Assembly: GCA_018902385.1 (NCBI GenBank)
Contig: JABSSW010000005.1
Span: 434,001 to 498,000 of the forward strand
Direction of reading: 5' to 3'
Length of the DNA: 64,000 nt
Origin: Physcia stellaris
Lineage: Eukaryota > Ascomycota > Lecanoromycetes > Caliciales > Physciaceae
The translations under genes were made by a program, and so were the position numbers. Below are positions 1-64,000 of this stretch, one piece after another. How positions within the stretch are numbered: position 1 is the stretch's first letter; each line of letters opens with the position of its first letter. The notes under the pieces are model-generated. The model searched no databases. It saw only the letters and a list, made by a program, of their open reading frames with translations, and was not told where the DNA came from.

Positions 1-35
1 GTTGTAGAGTCTGAGCCTCACCAACTTCCTATCTT

Positions 36-1104
36 CTAACAGACGCGGTAGGCATCGTAAACAACTGCCGATAAACATCAGTGTGCGATCGTAGGCAAGG
101 CTGGAAGAGAAAGCATACCTTCAGTACCACGACGAACACCGCTACCAATCCACATGCCTGTATTCAGGTGAAGATAGCGAGTGTCGCCAGTCTCCATATG
201 CACGTACAGCCGAAAAGAATAAGACTTGGGATCCACCTCGTCCGACACAGCAGGGTCTTCAAGCTTCTCCAAAACCTCGCGAGGGCCGACGCGCCAGCCA
301 TCATGCTTGACGGAGATGAATGCAGGCGGGTGGTCGTGGGTTTGGAGTAGGTAGGTTGAGTCGAGATGGGTGGAGAGATCAGGGGCCACGAGTTGCGAAT
401 CTTGGCCTCCAGGCTAGATTGAATGTGAGTATTTATCGCACTTACAGATACTCTTGATAGGGTGGGAGACGTACGACGACAGTCCCCTTGCCCCAGCGCC
501 CATTCCAATGCCCGCTGATAAAGCTCATCCAATTCCTCTGCCCCCAGATCCCCTGCCCCACCGAGATCTTCGGGTTCAGCTGGATGCTCATCTGGAAATC
601 GCGCTCAAGCTTCGGCATGGGGATAGGGTAAGAGTGGCCCATCTGCGCGCTACCCTGGAAGCCACCATTGATCATCGTGTCGAGGTCTCGTTTCTTAGGG
701 GTCTTGGCCGGTGTGGTTTGTACGGGGGGGCCGTTGACAGCTTCATGGAGGATGGGGTTGTCGGGGTTGTGCTCTTTCATGGCGCTGAGATAATTGGGAC
801 ACTCGAGGAGATGTTGGCGTTGGCGAGAGGTGTTCTTCGCGCGCACCGATTGGCAGTAGATGCATTGCGCGGAGAGACACTGGACGGAGCGGCATTATTA
901 GTATTTGGACGGTTAGGTGAGATGCGGAAGGAGCATGGGAAGTTGTGTTACGTGACAGGTCGCAAAAAGATGATGGCGGTAAGAGGGTGGGTCGGTATGC
1001 TGGTGGCAGGAAGGTTGGGAGGGATGGTACTGTACCTTGTCCGACTCCTTTGCGCGGAATTCGACGTAGGCCGCGTGCACATCGCCGTCACCTATTCTCC
1101 CCAT
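36..1104 (-). CDS. Zinc-finger plus DUF3237 protein
   Basis: Four exons read on the minus strand: 1104-1036, 879-475, 413-119 and 64-36, with introns of 156, 61 and 54 nt (GT...AG). The product is about 265 aa. The N-terminal part carries a C-x2-C-x13-H-x3-C zinc finger (CIYC...HLLEC), split by intron 1. The C-terminal two thirds match DUF3237: motifs GRWGKGTVV, PGGQDSQLV, TRYLHLNTGMWIGSG and a final VVYDAYRV, which only appear in frame after splicing. DUF3237 is a small beta-barrel family of unknown biochemical role; the zinc finger suggests nucleic-acid or protein binding, which is inference. The start at 1104 is the first in-frame Met of exon 1; a further upstream exon cannot be excluded. 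Confidence 0.8.
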
Positions 1105-2213
1105 CCTGGGAGAAGCCGTAATTGGATTCGTGACTGCGGTGTTTTGATACTCACGATTTGTATTCGAAGTGTACGCGCTGGGAGGAGGGGAGTATTATTC
1201 AGAATTATTCGAACTAGTGAAAGCTGTTGGAGTGGAATTTGGCTGGGCGGGAAAGGTCGAGCTGAGTTACTTAAAGTCTAAGGCTCGTATCGAACATGCC
1301 CAGAGGTCATGTGATGTCGGCTCCGTACCCCGCCCATTACCGAACACCTTCCCGCCGAGAAACTTGTGTATCACGGAAATACAAGAATCCAGTATTCCAG
1401 TATCAATGCCACATCATCCTCCATGTCACTCAGGTATGGGAACCTACAGTACATAAGGTAGTCAGGAGGTGCCACTCGCATGGATGAACGAGTGATGGTA
1501 TCCGCTTATGCAATACCTATTTGTGCAGTACTCGATATATGATATGCAAGAGTGACAAGCCACGGGGGCAGATCCGGACAAAACCATAGATTCATAATGT
1601 CTCAGCTGGAAAAGGCAGGCCTCCAATACCAGGTTCCTTATTCAAGTTGCATTTTGTAGCATAGGATCGGTACGCTCTGTGCCACAATGACACAGATTCA
1701 AGTAGCCACTCGGTAGACTTGCTTTCCAGATTCTGTGTCTAGTAAGGAGTAAGGAGTGGTAGACTACCTAGGCCGTTAGCAACTTGTGTGAAATTGAAGA
1801 GAAAAGCTGACGCAGGTATTCATGGGTGCCTTAGGTAAACCAGCGATGTGAAGATTGGTGGGATAAATTGTGCTGCTGTGCAAACTGTACGTGACGTTAT
1901 ATTGAGAGAAAAAGATAATGAAACTTTGGGGCGCCGGTATGGATAGCCATAGTGTTTGCCTTTGGAGCCATTCAACAGAGACGGGCAGAGCCAGCGCAAT
2001 CATACTCAATACATCGGATTTGTAGATGCTCGAATGCACCAACGGTGAATCTATAATTCGCTCTGATCGCATGAAAGGTATCTCCTGTTGACAATATCAA
2101 TACACCCCCAGCACCAATGCTTACATTGAAATACAAAGGCTAAGACAGCCATGGGAGCTTCAAAACGGCCGATATACCCGACTTCGGGAAACTGGGCCAC
2201 TGACAACCCACTT
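1105..2213. other. Intergenic, no gene seen
   Basis: Short overlapping ORFs occur on both strands, but none shows a recognisable motif or splice-joined extension. It separates the start of the DUF3237 gene from the 3' end of CHS5. Confidence 0.6.
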
Positions 2214-3457
2214 TTACAGGGCAACCTCTGTAAAGCTCGCCGAGTCCCCTGGTGTTCCTGCCTCTTTCCTCGGTCCTTCATCTTCCTCGTCACTAACCAC
2301 TTCCCTCGAAATCCGGTGCTGATCGGGCTCGGAAGGGCTCGTGACGTGGACTTCCGCAGACTCCACACTCTGAACCGTACTGGGACTCTCAGGCGGCTCC
2401 CTCCTTTCCAGCGCAGGTGTATCTTTCGCAGGCGGTGGGGGCGCAGGTCCACTCTCGCTCACTGGGCTTGCAGTGGGCCGCTCGGTACCAAGGTTACTGG
2501 GTGAGGCCGGGTTCTGGTTTCCCCTTGTAGGCATCGTTGACTGGCTCTCCGTTCGTCTATTCTGTAGCATCGGTGGCCGTGGCGGTTGGCCGGAGCCGAT
2601 TCCTTGCTGTACGCCGACACCTGGACCTGGATTTCGTAATCGTGGGTCTGCGTTGAGATAGTAGCCTCGAACCCCACGATCCTGCCTTCGCGCTCACAGC
2701 CCTCAACCCATTCCGGGCGTACAACGGGGATGTTCATCTCCAATGCCTTTTCCCATTGCGTCCCCCTGCCTTCCGTGCAGACGAAATGCGTGGTATCTAT
2801 CCGGACGGTTTCTGCCATCTTGGCTCCTATTCTTTCCACCGCACTACCCAGTGATTCACGCAATGGTGCTGGGAGAAAACCAGGTGTGACGGTGATCCCA
2901 CTCAGATCTGTCATTTTGTGCGTTCTGACTGCTAGCTTTTCGCTGCTGTACATGCCAGCAGACGTCTTGAGCACGAGGTAAAAGGTGTATTCAGTATCAA
3001 GCGCCAGGCCACTGATCTTCGTACTCGTTATGTCCATTGGACGTGGGATAGCGCCCGCTTTGCTGCCATTGCGATACAAGCTTAATGAGCGTAAATCGGC
3101 GGTGGCAAGCTGTATCGGATCCCATTCCAGGACGACGGATGTTTGGGTCGCGTTCCGACAGCGGAGGATAGGTGGTGAGGGAGAAGAAATGCCAAAGGTC
3201 GTGAGGATGGAGTTTTGGAGAGAGGAGAAGGCTTTTTGGGAGGCTGCTTCGGACTGCGTATTGCGGGAGACTGTAATATCTACGATGCTGCCAGAGGAGA
3301 TTGAGGGCGGGAGGAGAATGGAGGGAAATTCGATCTGGAGGAAGCCAGTTAGCGGAGTCTTGAGATCTGTACAATAATGATTTACCAGGCGTTTGTCTTC
3401 CGTCAGGAGCACGGCTACACCGGCATCGACTTTGCCGACGGTCAAGGAGATCAACAT
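2214..3457 (-). CDS. CHS5: Chs5-like exomer component (FN3-BRCT), with apparent frameshift
   Basis: Exon 1 is 3457-3386 and exon 2 is 3334-2214, separated by a 51-nt intron. The N-terminus (LISLTVGKVDAGVAVLL) is followed by an FN3 domain (TSVVLEWDPIQLATADL) and a BRCT domain (RIDTTHFVCTEGRG, PEWVEGCEREGRIVG). Then comes a Pro/Ser/Glu-rich acidic tail ending FTEVAL. This is the layout of Chs5, the exomer scaffold that carries chitin synthase Chs3 and other cargo from the trans-Golgi to the surface. The frame changes inside a G run (plus-strand cccc at 2672-2675): upstream reads ...GRIVG, while the expected VRGYYLNADPRLR and the whole tail lie in the next frame. Five G instead of four would restore a single ORF. 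No intron explains it, so it is an assembly error or a real one-base deletion. Confidence 0.9.
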
Positions 3458-3988
3458 GGTTTCATTGACGGAGGCCGCTACCAATCAACAAGTGATTGAC
3501 CTACGTGTTGTGCATGCGTCTTGACCTTATGTTCGTGTTGTCGCACAAACAGCCACAAGGATAATCGTGTTTCGGGCCGTGTGCCGTTGGTGTCGTCCAG
3601 AGAGATATCCACAACTTCTTCCAGCACCAGGTTTACGAGCCAACTTCGGCTGTGATCGCTACTATTCTGAACGGATTTTCTCTCGGACAGTGAATCTATC
3701 ATGTTTGTCTCGCTTATCCTTTTGGCAACGTCACTCTTAATAGTATGCTCGATTGTCAATTGTACTTACTGAAAGAGCATCATAAGGTTCTTATTTTGTC
3801 TTCGCCACGGTTGAAATACACGACAAACTACATTGTTATTGCAGGTCCAGACATCAGGTCAGTCTTGGTAACCAGGACCCTTGTGAATCTAGAGGTCAAT
3901 GTTGAACCGTGATGAGCAGGATAAAGACCACAAACGGAGATGATTATGTGGGCCAGCCTAACCTGAGACTGTGATTTACATCCTGAGA
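3458..3988. other. Spacer between CHS5 and the YVC1-like gene
   Basis: This holds the CHS5 promoter and 5' leader and the 3' flank of the channel gene. A 93-codon minus-strand ORF (3478-3759) has no recognisable features and is taken as leader sequence. Confidence 0.5.
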
Positions 3989-6410
3989 TCACTCATACTG
4001 AGTCGGCTCTTCCCGATAATCAATCTCCTGAAACAACGGCTGCTGATCGTTAGGCTCTTGATCATCCGATTCCTCCATCACTAGGGCTGGACTCTTCCCA
4101 TCATCACCACCCCCATCTTCATAAAGCTTCCTTAACAGAAGCTCTATCCTACCAGTCGAAGCCTCTAATGTCTCAAGCCTTGCCTTAATGTTAGATCCAT
4201 CATGCTTCTGTAGCATGTCGGACAGCTGCTCCGTCAGACCAACCACCGAAGCCGTAGATTCCTTGCGCAGTGGTCTGGCTCTAAACTCACGATCCCCGAT
4301 TTGCTTTCCGTTGGCTCGCGAGGTTGACTGTATTCTTTGCTGCTCTTCGCTGGAGTCTTCAATGTCGGAGGATCCATCGTAGATATGCTCAGGCGGGTCA
4401 GTGTCGAAGACGGCCTGGATATCGCCATGAACGGAAAAGCGAGAAAAATCCCAGAAGGAGTGTGCCTTTCGTTGTTGATAAGCTTTGGGTTTCGCTGGCT
4501 TCCAGAGGTAATGCCTGTCGTACCAGGCTATGGCGAGAAGAATAGGTAGATTAGTGACGCGGACGGCGGTTACGTTTACTTTGTGGAACCAGCGTGGAGA
4601 GACGATCAATTTGAGCGGGAGAAGTATGATGAGAGCAAGAACATTGAGCGGTGGCTGATAAGCGAAGATTGCATCGCTTTTGACGCCTTCCAGCGTGAGA
4701 ACGGCCCTTCGAAATTGGCATTCGGCATCTGCATTGGTGACAATGTGAGAGAAGGTATGGCTCAACATGGAGACTAGGATTGTAAGGAAGAGAGTATTCC
4801 CAAGGAATGCGAACGTGACCATAAGAATTGGGCCGAGCAGCCAGTGGAAGTCCAGAGACCTTTGTATGCCAGTACCATCAAGACCGAACCATACATAAAG
4901 CATCCATTTTGCCACCGTGATCGGTCGGTGTCTGCCATCTCCAAGCCAGAACATGGCAAGAAGGAATCCAGCGAAACACCATACAGCTAAGAACGTCAGG
5001 GTAACGAAGTCTGACATCATATCTCGCAAGGAGACAAAGAGCATGTTCTCCGACATAAGGTTGAATGCCAGTCGAGGTACAAGGACCGGAGCCCCGGTTG
5101 CGAGGATCTCAAGGGCGGTCTCACTAGCTCTGACATTGCCTGTAGCGCAGCCGTATATTCGAACAACAAGGTAGCACACATAGATGACCGCAAAACTGGC
5201 GTCGAGAAAAGACCACAAATTCTGCGTATAAACCTGCCAGCCATGCTCAGTTAGCGTTGCAAATTCATGTATTGCCCAACCTAGAGTATAGATTGAGAAA
5301 CAGTATTCATATGCATTAAGCTCGGCAGTGCGCTTCTTCCATCTCTCGTCTGTCATCAAAAGGACATAGAGAAGAAGAAGGACGAGGAATTGGCACATGT
5401 CCAAAGCATTGCTAATGCGTGGAACTATCAATCGGTATTGGTTGAGTAAAGGTGCTTTTGCGGGGTTGTAAAGTGATATTGGTTTGTGCTTATAATGATC
5501 AGGGAGTATATCGATGAACGAGTATGGCGTGTAGATTATTCTTCCTGTGTAGATGGCATCCACTACCCTCGTGCATGCCGACGAACTGAGCAAAAGTTTA
5601 CTTTCTGATATGATGGCGACTTCTAACGCTGGAGCCTTCTTTTTGTAGTTATATTTACTTCTTTGGACCCAGTTCCGAGCTTGATTAGCAGTCTTGAGGA
5701 TCTCTTCTGGTGCGTTTTGGAACGGTTCAAAGCCTGCTACGAGTATGTTTGCCAGCAAAAGTAGGCCATTTCGACCAGGGTGTTCTTCCTCAAAGCGCCG
5801 TAACACTCTGTTGGCGAGAAGTTCGCAGAGAACAGCACGAGTGTTGTAGACGTTGTGACGATGAGCATGCAGACTCTGCTCCTTTGTAAACTGTACCTTG
5901 TTGACAAGCAGGCAGTATACTGTTTACGGTCGTGGGTTAATTGCTCCTGCTCTTGGGTATATCGATCAAGCTTACCTATGGAGATGTCCTTCAGCTTGTA
6001 CAAACGATTAACCATAGGCCGAGTCACAGAAACTGTCATACGAGGACTCCGTAACTGTTCAAGGGTGTAGGGTTCATCTTTGAGACACCAACGTCAGATA
6101 TTGATCGACGAGAACATCAACTGCTTCTCACCAATGGCACTGATAACGTCCTGGCGTACGCTAGGAATCTTCAGTCAGTTGTGGCCTCGCTCGCCCCGAT
6201 CTCCTGCCAGGCAGCGGAATTATCACAGGGCTTGGCTTACCGATGGATTGTGGCGTAGACGGGTAGATGAGCATGTGGATTTGGTGGAGCTGGCACATCA
6301 CCAGAATACTCTCCGTTCTCCGCCTCGGGAAGGAGTCGTTCCTCTTCCTCTCTGGCTTCGCTTATCCGCAAGGCATAGCTGTAGCCTCGACGGGTTCTGG
6401 GACGTTCCAT
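3989..6410 (-). CDS. YVC1: YVC1-type TRP-like vacuolar cation channel
   Basis: Four exons: 6410-6241, 6160-6132 (a 29-nt microexon), 6077-5976 and 5919-3989; introns of 80, 54 and 56 nt. The spliced product is 743 aa. The N-terminal cytosolic part reads LPVYATIHR, then DEPYTLEQLRSPR, then VVYCLLVNKVQFT-like sequence running into GLLLLANILVAGFEPFQNAPEE. These are hallmarks of fungal Yvc1-family channels, which release Ca2+ from the vacuole. The middle third contains about six to eight hydrophobic segments, with a pore-proximal stretch around WMLYVWFGLDGTGIQ. The C-terminus is acidic, with a short predicted coiled coil (LTEQLSDMLQKH...LETLEAS...LLLRKLYE). The ATG at 6410 is the first Met in the frame leading into exon 1 and gives a usual family length. 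Confidence 0.88.
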
Positions 6411-7316
6411 TGTCTACAATGCCCAACATGCTTCTTCGATCCGGCGACGCTGGCGAAGAGCAGGATGAATAGATATTTTTGCGAGAGAGAGGTTATAACA
6501 TAGAACGCTGTGATACAACCTGTGACTTCAGGAAAAATGTGAAGCGAAGTTACTTATGCAATTGCCCCTCTTTCACAGAGACAATGAATTTTGATACGAT
6601 GATGATGATGACGTGCATTCTCCTGTACGACGCAACACGTCAGAGCTCACCTGAAAGGAGAGCGAACTGCGGAGTTTGGAGACTTCGGTGGCTGGATGTG
6701 GTAAATGTACATGCAATATATGTCATAGATCTAAAGATGCAGGGATCAAAATCTCCCTTGATACGAGTAGATCCGAAGAAACAATTCTATTCTCAAAAAG
6801 TCTTGGCACATTTCAGTCGCCAAGACCTGCCGCCAAGACTCTGGAGCACAGCCACATTTAACAAAGGTGCCATACATCGTCACTCCTGTTCACCAACCAC
6901 AAAAACATGTGATTCCATTCTTGTATCTTTGTTCAAGGTAAAAGTATTGTCGCTTGACACTTTCCCCAGAGGGCAGTGTGGATGTAAGATTTGATTTCGC
7001 CATGGACAGCGCTGATACCCAGTGTACATCCGTAGCGCATGTCCAGCATCTAAATCGGACTATGAACGCAGCAAAAACGAGTTCGAATTGATATCATAAG
7101 GCTCATCTCAACGGCCCACATAAACGCCGTTCCGTTTCCTACGCCCAACCAAGCGTCCAATCCATCTCAGTCGTACCATCACATCATCGCTCCTCTCAGC
7201 AACGCGTCCATATCACTCTGTTACTCTCGCAAAACATCCCTCGCCATATCTACTTCTTCCCTCCGCCCACATATCCAAATGAAAGCGCTACAACAGCATT
7301 AGCAATACTGCCCTTC
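6411..7316. other. Intergenic, no gene seen
   Basis: A plus-strand ORF at 6479-6994 lacks motifs and has unbiased composition. The region holds the channel gene promoter and the 3' flank of the next minus-strand gene. Confidence 0.5.
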
Positions 7317-7862
7317 TCAACTGACCATTTCCCCCCGGGAGATTTTCAACTCACTCTCACCCCACCCCTTCTGGGCCTTCTTCGCTTGCTCTGTGTCTAG
7401 CGGGCCCGTGTCACCCGTCTCGGCACGGTTCACGCCCTCTTTACTGGCCTGATCCGTGACGCCGCCCAGCAGGCCTTTGCTGCCTAGTTGTCCGCCCACC
7501 GTGTCGTTGACGCCGTCCTGCAGCTTATCGACGCCTTCATTGCCCGTGATCTTGGTTTTGCCGAGTTGATCTGTTGTAGGGTTATGTTAGCCAAATGAAG
7601 GATAAGTGGAGGAACACGGGTGGGGGATGAGCAGGGTGAAACTTCTCGGTAGTCGGTACGTTGCTGGCTTTCTAGGAAGGGGAGTTGAAGGGAAAGGAGT
7701 ATGCGCGTGATATGAGGAAGGGAATCGTGACGGACCTTTGGCCGTGTAGGATACCTTGTTTTCGCCGAACCAGGCGAGGTATTTGTCTTCTAGCCATGGG
7801 ACGTAGGAGTTGTAGTACTCGTTGTATTTCTTACTCGTCCATGATTGCTCGTCGTTTGACAT
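7317..7862 (-). CDS. Small conserved fungal protein of unknown function
   Basis: Exons 7862-7736 and 7570-7317 are joined across a 165-nt intron (GTCCGT...CAG); the product is 126 aa. The N-terminus is rich in Trp and Tyr (SWTSKKYNEYYNSYVPWLEDKY). The second exon begins DQLGKTKITGNEGVDKLQDGVND and continues with Gly/Asp-rich hydrophilic sequence (GGQLGSKGLLGG, ASKEGVNRAE). Splicing restores a TAKDQLGKTK join. I recognise the pattern as a small hydrophilic protein common in filamentous ascomycetes with no assigned function. No signal peptide or membrane segment is visible. The last 15 residues are less family-like, and a further 3' intron is possible. Confidence 0.7.
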
Positions 7863-8809
7863 GATGGCGGGGATTTGGTGGATGGTGTGGGATAGGCTTG
7901 ACGAGTTAATAGCCAGGTAACAGGATGAAGGGGGAGATAGTCAAATGTTGAAAGAGTCGTTGAGAAGAGGGAACCGAGACGTGATAACGGAGCGGAAGCG
8001 CGTCGAGATCAGACGATTTGTTTGGTCGGATGACGTACAGAGGGGCATGTCACCCGGGTGGGAATCTTGTTTCCTTCATTTGGCATGTGATGATGAGCTA
8101 ACCCTGACTGGAAAACATTTATAATGATGTAGAATTGATTCTGATCGAGGGTTTCCAAGTTCAAGGAGATTTGATACCGGTTTAGATTTTGGAAAGGAGC
8201 GAACCCTGCGAGATCTACGGAGGTACACATTAGGAAATCCTTGCTTTATGGGAGACTAAATCGTTTTCTTTAACCCTAAGCAATGGTGACCCGTTAAGGA
8301 GGATGAAAGAGAACATGGTCTATTGTTCACTGCAGCAATTTCGATCCCAAGCCTCTCTGGCAGTCTCTCAACAGCTCGATGAAGGTCTATCTCTTATGAC
8401 TGAGCTCAGTTGCGGGCTGAGTCTGATGTCTTTGTCGGGTCTTTGCTATTAACCGATTGCGGTTGTGTAGCTAGTTATATCGCAAGGCAGCGTTAGCATC
8501 GACAGCGCAGAGTCCACTAACACGTTCAATGACGAAGCAATGCACGTTGTGAAGTGAATGACCATTTCTGTCAACCTTAGACTCAAGTGACTTGACTTAT
8601 AGGCATTGTTTTCGATACTTTCCACCCAGTTCTATGTCGTTCGAGCTATGTACATGAATCTGAATACAAAAATGGCATGTCTTGTCTTATATCCTGGGCT
8701 TGGGTTCCGGGGATCCTCTGTGGGGCACAACGAGTCAGAAAATGCCAATTATTAGAAGCAGAATCTTACAGAGACAAAGGTAAGAAACAAGCCGATCAAA
8801 CCTACTTAC
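7863..8809. other. Intergenic, no gene seen
   Basis: Only short ORFs without motifs are present. The right end is the 3' flank of the dienelactone hydrolase gene. Confidence 0.5.
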
Positions 8810-9735
8810 TCACAGGTGCTTGTGGAAGAAGTCCAAGACAACGGCGTACCCACGCTCGTACTCCTTCCTGACCTTCTCGTTCTCAAGATCACCTCTTGCA
8901 GCCATCCAGCCATGCACCTGGTCAGGGAACGTCTCGATGTGATTCTGCACCTTCAAGTTCTCCTGAAAACCCTTGACCGCCTCTTTGTCCTCGTCCTTAG
9001 ACGGTAACATGCAAACGGGGATAGCGATATCCTTGGCATCATTGGGGTCCACCATCGCCGGGTGGACCTCAGCTGCTGCGCTGAACACTGTCCCGGATTG
9101 AGACGTTAGGGATACAATCTAGACGACATGTCGGTCTCAGCATGTTCGCGCCCATACCCCGAGGTAGGAAACCGACCTTTCCACCCCAGCACATACCCAA
9201 AACGCCCAATTTCTCGACCTTAGGCGAGTATTTCTTGATCGCCGCTACAAGCTTGGGAACCTTTTCTGCATTCTTCGGTGGCGCGGCGGGCCCTTGGAAA
9301 AAGGCTCCAAGCTTTTCGCCTTTTTCCTTGGTATCTGGTGGATACCATGAGTGATCCGCAGGTTTGCCTTCAAAAAAGTCGGGTATGTAGACTTGGTATT
9401 GATGGTGCTCGTCATCGGCGTGTGCTAGGATGTCGGCGCCTTGAAGGACTTGTGGACTGTATCCGAATATGTCGTAGACGATGAAGATGGCGGAGGTAGC
9501 GGATGAGGGACCGGTCACGTCTGGTGGTATCAGATTACGTGCAGATACTGATGTATGGCAAGGTGCATACAAGTCTTTAACCCGCCAATCTCCTCGAACT
9601 TGCCCTTCTCCTTGTAATCTTTCGCAACTGCCGGAGGTACGGAACAGCAAGCCTGACAATATCATCAGACCATTGCCTTTATTATGGAAAGGTCGCTCAA
9701 AGATGACACACCTCGCTGTGTCCGTGCATTGCCAT
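8810..9735 (-). CDS. Dienelactone hydrolase family protein
   Basis: Four exons: 9735-9712, 9652-9571, 9520-9177 and 9118-8810; introns of 59, 50 and 58 nt. The product is 252 aa, normal for the family. It is an alpha/beta hydrolase with the nucleophile cysteine in GMCWGGK, an acid residue near MLPSKDE and the catalytic histidine in FPDQVHGW. The DLH triad is Cys-Asp-His, and members cleave dienelactones or related esters. The start MAMHGHSE lies in its own short exon; the following ACCSVPPAV and KTYVTGP joins are recovered only by splicing. It is cytosolic, with no signal peptide. The physiological substrate cannot be read from the sequence. Confidence 0.88.
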
Positions 9736-12700
9736 GGTTGCTAGAGGACTGATACTACTAAAGGACCGACTGTGGACACTGACACGAGAATGATAGAAAG
9801 ACTTCGCAACGTATGACAAAAATTTGAAGTGGGGAGAATGTACAGAGGAAGGTCGGAAAGGTGTTGCTATCATCCCACAACCTTTACGGCAAATGTGGCG
9901 GGGAAAGCAAAACGTCATCGGTAATGACGGAATCGGCAGTGAATCACACTGAAGCCCCACCACCAGAAATACGTGACAACGAGTCAGGAAGTCGGTGGGA
10001 AGCACCTTGGAGCAGTATGATAAAGCATGCAACTATTGCTGTGCAACATCTACTCGTATTCTACGACAATCAGATCAGAAGAACCAATTAGGCTAGAGCT
10101 TTTACACCTTCAACCCTCCTCATCCCCGTGGCTGAAGCTGGCGGCTGGCAATGAGGAAAAGGTTAAGATAATTCATGCTAAGAAGGAGGTAGAGAGACAC
10201 AAAAGATGTTACTTAGACTTCAGACATCTTTTTCAAGGAATCAGCTTTGACGGAAGGCATCTTTGCCTATCATTATGTTGTGGGATGTCCTCCGCTCTCG
10301 CTGTACCTTACCTGTTTATGGTGCTCCTATGCTGTGGAGGAATGTGTTTGCCATGCACAGCTGGATTACCAGGCGAGCCAGGTTCTCCGGGGGACGACCA
10401 ATCCATGCACTTGTCGAGACAGTGGCAGGAGTGAACCATCACTTTAGAGAGCCTAGGCGGACCGGGGAACATGCTATGACACTTCGAGATACTGGAGTCT
10501 TTGGGAATTTACGATGCTCTTGGCTTGAATTTCTGGTAGCTTTGCTCACTGGGCAACAATAGTCAGTCCATGGATTGCATAAATGAAGTGCGTGAAATCT
10601 ACTCGTAGTGCTGTAAACCTCATGCTATTTCGAGGGTTGCTCTCCACCCGTGGATAGTTGACGTCTCCTAATCCGAATAGCGTGTGATGAAGAATGCTGT
10701 TAGCTTCTAATCATGGCAATGTGGTACCTCGTATGACATCCCGTTAGCTGATGCCAGCACCTTCGCAGGAACGGCAGGTGGGTACGTATGAAGAAGGTCC
10801 CTTCGGCAGAACTGTCATTTCAAGGGTTGCTAAGATGGCGAAACGGCCGAAGAAAGATGAGCAGTCCCGCTCATCCAAGCCGGTGTAACTATAGAAGTTC
10901 GACAGCAATGATGTCGCACTACTCTAGTTGGCTGTCTCCTGTGGCTTGAATGTTTCGAGCAATGGTCTTGCCGTTTTGAAGACAGCGGCACGTCGATCTC
11001 CTTAGTTTACTATCACAGTGGAGTCCCATTTCTATTCTTGAACCATGTTCTAGTCCAGGACGTTTTGAGGCCTTCGAATTCAAGAGTAAGGTGTCCACTT
11101 CGATCGGTTGGCATGAAAGGGATGAGAATTAGGATGATAATGCAGTGGAACGCCGTTCTTGGTGGCTGTCTGTATCACTAGTTTCATTTCACTGCTACCA
11201 TCGTGAGTAAGGCAACTCGTCCAAACGCACGCCCTGACCTTTTCCTAGGGCCGTTCTGTCGAGCTATTCCTGTGGCAGTACGGAGTAGTGTACCTTGCCG
11301 TGATCTGATAAGGAATCGCTGGAAAGTACGGGAGCTTGGCAACCGGAGCGGCAGTCGATGAGTTATGCGACTAGGTAACAATGACGCAGGGTTTTCCAAA
11401 TGAGCGCAGCGGTAAAAAGGTCGGAGGTTGGTGCGAGGTGAGATGATATGCCATGGGTAAAAGACAGAGCTGAGGAGAATCATGTACGGGGAACTTCGTA
11501 TGGACCTTTGAACATTCCAGTTGCATCATACAATAATCATATCAGCAAAGGTGATCGTGTGTCGTAAAGCTCTGAGCTGTGGGTAGATGTTCACTCACAG
11601 ATCGTTCTCAAGTCCCACCCCTGCAGGCATTTCTCCGAACCCTCTGGAGAACCCTGCGGGCGCAAAGTTCCGGAATTCCGCTCTTGCGTCAGCAAATGCG
11701 ATGGTGCAACCTTAGGCGATCTGAAACAACGGGCTAAAGTAAGTTCGGTTCGAGATGCAAGAGGGTCGACATACCATCAGGCTTGCCAGATATGTGATGG
11801 CGAAGGACGGGTATAGCCGTTCTTGCACCATAAACGCCAGTACAGTAGACATAAAAACCTCTTTATCATTTACATAACAGGCAAGGCTTGATCCAGCGGG
11901 GTGGTGTTTGAACGTCCAGAGTATCTTGGTGTTTACGCTGAACGTACCGGCGTATAGTTTGAGACGGAAAGAAATTGGAAAGGGAGGAATTTGTCACACT
12001 ATTGGCGCCGTAGACCAGTGCAACGTTGTTGCTTCTAGGAGCAGTACTGTCATAGATAGTTGATCTTTTTGAGGCATCGAAAGCGAGGAAAGCAGGTGAG
12101 TAGGCCGGGTTCTCTTTGACTTCTCCATCATGATCGTCCATGGTCGTCAGCCGTGTTGGTTAAGATCGTCCACTAGGTAACTTAGTATGCGGGCACAGGC
12201 ACATGAAACATGAAGGCCATGCCAACTTCAGACTCGGTGACTTTGATGGCCCCCCCAATAATAACTGTAATGCAGCGTACAAATATGTGGGCGAGGAAGC
12301 ATGTTTAAGCTTGCCTTAGGAGAAAATGCATGTATGATGCGGTGTCGACGAGAGCGAACGGGGCAGTAGCAGTGGCTACGCAGAGCACCATCAGCAATGA
12401 TGTTTGTCACTATCAGACGCATCTATATGAAAGAAAACCAAATCCTGAACCTGGCCGACAACTGAGATAGCGGATTCCGTGACTGTGATTCAACAAGGCA
12501 TCTGCTCAGGAGCATTCATGTCTCTTGGTGGTGACGATAAATAGATGACACCACCAATAAGCTTACAAAGGCTCCTTCGTCGGACATTCGTAGAAGCGCT
12601 CGTGTCCTCGTCTGGAATGAGATCTTATGGATTCGAGACACTGTCCTTTGATGTTTTCTAATGGAGATGGTCTGTGAGAGGAGTTAGGAAAGACCAATAA

Positions 12701-14092
12701 CGGAGCTTACTGTGGTGGGAGTTCAGTGGGGGTTTGTTGCGGAGGTGGTTGGATATCTCGGCCGGAACGAGCCACGTGAAAGCTAATCGAGTTGTGACTT
12801 CATCCTCTGGAAAGGAAAAATAAGGTGCAATTCAGACGAATGAAAAACCTCCGAGGTGATCGTCGATCTTAGCACCAGACCCAAAACATCATACGGTTTC
12901 TCTTGGCTGACATCGTGCAAAAGGTTTTGTCTGGATGGTGCGTTGTGGCCAACCGTAATTGGCATGGTGTTTAAGCCTCGAGTTTCGCGCATCAATGGAG
13001 TGGCTGAAACGCTGTCTCGTGGACATTTGTGGGCGAAATTCCTTTCGCTTCTGCTCTGAGCCGCACTTAGCAGCGTCGACCGCCAAAGCATCACAGGAAC
13101 AGACACGCTTCAACATCCGCCAATTGCTCCTCTCATTCCGCCTGAACGCTTATTGCCATTGAATCAGTGGCTCGGCAAGAGGTTGAAGGCCACAATGTCG
13201 TCGCATCTTTGCGGTTGTGGAGCCATGATTGGTATCCTGACTGTAGTCAGACGACAACTCGAATTCCAGTCAATCCTCGACGATTCGTAGTACAGGGTAA
13301 TTGTCCAATTTACCATGTATCGGCGCTATGAAGAACCACTTACGTGTATATCTCACCGCTAGGACATATCAGCTGGTGTCTGATTTGGGTGGTGGTGACC
13401 TATGATTGTGCCGCAGGTGGACAATTTCCATTGCATGTCAGCGTGAGGTTTCTATGCCCGCCAACTGTTGGGGTCCTCTGGTGTGCAACAGCCACGCCGC
13501 AAAAAGCGGTTTGTTAAACCGACCGCTTGGGGCTGAGTTAGCAAGGCCCCCGCTATGTACGATTGTACTTGTACTCGTACAGCTGGTCTGTATCGTTGGT
13601 CTGTTTCATGCTGATGATGCGCCGATCCCATGCCTGTGGGTCGAAAAAGACGGCACGCCAGAATGTTCGCACGCGCATTTGTACCCATGTATCGCGCAAC
13701 ACTCTACATGCGCACGGAATGCTCAGATACATGAGTGCTACCAGACTTAACGTGCTTGTCGCCCGTTCACACCGTCTTCGACCCTACTGTCGTCTTTTTC
13801 AGAGTTGTTGTAGTAGATACATTTGCTTGTATCGCTAACTCCACCAAACCCTCATTGCCAAGAACTGGTAACGGTTTGGGTAGTACCGTGACTCGGGATT
13901 ACCAGATCCTGCAAAGGTTGCCTGAAACCCGTAGAGCAAACGCAGGAACAGGAAGTTGTGCGAGGGGCACATCCGTGTCTTTATGTAAGTCTTTCCATGC
14001 TGCGGCCTGAGTTCGATTTTTGGTGTACCCAGCTGACGGGCTGTGCCATTCATCAGAAACACCTAATTTCAAACTCAGGCCCCCAACGTTCT
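9736..14092. other. 4.4-kb region without a supported gene
   Basis: Many short overlapping ORFs occur (10,027-10,562; 11,184-11,483; 11,866-12,141; 12,783-13,162; 13,406-13,838) on both strands. None has motifs, compositional bias or splice joins that extend it. Base composition resembles the flanking intergenic DNA and is not AT-rich. It may contain non-coding transcripts or old, unrecognisable sequence. Confidence 0.5.
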
Positions 14093-17000
14093 ATGCCACC
14101 CACCATGGCACTGCCAGGAGATTGTTTTACCAATCCCACGCCCCGTAAAACACTCGACCGCAGCAACTCCAAAAAGCCTTTTGGTCGGTCTGCTTCCACC
14201 AACAGACTACCCAGCAAAACACCTTCGAAACTCGACATCGGATATACCGTTAATGTGTTTCCCAAGAAATACAGTTCGCAGAGAGTGAAAAGCACTCAAG
14301 ATAGTAAGAAGAAGACTAACACCATGTCCTCGAAACAGCAGGCCCACCTGGCTCAGATGGTCTCCCGGGAAAGACGGTCAAAACACCTTGATCTGCTTGA
14401 AGCAGCTTCGTCGAAAGAACGTCAGTGCTTGAAGGGCCTGGAGGAGTATGGGTTATTGGATGGTCCTAGGAGGAAGGCTAGGGAGAGCAGCGGCATCAAG
14501 ATCAAGCAGATTCCTGACTCCGACTCATCATACAGACAGATTGCCTACAACGAGTATATTGCCCAAGCCTTCGGCTTGTCGAATGAGAAGAAACTAGAGC
14601 AAGGTCAGCACAACAGACAGGAAAGACCTCACCCTTTCATGAACCATTCGAGGAATGTTTCAAATATGAGTGGCTCTTCCATGGACGTACCGCTAGGGAT
14701 CTCAGCGAAAGCGAAGAGACCTAAGATTCAAGTCACGATCCCAGGAAAACGACCGGAGCGCCGACAATCCTACGCTCACAGTACTCACATTTGCTCCGCT
14801 ATCAAGGAGAGACCATCCAAGAAAGGAGAGACCCCCTGTACAGTTTCCCCACCATCTACAACGTATCGAGGAATGAGTCCAGACATTAGTCAAGCAACAC
14901 TTTCCATCGTTTCCCCACTCTCAGTTGTCGAGATGCCTAAACCAAGAAGGCCTTTCTCTGCGAACTCTTTTGAGAACATGTCCATGGATTTCCCGAAGAG
15001 TGCCCCGTTACTTTCCAAATCGCATAGTACCGATTCGTCAGATGATACAAGTGGCCAAGATGATCGGTCATCAAATTACAGTCCCACTTCCTCGGTGTCC
15101 AGCTTGACCTCAGACTCTGGCTTGCTCAAAGCTGCCGAGGAGCGAAGGATCAGCCTGGCATTCTCCGTGATGTCCCCGGCAGCTGCAGGTGTGTTCGATC
15201 AGCCACGGAGAGGTGTCAAAAGCATGAAAAGCTTTGCCTCGTTCGCGAACAAGGCCAATCGCAACAAGCCACTGCCGCCTGAGCCTGGAATGGGAAGAAT
15301 CACACCACTTTCAATCTCAAGGTCCAGCAGCATGAAAAGACGTCAAGCTCCAGCACCGCTCAATGTGTCGCGGCAATCATCTATGGCCCTACCATCCCAC
15401 CGACTATCGCGCGCATCTTCGTTGCGGTCAAAGTACACTCCAGCTGACCTCGATGCACTCGACGACGCGTTCCTCAAGACGAGCCCACACGTTCTTCCGG
15501 AGGAGTTGTACGGGCAGCTTCCATCACCGACTTTGAGTCAGGCGGAGCAAGCGCTCGAAGCACATCTCGACACGATTGATGAAGATTCTGCCTTCGGGTG
15601 TGAGGCGGTGCAAGTGCCGCTGCTGCATGAACCTTTGCAAATACGGCGTGGCCCCATGCATATGGAGCCATCTCGTAGGCCACCACCTCCGCCAGCTTCT
15701 TCACACTATGTCAACGAGTTGGCGATGCACCAGCAAAAGAAACAAGCGAAAAGTCCTGCAAGTCATGTCGCGCTGCAGATGATCGGGGCCAGCGATGAAA
15801 CTTTGCGGAGGAGGATTTCTGCGCCCATCAATGTGAGATCGAGTCTCAAAGCGTCGAAAATCCTGGGTCAAAGCACCGCATTAGCCATGGAGCGAGGGGG
15901 TAGCTCGGAATCTAATTGGAGCTCAAGCGACTCCCCCAACGCCTACTCCAGCGACAGCTCCGACATGGTCAGAGCTGAATCTACAACTCCCGAGAGTGAC
16001 TTCTCATCCATTCCTGATGCTGCATTTGAGGAAATCCGTACCAGATTGGAGCTACTCAGCCCAAAACAGGACGCCACAGAAGCTTTCTACGCTTTCCGCG
16101 ACAGGCATGGATCTGGAGCTTACTCGGTCAAATTGCCATTGCAGGCCCATAGTAATGGCCAGACACCACTGACATCCAGACCTAATACATCGACGAAAGA
16201 AAACTTCGAGGTTCCAGAGGGCCCGCCGGTGCCACAGGAGTACCAATCTGAAACACTTAGTGAGTCGGCTATCGGGAAGGACACATTCAGTCCAAGCTTT
16301 GAGGAGTCCGCTGCTTCGGCTTCAAGCCTGGACAGTGATGGACTTGCAAATGAGCGACGCGGTCGTCCTGATCATCTCTCCATCCGTACTCGCTCGCTTG
16401 GCAGTATCGCAATGTCTGAGATACCAGACATGTACGCCAGCCTGCCATCACCTACATCGACCATACAGGCGCCGATGACCCAGGAGGAAGTCGAGCGTAT
16501 GATATCTGCTGACGCTGCCGAGAAAGTCCTTCTTCGCATTCTGGAAAATTTGGACAATCTCCAGGATCTCTTCGCTACCGCCACCGTCAGCCGAGGCTTC
16601 TATCGCACATTCAAGCGCCACGAGCTGCCACTCATGAAGAACGCTCTGTACGGCATGTCGCCGGCTGCATGGGAGCTTCGCGAAGTCAGCAACCCGTATC
16701 CTGGTCTCGAGGGTGACGGCAATTCGCCAAAGCTCGGCTACACGCCTTCCCTCTATCTCCAACATTACATGAGAGACATGTATACCATGATTGCCCTCAA
16801 GTCGATGATTCTGATCCACTGCGAATCCTTCCTACGCGCCGACACAATCACCGCCCTTGCTGGTGGCGAGACCGAGAGAGCTTCTCAGATAGACGATGCC
16901 TTTTGGCGGGTGTGGACCTTCTGTCAATTGTTCGGCTGCGGCACCAACCGGGAAGACGATATTGTGGGACAAATGGACTGGCTAAGAGGAGGGCTGATGG

Positions 17001-18212
17001 CCAGACAACAAAGGCGGATTACAAGCAGGGCCAGTGTCACCGACGTGGATGTCAGCAGTATCGTATACAGTGCGTCGCCAGACTTCGGCCAAGGCAATGC
17101 CGGTGGGCTATCTGCAGAGGATCTGTACGACATGACGGAAATCTGGACATGTCTTGGTGTACTTGTCCGTGGCTTCCAAGGCAAGCGAGATCTTGCACGG
17201 GAGGTAGGCATCTTCGAGAGCGCAGACATCGCTTCTGGTGATGTTGAGCGAGAAGACGCAGTTCTTGGTAAGGAGTACTTGTTGACCCTAAAAGAAGCAC
17301 CATAGCTAATACAACGCAGAGGAATGGACTTACCACCTACTGACTCTCGCTCCACCCGTCGTCCTTGATGTTACCTCTCCCAACAGCCCCACAGCCACAA
17401 CATTCGCACACGCTCAGGCCCGAGGTTACACCCTATGGACTCCTCCTGCCCACGGAGTTTCCCGCTCCACTTTCCTCAAAGAACCTCTTTCTCGAATGTA
17501 TGAAGAGCGCATGGCGGAGCGCCATCCCACCGTCAGCATTACCACAACCAACTCGCCTGTCCCCAATCCCGACCCTTCATCCCCTACAACCCCTAGCGAA
17601 GCCTTAGCCTCCCGCCAGCGCTGCGCTGAACACGCAAAAACCATCCGCGCGAAGCGTAACGACCCATCCTTCAAGGCGCTTCCGCCTAGCGAAGAGCGAC
17701 CGATGAGCAACTATCCGGATGTTTTCTTGAGGCTCGATGGAAGCTACCCAGATGGCAATTATCCCGATACACCCACGATCCCACCTATGCCCATGGGATT
17801 ACCAACTCCTGCTGCGACTCCTTCTCCGACAAGGGTCCACCTCACTATTCCCGCGTCGCCATTTCGCAAACCCACCACCCCTTCCCCACATCTCCAAACC
17901 CCTGCGATATCTCTTCCCTCAAACGTTCCCACAGGCCCACAAGTTCGCGATCCAGTTGACGTAGCTGTTGATAGGCTTGTCGCGATGGGTTTTGAGGAGC
18001 GAAAGGCGAAGAAGGCGCTGGCGGATACTGATAGCGGTAACAGCGTCGACTTTGACCGTGCTGTGGAGGTCCTAGTCAGGGATCGCAAGAGAGATGTCGG
18101 CAACCTGATGCACGGTAGCTATCGAGGGCGCAAGGCCGATGGAGAGGGTGCCAGCCCGTGTGGTCTGGGCCTCATTGGTGCCAGTGGCGAGCAGCCTGTG
18201 CTGTGGACCTGA
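14093..18212 (+). CDS. Large low-complexity protein with C-terminal UBA domain
   Basis: Two exons, 14093-17267 and 17320-18212, are joined by a 52-nt intron (GTAAGG...gctaat...CAG); the join gives VLEEWTYHLLTLAPP. The product is 1355 aa. The first ~850 residues are rich in Ser, Pro and basic residues, with many short phospho-site-like clusters (RSSSMKRRQ, SRASSLRSK). A better ordered alpha-helical block lies around FATATVSRGFYRTFKRHELPLMKNALYGMSP. The C-terminus carries a UBA-like helix bundle (DVAVDRLVAMGFEERKAKKAL). The UBA module suggests ubiquitin binding; the rest I do not recognise. The start may be the Met at 14093 or the one at 14105 (CACCATGG, a better context). The frame is open upstream to 13,958, so a longer N-terminus is not excluded. 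Confidence 0.82.
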
Positions 18213-18677
18213 GAGGAGAAGGTGTTGTGTTGTCTGTCTATCTGCGATCTAGCGAGTACCCCGAGCTTGTGTCTAATGTATATATTGAGAGCAAATTGAG
18301 AATTAGCTTCCACTCCTGTCCCTCACTCGCTATTGTGTGAAGTCGTGGAAGCATTTTAGTACGGCCAAGTCGCGCGGTGAAGTGGGTCCATGACCAACAA
18401 GGTGTCTCCCAGTATTGGAACAGGCTCACTGATCAGGAGAAAACACGCGATATTGGGCAGGGTGTTCAGAATTGTTGACAGAAGTGTTGCCCCGGCCTTC
18501 CGGTCGGTACCTGACAGGGGCCTGTGGGGCTAGTGCACTGTTTTCTTCGGAATCATTCAAATTGGGCAATTCGTCACACGTGAACTCGGCGCCTCATGAC
18601 GATTGGCTGCTGGTAGCAAATGGCCATCGGCATCATTCATCGAGTCCGCCTGCGTTCTGCACAAGCTCTATCTCACA
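18213..18677. promoter_or_regulatory. Upstream region of the GH3 gene
   Basis: This 465-bp spacer between two genes in the same direction should contain the terminator of the UBA gene and the promoter of the beta-glucosidase gene. No specific site is claimed. Confidence 0.35.
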
Positions 18678-21600
18678 ATGGCTGACCACGATGACCTTGA
18701 CCACAGCCGGCAAGGCCTGCTCAAAGAAAACAGCATCCCGTTACGCCCTTCAGTAGACAGGACATCCAGATCGTCTTCCGAACTCGAAGATGAACTCGAC
18801 GAGCTGCAATTCGACCAAGATCACGCCCCCAAGTTCCGGAATGGAAGGAGATGGCCTTGGGTGGCCAAATTTCGAAGGATCATATCCGGCGAAGGCCCCA
18901 GCTACCCAGGCCAGAGAAAAGCCGTTCCGAGGCCGTCAAGAAGCAGCAGGATACGAGCATGCTGTTGGCGTCGCAGAGTCTGCTTGATTGTTACTGGGAT
19001 ATTACTGGCAGGGTTCATCATCCTCCTCAGTGGAAGCGCGTTATGGGTTTACAAGACTGCGCCAGAAGACGGGGTTCGTGTAATAGTCGTCACAATTGAG
19101 CGCGCTGACTTTCCTTCTAGCAATCACCACCCTGGTATCCATCGCCCAAAGGAGGGACGGTTTCAAGCTGGGAAAAGAGTTATCGCAAAGCCCAGGCGAT
19201 GGTGGAGCAAATGACCCTCATGGATAAAGTCAACGTCACTTCTGGAACGGGCTGGTCTCAAGATCTGTGTGTCGGGAACACTGCTCCGGCTAATTCAGTT
19301 GGCTTCCCAGCGTTATGCTTACAAGATGGTCCGCTTGGCCTCCGGTTTCTAGACCATAGCACGGCATTTCCTGCCGGCATCACCGTGGGCGCAACCTGGA
19401 ATAAGGATTTGATGTATAAAAGGGGGAAGGCGCATGGGCAAGAGGCCAGAGGCAAAGGCATCAATGTCATACTTGGACCCGCAATGGGCCCTTTCGGCAG
19501 AATGCCGGCTGGTGGTAGGAATTGGGAAGGCTTCGGACCAGACCCAGTAATCCAGGGTGTTGCAGCAGCGCAGACAATCAAGGGAATTCAGGACGTGGGC
19601 GTTATAGCGACGGCGAAACATTTCATCGCAAATGAGCAGGAGCATTTCCGGCAGTCTTTCGAGTGGGGCCTACCAAATGCGATCTCGTCAAACATCGACG
19701 ACCGGACACTTCACGAATTATACCTTTGGCCATTTGCGGAAAGCATCAGAGCCGGTGTCGGCAGCGTCATGTGCAGCTACAACATGGTCAATAATTCATA
19801 CGCGTGCGGAAACAGCAAGCTTATGAACGGCATACTCAAAGACGAGCTTGGGTTTCAGGGCTTCGTGCAATCAGACTGGCTAGCTCAGAGGAGCGGAGTT
19901 GCAAGTGCACTGGCCGGTCTGGACATGACGATGCCTGGAGACGGACTTGGCTGGAAGGATGGCAAATCTCTATTTGGCTCAGAGTTGACCAAGGCCGTAT
20001 TGAACACTTCAGTCCCCGTCGAGCGGATCAATGATATGGTCACTCGAGTGGTCGCGGCTTGGTATCAATTAGGACAAGACAACAGCACAGACTGGCCACC
20101 TCCACCACCTAATGGCACTGGGGGGCCCAATTTCTCGTCCTGGACTCACGACAAGGTTGGCCGGATCCATCAAGGCAGCGACGATCCCACAACAGCGGTG
20201 GTGAACCAATTTGTCCACGTTCAAGACGACCATAATAAGATTGCTCGTCAAGTAGCCGCCGAAGGTACCGTTTTGGTCAAGAATGTGGGAAATGTCCTCC
20301 CATTGTCTCGCAAGGGTGCTCCTCCATCCTCCGGCAACAGGAAGTACAATGTTGGCGTCTACGGATCAGATGCAGCAATCAACCCTCATGGACTAAATGT
20401 TTGTCCCGATAGAAGCTGTAACGGTGGCACTCTAGCATCAGGATGGGGTAGCGGTGCTGTTGAGTTTCCTTACATTGTCAGCCCAACCCAAGCTCTCAGG
20501 TCTTCATTTTCGAACAAATCCGTCACGCTAACATCCGTACCTATTAACACCATTCCTACGCGATCCTCTCCGCTCTCCGCTCAAGAGAAACCCGAAAACC
20601 AAGATCTCTGCTTTGCCTTCGCTGGCTCAATATCCGGCGAAGGCTTCGAATCGTGGGATGGCATTCGAGGCGATCGTAATGATCTCCACCTTGACAACGA
20701 TGGCGACGCCTTGATCAGTAATGTTGCGGACAGCTGCCTCGGCCCAGTTATCGTAGTCATTCACGCCGTCGGCCCTGTGGTTCTTGAAACCTGGATCGAA
20801 CACCCCAATATCCATGCCGTCCTCCTTGCTAACCTCCCAGGCGAAGAAAGCGGCAATGCCCTCGCAGACGTCCTCTTTGGCGACGTTGACGCCAGTGGCC
20901 GTCTGCCATACACCGTAGGCAAGAGCCTCGACGACTACGGCCCAGGTGGCCAAGTCCTCTATTACCCTAACGGCGTGATCCCGCAGCAGGACTTCGACGA
21001 GGGGTTATTAGTCGACTACCGCTATTTCGACGCCAATAACATCGAGCCTCGCTACCCTTTCGGCTTTGGGCTCAGCTACACCAATTTCACCATCGCGAAC
21101 CTCACTCTCAATAGCTTGAACCCAAGATCGTCCCTACCTGCTCCACGGCCAGATGGCATCTCTCCGCCAAGCTACTCAAGCGAGCTCCCCGATCCGAAAG
21201 AAGCGCTCTTCCCCAAGGGTTTCCGCCAACTAAAGGGTCGGGTGTATCCGTACATCAAATCCCTCCGCTCGATCAAGAAAGCTACATACCCCTACCCCAA
21301 GGGCTACCAAATTTCACAAAACGCGTCTCAAGCCGGGGGTGCAGAGGGCGGGAACCCGGACCTTTATACTTCGCTTATCGGTGCCAATGTCACGGTTAAG
21401 AATACCGGCGCGAGGAAGGGCCAGGCGGTGGTACAGTTGTATGTAGGCATGCCCTCGGGCGTAGTGGATGGAAGCACCGGCCAAGCCATTACTTTCCCAC
21501 CGAGGCTGCTGAGGGCGTTTGAGAAGGTGGAGCTTGGGAAGGGGGAGAGCAGGGTGGTGGAAATGAAGTTGACGAGGAAGGATGTCAGTTACTGGAGTGT

Positions 21601-21694
21601 GGGTTTGCAGAATTGGGTCATCCCCGAGGGTGAGATTACGGTCAGGGTGGGAAGTAGTTCGAGGGATTTGCCGCTGAGTGAAGTATGGCATTGA
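18678..21694 (+). CDS. Membrane-anchored GH3 beta-glucosidase
   Basis: Exons 18678-19073 and 19121-21694 are joined over a 47-nt intron with the weak donor GTTCGT; the join gives TAPEDG-QSPPWYPSP. The product is 989 aa. Residues 1-100 are cytosolic and charged, and 101-125 form one transmembrane helix after an Arg-rich stop (CCWRRR), which predicts a type II membrane protein. The GH3 domain follows: KHF (substrate loop), QSDW with the nucleophile Asp at about residue 384, GLDMTMPGD, and SGEG with the likely acid/base Glu. A C-terminal fibronectin-III-like domain starts near NVTVKNTGARKGQAVVQLY. It resembles the Aspergillus bglE/bglF type rather than secreted enzymes. The ATG at 18678 has an ACAATGG context. 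Confidence 0.9.
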
Positions 21695-22887
21695 TTATTG
21701 ATGCCAGGTAGCATAGTATAATAGAAAGGCATAGGGAAGGATACCATCGACAGGCTGAACGGCGTCAAAGGAGGAGTCAAGTAGGAGGTTCAATGTAAAA
21801 AATGAGAAGTTAGAGGATCGCAGGATAGCTGGTGCAGACAAGGCGCTTGGGTCGAAGGGAAAGTAAAGATGTACAAAATAGCAGTGTAGACTGGCAAGAA
21901 AGGCGTCGGTTATGATTCTCTCTTTAGATGACAGAAGAGGCGAAACAAGGTACGACACCCCTGTACTTACTACAACCAGCCTCTTTGACATGAGCTGTCG
22001 TGCAAACCCCATTTTCACCGAATCACTAGATCATGTTTTACTTGAACGTGCATCATATCGGCTGTCTGAGCATTTCCAAGATCCTTTACTCTCTCATCTC
22101 GCCGTCAGCAGGCTACCTTCACGATCGTGATGAATCTCGATCCAGTGCAGCAAAGGGTCATCTCCCACCCTGTATCCATCCGTGATACCGAGCAGGGGGA
22201 CGGAGACGCTGGGCAGAGCTGGCCGAGTGATTCTTCTCAAACCATGGCAGCTGCAGGTAACACGAAGCTGTCCTACACCACCATTAATCTATATTTCCCA
22301 AACCGAGAGGCATTGGACAGCCATACCGCAGCGGTCATTGTGAAATGTATGATTTGATATTGGATGTTTCAAGAGAATACTATCCCTATTTTTAATCTTT
22401 TCGGTATTCTGTTTCTGTTTCTTGTTCTTGTTCCGAGATGTCTTGACCCATTCGTCGGGGAAAAGAAGAGAACGATACATATCAAAGTCAAACTTCGGAC
22501 CTCTCGGGTCACTTCCTTCCATTTAGCTTGAATCAGTTGATTGCCCGCTACGCTCCGGCAGCCATCCCGCCCGCAAGCTGTCCATCCCCTCCGCCTAGTT
22601 CTCCCTACTATCGTACCCTGGCTCATCTGGCTCCCGGGGTCTTTCTAGGGATTCCAGCTCCACCGAGTGCCCCTCTCTAGCTTTATCACGGCAATCAGTG
22701 GAATCGCAGATGCTGTTACCGTGCAACCAATCAATGACGCCCAAGCTGCATCACCGCATTTGTCCCTCCACACTTCGCCCACAATTTGTTCAACATGATT
22801 GCGACCGAGCGTCCTGCCTTCCTCTGACCTCCCGCTCCCCGCGAGCACCACTGCCATCGACCACCACTGGCATGAGGGCCGACCTTC
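21695..22887. other. Intergenic, promoter side of the Zn2Cys6 gene
   Basis: No ORF with motifs is present. The region separates the 3' end of the GH3 gene from the transcription factor start. Confidence 0.45.
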
Positions 22888-25657
22888 ATGGAGACAATCA
22901 CCATTCCATCGCCCTCAGCTTTCCTCAACTCCCCCGTCCTCCACTCGCCCACCGTTCGACGTAAGACAACCAAGTCTGCCGCAAAGTCAAGCAAAGCATC
23001 ACACACTTCAGCGAAGCCTTCTCAAGCAGCGGTCTCGAAGGCTGAAGCGACTGGGAAACCAAAACAATCCAAGAGTCGGAATGGTAGGTTCCTCTACGCT
23101 CTCCTTGTCTTCTTCGTTGATGATCGACCACAAATTGCTTCGACGAAGACTGACCGTCCCACCTAGGTTGCGTGACGTGCAAGGCAAAACGTTTGAAATG
23201 CGACGAGACCAAACCTACCTGCCAGCAGTGTCACAAGCGACAGGTGGAATGTGGTGGTTACAAGAAGGATTTCAAATGGCGCGCCTTCGAAGAAGCAACC
23301 TTTATCACAAAGCCAACTTCTCCCAAGCTGAAAAAAGGTACATGGACGAGCTTTAGCGGCGGAGAGAGGCTGTTGGGCTGATCATCTATACACAGACGTC
23401 ACACTAGCAAACCCATCGAGGACGAACCCGCAAAGCCCAGCATCGTCAGACGCGTCAGGACAAACCATCAGCCCGGGAACCTTTCTTCCACAGCCCGCTT
23501 TCCCATGCTCTCTCCCTCCTCCATATTCCCTCGAGCCGCAATGGCCATCTCAGCATTTCCAGAACCCGGCGCCAATGTTTCCGATCGATCACCGTACATT
23601 TTCATATCAACCCACCTACCACGACAACGTCCCACCCATAGATACACCAAGTACAATAATATCGGGGTTCGATGATACGAGTACTCAGCGATCAACTCTC
23701 ACGACGGCGTCAAGCTTCACCTCTGGTCAATCTCCGCGCTTGTTAGATCTACTCATACCAGGCTCAGACCTGAACGCTCCTCCACCCCAGGAATATGTCG
23801 ACTTCCAAGCACAACAATCTGAGCTGCAATATCAACCTAGCGATATTTACACTGGCCAGGCCGAGCCTCCGGAATGCATGATGGAGGATGGCATTGAAGA
23901 AATTCCACGGCAGCAGGATCCAGCAGAATCGTGGGTCATGCGTCTGCCCTCGCCGTCGGCATCTGATTCCTCATCTTCCTCTGACGATCCACGTTCTGAT
24001 TATATCAATGGGATATATGGTCAACCAAGATTATCACCTGGCAGCCCCGAGATGTTGATGTTGCGGTTTGATCGTCATACCTGTGGTATTCTTTCGGTCA
24101 AAGATGGCCCATCCGAAAATCCCTGGCGAACAATGCTTTGGCCTCTGGCTGCAGACTCTCCGGCGCTATACCACGCTATTAGCTCCATGACTGCGTTCCA
24201 TTACTCGAAGTTGAAGCCTGGTTTGAGGGTCAAGGGCATTGAACATATGAAGAAAAGTATTCATCATTTTCGTATGGGAATGAATACTATGCATACGGAT
24301 ACTGCTCTTGCGACGACGCTTGTGCTAGCGTTCGCCGAGTCGTGGGATCAGCATATCTCAACCGGCATCGAACACCTACGCGGGGCCAGAATTCTAGTAA
24401 ACCGAGCATTGATGGACCAAAGGGAGGCTACACGCAGTATCGAAGATCAAGAACGCCTGAAGTTTCTCTGCAATACCTGGGTGTACATGGATGTCATTGC
24501 GAGGCTCACCTCCGTGGATGACGACGACTCGAACGATTTTGACGCCGCTTTGATGCCGTCTCAAAGACCAATGGCCGCCAACAACGAGATAGATCCGTTG
24601 ATGGGATGTGCCAGTACATTGTTCCCTCTGATCGGACGTGTCGCAAATTTGGTACGCAAGGTCATGAAATGTTCCAGCAACTCCGTCAACATCGTCTCGC
24701 AGGCAAACGACTTGAAAGAGGCGATTGAGAACTGGGAACCTCCATCCGCGTTCCAGGCGCCGGAGGATGATACATCTGAAATACAACACAGCTTACAGAC
24801 AGCCGAAGCTTACCGTTGGGCGACACTGCTCTATCTACATCAGGCCGTACCGGAGATACCATCCATGACTGCTGCCGAGCTCGCTAAGAAAGTGTTACTC
24901 TATTTAGCGACGGTGCCATTGAGCTCACGAGCGATCATTGTCCACATCTACCCACTCCTTGCAGCAGGATGTGAGGCCGAGGGGCATGAGGACCGTGCGT
25001 GGGTCGAAGACCGCTGGGCAGCAATGATACAGCGAATGTTGATCGGCAACCTCGATCGGTGTCGAGAAGTGATCAAAGAAGTCTGGGATCGTCGAGACGC
25101 GGATGAAGCAGACAAATGTCGGCAACAGCATCGACGTGCGGCTCTTCAGCTGTCCAATGGCTTCGGCAAGCCCAATGAGCGTCGGAAGCGGAAATTCAAG
25201 ATGGAGGACGAGGCCGCGTGCGCTGACTGGTCAGATATCGTTGGTGGGAACAGACGACGAGCAAACGAGATCATCGGTCCTTCGCCCTCCACGAGGACGC
25301 CAAAGCTCCGGAAAAGATCAACGGACATCCTGGAGGACATCGATTTTGAGAAGACGGTAAGGGGACGTCTACACTGGGCTGGTGTGATGAAGGACTGGAA
25401 TTGGGAAGGTAAGTTCCGGTGTCTTGTTTTAGGTGTCGATAAGGCTGACCTTGGGAAGTTCTACTTGGTTAGACTGCCTGATCATGCGCCACCTCGAGGT
25501 CATCCATCGTGATGGTTGCTCCCTGCCACGGCTGAGGCGCAGAGCATACCGAGCGTGCTCAGATCTGAATGCGCAATTCTCGACCATTTCACTGAATCAC
25601 CTACTTGAATCTTTCAGGACTGTGTTACCACAAGACTTCGCGACAGGAGGGAGATAG
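22888..25657 (+). CDS. Zn2Cys6 fungal transcription factor
   Basis: Four exons: 22888-23083, 23167-23337, 23408-25408 and 25473-25657; introns of 83, 70 and 64 nt. The product is 850 aa. A Ser/Lys-rich N-terminus leads to a binuclear cluster C67-x2-C70-x6-C77-x6-C84-x2-C87-x6-C94 (CVTCKAKRLKC...CHKRQVEC), then YKKDFKWRAFEE. The cluster is split by intron 1, the usual position in this type. The C-terminal two thirds (GILSVKDGPSENPWRTMLWP, LYHAISSMTAFHY) fit the Fungal_trans_2 regulatory domain. A Lys/Arg-rich stretch (RKRKFKMED) may be a nuclear signal. The last exon is less certain: if the GTAAGT intron at 25409 is retained, the frame stops at 25512. Confidence 0.87.
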
Positions 25658-26783
25658 ATTGACTCCTGAAATGTTTCACCAACATCTTTACGAATTTTTG
25701 GATTTGAATGCTTTACTTCTCCTGTACTTTGAGCGAGCGAGGCGTTCCAATCTCCGGCTTTTATCTCTCTGACGCAAAGAGAAGGGATTTAGAAAGGGTT
25801 TCCGAGCGCTATATACATTTGCCTACTACAGTGATGGCGCAATATCAATTATGGCTTCCTCGAGCATGCATTATTATTATCTCCAACGCTAGTACGTTCA
25901 TTAACTGAACCCTGAGCTCTCACCCTTCACAACCTCGGATCATACCTTATCAGTCACATCACTAACAATAAATCGCTCCAACGTTCAAAACTACCTCATC
26001 CCAGTGCGTCCGTGTGACGCAGTCGCACACATCGATCGTCTTCCCCCCACTCGCGATTCCGCGATCAAGATACTTTAGACCAGTGCAACGCCCACAGCCA
26101 CGTCGCACTCTGCCACCATCCGCTCGCCGTTGTCAAAAGGAAAAAAAAAGGGTCTCGTGTGAGACGTGATCGCGCGCATGCAGCGGGAACTTTGTGTGGG
26201 AGCGATGCCGGATGGGGGAAATTTTTCCTGGACTTGATGCTTCGACGGAACTGGTTTTTGCTTTCTGAAACTTGAGTTCGGCGAATAGTGGTTAGATCTC
26301 TAAATGTTGAAAAGGGTCTCTTGGATGTAGTGGGGGGAAGGAGAGGCGGGGAGGTAGCTTTTGGATAATGTGGGGGAATTACTTATCTCAATGGATGGCG
26401 CAGAGGAAAGGTGTTCTGTTCCTATTGGGGCCAAGCTGTCCGCCTCTTGTTGCTTAGCTTGGATGGACTGCTATAAGGGTGTTTTGTGGTGGTGGATGGG
26501 GAGCAATAGCTCTCGATATGTAACCCCATGAACGTCCGCCTTCTTGATAATTCACCTGCCTTGAGACTTTCTTCTGGTTTCCCTTTCTTCTCCCTTCGAT
26601 CGCCAAATTGCAGCCTCTGAGCTTGGAGATTCTATTCCCAATCCCCCAACCGAGAAGCTGTGTAGACATAGAACTACTCCCGCCGCTTAGTCTTGATCTT
26701 GACCATCAAACCACCAGCGACGAATCCTCGCACCAGGACAAGAAGTACGCCACCAAATAAAAAAAAATAAGAATATAGACAGA
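25658..26783. other. Intergenic, upstream of the EutQ-like gene
   Basis: No supported gene. A purine-rich tract near 26,330-26,360 is the only compositional feature noted. Confidence 0.45.
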
Positions 26784-27328
26784 ATGGGCTCCGACGCTCC
26801 CCCGCCCGCAATGCAGCACTTCGCGAACGCCCAGGTGAAATTCCAACCCCCGCTGATCGCGAACGGGAATGCCTTCCTGGGTGATGTTTTCTCGAGGTAC
26901 CTTTATCCCCTCCCCTCCCCTCCCCTCCCCTCCCTCTCCCATCCCTCCCTCCTCCCCTTCCCTCCCCTCCCAACCCTCACCCCTAACCCCCTCCCAGCGA
27001 CTCCCTCTCCCCCACCACCCCCATCTCAGCAGGCTTCTACCGCCTCGCCCCCGGCCCCGCCCTGATCTACGAATACACCTACGACGAAATGAAGATCCTG
27101 CTGGAAGGCGAGATGGAGATCAGCGATGAAGCTTCGGGGAAAACGGTCACTGCGAAAGGGGGATGTGTTTTTCTTTCCGAAGGGGAGTCGGATTACGTTT
27201 CGCGTGCCGGAGGGGGGGAGGAGGGGGGTTGGCGTGGTTTTGTGGGCAGAGGGGGAGTGAGTTACCTTTTTTGGGGGGGAGAGGGGAGAGAGAAGATTGC
27301 TGACTGTTGTATAGAGGACGGGGCGTGA
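26784..27328 (+). CDS. EutQ-like cupin, two apparent frameshifts in G runs
   Basis: Three exons: 26784-26896, 26998-27256 and 27315-27328. The start MGSDAPPPAMQHFANAQVKFQPPL leads to GDVFSS|DSLSPTTPISAGFYRL, then YTYDEMKILLEGEMEISD. This is the cupin core of ethanolamine-utilisation-like (EutQ-type) proteins. After KG the frame breaks: the expected DVFFFPKGSRITFRVPE needs one G fewer in the GGGGG before 27163. The expected GLAWFCGQR needs one G fewer again in the G-rich run at 27212-27228. The final exon adds KDGA and a stop. No intron explains either shift. It is a single small cytosolic protein, either mis-assembled or inactivated. Confidence 0.75.
26905..27000 (+). repeat. C-rich (CCCCT)n tract in intron 1 of the cupin gene
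   Basis: A run of CCCCT repeats followed by degenerate C/T-rich sequence fills most of this 101-nt intron. The opposite strand is G-run rich, so it could form a G-quadruplex; that is inference. Confidence 0.8.
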
Positions 27329-27741
27329 GTGTGCGTTTCACGCTTGGGATTGTATCCCCCCCGTTCCGCCGATTACATGACGTTGGAGGCACGGAGGGAG
27401 AGGGATGGAGACGTGGGATTGGGATGGAGGGTTTGGCGCTCTTGTTGTTTGCTAGTGGAGCTGGCGTGGTCGTTGCTGGCTTTTCTGTTTCTCTCTTTCT
27501 TCTGTTTTCCTTCTTCGATATGGGCTGGAAGAAGGTCTTGTTCGGGGTGTCAAGATGATTATTGAGATGGATGAATCGATGATAAACCGATTGACACCGT
27601 CAACAACAGATAATAACCAAAGATATCAGGCAATTGCTTACAATAATAATATCCAGCCCTCCTATTTCAGCAATTCCGGATACTGCAGTTTAGATATCAA
27701 GTCTGGCGCTTCTAGCAACTGAAAAAACGCAATAGGAAAAC

Positions 27742-27746
27742 AAAAA
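27742..27746 (-). terminator. Pol III T-run terminator for tRNA-Lys
   Basis: A T run on the minus strand just downstream of the tRNA 3' end; the plus strand shows aaaaaa here. Confidence 0.55.
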
Positions 27747-27769
27747 ATGAAAAATAAAGATGTATTTAC

Positions 27770-27855
27770 GCCCGAGGAGGGGCTCGAACCCTCAACCTTG
27801 AGATTTCGAGTATTGCTTAAAAGTCTCACGCGCTAGCCAATTGTGCCACCCGGGC
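27770..27855 (-). tRNA. tRNA-Lys (anticodon UUU) with intron
   Basis: On the minus strand a 7-bp acceptor stem (GCCCGGG with CTCGGGC, one G-U pair) encloses the whole unit. The anticodon stem is TGAGA/TCTCA with loop CTTTTAA, giving UUU. The T arm is GAGGG-TTCGAGC-CCCTC, which also provides the B box. About 13 nt (near GCAATACTCGAA) sit after the anticodon at the canonical 37/38 position and are a tRNA intron. The D stem has one mismatch. A run of six T follows about 23 nt downstream and can act as a Pol III terminator. Confidence 0.93.
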
Positions 27856-28395
27856 TGAGGGCTTTTCCTTCAAACGTTGCCATTTTGAGGAATTGTCTTG
27901 AAAACTTGACTTATTTTGCCTTATATTAATAAAATTACAAGAATGGGTTGAAAAGTGAGGTAAACAGAGCAGAGCAAGAGGACGTAATCACGATTGACTC
28001 GAAGGAGGTTTATTGTTGAAAAGTACAGCCTCCGCGGGTGCCGCAGTCCAGATCCAGCTGTATGGACCGGCCAATTGAGTTTAGCGTCTTGGCACCAACA
28101 CACAGAATGGCTTTCACCTGCACGTATCTTACAAGAACAACGAGATTTCAGAGTAATGCAATGGTAGTCACCCAGACCTTTCAATATTTACCTTATTAGT
28201 GCAGGTCTGCTTACTACTGGAATAGGCATCACGGCGAGGAATTGACCAAGTAAAGTAAGATGGAAGATACGACATCACGATGATATTTCGCTCCACTTGC
28301 TTTCCGAAAAGGGGCATTTGAAACCAGAACAAGCTGTAAATTGGGTGACCCCGCAGAGTATATATGCTCTGCCTAGAAGATGAAAGAAAAAAACG
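27856..28395. other. Spacer between tRNA-Lys and M35 gene
   Basis: No ORF with motifs. It contains the 5' flank of the tRNA and the 3' flank of the protease gene. Confidence 0.45.
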
Positions 28396-30546
28396 CTATC
28401 CAATATATACAACAGAATCACAAGCTCGCTCACACTCAAACGAGAATACAATTCGTTCCCCACATGGAGCGGCACATTTACAAGCGGCGGACGCCTCGCT
28501 CGCGATACAGGTGTTCTGGTCATAGCTGTTCGGACACTCATCACACGAAGGCCAATGGCTGTCATTGCTAACCGGGCAAGTAACCGCCGGTGCCGGGGGT
28601 AGTAGTCGTGACGGGGCAGCAGTCGGTGCAGGTTGTGAACTCGGGGCCTGGCTCGCAGGCGCGGTAGAGGCTGGCGTCGTAACAGATGAGGTTGAATCGG
28701 GCGGGACATCGAGGTCGGGGGCCCGTCGGCAAAGGCTTGGAGATCGCCATTGAAGAGGGCGGTGAAGTCTGCCGTGGTCGGGTCCGTGCTGTTATCGAAG
28801 TCGATGTAGAGCGAGAGTGGGAGCTCCGGGTCGGTGTCGTCGACGGAAGCGGCGCCTGGGGCTGGGCGCCCTGGCACGCCGGGGAAGTAGCCTGTGGTTT
28901 CCCACCACCTGGGAGAAGCGTTAGAGCACGGTTCTCTGGATGCTATGGGTGGGGAGGAACTTGTGACTTACCAGGCACAATTAGCTAGCATCGCGTAGCT
29001 GTCGGCGTTCGTCGATGCGCGGGTCGCCCCACCGCCCTGATTGATGTTCCGTCGAGCGAGGTTGTGGACGAGCCTTGGTCCGTAGGCCTTGACGTCGTTG
29101 GTACCAGGAGTCTCGCCCGCTGGAATGGGAGCGACGTATTCGTCGATGATGTGGGGTTCGACTCCGCCGTCCGCAACGCGCGTGTGCATCATCTCATGGA
29201 GAAAGAATTGACCCGTCGAGCGGAGATATCTCATGTCGCTCGCTTTCTTGGAGCTGCCAGAAGAGATGTCTTGCTGGATCTCGCCCAGCTTGTCTCCCAG
29301 AGATTCTAGGCTAAAGAACGTTGGGCACAGGGTGATGTAATGATAGTAGTATCCAAACCAGCCCTTGTACGTCCAGGCATAGCCTCCGACGGATTTGCCA
29401 TCGATCCGAAGGTTACATAGGTTCTTGGTATCCTGGCAGCTGGTGGTGATGTACGCACTCGTGGAGGTCGCTGTCGTCTTGAACTGCCACGCGCGCTTCA
29501 GGTTGCCGGCGATCCGGCCTTGCTGAGAGGCATAGTCAGGCCCCATGTAGTAGATGCCGCCAGCTTGGCCACGTGTGCCCTGGCCATCGTCCGGGAAGTT
29601 GGATGCGAAGTGAGCGAGCGTGGATGCGTCTGCAGAAGATTTAGAAGTTAGCTTTGAAGATCTAGGCAAGCGATGTGGCTCTCGTGAACGAAACTCGGCA
29701 AAAGCGCAATCGCTCAAGATCATAAAAATGAGTTCCGATGACAGATATCCTAGACCATAACAGATTTGCGATTACCCGACTTGGGACGTAATCAGAAGAT
29801 GAAGTCATTTTAGTGTCGGCTTCGTATGCTTTGTGCCAAAGACGGGTACGCGTTTTGTCACAATAGGTAGGCCAGTGACGATCCATCAGGGGATGATAGC
29901 ACCACACCAGACCATGGCATAAATCACTCGCCAAATCAAGGTTACCCGTCTTTGGAATATAGAAGACGAAACTGATATGAGTGAAGTTCGAGACTTGAAC
30001 GTAATTTCCCATGTCGGGCTACCGTCTGCTCATTCGATTTTGGGTGGATGATAACTGTGTCTAGGAAGTAGAAAAGGACTTACCCCACAGCGCAGTCTTG
30101 AGCTGGCCTTGCTGGCCAACGGAGCATTGTGAGTCCTTATCGAACCACAAATAGCCACCTTGGTCGGCCATGGCCTTGAAGCAGTCCTCGGACGGGTTCT
30201 GGCCGTCACATACATCCGGCTGAGTCGGAATGCCATCGGGAAAGGGATCTTCGGCTATATCACCAGGGAACCCGATCGTGGCAGGGTCAGGCAGAGATGT
30301 AGGATCGGAACTGTTGACAAAGTCAGCATTCCCGGTGCCGGGTAAACGGTAAATGAAGAAAGAAGCAAGCCAGCGCTTCCGATGCCGGGTAAACGGTAAA
30401 TGAGGGAAAATAGCAGACGTTACATACGCTGAGGGGTTGTTGACATCTAAGTCCGAAGGTGCTGCCACCACAGGGACAGGGACAGGTTTGGGGATGGCAG
30501 CCGCCAGCGCGCATAGCGCCGTCAGAACAGAAATGGTTTTATGCAT
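28396..30546 (-). CDS. Secreted M35 (aspzincin) metalloprotease with Cys-rich tail; one apparent frameshift
   Basis: Exons 30546-30428, 30310-30084, 29629-28972 and 28908-28396; introns of 117, 454 and 63 nt. A signal peptide (MHKTISVLTALCALAAAIP) is followed by a Pro/Val pro-region. The catalytic domain has the zinc motif HEMMH and, downstream, GTNDVKAYG, which fits the aspzincin GTxDxxYG signature. After ETTGYFPGVPG the protein continues with DDTDPELPLSLYIDFDN. A Pro/Ser/Thr-rich linker and a Cys-rich tail (CPVSNDSHWPSCDECP, then CKCAAPCGE) follow, but only in the next frame. The shift lies at the GGG/CCCCC run (plus 28717-28724), where one extra G would restore the ORF. Intron 2 is unusually long and holds a small inverted-repeat element. 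Confidence 0.85.
29836..29955. mobile_element. 120-bp inverted-repeat (MITE-like) segment in an intron
   Basis: Perfect 13-bp inverted ends (CCAAAGACGGGTA at 29836, its complement ending at 29955) lie in the 454-nt intron of the M35 gene. A related stretch occurs at 58,510-58,543 (tgcttYgtgccaaRRacgggtacgcgt). No target duplication is obvious, and the similarity extends a few bases outside the inverted end, so the true element border is unsure. Confidence 0.5.
30327..30408. repeat. Imperfect ~38-bp direct repeat in intron 1 of the M35 gene
   Basis: Two copies sharing gccgggtaaacggtaaatga lie side by side inside the intron near its 3' end. They look like a local tandem duplication covering the branch region. 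Confidence 0.7.
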
Positions 30547-31216
30547 GTTATTACGAAAGTGGACAGTGAAGAATTGGAGAGTGTAAGAAATGTGCTGTGA
30601 GGGACCAGTAAATCATGGCGAACACCTACTCATTATATCTTCCTCTGATCTACCAGACCAGGCCGCACAGCAGGTTTGGAGACGGCTGGTGGACCAACAT
30701 CACCAACAACGAGTAGTAACAAATACTAAGGTAAGGTCATCTCTGCCGAATGCCGGCCGACCATAAGTTTAATTGCGCTCTAAGAGCCCTCAGCCCTGGC
30801 AAAATTGAGTGCGGGTCTCATCTCAGATGATCACAACCATCCACCCAAACCGAATGAGCCAACGGTAGCCCGAATCCGGAAATACGGCCACTCTAGAACT
30901 CCATTCATATCAGATTACGTTCTGAATTCCAAAGACGCGTAATCGTGATTTGACAAGTGACTTCTATCTTCTATTCGCACTCATTTCTGTCTGGGGCGAG
31001 TGGAGTGCTGCGCATTTCTTGTAAGGTTAGTTGGAGCTTGGAAAGCTTGAAGGAATGGAATTCGCCATGGGTGTGAGGATCGACTGAGCCAAATCCGGGA
31101 TCAACGTTCACGCCGCTGATGGTTTGTCCATGGACTTGCAACTAGACGTTCAAAAGACTACTAGTCAGCGAGACGAGTGTTACAGAAGAGTAATTTCAGG
31201 TGTTGGTAAGATTGGA
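30547..31216. other. Upstream region of the M35 gene up to the retroelement
   Basis: No gene seen. It holds the protease promoter and ends at the retroelement target site. Confidence 0.5.
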
Positions 31217-31220
31217 CCGT
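31217..31220. repeat. Target site duplication CCGT, left copy
   Basis: CCGT directly precedes the left LTR and recurs directly after the right LTR at 41997-42000. A fifth matching base (A) is ambiguous with the LTR end. Confidence 0.85.
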
Positions 31221-31380
31221 TGAAGGGTCCAGATAGTAGAAACAACAAGGGAGTCGATATTACGATAGGGCACAATTGGGTGATAAAGATGATTAATTTA
31301 CTATCTACGGCCAAAGGCCAGATATGCATTTTGATGACTAACTAGCGACCATATCGATCATAACATCTGCAGACTCTACA
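31221..31380 (-). repeat. Left LTR (3' LTR in element orientation)
   Basis: 160 bp, TGAAGGG...CTCTACA. It matches the right LTR without gaps, with about 14 differences that I count as all transitions. Confidence 0.93.
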
Positions 31381-31392
31381 CTATTCTCTCTT
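31381..31392 (-). other. Polypurine tract
   Basis: On the minus strand aagagagaatag directly abuts the LTR start (TGTAGAG). This is the expected place for the plus-strand primer of reverse transcription and fixes the element direction. Confidence 0.75.
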
Positions 31393-31915
31393 AAATTCTT
31401 TGATCTTTTAGTCAAATCTTTTGATCTTCTCGCCGTCTGCCATAACATTGCTCTCTGTCGTCATAATAGTAAAAAGTAAAAAGAAAAATCGAGAGAATTT
31501 CGAGCGATTTGATGCTCTGCTGTAATGCATTTCTTTTGATAAATAGACCAAAGTAGATTGAAAAAACGAACTCAATGACCTCGACCGTAAATCTGTCTTT
31601 CAAAGAAGAATTGAAAATCGTAAATCGAAAATGTCGAAAGAATTGAACGAATGTTGAGCGAGTTGACATTCTGTCATAATGCATTTTTTTCAAAGTAGAG
31701 CGAAATCAAATAAAAAAAATCTGAAATAAATCATCAAAATATGATTTTTGTCGTAAAAAGAACTTTCAAAATAATTGAAAAAATAATGACTTCGATCGTA
31801 ATGCGTTTTCTTTGTGAGATATGTCAAAATAGACGAAAAGCAAAATAAAAAAAATATGAAATAAATCATCAAAAAGAAAAAAAAATATGATTTCTGTCAT
31901 AACGAAATATCGAGA

Positions 31916-32491
31916 CTAGTTGTTCAGAATTGTCTCAGAATCTTCCGTTTTTGAAAATAGAAAATCGTGATTTTCGACTCGTACAATAATCTTTTTGTTC
32001 TTTTTCGACTTCGTTGTCAATCTTTTTTTCTTTGCTAATTTTGAAAATTTCTCTGTGTTCATTTTTAGATCATCTAGATACGTTTTGAAAATGTTATTTT
32101 TCGTTCTCAACGAACGATTCTGTCGTTTTAGTTTTTCAATTCGTGTACGAAAAAATTTTGTCGACTTCAATCATAATGCGAATTGTTTTTTATTGACAAT
32201 TTCGTTAACGATTTGTTTTCGAATCAATTTCACAGCTTTGTCTTCAATCGTTAATCGAATTTTCTTCATTTTGAGCATGAATTTGTCGATTTTACAAACA
32301 ATGAATTGATAAATCAAATTGACACGCGTCTTTTCGTTGATTTTTTTGTTTTCGAATGTTTTTGCGATTTTTCGAAACTTTCTCGTAAAAAGATTTTTGT
32401 TTTGTTTCAATTGTCTCATACGTCTTTTTCGAATTTCAGTTTTTGTTCGAAACAAATTTGATTCACGAATTCTATTTTTGAAAAACGTCAA
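31916..32491 (-). pseudogene. Lys/Arg-rich ORF fragments downstream of integrase
   Basis: Two adjoining minus-strand pieces (31916-32170 and 32171-32491) encode charged, coiled-coil-like sequence (RTRIEKLKRQNRSLRTKN). They could be an additional ORF or the far C-terminus of pol. No domain is recognised; Gly, Pro and Trp are missing as elsewhere in the element. Confidence 0.35.
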
Positions 32492-32863
32492 ATCGAATTG
32501 TTCAAAATTTTTTAAACGTTTATTCGATTATATAAATTCGTCGTTGTTTTCTTTGAGTATCAAATGATAATATTTTTCGAACAAAACATCTTTAAAATTT
32601 CAAACGTATGAGACTGTGATTCATCGTTTTTTAGTCGTAAATGACGTGTCGTTGTTTAATTTCAATAATTTTTTTTCGCTAAATCTATTTTTCATGAAAA
32701 CGTTCTTCGTGACGTGTTTATATTTTTGTTTTTGTTTTGTTGTCATTTTTTTTTTTTTTTTTTGTTTTGTTCGATTCAACAATTTTTGTTGTCGATTTCT
32801 TTTTTTTAACACTCATCGCTTGTTTTTGAAACTTTTGAAGAATTTTCTCTGTGTATCGAGAAA

Positions 32864-32942
32864 GTTTTTTCGTGTTTTTTACAGTTTTTTTCGTGTTTTT
32901 TGCAATCTTTTTCGTGTTTTTTGCAGTTTTTTTCGTGTTCAT
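32864..32942. repeat. T-rich tandem repeat, about four ~20-bp units
   Basis: Units of the type tttttcgtgttttttgca follow one another; on the minus strand they read as repeated KNTKK. Confidence 0.75.
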
Positions 32943-34429
32943 TGTTTGTTGCTTTGTTGTTTTTTTTTGCTTTTTCTGTTTTTTCTTATTTTTATTTTTT
33001 TTTCTGCAATCTTTTTTTGCTTTTTTGTATTCATTGTTTGCATAGATGCTTTTTGCAAATTGATTGAAAATATGAGTCGTGATAAAGTGAATAGAAAAAG
33101 AATGTGCGAGTTTCTCGTCGTAATGTGTTTTTCAATCGAATAGTGAAATTGAATTGAATGAAAAAATGATTTCGAAAATGAGAAATTTGATAATTCGTTC
33201 ATGATATTTTTGTCGATCGCAAAGTTTTGTAATCTTGTGAAATTGAAATATTTTTGAAATTAAAACTTGAATTGAATGAAACAGACGATTCTATAAAATG
33301 AAATTTAGTTTGAAATGTTTTGAATCGAAAAACGTATCGTCGAAAATTTGAATTGCGCAATGTTATGAAGATATTGAAAAAATGAATACGACGAAAATAA
33401 TCATGTTGTCGCGAAAAAAATTCGCGAAATTGTTATCGTTTTGCGTGCATTTCGTTTCGCTCAAATATGTCATTCTGTCATAAATGATTATTTTTGTCAT
33501 TTGCGCTTTCAGATTTGAACAGTCTGTAATTGATTGTTCTATCTTGATATTTCAGATTTTACATTTCTCAGAATGAAAGTTTAACGTCATCGTGTTTTGA
33601 ACGAGATGAAAAGATTCACTACTTTATTTTTTTCGAGTTTTTTTCGAGATTTTTTCTCTCGAAACAAAAGTCGAAAAACAGTGCATCGTAAATATCAATG
33701 AATAATAAATTCAATAATGTCGATGATGATCGTCTGTCATAAATGATAACTCGTCTCGCGTAATTGTGAAATTTCATTATTTGATTTATTCATTGAGATT
33801 CATAATTTGAGCACAGCTTTTTGAGTTTTGTGATTCACATTCTGTTTGAAAATAATGCTAATTGAAATTTTCGAGATGTTATTTTACGACAAACGTTCTC
33901 AAATTGAAAAATTTCGTTAAGTCTCGAATTTGCGTAGTGATATTCAAAACGTTTTTAAATTCTGAAATTAAATGAATGTTGAAAGAAACGCTCAAATGCT
34001 ATCGTCGATTATTTTCGAACTCACTTTCAATGATTGTAAAATGAATAATGTAAATTATTGTTGCGTCAACGTTTTTCAGTATTTTTTTAAAGCATTATGC
34101 GACTTCAATCTCGCTCGATTCTCGATTATTGATTGATTAATTGTTGAAAATTCACGATTTTTTTTTTATTGCGTCATCAATTTCATTTTGCTTCGTTTTC
34201 ATAGCTATCGATTGAAATATTAGATGACACATTTCATCATTTTTTGTCGAATTTTTTCGTCTCTTTTTTTTCATCGAAGTTCTGATCGCTCGTTTGCAAT
34301 TTTGCTTTTTTAGTTTTGACTTTGTCTCGATGTTATTGTCTCACGTTTTGTCGAATTTGATTGTTTATCTCTGTTATCGATTTTCAGTCTTGATTTGAAT
34401 TCTCGTGATTTTTTTTCTCAATTCATAAT

Positions 34430-35701
34430 TTAACATCGTTTATCGAATATCGTTCTTTGATTTTCTCGATATACATTTCTCTCAGTTAGAGACTCTTTTC
34501 GTGTTGCGTCAATTTGTGAACAATATACGAATTTTTTCATTTTGTTTTCAATTTGTGCGAATGTTGTTTTTCTTGCGTCAAACGTTTGAGTTTTATCAAA
34601 CATCTCGTCGTAATTGAGTTTTTTGACGTCTTTTTGTTTTTTTTCAATCAACATTTCTTTTTGATTAAATCGCTTTTTCACGATTGTATCGCGTAATTCA
34701 TTCAATTTAAATAATCGTTGTTCAAACGCAAATTTTTCAATAACTAATTTCTTTTCAGTATTTGAGAAAAAAATTTTCTTTAAAATAGCATTCTTTATTA
34801 TTTTCATTCGCAGTGAATCTTCGTAAAATGCATTTTCGATAAAATATTTAAATTGATAGTCGAACAATATTTTTGTTGAGAAAAATTCGTATATGCGAAT
34901 TAGTTTGATATTGATTGCATTCACAACGTTAAATAATAGCAAATTTCATTCGAAAATCATCTTTGAATGATGTTGTAAAATTGCGCGAAAACAATTCAAA
35001 ATGAGACGATTGTATCGCTCGAAAAATTTTACAAACTGAAAATGCGAAATCGAAACAAAGATTTGTCGTATTTTACGATGCGATAAGTATTTTGAGAATA
35101 ATTTTTTAAAATGCGTTTCATTATCGTGATATACAATTTTTGAGCATTCGAATACGTTCATCATCTTTCTTTCGAAAAACATGACAGAATTTTCAGAAAT
35201 TGCGTTTGACATTGCGTCAACGAACAGAAATCGACACATGTAATCGACGTCAATCTGTATAAATTTCGTTTCATTTTTGACGATAAAATTGATCGATTTC
35301 AAATAGTTTGTTTCGACAAAATCGAATGATTGAATGAAAACGATAAATAGAAATTTCTCAATCGATTTTAGAGAATTCAACATTTGACAATTCGAACATG
35401 AACGACAAAATTCAAAAATATTTTTAAATCTAATCGATCAATAATATTTTTCGACTGCTTTGATTTGTGTAATTTTCTTCGAAAAATGTTCACATACGTT
35501 GTGCAATAGAACAAAAATCTGAATCATTTTTTCGATATGTAGACAACGATTATAACGTTCGAATTTCTCGATGTACGTCAATCTTTTAGAATTCTTTGAT
35601 TCAATTAAAAAAAATCTTTTAATTTTTTTCTGTGACATTTTATGAATTGCTTCAAACAAGAAACTATTCGATTTAATGACATTTCGAATCTTGTATTTCA
35701 T
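34430..35701 (-). pseudogene. Integrase of the Ty3/gypsy element (broken)
   Basis: Three minus-strand ORFs give a full integrase outline. 35701-35438 ends CEHFSKKITQIKAVEKYY, the zinc-binding His part (GHFG...KT...YYW in intact elements). Just upstream of the Met of the next ORF, near 35,390, the frame reads CSNCQ, the Cys pair. 35383-34946 is the catalytic core: Asp in IQIDVDY, Asp in VYHDNETHF (intact elements have DNG) and Glu in FFERYNR. 34942-34430 is the C-terminal region. Stops separate the pieces. Gly-to-Glu at DNG and the complete lack of Gly, Pro and Trp over about 400 residues match loss of GG and CC dinucleotides. Confidence 0.85.
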
Positions 35702-36743
35702 TATGTTCGCATATCAGAAATCGTTTAGTCATTCTTGTCAAATCACTTTTCAGTCTTTTTTCGTGATAAAAGATGTATCATCACTCGTCGTAATTGAATT
35801 TTCTGCTATTCTCGACAAATGATTCGCTAAGAAAAAAAAAGAATTATTCAACAGAAACTGTTCGTCATTTGTCGTAACTGAATCGTCTGTGACAGAAAAA
35901 ATCATCATCGTAAATTCGAAACTGAAAAGCGATGAAAATGAATAATTTATGATTTTTGACAAATCGTCTGTTATGACTAGCTCTTTTTCTGAAACATGAA
36001 TGATATTCAGATTGAATTTCGATAACGTTAATTGTCAACGAGCTATTCTATTTGTTGTATTTTCGTTTTTCAAACATTTCGTTAATGTTGAATGATTCGT
36101 GTACAATTTGATCGAATATTGAGAATTCTGTATTAATCATTTGATTTTTGTTAAACATTTCACGACTGTTAATGTTTTTCTCTCAGTAGTTTGATATTTG
36201 ATTTGTGAAGAATTGTATTGATAATTTAAAAACATCACTATTTGCATGTCGCTCAGAAATTTTTTACGATGAACGATTTCAAACGAATAATTATCAAGTT
36301 GAAATAAAATTTCGTTTGTTTCAATTTTAGAAACGTCGATAACAAAATGTCATTGACGTGTATCATTTTCGTTTGAACATATAATTTTCATAATTGTTTT
36401 TTTAATTTTCTGAAACACTCGTTCATGATTGAAAATTCACAGAAATTTTTTTTTCTGTTTAACACTTTGTTTTTTGTCATTTCTCAGAATGATGACTGTT
36501 TTTTTCACTATGATCGTACGAAAAAAAAAAAATCGATCGACGCGTTCAAAAATGTATTCTTTAAAAAAATAGCATGTACAGAAAGCGTTTCAATTTCTTT
36601 TTACAAATAGACGAAAAGTACTTTTTAAACACTTTTATTTTGTTTTCATTGAGTTTAATGTTTTTAAGATTTCGTTTATGTTTTAATAATTGTATTTTGA
36701 ACGTGAAGAATTCGCACTTTTTGAAATTCAAAATAAGTTTTGC

Positions 36744-36962
36744 TCATACTAGTTTTGAAAAATAATGAATATGTAAAAAATTAATCAATGTTTGTAAAAT
36801 GTCGAATTTTTTTACGTCGTCATCAATAAAGTGATTGAAAATTGAATGTTCAGAATTCACATTCGATAAGACAAATTTTGAATTCGATTTTGATATATTG
36901 TTTGTAACAATATTTTTTAACTGAAAATATGTTTCAGATTTTTTTGTTGTATTTTGTTTCAT
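36744..36962 (-). pseudogene. Possible reverse transcriptase fragment
   Basis: The piece VKKFDILQTLINFLHI resembles the helix that follows the catalytic YxDD box in Ty3/gypsy RTs (HVxxVLxxL), and it lies between protease and integrase where RT is expected. The YxDD box itself is not recognisable. Tentative. Confidence 0.25.
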
Positions 36963-38594
36963 TCTAAAATAACAATAAGACTCAATGATCGTATTGATGT
37001 CAAATTTGTACGCATGAGAAAAATGAATCGAAATCGTTCAAAAATCATTCGTCGCGTTCGTTTTAAATAAATATTTGACGAAAAATTGTGTTAAATTTTT
37101 GAAAATTGACTCGATTTTACGCATTGATTGATTCGTTTTGATAGTGACTTCGTTTAAATCACAGAAAACATGCATCATTCTCAATTTTTCATTTGATTTT
37201 CGAGAGAATCGTGTTCTTGAAAATCAGAAAAAATTGCATTTCATGATGATTTCAGCTTCTTCTAACAGTGAGATATTTTTTTTTTGTCATTTCATTTTTT
37301 TTGTTGTGTAAAAAACAAATTTAACTATTCGCGAAATGATATGTTGATACGTTGAAATTTTGTGTTCAATTAAATTCGTAAAAAACATATCTTTAATATT
37401 CGTAACAAAGACGTCTTTTCAGATTTTTAATAAGCAATGTATTTCATGTTTTTTTTGATTCGTAACGATCAAATCTTTCATCAAATTTGAAAAAATTTTC
37501 AATCATAAATTGAACTTTTTCGAAATTTCTGTTAATAGCTTTTTGCGAAATTCAATTGATTTTTTTTTAGTAAAAAAATTCATTTTTTTTTTCTCAAAGA
37601 TTTTTTCTTCATCATGTATTTGCATCGAGATTTCTTGATGAATGTTTACGACAAAAAAATTGAAAATCGAAATTTTTTTTTTCGACGATGATTTTGTTGA
37701 TCATTTTTGATAATTTTCGATCATTTGTATTTGCGTTTTTTGAGATTTGACTCTCGTCGCATTTTTAATCGAATTTCTCATTTTATGTTCGAATTTTTGT
37801 CGACAAACGATTTTTTCATTTTCGTCGTGTTCAATTCTCATTCACATCGTAAACAGATGATTTATGATAGAAAATTTGAAAAGCATTTTTTTGTCTCGTC
37901 ATTCATTTTTTTTCTTCGAATTTATTTTTGTCGTCAAAATGTTTCTCGAAACAAATCTACGTCGAATCTTTTCTATGACAGAAAACTTTGATGTCATAAT
38001 GTAGCTTGTCGATATTTCAATTTTCTGATGATAGTTTACGTAATTGATTTCATCGCTTTTCATTTTTAACAGCGTTTTTGTCAATCTTTTTTTTTGATTT
38101 TTTATTCTTCGATCATACATCGTCGCTTTTCATTTTGACGTCGACATCATTTTTTTCGATCTTTTTTGATTTTGTTGAGTGATTATTTTCGTTCGTTCTA
38201 CGTCTCAATGTCGTGAAAAGAACATGATTTTTTTCTGATTTGCGTTTTTTTTCAAATTTATTTTCATCATCAGATTAGTTTTTTCGTTTCACATTTCTTT
38301 TTCAGTTTCTTTTACGATTTGTCGAAGAATTTCTTCAACTTTTTTTTTTTTTTCGTATTTCAAATCAATGAACGTTTCGACATCAACATTTTGCGCTAAC
38401 GCGACGTTCATTTCAATTTCGTATATTTTTTTTCGATTTTTATTTTCGAAATCAAACATTTTCATTTTTTTGTAATCTTTTGCAATTGCGTTTTTAATTC
38501 AATATTCGTCAAATTCGTACAAATCGATTGCGATCACGTTTTTCAATCACGATTTTTTTAAAATCATCGAGTAAATCGTTTTCTTTGACATAAT

Positions 38595-38780
38595 TCAAAT
38601 TTGTATCACACGATTAACTTTTGTCGTGACGATTTTCAGTTTGATATATTTCGAAAAACGAATTTTGTTTTCGTTTGCTATGATCATTGTCATAAATTTT
38701 TTCGAATATGTGATTTCGTTCATTGCGTGAAAAATTCGCTCAAAAATGAAATTCAATGTAAAGTTCGAATCGACAAACAT
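38595..38780 (-). pseudogene. Retropepsin fragment
   Basis: FVDSNFTLNFI matches the aspartic protease active-site region (LVDSG[AS]TxNFI) with Gly-to-Asn and Ser/Ala-to-Phe changes of the kind expected when GG and CC are lost. It sits between the zinc knuckle and integrase, as in Ty3/gypsy elements. Confidence 0.6.
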
Positions 38781-39774
38781 CTTTTTGATGTTTCAAATAT
38801 TAAACAATGATTTGCGAAATCTGATCATCGCTTGAATGTAAAAATTTTTCATTAAAAAATTCGTTAATGAGATTTGAAATGAAACAAAACTAATGAAACG
38901 ACGATAAAATTTTTGAAATCGTTTGTTGAATTTTTTGCGAAACGTTTCATGCGTTTGTAAAAATTTTTTGATTTCATCGTGTGTCGACGTAGTGAATTTG
39001 ATCGAAACACATTGTTTTTTGTCATTTCATGAACATGATTGATTTTTTTTATTTGTTTTGCAAATTGTACATTCTTTTTGTTTTTTGTCGTAGAAAGTTT
39101 TTCTTTTTTTTTTCGATTGAAATTTGACTGTAATTTTATTGCGTTTGTCAATTGTGTTTTTGTTCGCGAAATCATGATTAATAATTGTTTCAACTCAATG
39201 TTAATGTTGATATTTTTTATTCAATCATTGAAGTCAAACATTTTTTCGTTTGCTTTCACAATTTTTATGAATTGTATTTGTGTTTTATTGTTTGTTGCTC
39301 GCTTTTGCTGAATTTTTGATATGAATGAAATCAATGAAACAAATGACGCACTCGAATTATCTCGTATCGTTTTCGAACTCGATGATTTATTTTTCATAAT
39401 TTCATCGATAAAATCAAATTCTTCAAAATCTGTAAAAGATTTCGATGTTTGATCTTGTTAAAATCGATCATTGTTGAAATTTTCAATGCGACGAGACATT
39501 TTGATTTTGAATTTCTTTTGATTCACTATTTTTTTCAAAATGAAATTTTGATCAATTTCGTATTCGATCGCATCTTTTTTAACGATCAACATTTTTTTTT
39601 TTTGTTTTCACAAAGTTCGCATTGATTGCTTTGATTCAAATACATTTGTTCATCGTTTAAATTTCATTCGTCGATCATCTTTTGTCATTTTGAAATATCA
39701 TGAATGTTTGCTGAATAACAATCGTGTTCGATCATAAAAATCTTTGTCGTACGAAATTCTTTCGCAAATGATAT

Positions 39775-39960
39775 CTATTGTGTCGTCGAACGTTTTTTTT
39801 TTTCATTTTTTCGAAACAAGCGATTTCTATCTTTTTTAGACGTTTGAGAATGAGAACATTGTTTGAAAAAATGTTCGATTTCTTCACAATTATAACAAAT
39901 AAAAAAATTGACATTGTTGAACGACGTTGCAAATGATGCAGTTGCAAACGCGTAATACAA
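39775..39960 (-). pseudogene. Gag nucleocapsid zinc knuckle
   Basis: CYNCEEIEHFFKQC is an exact C-x2-C-x4-H-x4-C knuckle. The two Gly usual in this motif read as acidic or other residues, consistent with GG loss. Confidence 0.85.
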
Positions 39961-39966
39961 AAAATG

Positions 39967-41173
39967 TTATAAATTTTTTCTGAAATTTTTATTTTGTTGT
40001 TTTTCATATTTTTGACTTTGATATTTTTGTTGATTATTCCGATTCTGATTGTTTTGATTTTGATTTTTTTGATTGTATTTTTGTTCTTTTTGATTGAATG
40101 CATCACTACGATAAAGAGCAAAAACATTCTCGACATTTCTTTGTTTTTCAAATTGACGTTTTCTGAATGATGTTGAGACGTTGAAGTCGACAAATTGTCG
40201 AATAAAAATCGAAATGATTTTGTTGTTTTGATTTAGAATGATTGCAAATATACGATTCTTTGAATTCATCTCTCGTTGTAATTTCGTTATCGAATTCTTT
40301 TTATCTTGATTTTCGATAATATTTTTGACTAATTTGACAATGATTTCAAAATCGTACGTCGAATTTTCTTTTTGAACAATTATTTTTTTAACGATTTTTT
40401 TTGTCATGTCATCGCTCAATTTCGAGATCATTTTGTATAACATTTGATTTTGTATCTCTTTGAAAAATATTCGTTGAATTTTTCTCGTTTTCTCAACATA
40501 TTCACTCAACGACTTTTTAGTTGTTTGAGATTATATAATGCATTCAAAATCGATTCGTATTCAATTTTTTTCTTTTTAGAAAATCTCTTTGCGAAAATCT
40601 TTTTGAAAACATTTCAATTTTTCATCAGAATATTTTTTTGATCATTAATTCATTTGATTGCGTCTTCTTTAATTTTGAATATCACGATGTAACATTGAAA
40701 AATTTTTTTGTTTTTCGTGTTTAATTGTGATTGAATCAAATATTGAATTTCGATGAGTCGTAATCATCGAAAAAATTTTTCGAAAAATATTCGTGAAAAT
40801 TCGAAATCTGTATGATTTTCGAAAACATTTTTTCTTGATAATCAATTACGACAAACGTCTTTAACGTATTGATGTTTTTGAAAATGATAAATTGCTTCGT
40901 GAAATGTTGTGAAAATATCTTCACAAAAATCGTTTTACGATGAGAATAAAAAATTTTTCGTTGAAATTGCTTAGAAAATGAAATCAATTCGTCGATGAGA
41001 ATGAAAACTCGATTTTTTGATTTTGAAAATTCAATAAAAATAGCGAAACTGTCTATCGCAAAAGATTTTGATGAATCAATAAATTCAATTGATAACTCAA
41101 ATATCGAAATGATTGCGAATGTTGAAATAATTTCGAAAAATTCGTTTTTCAGTGTTTTGCTATTTATCGACAT
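39967..41173 (-). pseudogene. Gag body of the Ty3/gypsy element
   Basis: Two ORFs, 41173-40736 (145 aa) and 40509-39967 (180 aa), precede the zinc knuckle in the same direction. The second has helical capsid-like sequence and ends in a Gln/Asn/Lys-rich tail (QNQNNQNRNNQQKYQSQKYE). The many CAA/CAG codons in that tail remain intact although CpA is the normal RIP target. Confidence 0.65.
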
Positions 41174-41836
41174 TGAAGTTTTTGATTTTTGAACAAATGA
41201 TTTAGTTGAATTTCACAAACGAATTTTTTTCGTTTGTTTTTTTTCTCGAATCTTGTACAAATCAGAAATAAAATCTATGTCAAAATTCGATTTTGACATC
41301 AATTTATTTTCAGAAAAAGATTTATGATAAATGTTTTCAATCTACTTCGATGAAATGATTGAAAGATGATAAATTCTTAAAAAAAAAATTATGACAAATG
41401 TTTTCTCTCAATCGTTGAGAAAATCGATCAACGAGAATGCGCATTTTTCGAAAGAGACGAATTCGATTGAATTTCGATTAGAGTCGATTATGATAGAATT
41501 GTCAAAATTGATAACGAAAAATGCGAATATTTCGAGTAAACAAATCGATGATAATAAAGTGAATTGTTGAATGATCTTGCGATGTGATAGAGTCGTAGTC
41601 TTGATATTTAGTGTAAAAATGAAATGATGAATGAAATTCTTGATGATGAGTAGTCGTTAATGATGAGTAGTCGTTACTGTACTGTAGATTCTGAATTTTG
41701 GCGTTTGACGATCTTCAAGCTCTTTTATCGTAGTTTCAATCTCACTCGACGTTTTGTACTCTCGTGACACTCAACTTCGAATCTTGACTGCGAATCAATG
41801 ATAGAGATTTAGATAATCTTTGGCTAAATCATCAAA

Positions 41837-41996
41837 TGAAGAGTTCAGATAGTAGAAACAACAAAGAAGTCGATATTACGATAGGGCACAATTGGATGAT
41901 AAAGATGATTAATTTACTATCTACGGCCAGAGGCCAGATATGCACTTTGATGACTAACTAGCGGCCATACCGGCCATAGCACCTGCAGGCCCTACA
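41837..41996 (-). repeat. Right LTR (5' LTR in element orientation)
   Basis: 160 bp, TGAAGAG...CCCTACA, alignable gap-free to the left LTR. The element body begins to its left. Confidence 0.93.
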
Positions 41997-42000
41997 CCGT
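41997..42000. repeat. Target site duplication CCGT, right copy
   Basis: Same four bases as at 31217-31220. Confidence 0.85.
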
Positions 42001-42592
42001 GAGGCTGAGTGGAGTCTAGGTTAGATTCATCGTGTTGGCGTGAGCTAAGGTAGGTGTGCAATCTGTGGGGTGGGGCGTTTCAGGGGCTCCAGGACGGGGA
42101 CTCTTGATCGGGGGCTGCATAATTAGCGCTAAGGGCTGGAGGTTTTTACACCACCACCATTCATCCTCACTATGGTAAAAGCGCTACCCCTTGCCAATAA
42201 CCCCCCGTGGCTTGTGATCCCCAACTGTTATATTCTTGGCATTATGACATTTCCAATGTTCAAATTACCAAATCGTTGGGTACGCTATATTGGCCCTCAC
42301 AGCCTATGACAAATGTTGCTGTGCCACGGTCGGTTGAAATTCACTGATGGGCCCAGTGACGTTGTGATGGACGTTCGCAAAAACGACAATATTTCAATTT
42401 CTGGCTAGCAATTAGCAGACCCTCAACAAGTTGGACGAGAAACCGTGCTGCCTATCGCGCTTGCCAAAGTAATTAGACGTTTCCCTTGTTGGCCATGCAG
42501 ATGTCTTTGTGCCTTTTCAGTTGACAAAGCGCTGTCTCATTATTGACCTCCACTTGAAATCTGACGTGCGAGAAGGACACTCGACTTGAACC
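42001..42592. other. Spacer from retroelement to Hsp70-like gene
   Basis: Base composition returns abruptly to genomic average. It contains the promoter of the next gene and no ORF with motifs. Confidence 0.5.
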
Positions 42593-43711
42593 ATGTTCAG
42601 GAATATCTGGTGCAGCTTGTTCGCTGCCTACTTTACGATGATTCATCTTGTACATGCAGTAGATTACGGCGTTGGTTTTAGCCTATCACTTGATTACGGG
42701 TGAGTACCAAACAATGAGCCCACCCTCTCGATAATCACGCTGATTGAGATTCATAGTACCGCCAGCATCCATTTCTCAAATGGTACAGCTGTCGACATTG
42801 CCAAAGTAGAGGGGAGTCCGGCATACAAGCAAATGATGAGATCGATCGATGTCTTATACCCTGAAGCTATTACCCCACGATCAACCCCTGGGGCATCTTT
42901 GCACAACAGCCGAGCAACCCAGGAAACATTAAAGCTTCAATCATATCGCGATTACCTACCACCTTGGTTAGGTGGACACGATTATCGCTTGCAACCTCTA
43001 CCTTCAATGTTACGAGCTCTCAAGGTAGCAACCGAATCGTACTTGGAAAGCCCCCTTTCAGACGCAGAAGTCGTTATCCCCTTTCCCGTCACCAACTCCT
43101 TTCTCAATACTCTTCGCTCCGCCTGCTCCTCGCTCTCACTGAGGATGCCTATGTCCGCACAGCCGCCAGCAGGCATCCTCGCCGCGCGTGTCCGTGGCAT
43201 TGGCGGACAGTGCAACGAGGACGTGGATTCTTCGGAGTCAAATCAGCAAGATGACCATGAGCAACTCATCCTCACAGTCGACTACAGTCGCGCGGCAATA
43301 ACGGCGCTGCTGGTGTACGAAGATTGCAGCGTTTTCGAGTCCCGGCGCGTATTACACGACATACAACTCGGTGCCGATGAACTTTCCGGAGCAAATGATC
43401 TGGACACTCCGCGTGATCTTCTCGCTCGAGCACTCCGTGAGGTCATCAGCTTGCCACTCGAAGATGGAAACGGTGCTGGCCTGACACGGATCAGTGAGTT
43501 GGTGCTGTTGGGCGAATCGGCGGGCGATCCACGGCTACACGACGCGTTGACCGAAGTCCTGAGCGAGCGTTCCTACGAATTCTCTGCAGCGGCCTGGAAG
43601 AGGCCTATGGGAGGCTTTGATCCCTTGTTTGCCGCTTCGAGAGGTTTGGCTCTTGATTGTTGGGACCGCCTGAGTAGCCCTCCTCGCAGCGGACGGTGGG
43701 GTGAGCTATAA
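42593..43711 (+). CDS. Secreted protein with Hsp70/actin-like ATPase fold remnants
   Basis: Exons 42593-42699 and 42757-43711 are joined across a 57-nt intron; 353 aa. The N-terminus (FRNIWCSLFAAYFTMIHLVHAV) is a signal peptide. VDYGVGFSLSLDYGTASIHFSNGTAVDIAKVEG resembles the first phosphate loop of Hsp70-like proteins but lacks the usual GIDLGTT. The C-terminal ELVLLGESAGDPRLHDALTEVL and GGFDPLFAASRGLALDCW match fungal secreted Hsp70-like proteins of unknown role. The ATP-binding loops look degenerate, so chaperone activity is not predicted. It lies 600 bp from the retroelement. Confidence 0.78.
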
Positions 43712-44407
43712 AACTCAATGTTCGTGTAGGGAGGGTTCTTGCTGCAGGTTGAGAGCAGAAACGGAAACAGGTTCGGAATAAGAGACGAGTGACGGCGTTC
43801 GGTGGACGGATAGGCTTTTAATGGGCAACGAACGTCAATTCTAGTACTTTCGAGAATGATAGACTTTTTCTGATGACTACTAATGGCTCGGAAGATCGTG
43901 CCATGAGTGCTGCCGACTGAAACACGGTTAAAGATCTCCTTGCGGAGACGGACGAGTACAGAGACAAGCACGATTGAATTGTACTAAAGGTACAAACCAT
44001 CGGTTTCCTGTTGGAGACGATGCAGAACGCAAGCCCAGACTAGAGCATGGGGCAGAGATTAGGGATCTAAGGAACAGACTGGCCTGAGAGATGTGTGATG
44101 GTACCATGACATCAACGAAAAATCCCCTGCCTCAAGGGGCGCAGTCTTCTTCTATTCTACCAAATCCCAAAGTACTACCTCTCTAAAGCATCTCCTCATC
44201 TGCTTCTTCTTCTTCTTCTCCCAAAAGACGTACCCGTTTCTGCCCAGAGTATCCTCCACAGCTATACTGTAGGGTCACTACAAAGAACTGCGAGGCGATG
44301 GATGTAGAACTCTGACCGTCGAGAATGGTAATGTTCAGCAAATGCTGACGAGGGCTATGAGAATCTTTGGCTCCGTACTTAGGCCGTAATTTCACGACCA
44401 TGGATTC
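43712..44407. other. Convergent intergenic region
   Basis: It lies between a plus-strand gene and a minus-strand gene that end towards each other. A short minus ORF (44183-44401) has an acidic N-terminus but no support. Confidence 0.45.
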
Positions 44408-44974
44408 TTATATAAGCCGATAGTTTCCCTCAGTCTTCCCCTTCTCAAAAAACCATGGGTATCGCGCCATGAACGTATCAATCTCGCGGTGCGCCTTCTC
44501 TTCATCTTCCGCCATCAATTCTACCTCGCCAACAGAGTGACCAAAGTCAGTATGATCGAGCACGATACCAAATTTTCCATCTGCTCGGAAAGCCTGACGC
44601 ATTGTCATAAACTTTGCCAGGATGTCAAGACCGAGATTCGGCTTCTCTTCATTGTATTGTGGCACGTGTCGTCGGACAAGGTCGCGAATGAGGGTTTGGT
44701 CAGTCGTTTCCTCAAAGGTTGATCGGTGGAAGTCTCCACTGACGCGAATCTTCGCTTCTAGGGTTGCGGACTTGTTTTCCATCCTCTGTCGAAGCCAGAT
44801 ACCGTTTTTGGACAGGACGTCTTGAGTATCGAAATAAGTATCTGTGAATCTGTGGCTGCCTAGAGATTCAAGTTGCCGGAATGCTGGAAGACCCCCGTTT
44901 GACTGTAGTGTTGCAACCAGAGATGGTTTGAATGCGAACTTTGACTCGATTTCAAGGAGACGCTTCGCTGCCAT
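44408..44974 (-). CDS. CYTH-domain triphosphate tunnel enzyme (thiamine-triphosphatase-like)
   Basis: Single exon, 188 aa. The N-terminal LEIESKF is the ExExK signature of CYTH proteins. Further charged strands follow: DTYFDTQDVLSKNGIWLRQR, SATLEAKIR and VGEVELMAEDEE. Together they build the positively charged tunnel that binds triphosphates with Mg2+. Size and motifs are closest to short thiamine-triphosphatase-like members rather than class IV adenylate cyclase, but the substrate cannot be set from sequence. It is cytosolic. It lies 610 bp downstream of the nucleotide kinase on the same strand; a functional link to the nucleotide module is only a guess. Confidence 0.87.
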   Translation of the reverse strand: MAAKRLLEIESKFAFKPSLVATLQSNGGLPAFRQLESLGSHRFTDTYFDTQDVLSKNGIWLRQRMENKSATLEAKIRVSGDFHRSTFEETTDQTLIRDLVRRHVPQYNEEKPNLGLDILAKFMTMRQAFRADGKFGIVLDHTDFGHSVGEVELMAEDEEKAHREIDTFMARYPWFFEKGKTEGNYRLI

Positions 44975-45583
44975 ACTGATTGGTCCCAGGTGTGACTGGT
45001 CTAAGATACTCGTTTCGTTATTTACCCTGTGGTAGAATTTCCTTTCATGCGAAGAAGACTGATAATTCCTTCTTGATGACAGAACGGCGAATAGCTGACC
45101 ATTTTCTCCTGGTCATGCGATTGAAGTAACACAAATGTGTCTGGGCCTGAGAACCAAAGCAGCCCACGTGTCAGTGTTGAACACCATATTACCCAAGACC
45201 TTCAGATCACGCCTACTATGTTTGCTAATAGATTCAAGTCGCCACAAGCTCATGGGAATTCTCGATGAGCGGAATGCATGCTAGAATTGTACAAGCACAT
45301 GATCGATGATTTTGTTCCGCCGTTCACGGCAGAAATTCACCGCCAATTTCCATGCTGCCAAGCTAGTTTTACAATACAAGAATCCAAGCCAAAACAACTA
45401 CCCCGTGGTACATCTCGTATCCGGTAATCTAGAAAAACAGTGATGAATTGTAAATGTCGAAATAAAGAAGCTTGTCAAAGCCGATAGGGAGCTAAATGAA
45501 TAAAATTCACAATCGCCATCCAATGCCACTTCTGAAGCAACAGCAACCTCGCTTCAATGTCATTGTACCCCAATCAATAGTCG
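44975..45583. other. Spacer between kinase and CYTH genes
   Basis: No ORF with motifs; it probably contains the CYTH promoter and kinase terminator. Confidence 0.45.
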
Positions 45584-46388
45584 CTACTGCCATGATTTTA
45601 AGATCTCCTGTTATTCAGTTAGATCTGTTATTTCAACAGCGGGGCAGTAGCTCACCGAAAGCACATTTTGGAACTCAACCCACACTTGTTCAGCATCGCC
45701 ATTTGAGTCAACCTGACCGTTATTAGCAAATAAACAACATTCTTCAGCAGAGCATACCTGGCAGACTGGCCGGTCCATCTTTGATAGGTAGTCCTCGATC
45801 ATAGGCACCGTCTCGTCCAGATGGGATTGCAATCGATGCTCGGCAATTGCTATATCATCGTCATCCCTGTTCCGCTGCTCAAGTCTTCGTAATGCAATGT
45901 CTTTCTGGCATGGAAGTACTACAGTCCCCATGACCTCTCCAATCTAGCAAGAATTAGCTGAGATTGACAGAAATTGTGGTATGCCAAACCTCCTGTCGAA
46001 ACTTCTGAGCTTGATCAAGGTTCCGGGGAAATCCGTCCAGCAGGATTCTCCGCGATTTATCATCAGACAATACTTCTAGATAGCTTCTGAGAGCGGCAAT
46101 AGCGGCATCACTACTGACAAGTATACCCTTTGGGAGCTTCGAGTTGATTTCTTCGGCAAATGGTGATGTCGGTCTTTGCGCCTCTCGACGAAGTAGATCG
46201 CTCATGACAATATGCTCTATACTAGAAATCACTTGAGCAGCTCGTTTGCAAAAACAAGTTTTGCCTGCACCCGGAGGACCTGACAGATCAATCAATCAGT
46301 CGATAGATCAACGACTTAATTGTGATTATGCTTGGATGACCGTACCTAGGACGAAGACGATCGGCCGCTGGGGAGTTCTGCTCGCCAT
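45584..46388 (-). CDS. UMP/CMP-kinase-like nucleoside monophosphate kinase
   Basis: Five exons: 46388-46346, 46279-45990, 45943-45758, 45712-45656 and 45607-45584; introns of 66, 46, 45 and 48 nt. The product is 199 aa. The Walker A loop GPPGAGKT (residues 15-22, split by intron 1) is followed by the NMP-binding segment MSDLLRREA and by LLDGFPRN (about 94-101). The short lid region has the pattern R-x3-R...DDDD...HR. The short lid and DGFPRN fit the UMP/CMP-kinase branch of the adenylate kinase family; adenylate specificity is not excluded. Intron 3 is 45 nt without stops, so its retention would insert 15 residues. No targeting signal is seen. It is transcribed divergently from the viperin gene. 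Confidence 0.86.
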
Positions 46389-46913
46389 TATGGAAAGTGT
46401 TGCTGCCACTTCTATGGATTCTAGTAATTTGTTCTTCGATTTGAGAAAGTGACTAACCTATATGGAAATCCAACCCAGACATTGAGCCTTTGCTAGACCA
46501 TGGTGGATGCTAGAACGTGGTGGATGCTAGGACATGGTGGATGCTGGAATACTGGTGCTCTGCTAAAGCCTCAACAAAGGGCAACTCCAGTACATGCTGG
46601 CAACCATGAAAACTCCATTTTTATCTGTATGCAGCCATGTTTGGTCCACAAATCTTTCATTGAAACCAAAGTCGATGTTCCTGCATTCCGCACATTAACC
46701 CAGGGGCATTGTATAGAGATCAGGGCAACCTACATGACCAGCAAGCTGCATGACCGCCAGCAAAGCAGATGATCATGACAAAGCCAAAAAAAATTGTACA
46801 AGTGCTAATAAGTTGGCAACTTCCACGTCTGTAAGACTGTCCAAAGAGTATAATCTGGTCATCACGATCTTCTCCCACAAGCAAGGACAGGATCACTGTC
46901 GCGGACTTCAAAC
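46389..46913. promoter_or_regulatory. Shared divergent promoter region, kinase and viperin genes
   Basis: This 525-bp region lies between the two start codons and must hold both promoters. It contains three 17-bp tandem units at 46,499-46,549. No TATA box or known operator is claimed. Confidence 0.6.
46499..46549. repeat. Three tandem 17-bp units in the divergent promoter
   Basis: Units of the form catggtggatgctagaa, with one to three changes each, run head to tail. They are good candidates for repeated binding sites or simply a minisatellite. Confidence 0.8.
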
Positions 46914-48324
46914 ATGCTCGTTCTCACAACTTTGCTGGTTCTGATTCTATCCTTCCTAGCCGTTCGTATCTACCTAAAGAACGTGAAGAAACTCGTTGCA
47001 CCGGAAGATGCATCTCCGAAGAAACCCATCTCGGTGAATTACCATTTCACAAGGAAAGTAAGCAGCTTTATCCAACCGGACCTCTCCTCCCTCCCCATCC
47101 GGTAACAAGCTCCTCCATTTGCTAATTGAAATAGTGTAATTACGAATGCGGCTTTTGCTTCCACACAGGTGAGCGATCATTACACTGATTTATACTCCGA
47201 TCCCCCACTCCTGGCCTTGCGACGATAGTAGAACACAAGTTGACAGTCACTGACTCGTGGCCCCCACGATGAGCTCAACGCTTACCCAAGTACGGAATTG
47301 CTGACAGCCTGATCAACAGCGAAAACATCCTATATCCTCCCTCTCGTAGATGCCAAACGTGGAATCAAACTTCTGGCAGAAGCTGGCATGAAGAAGATCA
47401 ACTTCGCTGGAGGAGAGCCGTTCTTGTACCCCAAGTTTCTGGGAAAACTGGTCAAGTAAGTCCTCTCTGAAAGACCCAATCACAGTCCCTCAACAGACTT
47501 GGCCTGGTACTCATGATCCACCATAACGGTACAGATACTGTAAAGAAGAACTCCAACTGGAATCCGTGTCCATCGTCACAAACGGCAGCCTCGTCAAAGA
47601 GCGCTGGCTCGAGACCTACGCCCAATACCTCGACATCATGGCCGTATCCTGCGACTCTTTTGACGAAACTACCAACACGTCCATAGGCCGCGGCAAAGGC
47701 ACCCATCTCGAGACCTTCGTTAACCTAAGCCTGCTTTGCCGGAAGTACAACGTCAAGTTCAAGGTCAACACGGTCGTCTGCCGCTACAACTTCAACGAGG
47801 ATATGAATGCCAAGATCGAACAGGTTGCACCTTTCCGCTGGAAATGTTTCCAGGTGCTTGTTGTTCCGGGAGAGAATGATTCAAGCGCTACGTTGAGGGT
47901 CAGTGAAAGACTGTGCCTTTTCCCACTGAACATCGCCAGATGGGTAGTTCTAAACGTGTACCCAGAACGCTCAACGCTTCGTCATCTCAGATGAGGAGTA
48001 CGAGATTTTCTGCCGCCGCCACCAACACCAGAAAAGCTTTGTCCCAGAGTCCAACGCCGTGATGAAGAGCAGCTACGTCCGTCCCCTCGCATCAACCATT
48101 CTGACCAAAGAGACTTACTGACCTGCCCATCAAAGCTCATCTTGGATGAATACATGCGCTTTCTCAACAAAGGGGTGAAAGAGCCTACGAAGAGCATTCT
48201 GGAAGTCGGTGTCCCGGCTGCTTTTGATGATGTTTATTGGGACGATGAATCCTTCGTAAAGCGAGGCGGAGAGTACGATTGGCAGAAGGAGAAGAAGAAA
48301 GAGGGCTCGGCATACGATTTTTGA
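46914..48324 (+). CDS. Viperin-like radical SAM enzyme
   Basis: Six exons: 46914-47057, 47135-47168 (34-nt microexon), 47320-47455, 47535-47898, 47966-48076 and 48136-48324; introns of 77, 151, 79, 67 and 59 nt. The product is 325 aa. Residues 2-20 are a hydrophobic helix, likely an ER or lipid anchor as in animal viperin. The cluster motif C49-x3-C53-x2-C56 (CNYECGFC) lies in the microexon and is followed by NFAGGEP (GGEP 90-93). Viperin-specific blocks follow: [43 protein letters not shown] and [11 protein letters not shown], ending KRGGEYDW. Viperins convert CTP (some relatives UTP or GTP) to the ddh-nucleotide, a chain terminator for polymerases. A nucleotide kinase gene lies divergently next door. 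Confidence 0.94.
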
Positions 48325-49146
48325 TCTTCGGATGGCTAGACCGTAAGCTTTTGCGAGAGAACGGTTTTTCGATGGGGAACATGCGGGACCTCCTTCACGT
48401 TAGCTAGATGACTTCTACGCTCTTCTTTTTCTTCTTAAACGGTCGTCTCTTGATCTCTTTCACTTTCTGGTTTTGTAGCGTTTTTTCTTTTGAAACGCGA
48501 CAACGAAAGAAGAGGAATAGAGAAAGCAACAATAGTAAACATAAGTATTAATAGAAAAGCGCTCTTCCACCAACCCGCCACCTGTATCCTGACTCTTGGC
48601 ACGGATCATTGCAACTATGAGCAATCACAGCGTTTTTTGGGAACGGAATCGGACTGAATGGTTACACTTGGGCGGCTGCCAGCTTCTAAAATGTGCGGTC
48701 GGTGGAGTACGGGACGGATCCTCTGTTGTTCAAGGTCAAATCCGCCCGTACGACGATACCGGAGCGCATGATAGATACCGGCGGATATGCGCATATTCTA
48801 TGTTCAGTATCACAGCCCGCGATGTTTTGAAACAGTCTTACAATGTTCCGAAAGGTGAGCCAGTTGTGGTAAGGGAAGTAACACGACTTCTCTTCATCTC
48901 GCCTTGTCCATTGACTGTACCTTGTCCATTGACTTTATCATCCGAACCGCGGTACTAGAATAGCATTCGCAAAGCGGATATACTGATTTTCTATATAACA
49001 GCCACAAATTTCAATCTGCATTATCTGTAGTATTCCACTAGCTAGTATTCTTCTGTCATCGACCACATTCTTTTTGTGTAAACTGGATATCTAGGAGCTT
49101 TTGGCCAGCACCAAATACCCGACCTTATCCTCTCATCCTCTTCACC
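48325..49146. other. Intergenic, no gene seen
   Basis: A T/C-rich tract follows the viperin stop. A 17-bp doublet (cttgtccattgact) occurs near 48,902-48,936. No supported ORF. Confidence 0.45.
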
Positions 49147-50070
49147 ATGTCTCTCACCAAGGCAAGTAATCCCTTGACACACAACGTTAACAAGCCATAT
49201 TAACGCTCCCCTCAGGCCCAATTGACCGCTTGTATCCTCGCTCTCTGTAGCGCAATCTCGGCTACCCCGACGCGCACTCACGCCGCACTAATGGCACGCA
49301 ACACCAGTTCAGGCGATGCTCCAAATACCGTTCCAGTACCTACCCCCATCTCCATTATCGGCTTTCGTGGCGGACTGCCCGCGGGCGGCCCCGTACTCCC
49401 CGAGGAAGAAATCGGGCCCGGAAAACTCGCCTTCACCGGTTCAAACTGGACTTGCGGCGACGCCGTCTACACCCCGGCGATGATCAAGAAGACAGGCGAC
49501 TGGGTCCTGAGCAACAAATTCGGCAACGGCCTCCGGGATCCCGTTCTCTCGCCGCCCGACAATAAGAGCATCGAGGCTCTGGACCCGAGATTCGGGAAGC
49601 CTTACTCTTATCCTTGGGCTGTCTCCGCTTACAACGCGCGCGGAAGCGATAGTAAGGTCTTTATTCTCGATGGGGATCGGCAGCGGAGGGATTTCTTCAA
49701 GTTGGAATCCTGGTGCACGCTCTTTCCCTCGGACACGCAGATCTTGTTCCCCATTATGCCCGATGGCAGCATTTATGGGCAACAGGGCAAGACCGGTGCG
49801 CCGGAAGTGACTGGGCCTGCTCATACTTTGATCGACCGTAAGGGGCCCGGGCCTGATCGGCTTTTGTTTGACCGCAAGGGGAATTTCTGTGCGCTTTTGA
49901 CGGATCGAGGGAATGTGCCTTATTCTTTTAGCGCTTGCAATTCGCAAAGGAGAAGGGTGCTGTTATTACTGGGGTTAATGATCACCCGGATTTCCCCAAA
50001 AACGGGTAGGGGACTCTATGCTTTAGCATGTCTGGCAGAAAGGAGCTCACGAAAACTGTCATGGTTTTGA
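49147..50070 (+). CDS. Secreted protein of unknown function, GC-AG first intron
   Basis: Exon 1 (49147-49161) encodes MSLTK. A 54-nt intron has donor GCAAGT and a CAG acceptor; exon 2 starts at 49216. The joined N-terminus MSLTKAQLTACILALCSAISA is a clear signal peptide. The mature part has FTGSNWTCGDAVYTPAMIKKTGDWVL and ESWCTLFPSDTQILFP with a few cysteines; no family is recognised. The last ~40 residues in this frame are Arg/Leu-rich and unlike the rest. One frame over, the sequence reads AKEKGAVITGVNDHPDFPKNG and then stop (about 50,007), which looks more protein-like. The C-terminus may therefore be mis-framed. Confidence 0.7.
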
Positions 50071-51213
50071 AACTCGTTGTCCTGGCTGCTTGTGATGACG
50101 TTTTCTGTGACGATGAATGCTTATAAAATCCAAATTAACTTGGCGGGAAGTACGATTGTTAGTAGGAAGAAAAGAAGGAGTGGTCGGAATGTAGTTTTTG
50201 AACTGGTTACTGACCAGAGAAGCGCCAGCTGTATTAGTTGTTCCACAATGTAAAACACGACGATCTATGTTTATAGAATAACTAGAAAATACACAATAAT
50301 GAACAACCCACATGACCACACAATCGAGGTATCTCCAAGCCAAGCCGGCTTACCACACGATGCAAAAGCCACTATCTAATAGACCTATCAATCATGACTT
50401 CACGATCTTATTGGCCACATTCAGTCGAGAGACATACCACACAGGCTCATATCGCGTACTCTTGCTTTTGACGCCAAAATCATGTCGGGCGACCAGTATT
50501 CCTTGCCGCGCTTCTCTCAGGGCTCCAAGGTCGTGTTGGGTATGCGAGTAGTTTGACATTCAATATCTGGTACTCCCCAACCATCTCCCCGCCGAGCGTG
50601 GGCAAACTTTTGTAATCCAGATCCACGCTCTTCAATCCGAGGGTTTCTGGCTCTGGGTACACAGAGATCTGTGGACCTTTCGCCAGCGTTCTTGAACAAC
50701 CGGCTGCTTTTTCTCGCGCGAGAGATACCATTTTAGTCCTGCAGCAGAGTATTCAGCGATCTTGTGCGAGTACCAGGATCCAGGTACCCCTTTCCTAGTC
50801 TTTTTAGGCTTTCCATCATTGGGTCTAATAGCCACTCGCGACTACCTGCAACACATTTGTACAGCATTGACCGTACTCAATGACACTAATATTATCATCA
50901 TCATCATATCGTCGATGCGGGTATTGATATCAGAGCAGATTTGCGGCTGAACATCTGATAAGGCTACCGAATCCAATCCATTTGATCGTGTAATGATGTC
51001 CCGTTGACCAATCGCAGAGCTAGGATGTTTCTATCAACCCGTTGTGTACCTTGCAGCGCATCGTGTTTGTTAGGCGGCCGAGATTCTAGCCATCCAGTCA
51101 GCGCATATCGAGTATCGCATCAAAAGCCCTGGACACCGCCAGCATGGTTACCCGAAAAGTTGCAACCAGCTTATATCTGTGCCAAATCGCTAAAATGTTC
51201 GGAAAAATTCAAG
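50071..51213. other. Intergenic, no gene seen
   Basis: Only short overlapping ORFs without motifs; a TCA-rich microsatellite lies near 50,895-50,910. Confidence 0.45.
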
Positions 51214-52441
51214 ATGCCGTTGATCAAAACACTCTATGCAGTGTTGCTGTTCACAACCCTGTGCAGCGCCCTCAGGCTGCCATCAAACGAACATACCTCT
51301 ATAAGACAGCCAGGACCTGTTCTCAATAGCTCTTCCTCTTCCAGCAACGACTTATCTGTACATTGCGACGGACGTCAGTTCGGAAGCGATCTCGATGCTA
51401 CAAGCTGCCTTGACGCCCTCAGCACTTTCGAAGAATCGGGCTCGTCCACGTCATTCATTGTCGATCGTCGCCGGATCCCTCCTTTCAATCGCGCTCTACC
51501 GTGGAAGTGGGTCAGCGGTAATGATTACCTCAGATCTTGACATCTTCGGATGCGTGGCCTTCTGTAGTCATTGGTACTAATCATCGTAATGCGCATAGGC
51601 AATGGTCGTTGCATATTAGACATCACGATGAAGGGTACAGCCCCGTCTGAGACCACCTCGGGCTTAGAGCTGGCAGAAGCAGCGCGGAGTTTGATCCGTG
51701 AGTGTGTCGGTGCTAGAGGAGGTATCGGCGGTATGGCATCCAATATCGGTAAATCTGTCTCCGAGGTCCGATAAAACGCTGAAGAGAGTCCTTTCTGACA
51801 TCATTGCTCTCTTTGTTTGTAACAGGTCGGCGGGAAACACTGGGAATCATCCTTCACACTTATGAGCCTACTCACATCGAGTGTGGGACCGTTACAAGGC
51901 CATTCGGCGAAGATAGATGTACTAATCTGCTGCGTGCACTGCCAGCCGATATCTCACCGAAAATTACGTGGGGGCCGGCGAATCAGCCAGCGGTGGACCT
52001 TGTGCTACCTTATAGTTTTGTGAACGAACACACTCGTGAGTTTCGATGAACTCTCATATAGCGGGTTCGAAATGGAACTCTCGTAGCTGATGGAAGTTCT
52101 AGCGCACCGATGCCGTCTCAATATTTGGGGTGCGTATGGCAACCAAAACCTCATGGATACTATGAATATGTATGAGGTATGGACGGCTGGCGTGATGATA
52201 GCGGGTATGTGTGCACGATTTGGTAAGAGTGGGAAGTATGAACATCTAGGTGAGTGCAGCGTTCTAGTCCCGATGAAAAGGGATGTGTATTTTGGGAAAT
52301 ACACATTGACGAGTTGCAGGAGCCAATGGACGACTCTGGGTCCTAGTCGATGATGTTGGACGCCGTCCGGGCATTGTGGTTGGGAACCAGACGAATTTGA
52401 TAGCTGGAGTGGGGAAGCCTGTGGATAGCAGCCAGCGATAG
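51214..52441 (+). CDS. Secreted cysteine-containing protein of unknown function
   Basis: Five exons: 51214-51517, 51599-51748, 51826-52019, 52087-52249 and 52320-52441; 310 aa. A signal peptide (MPLIKTLYAVLLFTTLCSAL) is followed by a Ser-rich stretch. Then come CDGRQFGSDLDATSCLDAL, LPWKWVSGNGRCILDI, LIRECVGARGGIGG and MYEVWTAGVMIAGMC, ending GANGRLWVLV. Regularly spaced cysteines and these blocks recall a family of secreted proteins widespread in plant-associated ascomycetes; no activity is known to me. The exon 3/4 join uses the weak donor GTGAAC because the better GTGAGT at 52,036 puts exon 4 in the wrong frame; this join is the least certain. Confidence 0.68.
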
Positions 52442-53982
52442 AGGTTGGCAGAGTGTGTTGATTTTAATTGATGCATGGGAAACGATCCAATTGATTCTGA
52501 GATGCATCCGCTCTCCAGCTTCCTCTGATGACGACCCGGCGACTTGAGTCAATCTCATCTTCCAGTGCCATCATGGACGGTTTCTTTTGACAAAGACTCA
52601 TCCAGGAGAAAATGATCCCGAGGCCGTGAACTTCTTGCCAGGGGCGAACAAACTTTTTCTGCGACTCCGGACCGCTTGGCTTTCGACCGACTCCAAAGTC
52701 GAAATTTGATGTGAAATTGATGATGTTCATCGTTTGAAGATATGCCTACTTTCCCATCTTGAGTGTCTCGAAAAGTAAGAAGTAGGATTGGTAGTGATGT
52801 CTTCTTGCTCTTGAGTGAGTTTCCCTTTCGACAGATGTTATTTAAGGTGGATGGGGTTGGACGTGTTGAGTTGGAGGGTATGGTGATATGGCTAGCTGCA
52901 TGGAAGAATTTGTTATGATAATCCTGTATCCTTGCCCAACGCGAATTGGAATAGAATCCTCGGGTCTCGAGAACTTGCCTGGTGGATTGGCGCTGTGGGA
53001 GATAAGTCCAGATCGTGCACGGAAAGCCCCCAGAGGTGTTCAAAGCCTGGAGAATGGGATACGGAGACGGAAAATACCCCTATCGCAACCCCCATACTTT
53101 GCCCGAATATTTTACCACATCTCAACTCAGTCAATGTCCTATTTTTCTTTCCTTCGTTCCGGTATGCGAACCAGCGTCCTCACGTCCATACGCCCGCACG
53201 CCTACACGTCCGCATCTCGCAACTCCCTCCCTCATTATCCTAAAACCCTTTCTCCTCCCCTGCTGCAATATTCGCTATCAGCATCATCCATGTAGCGCCC
53301 CACTCTTTGTCCTCCACTCCCCCCGATCCTCTCAGCCCACGAAAAGCTCACTCACCTCATCGGGTTTTGATGGCGCGGGTAAGCTAGCACCACGCCATGC
53401 AAGACGAGCGAGAAGTATTCCAAGTGCCAGGCGTTTAGGTCTCGGGAGTCGGGGCCCTAGTAAAAGAGCAAGATGTGGAGGGAGAAGAGAATGTGTGCGG
53501 GATGAGATGAGCTAAGTGAGTCGGGCCGCGCTTTTGACGTCTGAGGGTTTGAGGCAAGGGTCTCGGGAAGATGGTGGTAGGAGCGGAAATTGAGGCTGGT
53601 CCGATTGGTTTGCTATCGGAGAAGGAGCTGGCTCTATTTCGGAAGGGCTGCGATGGTAGGGTAGATTTTTGATAGATTTTGATAGATTGAACAGAGAGAG
53701 TGATTGATTGGGGAATGTTTGAGATGCTGGTTTCAGAGGTGAGGATGGTTGGACGTTATCCATCGGTCCTCGTATCCATATGCATTATGACGATCGGCAA
53801 GCAGACGTGCATGCATCTTGCATCGTGCAGGTAAATGACGAATAAGCATGAGCACGATCCCTCGAGACTGCCAATCCGGATGAAAAAGACTCGACTATGC
53901 GAAGCAAATAAGTTTGAGTATTGCGATCGTATTGAGACATCTTCATCACTCGATCGATCAACTGTCCCCCAACATCAATACA
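52442..53982. other. Intergenic, no gene seen
   Basis: Several overlapping 80-165-codon ORFs on both strands, none with motifs. It contains the permease promoter at its right end. Confidence 0.45.
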
Positions 53983-55954
53983 ATGTCTGATAGTCGGAGA
54001 AGTAGCTCGATCGTGAGATCATCAGCGAGCATAGAGACCATTGAGAGGATCGATGGTGGCACCCAGAATGACATGACGGATATGAAAAGATTAGGAAAAA
54101 TTCAGGAGTTCAAGGCACGTATAAGTGTCTAAGTTCAAATGATACCAGTGGGCAGGCGTTGATTCAGCAGACAGAGAAACTTCCATTTGCTGTCAACGTT
54201 TGGATTCATCTCGATCTACCTTGCGACCTGGGAATACGTTCGCATGTAAGTGACAGACACCTCAAGCGAGGGCCATGAGCTTGAGCTGATCCTGTAGGGA
54301 AGCTCACTGAGCGCGGGACTTCTGAATGGCGGCTTCGGAGGCCTCTTTTGGGTTTTCATTGGGACGGTGATCTGCTACTCCTCTGTCGTTGCATCGCTGG
54401 CCGAGATGGAGTCTATGTAAAGTATTGGCGGTTCCCAGTCACTGGCAGTCAGCACGCAATAGCATCTGATAATGTGACCAGGGCGCCGACAAGTGGTGGG
54501 CAATACCACTGGGTTAGCGAGTTCGCACCAAGAAATTATCAGAAAGTCGCAAGCTACATTGCCGGTCACCCACCTCCTCCTCCACTATATAACACGCTTC
54601 TGCTTACAGATGGCAGGCTGGATGTCTACGCTCGGCTGGCTCGCCAGTGTAGCTGGAGGTGTATTCCTAAGTGCTACGCTTATTCGAACGATGCTCAATA
54701 TCACCGACTCGGAGTTTTCTTTCACGAATTGGCAGCTGACACTGATAATGTTGGCAACCTTAGGGCTGACAAGCGTCCTGAACTCATGGGGTGCTCCGAT
54801 ATTACCAGCTATTGAAGCCATCTCTCTCTTTGGCCATCTTGGTGGCTTCATCGTAACGCTAGTGCCTTTGTGGGTTCTTGCGCCGAAGATCTCGGCCCAT
54901 GATGCGTTGCTTGCGGTTGTTAACAATGGTGGATGGGCGAACACTGGAACTGCTTGCCTTGTGGCACAAGTCTCGGTCCTGTATTGCAACTTGGGTGTGT
55001 CTTACACCTGGATCGATTCGGGACAAGTACTTAATTGTGATAGGTTCCGACAGCATCGTCCACATATGTATGTCCCTTCGATAGCCCCGAGCGAAGACTC
55101 AGGCTCACGTTTTCTAGCCGAAGAGGTGGAAGACGCATCCCTGGTGGTTCCACGTTGCATGTGGTGGGCATATGTTCTTAACGTAGTCATGGGTTTCATC
55201 ATGCTTATCACAATGCTCTTTTGCACTGGCGACCTGGCGGATGCAATTTCGTCTTCCGATCCCTACTTGAACCTTCTCCAGAACACGGGGAAAACGTCAA
55301 TGGCACTCCTCCTCTCGGTGATCCTCTTCCTGCTGATATTCTCCGGGAACATAACAGCGTTAGCAACAACATCGCGCGAAGTCTGGGCTTTTTCCAGAGA
55401 CAGAGGCTTTCCATTCTCCAATTGGATATCGCGGGTAAGTCTTGCCGTCCACATGAGGTTCCCAAATCGTTGGCTTAGCATTCCCTTCCCAGATGAACGA
55501 CAACTGGAATGTCCCCTTCAACGCCATCTACCTGACCGCTTTTTTTACAGGCGTCATCTGTCTCATCAATCTTGGATCTACTACTGCTTTTAGCATTATG
55601 GTTTCTCTGAATCTCCTTGCGCTAGTCTCCACCTACATGCTTTCTATCGGATGTGTGCTTCTCAAGCGTATTCGGCGTCAGGATTTACCACCAGCGAGAT
55701 GGAGTTTGGGCAGATTCGGACTCGCTATTAATGCATTCGCGGTGGCGTATTGTGCTTTTATTATGGTATTTAGCTGCTTTCCTACTTTTGTGCCTACCAC
55801 GGTGGGCGATGCCAATTGGGCGCCTTTGGTGTGGGGTGTGGTTATTATTGGTGCTGTATTAATGTATGCTGCCCATGGTAGGCGAGTTTACACGGCACCT
55901 GTGCTTTTTATTGAGGCTGAGCATGATGGTCTCATAGGCAGAGCGATACCTTAG
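53983..55954 (+). CDS. APC-superfamily amino acid/GABA/choline permease
   Basis: Eight exons: 53983-54107, 54171-54245, 54303-54416, 54482-54564, 54617-54994, 55044-55067 (24 nt), 55118-55434 and 55493-55954; introns of 49-65 nt. The product is 525 aa. A Ser-rich cytosolic N-terminus is followed by about twelve membrane segments. Family blocks include MAPTSGGQYHWVSEFAP, SDSIVHISEEVEDASLVVPR (exons 6-7), TSREVWAFSRDRGFPFS and WNVPFNAIYLT. These match fungal GABA/choline/amino-acid permeases (Uga4, Hnm1, Bat1 group); the substrate is not determinable. The first intron uses donor GTTCAA, chosen for phase and family fit, so exon 1 is less certain. A paralogue lies 3.4 kb downstream. Confidence 0.85.
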
Positions 55955-56131
55955 GGGTGCAAAATGTGTAGTCTTGTGCGCCAGGTCTCGGATTGGACAA
56001 GTCTGACAAGACATTCAAAGCTTTCATTAAAGATAAGGACGCCATGACCCCAAGGAAGAGAGGCCTGCAACTCAGTCGATATAGCATGTCTGTGGTTTCT
56101 GTTTGTTTGGTCTTGTAACAAGGAAACTGAG

Positions 56132-57643
56132 TCATGTCTGATGTCGGACCAGCTCAAGTCGAAAAGAACGGAACGCGGTTTTTGCGGCCTCGTCGTGGGG
56201 TTGTAGAGAATGCAGAAACTTCGAGATTTGTTCCACACTTGAACGACACTCGAGGCTTTTGTTTACGAGGACTTCCAGATCGTGTTTGAAATCTGCCTTG
56301 TCGCTCCCAGGACAGACAAATAGTAGTTTGACACCTGCCATACTTGCTGCGGCCCACTGGATCAGTGTCTTGATCTCCTTATTCCCTCCGAACGAGCGGC
56401 ATCCCCATAGGCCTGTAACGACAGACTTCAAATTTTCTTGAGTACCTGTTGCCAAGGACGAGAAAGCAGTGTAGGCTTTTCTCAACTCGCGATCGACGTT
56501 TCCAGGCAGAACATCTGGAATTAGCGCGTTCGAGTCATAATTGTCAAGCTCAAGGGCATCCATGAATAACACTGTACGGTTTCGCCAGTATGACTGGCGC
56601 CAGTTACTACAATCATAGCCAGACTCTAGATACCGGCCAAACTGCGCTTCTCGAGCGTATCCCGTCATGGCGATCATTGCTTGTGCACCCTCGACAATCA
56701 GGACCTCTTCATCTTGTAGGGTGGGCTGGAAAATGACGACAGCACACAACTCTGGCGAACACCCAACAACCATTTCCTCCTGGCTCGCCGTTCGACCAAA
56801 ACCAACGTCTTTATTCGCGGATATGACGGAGGCTCCCATCGGTAAGCCCATGAGCTTTTCGTCGTGCTTTTGAGACGAGGTTTGTGTGACATCAAAGATT
56901 TCCAAATCTATGAGCCTGCTAGTCGTTTGGTTTAATTCTAAGTTCTGAGAGTCCATCTCTACAGTTCGTAATTCAAGCGCGATTGGCCAATCATCTATAC
57001 TATGTCTCAACGGGGACGCATCAGAAGGCTCCGCCAATAGCTTGAAGTATTGAAATAGTGAGAACAAGTATGCTTTGACCGCCTTTGGATGGGGAGTGGC
57101 TGAAGAGTACCAGATGTGAAAATCTGGCGAGCCATCTGTCATCCACTGCGGTGTTGATAGAGTGCAAAGAAATTGATGGACAAGGAGACAAGCCACTTGA
57201 CGTCTGGACAGCACTACTCGTTTATGCAGTTGAGTCAGACAGTCAAGCCTTCCGGAAAGAAAGAGCGTTGGGAGCTCGAGGGCAAGGCCCCTTAGAACCG
57301 GCCAGACGTCGACAAAGAATTTTGTTACTTGGTGGTTCCAGTATTGCGAAAATGACTCCCGTAGGAAATGGTAGTCCGTGCCCGCTGTTCCGCGCAACGA
57401 AATGGCAATGGTTTCCAGGATATCAATGAGACCATCGACCGTGGTGATGGGAGTTTTGATGACCCGTTCGAACAATTTCCAGAAGGGGACCTCGTCCTCA
57501 AACGACTCACAAATGTCAAAACGATCTTGACAAGTCAATCCAAGATCGCAGGGTAGCTGGGTGTGGACATAGTGCATACTTCCAGCTGGTTGATCAGCCA
57601 AACCAATTATGAAGAATTCCCATCGCCACCGATGGCTACGCAA
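56132..57643 (-). CDS. Poly(ADP-ribose) glycohydrolase, fungal type
   Basis: Single exon, up to 503 aa; the start may instead be the Met at 57577, where conserved sequence (MHYVHTQLPCD) begins. An N-terminal helical domain (DEVPFWKLFERVIKTPI, DGLIDILETIA) is followed by the macrodomain-like catalytic part. It reads ANKDVGFG...SQEEMVVGCSPEL, with the QEE glutamate pair at 288-290. FMDALELDN and the GLWGCRSFGGNKEIKTLIQWAAAS block follow. PARG removes poly(ADP-ribose) chains, with the second Glu as catalytic acid. The GGG loop of animal PARG is replaced by GFG here. No targeting peptide is seen. The gene is convergent with the upstream permease (177-bp gap). Confidence 0.9.
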   Translation of the reverse strand: MRSHRWRWEFFIIGLADQPAGSMHYVHTQLPCDLGLTCQDRFDICESFEDEVPFWKLFERVIKTPITTVDGLIDILETIAISLRGTAGTDYHFLRESFSQYWNHQVTKFFVDVWPVLRGLALELPTLFLSGRLDCLTQLHKRVVLSRRQVACLLVHQFLCTLSTPQWMTDGSPDFHIWYSSATPHPKAVKAYLFSLFQYFKLLAEPSDASPLRHSIDDWPIALELRTVEMDSQNLELNQTTSRLIDLEIFDVTQTSSQKHDEKLMGLPMGASVISANKDVGFGRTASQEEMVVGCSPELCAVVIFQPTLQDEEVLIVEGAQAMIAMTGYAREAQFGRYLESGYDCSNWRQSYWRNRTVLFMDALELDNYDSNALIPDVLPGNVDRELRKAYTAFSSLATGTQENLKSVVTGLWGCRSFGGNKEIKTLIQWAAASMAGVKLLFVCPGSDKADFKHDLEVLVNKSLECRSSVEQISKFLHSLQPHDEAAKTAFRSFRLELVRHQT

Positions 57644-57994
57644 TCAGAGGTTGCCCGTTTCCGAGACGCGTTCAATTCAACTGTGCCCCTGTTCAACGAG
57701 TAGTCATCAGGATGTGTTATTGAGTACGGTTATCGCACGAAAGTGAATGCACTTGGTCCATTTGTGCGATATTTCGAAGGTTTTTGCTGATCTGGCTAAA
57801 CGGCTGAGATGGGCTGTCCAATAACATTGGGATTTGGTCTGACTTGCTGTGGAGAAAGTATCACTCTTTAGATAGTGCTAGAGTATAAATCCATCGCAGA
57901 ATAAGCGGAGGCTAATTGATCGACCATTTTGAGGTTGACCGTACAGGTCCTCTGGGATATGCAGTTTTGAGGAAGAATCTTTTTCGGGGCGTGT
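57644..57994. other. PARG upstream region
   Basis: Promoter side of PARG; no ORF or motif noted before the MITE. Confidence 0.4.
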
Positions 57995-58185
57995 TAGAAG
58001 GTGCCACCCGGTAACCGGACAAACGGGGTAACCGGACAACCTAGGGTTGGCCTAGGTCTTCCTAGGGCTAGGGTGTCAAACCATCAGATTAACCCTAGTT
58101 TTGACGCCAGAACCCTAGAAAGATCCAGGTCAACCCTAGGTTGTCCGGTTACCCCGTTTGTCCGGTTACCGGGTGGCACCTTCTA
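57995..58185. mobile_element. MITE with 53-bp perfect terminal inverted repeats and TA duplication
   Basis: TA at 57995 and TA at 58184 flank a 187-bp unit starting GAAGGTGCC and ending GGCACCTTC. The first and last 53 bases are perfect inverted complements. Each arm contains a doubled ggtaaccggacaa subunit. There is no coding capacity. The TA duplication points to a Tc1/mariner (pogo-like) transposase acting in trans. Confidence 0.92.
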
Positions 58186-59377
58186 CTTATTGTTGGGTCA
58201 ATCCTCATCGGAGTCTAGGGCTTGTCACGTGACTTACCCTGATTTATTTTGATGGAAACTTGGAAGCCGGAGATGATAATAATGTCGGAGGTGGTGAGCC
58301 ATACAGTTGTAAGAGTACTCCTACTCGTTCCAATAGGTCGACACTGTCCTGTTCAGTTCATGTACATGACTGAGACTCTCCTTTCGCTCAAGATGTGCAG
58401 CCTCTTGCTGCTCGATCCATCATCCTTCCTCCTACCATGCTTGCTCTTCCTTTTGCTTTGCCTTTCAACATTGTCTCAGCCCCTTGAGTGGCACAATCTG
58501 CTGATGTTTGCTTCGTGCCAAGAACGGGTACGCGTCTCGCCATAATGTAGGTACTCAGCACGGCTAAAGAAGCCGTCATGAGAAGTAAGGTCAAAGCTAC
58601 ATGTACGCAGAGCAGCGCATTAGAACCGGTAGGGAAGCACTGGTAAATCGGTAATCCTGACTTTCTCCCGATCTATAGCTTCTTGGATGTCAAGAAAGAG
58701 ACGTTGCTTAGTATACGATAGTCTCCCCAAACAATACTCGCACCAGAGCCATGACTTGCTAAAAGCATCTTATGAGTGACGGCGGAGAGTGCTGCAGTAG
58801 TGCGGTGAGCCATTCCCCTTCGCTTACTGTCCATACTACTCCCACTAATCTGTCTAAATCTGCCACGGCTCCAGCTTTCATTATGGTACAGATTTACGCA
58901 GTCAATTATGATAAGTCGATGCGATTTCTTCAAATTCTCGCAATCATGCTTTTCACAGTTCTCACGAGTCACGGCCTTGGTGCGCTGCGTCAACAGCGAC
59001 TCGACCCCGACTTGAGCTTCTTCTAGTTCCGAATCGAGCGATAGGCCCGGCGTCATTTACGCCCCGGTCTTGCAGTAACTTATGCAGCTTGTCGAGTTGG
59101 ATTCTTGGTGCTGTACCCTCGATACAGTCAACATGGGTCAAACCCACACTATGTTTGGGGCTAAAAGCTTTAACATTGCTCAAGCACAGCGCCAAGTCCC
59201 GACTTGGAGCTGCTCGAGCTTCCCGTCCCTCGCCGCACTTGGTTTTAGCCGACGACCATGAGGAAGGCCGGCTTTCACGTGAGGTTGATCGGGGGACTTA
59301 CCCTTCTTCCCATCTCTATCTGACATCCTGTTCGAAAATTATTGTGCCCGTCGCGACGCACAATCTGAGAGATAAGA
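58186..59377. other. Intergenic with a short dispersed repeat
   Basis: No supported gene. 58,510-58,543 matches the left end of the intron element at 29,828-29,862 with mostly C/T differences. The right end is the promoter of the second permease. Confidence 0.45.
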
Positions 59378-61566
59378 ATGTCCAAAGAAGGCGATGGCTT
59401 TGCGCGCAGCACTTCTTCCAAAGAGGATCAATCCTCGGACGATGTACATGTCGAGGATTTCGCAGCCACGGTTGCGGATAAGTGGCGAGGTACAGCGGCA
59501 GACAAGCATGATATGGCGGTGCTAGGACGGGCACAGGTCTTACGAGTAAGAACTCATCAGCTACCTCGACAAAGTATGCTGACCAGTTGGAAATTGCAGC
59601 GAAACTTTGGCTTCATATCCATCCTTGGTTTTTCTACTGTGCTGATCTGCACGTGGGAGCTCATTTTTGCGTGAGTACAGTGCTCAGCGTACCATGAGCG
59701 ATGATGCCTGATAACGTTTTACCCTAGAAATTTACTGTTCGCGCTCACAGACGGGGAACGGGCGGTCTTTTCTGGGGTTTCACTGTCACGGTGATTGCCA
59801 GCATCTTCATCTATCTTAGCATTGCAGAGATGGCCTCGATGTGAGAAAGCTGATATTTAGCTGCGTCCTTCACTTGCTGATCTTCAAAACAGGTCTCCTA
59901 CCGCTGGTGGTCAATATCACTGGGTGTCGGAGTTCGCCCCACAGTCATGCCAAAAATATCTGAGTTACATCTCCGGTAGAACCCGTTCATCGATACATCT
60001 TGCATATCGCTAATTTCAGGACAGGATGGGTACTAGCAATGGGCTGGCAAGGCTCTATAGTCACCATCTCATTTGTTGCTGCGACGATCATTCCAGGCCT
60101 GATAACCCTTGGTGATTCTTCGTACAGTACGTTTGTCCTCGATATCTTCATTCGTCTCTAGATCTTTAAGAGTCAGGATATCTAACGCTGGCAATATTCC
60201 CAAAGACGCGTCTTGCTGCTCAACGCTCACCCAAGAACCGAGATGCTGACACCTGTTCCACTTATAGCACCCAAGCAATGGCACGGCACGCTTCTGATTA
60301 TTGCTGTTGTTCTCTCGTGCATCTTCTTTAACACGGCTTTCGCGAAGAAACTGCCACTCATCGAAGTTTTCATTCTGGTCCTTCATATCGTTGGGCTGTT
60401 CGCAATTGTGATCCCTCTTTGGGTGATGGCACCTCGGAACTCCGCAAGAGTCGCCTTCACACAGTTCAATAACGGCGGTAACTGGCCTACCATGGGTACT
60501 GCGTATATGGTAGGATTGCTCACTGTGTTGAGCTCTATGATGGGCTTTGACTGCTCGGTGCACATGTGTGAGTCGTTGTCCCTTCCAATTTCCCTTTCCG
60601 TGCATCATCGTATTCGATGATCGAAATTGAGTCAAAGTAAACTCCTAAGACTATTACCGCTGATCCTTCAATAGCCGAGGAACTCAAGGATGCTTCCTAC
60701 GCACTACCAAGGGCGATTTTGTGGGGGGTAGGCCTGAACACTGTTCTCGGATACATTGTCGTGATCACCCTCTGTTTAATTATGACCAACCCCGATGCTC
60801 TCCTTGCGAGCCCCACCGGCTTTCCGTTCATCCAACTGTTCTACGACGTGACACACAGCTTGGTTGCCACTGATATCATGTCGGCCATCATACTCATCAA
60901 TCTCGTGTCAGCGGTCATTAGCGAGATTGCCACGGCGTCGCGACAGATTTGGTCCTTCGCCAGAGATGATGGGTTTCCCTTCTCGGGCTTTCTGAAACAG
61001 GTAAGACTTCGCGATATTCCATCATCAAAGAAAGCGCCCAACGAGAGCACTATCTACTTTTGAGTCACCTCTATCTCTTATCAATGTACCACGCAAGTCT
61101 TTCACGATAATAGCTGACCGCAATATAACAGGTCAGTCCCGGCTGGAACATCCCCCTCAACGCAGTCATCGTCTCCATAGTCTTCGGCGTCGTCATAGCC
61201 CTCATCAACCTCGGCTCCAGCGTCGCCCTCAACGCCATCGTCTCCTTCACCATGTCCGCCCTCCTGAGCTCCTACATGCTCTCCATCGGGTGCATCTTCG
61301 CCAAACGCCTGCGCGGCGAGCCACTACCACCAGCTCGCTTTTCACTTGGCCGTTGGGGCCTGGGTGTCAATGCCATCGCTCTGTGCTTCCTGCTTGCGTT
61401 TTTCGTTTTCTGTTTTTTCCCGACGGCGCAGCCGGTTGTGGCGAAGACGATGAATTGGAATAGTACCATGTTTGGCGGGATCATTTTGTTTGCGACGGTG
61501 TGGTATTTTGTGAAGGGCCATAGGAAGTATAGACCTCCGGTGGTTATCACGAATAGGTCGGTTTAG
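59378..61566 (+). CDS. APC-superfamily permease, paralogue of the one at 54-56 kb
   Basis: Eight exons: 59378-59545, 59600-59670, 59728-59840, 59893-59975, 60025-60126, 60268-60567, 60675-61000 and 61132-61566. The product is about 532 aa with roughly twelve membrane segments and the same block order as its neighbour: MSPTAGGQYHWVSEFAP, MSEELKDASYALPR, ASRQIWSFARDDGFPFS, GWNIPLNAV. Exon 3 needs one more G in GGGG at 59753-59756 to read LTDGGTGGLFWGF; without it the frame stops. An alternative acceptor at 59,750 keeps the frame but drops eight residues of a membrane segment. Introns 5-7 are longer (107-141 nt). It is distinct from its paralogue, so the pair is not a recent duplicate. Confidence 0.84.
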
Positions 61567-62884
61567 ATTGAATGTGGCGGTGTACATGTTGGAGAGGGGC
61601 GTGGCCATCACAAGGGTAACCGATTCTTGACAAATTGGAAGCTGTACATATGGGTGGAAATTTTTGACATCGCTCGTCAACTTGAGGATCGGATTGAGAT
61701 ACACTCTCTGTATTTGAAATCTCGATTTCTAGAAATGCTCTTGCACCAGTAATGAGACTTCATCATGAAGATACCGCCACCATCGCTACCGCGTTGTCGT
61801 GGGAAGGATCTTAGACTTCTCTAAGTAGTCGATGAGAATGAGATGGATGGGATAGGAGAAATCAGATGGAGCGAGAACGATGACATAAGTAGACAGAAGC
61901 CAGAGAGACGACGTGGAGAAAGGGTAGGAAAATTGCTGTTGGAAGAGCAGAGAGTCTTTTGATCAGATGAGCTTCGTGGCTTGAAAATAAATAAAAAAAC
62001 AAAAACAAAAAAAACAAAAGAAATTGGAATTGAACTGACGGAAGTGCCCTCTGCAAAGCAGTCTTTGTCATCGATGGTTTTGCTCTCAGAGAATGATCAT
62101 ACAGAGAGTCGATTCTGTTCGAGAGATCGAGTAGAAGTCTAGATTGACATGCCAAAAAGATGTTGCGACTCTAATCTCAGCCGATTACTCACCGCCCTTT
62201 CAAATCATCCACTAGACCAATTCACTGTTGTGTAAGTGAGTCGATAGTAAGATTCACTGAGCAAAGCTGTGAATGAAGTCATGTGAATCCGTCCAGCCGA
62301 GCCGGCACTTGCCGCGAAAGACATACCTACATTACCTTACTTATTATGGACGGCTTGGCTTTAGTCTTCTCTCTATAGAACACCGACCAACAAAGGCTGG
62401 TATGCCTGGACTTAAGATGTCCTGGAGTCTTCATTGCCAACTTAGACCAACAAACCACTAGGTTGTCATCTCAATCAGAATTAGAACGGTGAGAAAGATC
62501 CTGGCTGCAAGGCTCTGCATGGCTACCTGGTGCATGTGCTGACGCTTTCGATTTTCAGCACGCATGAAGCTTCCCATTGGGACTGTCTACCTGCCATCGA
62601 ACAGAAGTCCATGTGTTTATTTGAATTCTCTGATCATCGAATGTAAGCTGCTCTTTCGTGTTGCCCGATCTCAAGAGTATTGACCGATTCAAGCTTCCAC
62701 GCTAAATGCCGACTATGAGTAGAAAATAGCGATCCCTGTCCGCAGCGCTTTACTATCGTCTTGTTGCTGTTCACCGTTTTCATTACATCACTTTGGTTGA
62801 TCATCTTTCAGACCTCCTAATCTCAGGCTCAGCAGTCCGGTCGACAGTCCTGCACGCTGACTGTCTTTCCTCATGTATTCCAAT
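61567..62884. other. Intergenic, no gene seen
   Basis: Contains an A-rich tract near 61,985-62,020 and only short ORFs without motifs. Confidence 0.45.
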
Positions 62885-64000
62885 ATGATGCTATCGCTTC
62901 CTGGTAGCTATCCTACCGATGATTTCGATGATGGTGTGTAATCGCCTCTTCTTTGTGACTGATATGAGCTCATGATAGTTCAGGCGCAAGTGATCACAGC
63001 TCGGAGCACAGTGGAGCATACACTTTGGCTCCGGAGTACCCTGAAGGATCTCTCCCAGATCAAAATGGACAGCCACTCGAACCTCAAACCCACCAAACTC
63101 ATCCGAGCTCTTCAATATGCGATCGTCGTTCCTCGGTACCCAGTATCTCCGTGATAAGCGATTGCCGTTCGACGACAGTTGATGAAGGGAGCTATAAGGA
63201 AAAGCTCATCCGTAGAAATGAGATTAGAAACACCGAGAAGGAAGAACTTATCCGTAGAAGTGAGGTCCGGAAGTTTGAAAACACTGAGAAGAAGCAATAT
63301 CGCCATGAGTGGCGACACCGGACTAGCAAAGCGTCGTGAGTCTCTTATCTTCGCCCCTTAGGCTACTGCCTAACATAATGGCGATAGTAAAAGCACAAGA
63401 CTCTCCCTTCTATCACTCCCTGGAGAAATCCGTAATCGGATCTACTCCCATCTCTTCAATGGGGGATTCCTCAAGCTGGATTACAAGCCACTAAGCTACA
63501 CTGAGACGCCAAAGCCTCGGTCGAGGATGTTGAGATTCGGTCTCAACTTGCTCCTTACTTGCTACACGATCGAGAAAGAGATCTGCGACTATGTTTTTGA
63601 CGTCTGCACTTTCTCTTTCTTTTCCGACCAGGCAGTATGGAAGTTCGCTGGTATGGTGCAGGAGGCCAACGTGGCCCGGATCCAGAAGCTTCATCTTGAA
63701 GTTCCCTTGTTCTACAACACCGATGTCCGTAGATGGAGTGAACTGTTTGAGAAAGTCTTACTCACGAAATTCGTCGGCCTGAAGCAAATCATAATCGACT
63801 TGCAGCCTAGGCGTCAAGTATGGGTGGGCAGGCAGCCGACGGCCTTGCAAGAGTGGATTAGTGCTATGAAACCACTGGCAGCAATCAAGGGTCGTACGTT
63901 ACATGTTATGAGCGAAGAAGACCTCTTTTCTAACGTTGCCAGCTGGCGTGTTGATCAATTCAGGAAACATGCAGCTCCGCCGCAAAGAGGAAGCTATACC
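62885..64000 (+). CDS. 2EXR/F-box-like protein, 3' end beyond the window
   Basis: Exons 62885-62933, 62984-63335 and 63388 to the window end (open); introns of 50 and 52 nt. The N-terminus is acidic and Ser/Pro-rich. A charged region with a near repeat (RRNEIRNTEKEELIRRSEVRKFENTEKK) precedes SLLSLPGEIRNRIYSHLF. That sequence is the LPxEIRNxIY core found at the start of 2EXR and F-box-like domains in fungi. The rest (ICDYVFDVCTFSFFSD, FVGLKQIIIDLQP) fits this uncharacterised family. Partial at the 3' end. Confidence 0.75.

Follow-up and report, generated by a model that had tools for sequence, protein, structure and literature searches.

Which genes does a fungal viperin work with, and to what end? 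To our knowledge, both the purpose of fungal viperins and the way in which cells spare their own RNA polymerases from ddh-nucleotides are open questions. A locus of the lichen fungus Physcia stellaris (Caliciales) raises both, as a viperin gene and a nucleotide kinase gene lie head to head in it. We analyzed a stretch of 64,000 nucleotides (here called the window), which is part of contig C5 in a genome of 44 Mb. A sequence-only reading of this DNA had proposed that the 2 genes form a self-contained antiviral nucleotide module resembling the vertebrate RSAD2-CMPK2 pair. We sought to establish what the 2 genes encode, which further genes belong to the neighbourhood, and how widely this neighbourhood is kept.

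The locus encodes a viperin

The viperin (RSAD2/SAND) gene occupies positions 46914..48324 of the forward strand and comprises 6 exons (46914-47057, 47135-47168, 47320-47455, 47535-47898, 47966-48076 and 48136-48324). Its translation of 325 aa is 100% identical, over its full length, to the public Physcia stellaris protein RSAD2 (P0121). The protein has a hydrophobic N-terminus and carries the motifs CNYECGFC (CX3CX2C) and AGGEP, and the 3 cysteine columns of the former are invariant among all 19 aligned viperins. The NCBIfam model NF038283 is matched at 256.5 bits, above its cut-off of 180, in line with the viperin-type radical SAM gene that had been read from the DNA. A second model, TIGR04278 (the “exception” model), scored 427.5 bits, slightly below its cut-off of 450, and the protein was therefore not filed there; its membership of the broader family rests on NF038283 and on the match to the solved structure 6b4c, named viperin (E 7.4e-120). 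Two chains rank above 6b4c (to 1.2e-121), and these are named only as radical SAM core domain proteins. The 3 pVip models of PADLOC also matched, at 230.1, 207.9 and 194.7 bits. Considering these matches and motifs, we conclude that the window gene is a true viperin, for which a nucleotide product is predicted.

The C-terminus reads YDF, and those of the relatives P0122 and P0130 read LDF and LDW, respectively. The first position in the window protein departs from [ILM]-[DES]-[FW], given as the consensus of the C-terminal iron-sulphur targeting tripeptide in the available text of PMC13082141. No second viperin was found in the genome, all 5 genome matches being exons of the window gene.

A divergent kinase lies head to head with the viperin gene

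The nucleotide kinase gene, of the ADK/UMP-CMP-kinase fold, lies at 45584..46388 on the reverse strand, as placed by gene models and by PF00406 (73.5 bits, cut-off 26.8). It starts at 46388 and has exons at 46388-46346, 46279-45990 and 45943-45758, followed either by 45712-45611 or by 45712-45656 and 45607-45584. Its 3' end is uncertain between 45611 in the first model and 45584 in the second; the latter, which is also the end given in the sequence-only reading, yields a C-terminus equal to that of the public protein P0001. Both gene models agree with that reading in that the kinase and viperin genes start 525 bp apart and run in opposite directions. The region between the start codons (46389..46913) is possibly a promoter shared by both genes, and contains 3.5 copies of a 17-bp unit at 46491-46549.

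The earlier description of this gene as UMP/CMP-kinase-like holds for the fold, and fails for the curated kinase models. By sequence, its nearest solved relative is yeast uridylate kinase, which is also the closest fold (1uky) to a model of the related protein P0004. All NCBIfam kinase models listed scored far below their cut-offs on the window kinase, including TIGR01359 with 98.8 bits against 207.6, and 10 relatives from the same clade reached only 69.5 to 87.0 bits on TIGR01359 (cut-off 207.6). We therefore treat it as a divergent protein of the ADK fold, rather than as a UMP-CMP kinase. Among 10 clade members, the best-scoring model was UMP-CMP kinase for 6 and adenylate kinase for 4, one of these being nearly tied; given this split and the scores below cut-off, a pyrimidine preference is only putative.

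We further compared active-site positions between 19 kinases of the clade and 13 comparison kinases, taking the roles of these positions to be those usual in such enzymes. The window kinase retains the catalytic arginines, and the phosphate-binding arginines of DLLR and of GFPR are kept in all 19 clade members. The base pocket, as we take it to be, is altered at 3 positions: Met replaces Ala (18/19 clade rows), Ser replaces Gly (19/19) and Ser replaces Pro (18/19), with 12 of the 13 comparison kinases having Ala, Gly and Pro, respectively. What we take to be the LID stretch measures 10 residues in most clade rows, compared to 12 to 15 in 12 of the 13 comparison kinases. All 19 clade members carry a presumed base-contact Gln; as this residue is also found in 3 of the 13 comparison kinases, it does not settle base preference.

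The genome contains 3 other ADK-family loci (on C1, C11 and C45), one Ura6-like and two Adk-like. A tree of 38 kinases groups the lichen sequences in a clade of 14 rows with support 100/99, apart from all 3 of these copies. A grouping with housekeeping kinases, which was specifically looked for, is thus absent, and the separate clade rules out that the window gene is a housekeeping copy. Its identity as an orthologue of CMPK2, which belongs to the thymidylate-kinase family, is ruled out by domain content: PF00406 is matched, and PF02223, which we take to be the domain defining CMPK2, is absent at E <= 0.01. Its family matches identify the product of the window gene as a divergent nucleotide kinase, without the family models revealing what it acts on.

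A third gene encodes a CYTH triphosphatase

Adjoining the kinase gene, at 44408-44974 on the reverse strand, lies a gene for a CYTH triphosphatase of the thiamine-triphosphatase type (PF01928, 50.3 bits, cut-off 23.2), which encodes 188 aa as it stands. It is the third gene of the neighbourhood and the only CYTH match in the genome; no second copy was found there. The span of the sequence-only reading left this gene out, and the notion of a self-contained pair is therefore incomplete, because the triphosphatase gene belongs to the neighbourhood.

All 5 PDB matches of the protein are ThTPases. Across 49 aligned CYTH rows, ExExK and the tunnel Arg, Lys and Glu are kept without exception, and the stacking Trp60 in 48; the window copy has ExExK, the tunnel residues and the ring-stacking Trp. 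The last of these suggests a small ringed substrate. In a model of the relative P0246, residues 184-191 form a C-terminal helix, a candidate for the plug helix of ThTPases, the Lys of which is found in 46 of the 49 rows. In the window copy, a frame change near the 3' end places this conserved tail in another frame, reflecting either a sequencing error or decay.

The fold, ExExK, the tunnel residues and the stacking Trp, and in the modelled relative also the predicted C-terminal helix, are common to animal thiamine triphosphatase (THTPA), with which the lichen proteins share about 26-30% identity. Unlike THTPA, the lichen proteins form a narrow family of lichen fungi, encoded beside viperin, and the tail of the window copy is out of frame. 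CYTH-family enzymes take many substrates, and both our own comparisons and the accessible part of PMC4641920 place RNA triphosphatases and tripolyphosphatases in the same fold family. An RNA 5'-triphosphatase or tripolyphosphatase, with RNA ends or PPPi as its target in place of ddh-nucleotides, would fit that family breadth, but is very improbable given the ring-stacking Trp and the structural comparison of the modelled relative, with Z values of 17.5-20.2 against ThTPases (11.3 for an older NMR entry) and of about 9-10 against RNA triphosphatases.

The three-gene neighbourhood is conserved among lichen fungi

To find out how widely the 3 genes occur together, we searched public proteins with the kinase, viperin and CYTH sequences, and inferred linkage by pairing the gene numbers of matches from the same assembly. 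For the kinase and for viperin the best 120 matches were used, each row being a cluster under one name, so that more pairs are possible. In at least 12 other assemblies 2 or 3 of the genes could be paired, and in 11 of those 12 they lie within 3 gene numbers of each other, in an order compatible with viperin-kinase-CYTH. As gene numbers carry no strand, divergent orientation is established for the Physcia window alone.

Among the matches listed, viperin and kinase are consecutive in both assemblies where they could be paired: Loekoesia (Q9225_006821/006822) and Gyalolechia marmorata (Q9178_007384/007385). Kinase and CYTH are consecutive in all 5 such assemblies (Loekoesia, Xanthoria sp. 2, Wetmoreana brouardii, Variospora velana and Gallowayella weberi), with the contig sizes listed for Gallowayella weberi differing (17641 vs 17692). 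One further record pairs kinase P0016 with CYTH P0242, both on contigs of 5111 bases. Viperin and CYTH are 2 or 3 numbers apart, on contigs of the same size, in 6 of 7 assemblies among the matches listed: Caloplaca ligustica, cf. Caloplaca sp. 2, Calogaya cf. arnoldii, Xanthocarpia lactea, Loekoesia and Sclerophora amabilis. The interval holds one gene in 4 assemblies and 2 in Calogaya, none of them among the kinase matches listed. The exception is Kuettlingeria, where the two genes differ by 429 numbers and lie on separate short contigs, of 6924 and 2576 bases. Besides the window, all 3 genes are named together only in Loekoesia, among the matches listed.

With 9185 as the highest gene number, we estimate that a random pair would lie this close in about 1 in 1500 cases, a figure to be read with the linked assemblies being related, mostly from one family, and hence non-independent. 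The linked genomes represent 3 separate lineages: Physcia (Caliciales), Loekoesia (Teloschistales) and Sclerophora (Coniocybomycetes, a separate class). By the pairs counted here, the viperin-kinase-CYTH neighbourhood is conserved among lichen fungi. Linkage in relatives, named as a check in the sequence-only reading, was in other words found in this group.

To place the linked viperins, we next built a tree from 48 sequences selected among the best 120 of 2035 viperin matches. The 8 linked viperins, including that of Sclerophora, fall together with 7 further lichen rows (presumably Teloschistaceae) into a clade of 15 with moderate support (88/90); the same clade without Sclerophora (14 rows) is supported at 100/99. 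The viperins of Heterodermia (P0206), which we take to be a member of Physcia's family, and of Xanthoria calcicola (P0155) fall in another clade, indicating 2 lines of viperin in lichens. The 3 families differ in breadth: within the limits of a word-based search, viperin gave 2035 matches, CYTH 53, and the kinase clade about 20 rows, after which the scores fall to those of general kinases. Judging by genus, we take the named rows of the CYTH family and the kinase clade to be lichen fungi.

The neighbourhood could still be a matter of descent only, in which viperin is a defence enzyme acting alone and slow change of gene order in these fungi keeps its kinase and CYTH neighbours in place. The relatedness of the linked assemblies leaves room for this explanation, as would a high background rate of kept adjacency, and as do the kinase and CYTH families scoring below every substrate-specific model cut-off, and the out-of-frame tail of the window CYTH gene, as if weakly constrained. 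We consider it rather unlikely, given that the neighbourhood is kept across 3 lineages as far apart as 2 classes, that the partner families are so narrow next to that of viperin, that all 3 enzymes handle nucleotides or triphosphates, and that pairing of viperin with a kinase recurs elsewhere.

A literature search, mostly confined to papers outside subscription, yielded none that we recognised as dealing with the neighbours of fungal viperins. The same holds for a link between viperin and CYTH; one paper among those listed, an interferon-gene screen (PMC9414520), contains both words.

Viperin-kinase pairing in other systems

Viperin-kinase pairs are well established for both animals and bacteria, according to the portions available of PMC12889620 and PMC11249213. 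Human RSAD2 and CMPK2 are described in the former as divergently transcribed from a common regulatory region. The vertebrate pair thus resembles the lichen locus in its divergent viperin and nucleotide kinase genes, and the parallel drawn in the earlier reading stands to this extent. It does not extend to the kinase family, as the lichen protein matches PF00406 and not PF02223; in addition, the lichen neighbourhood includes a CYTH gene.

We also screened bacterial and archaeal genomes for viperin and kept 80 of the 94 loci found. In 15 of the 80, viperin has a small P-loop kinase-like protein close by (13, within 73 bases) or fused to it (2), bearing out the statement that prokaryotic viperins can adjoin nucleotide kinases. 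Ten of these partner or fusion proteins were scanned, with matches to Thymidylate_kin in 7, to Cytidylate_kin2 in 3 (2 of them fused) and to ADK in none; the other 5 were classed by P-loop appearance only. The 15 do not include the archaeal loci L091 and L093, whose P-loop frame is unclassified, or L054, where the kinase-like gene lies at a distance of 1.1 kb. Like the lichen locus, the pVip and pVip-kinase systems of PADLOC combine viperin with a small nucleotide kinase of the P-loop type, adjacent or fused to it, and they differ in the family of the partner, which is ADK in the lichen and Thymidylate_kin or Cytidylate_kin2 in the 10 scanned. The kinase relative P0004 itself gave no PADLOC match at E <= 0.001, in a library that may lack a separate kinase model. 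Viperin neighbours are thus kinases of at least 3 families, the lichen one being of the ADK type. That a kinase of another family lies beside viperin supports the idea that viperin functions best when paired with a nucleotide kinase dedicated to it.

Neither a profile built from lichen proteins, run on the 80 loci, nor a motif scan within 4 kb of prokaryotic viperins found a CYTH gene; both results are weak, with no positive control. We also noted 2 viperins of uncultured Flavobacteriales (L074:4222-5619 and L090:2045-3424) with a C-terminal fusion to a Cytidylate_kin2 domain. From viral contigs, 15 viperin-like loci were retrieved, including 3 near full-length matches with 30-31% identity (L100, L101 and L102, on IMG/VR contigs).

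A further comparison comes from plants. In the available text of PMC8615392, Arabidopsis TTM1 and TTM2 are described as having a uridine-kinase domain and a CYTH domain, and are tied to pathogen resistance and senescence. They resemble the lichen locus in joining a nucleotide-kinase-type domain with a CYTH domain, and by analogy it is plausible that such enzymes work together. Unlike the lichen trio, each is a single fused protein, with a kinase domain of another family, pyrophosphatase activity according to the same review, and no viperin.

A proposed ddh-nucleotide module

How might the 3 enzymes work together? We see about an even chance that, in lichen-forming fungi, they constitute a conserved module for nucleotide analogues, with viperin making a ddhNTP, the kinase serving supply or recycling, and the CYTH enzyme exerting control. 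Viperin, probably anchored to a membrane via its hydrophobic N-terminus, would dehydrate CTP and/or UTP to ddhCTP or ddhUTP. This step is modelled on TtRSAD2 of Thielavia terrestris, a member of the same fungal viperin family, which makes the ddh analogues of CTP and UTP according to the passages considered of PMC9642334, in which no partner genes are mentioned. The divergent NMP kinase may raise pyrimidine NMPs to NDPs and so feed viperin or, alternatively, may re-phosphorylate ddh-monophosphates. The CYTH enzyme would cleave the terminal phosphate from a triphosphate bound through the ring-stacking tryptophan. Its likeliest target would be the ddh-NTP or a precursor NTP, and the ddh-NTP is the most economical candidate considering that the gene lies in a viperin locus. 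In this way the enzyme could cap the level of a toxic analogue or convert it to a releasable form. More tentatively, we suggest that the locus may encode a full cycle by which lichens make, recycle and destroy ddh-nucleotides, with viperin making ddhCTP/ddhUTP, a dedicated ADK-type kinase of separate origin from CMPK2 recharging ddh- or pyrimidine monophosphates, and a dedicated CYTH enzyme that would be the first off-switch or release enzyme of a viperin system.

The lichen locus adds a third enzyme to the known viperin-kinase pair, and the conserved trio is the larger finding. A triphosphatase-like conserved neighbour is a direct candidate for the control or removal of the viperin product. 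By analogy with the viperin family, the module may be antiviral, in which case the trio would offer a first way to approach antiviral metabolism in lichens.

The same chemistry might instead serve a nucleoside natural-product cluster, in which the ddh-nucleotide made by the trio is dephosphorylated and then secreted to act on other organisms rather than within the cell. Fungal viperin has been hypothesised to yield antiviral natural products (PMC9642334, in the part available), and a triphosphatase beside viperin would aid release. Among the 10 window frames scanned, however, no transporter, tailoring enzyme or regulator lies directly beside the trio, and the flanking frames at 42704-43708 and 49207-50067 have no Pfam match. 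We therefore hold a secreted product to be quite unlikely.

The main chemical rival to the ddh-nucleotide module is a thiamine-triphosphate cycle, in which the kinase makes ThTP from ThDP, the CYTH enzyme hydrolyses it, and viperin is an unrelated neighbour. Cytosolic adenylate kinase is reported to make ThTP, and the CYTH protein is closest to animal ThTPase, with its stacking Trp kept. Such a cycle would leave the link to viperin unexplained, and it sits poorly with the altered base pocket of the lichen kinase clade. In addition, according to the available text of PMC8615392, fungi are not known to have a specific ThTPase. We give it only a small chance.

Other features of the window

Two further features were observed in the window. 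A sharp AT-rich block at 32001-42000 (GC 0.25-0.28, compared to about 0.5 around it) ends about 2.4 kb from the CYTH gene and resembles a mutated repeat island. On the other side of the locus, about 8 kb from viperin, a poly(ADP-ribose) glycohydrolase-like frame lies at 56132-57643 on the reverse strand (PARG_cat_C, 136.6 bits).
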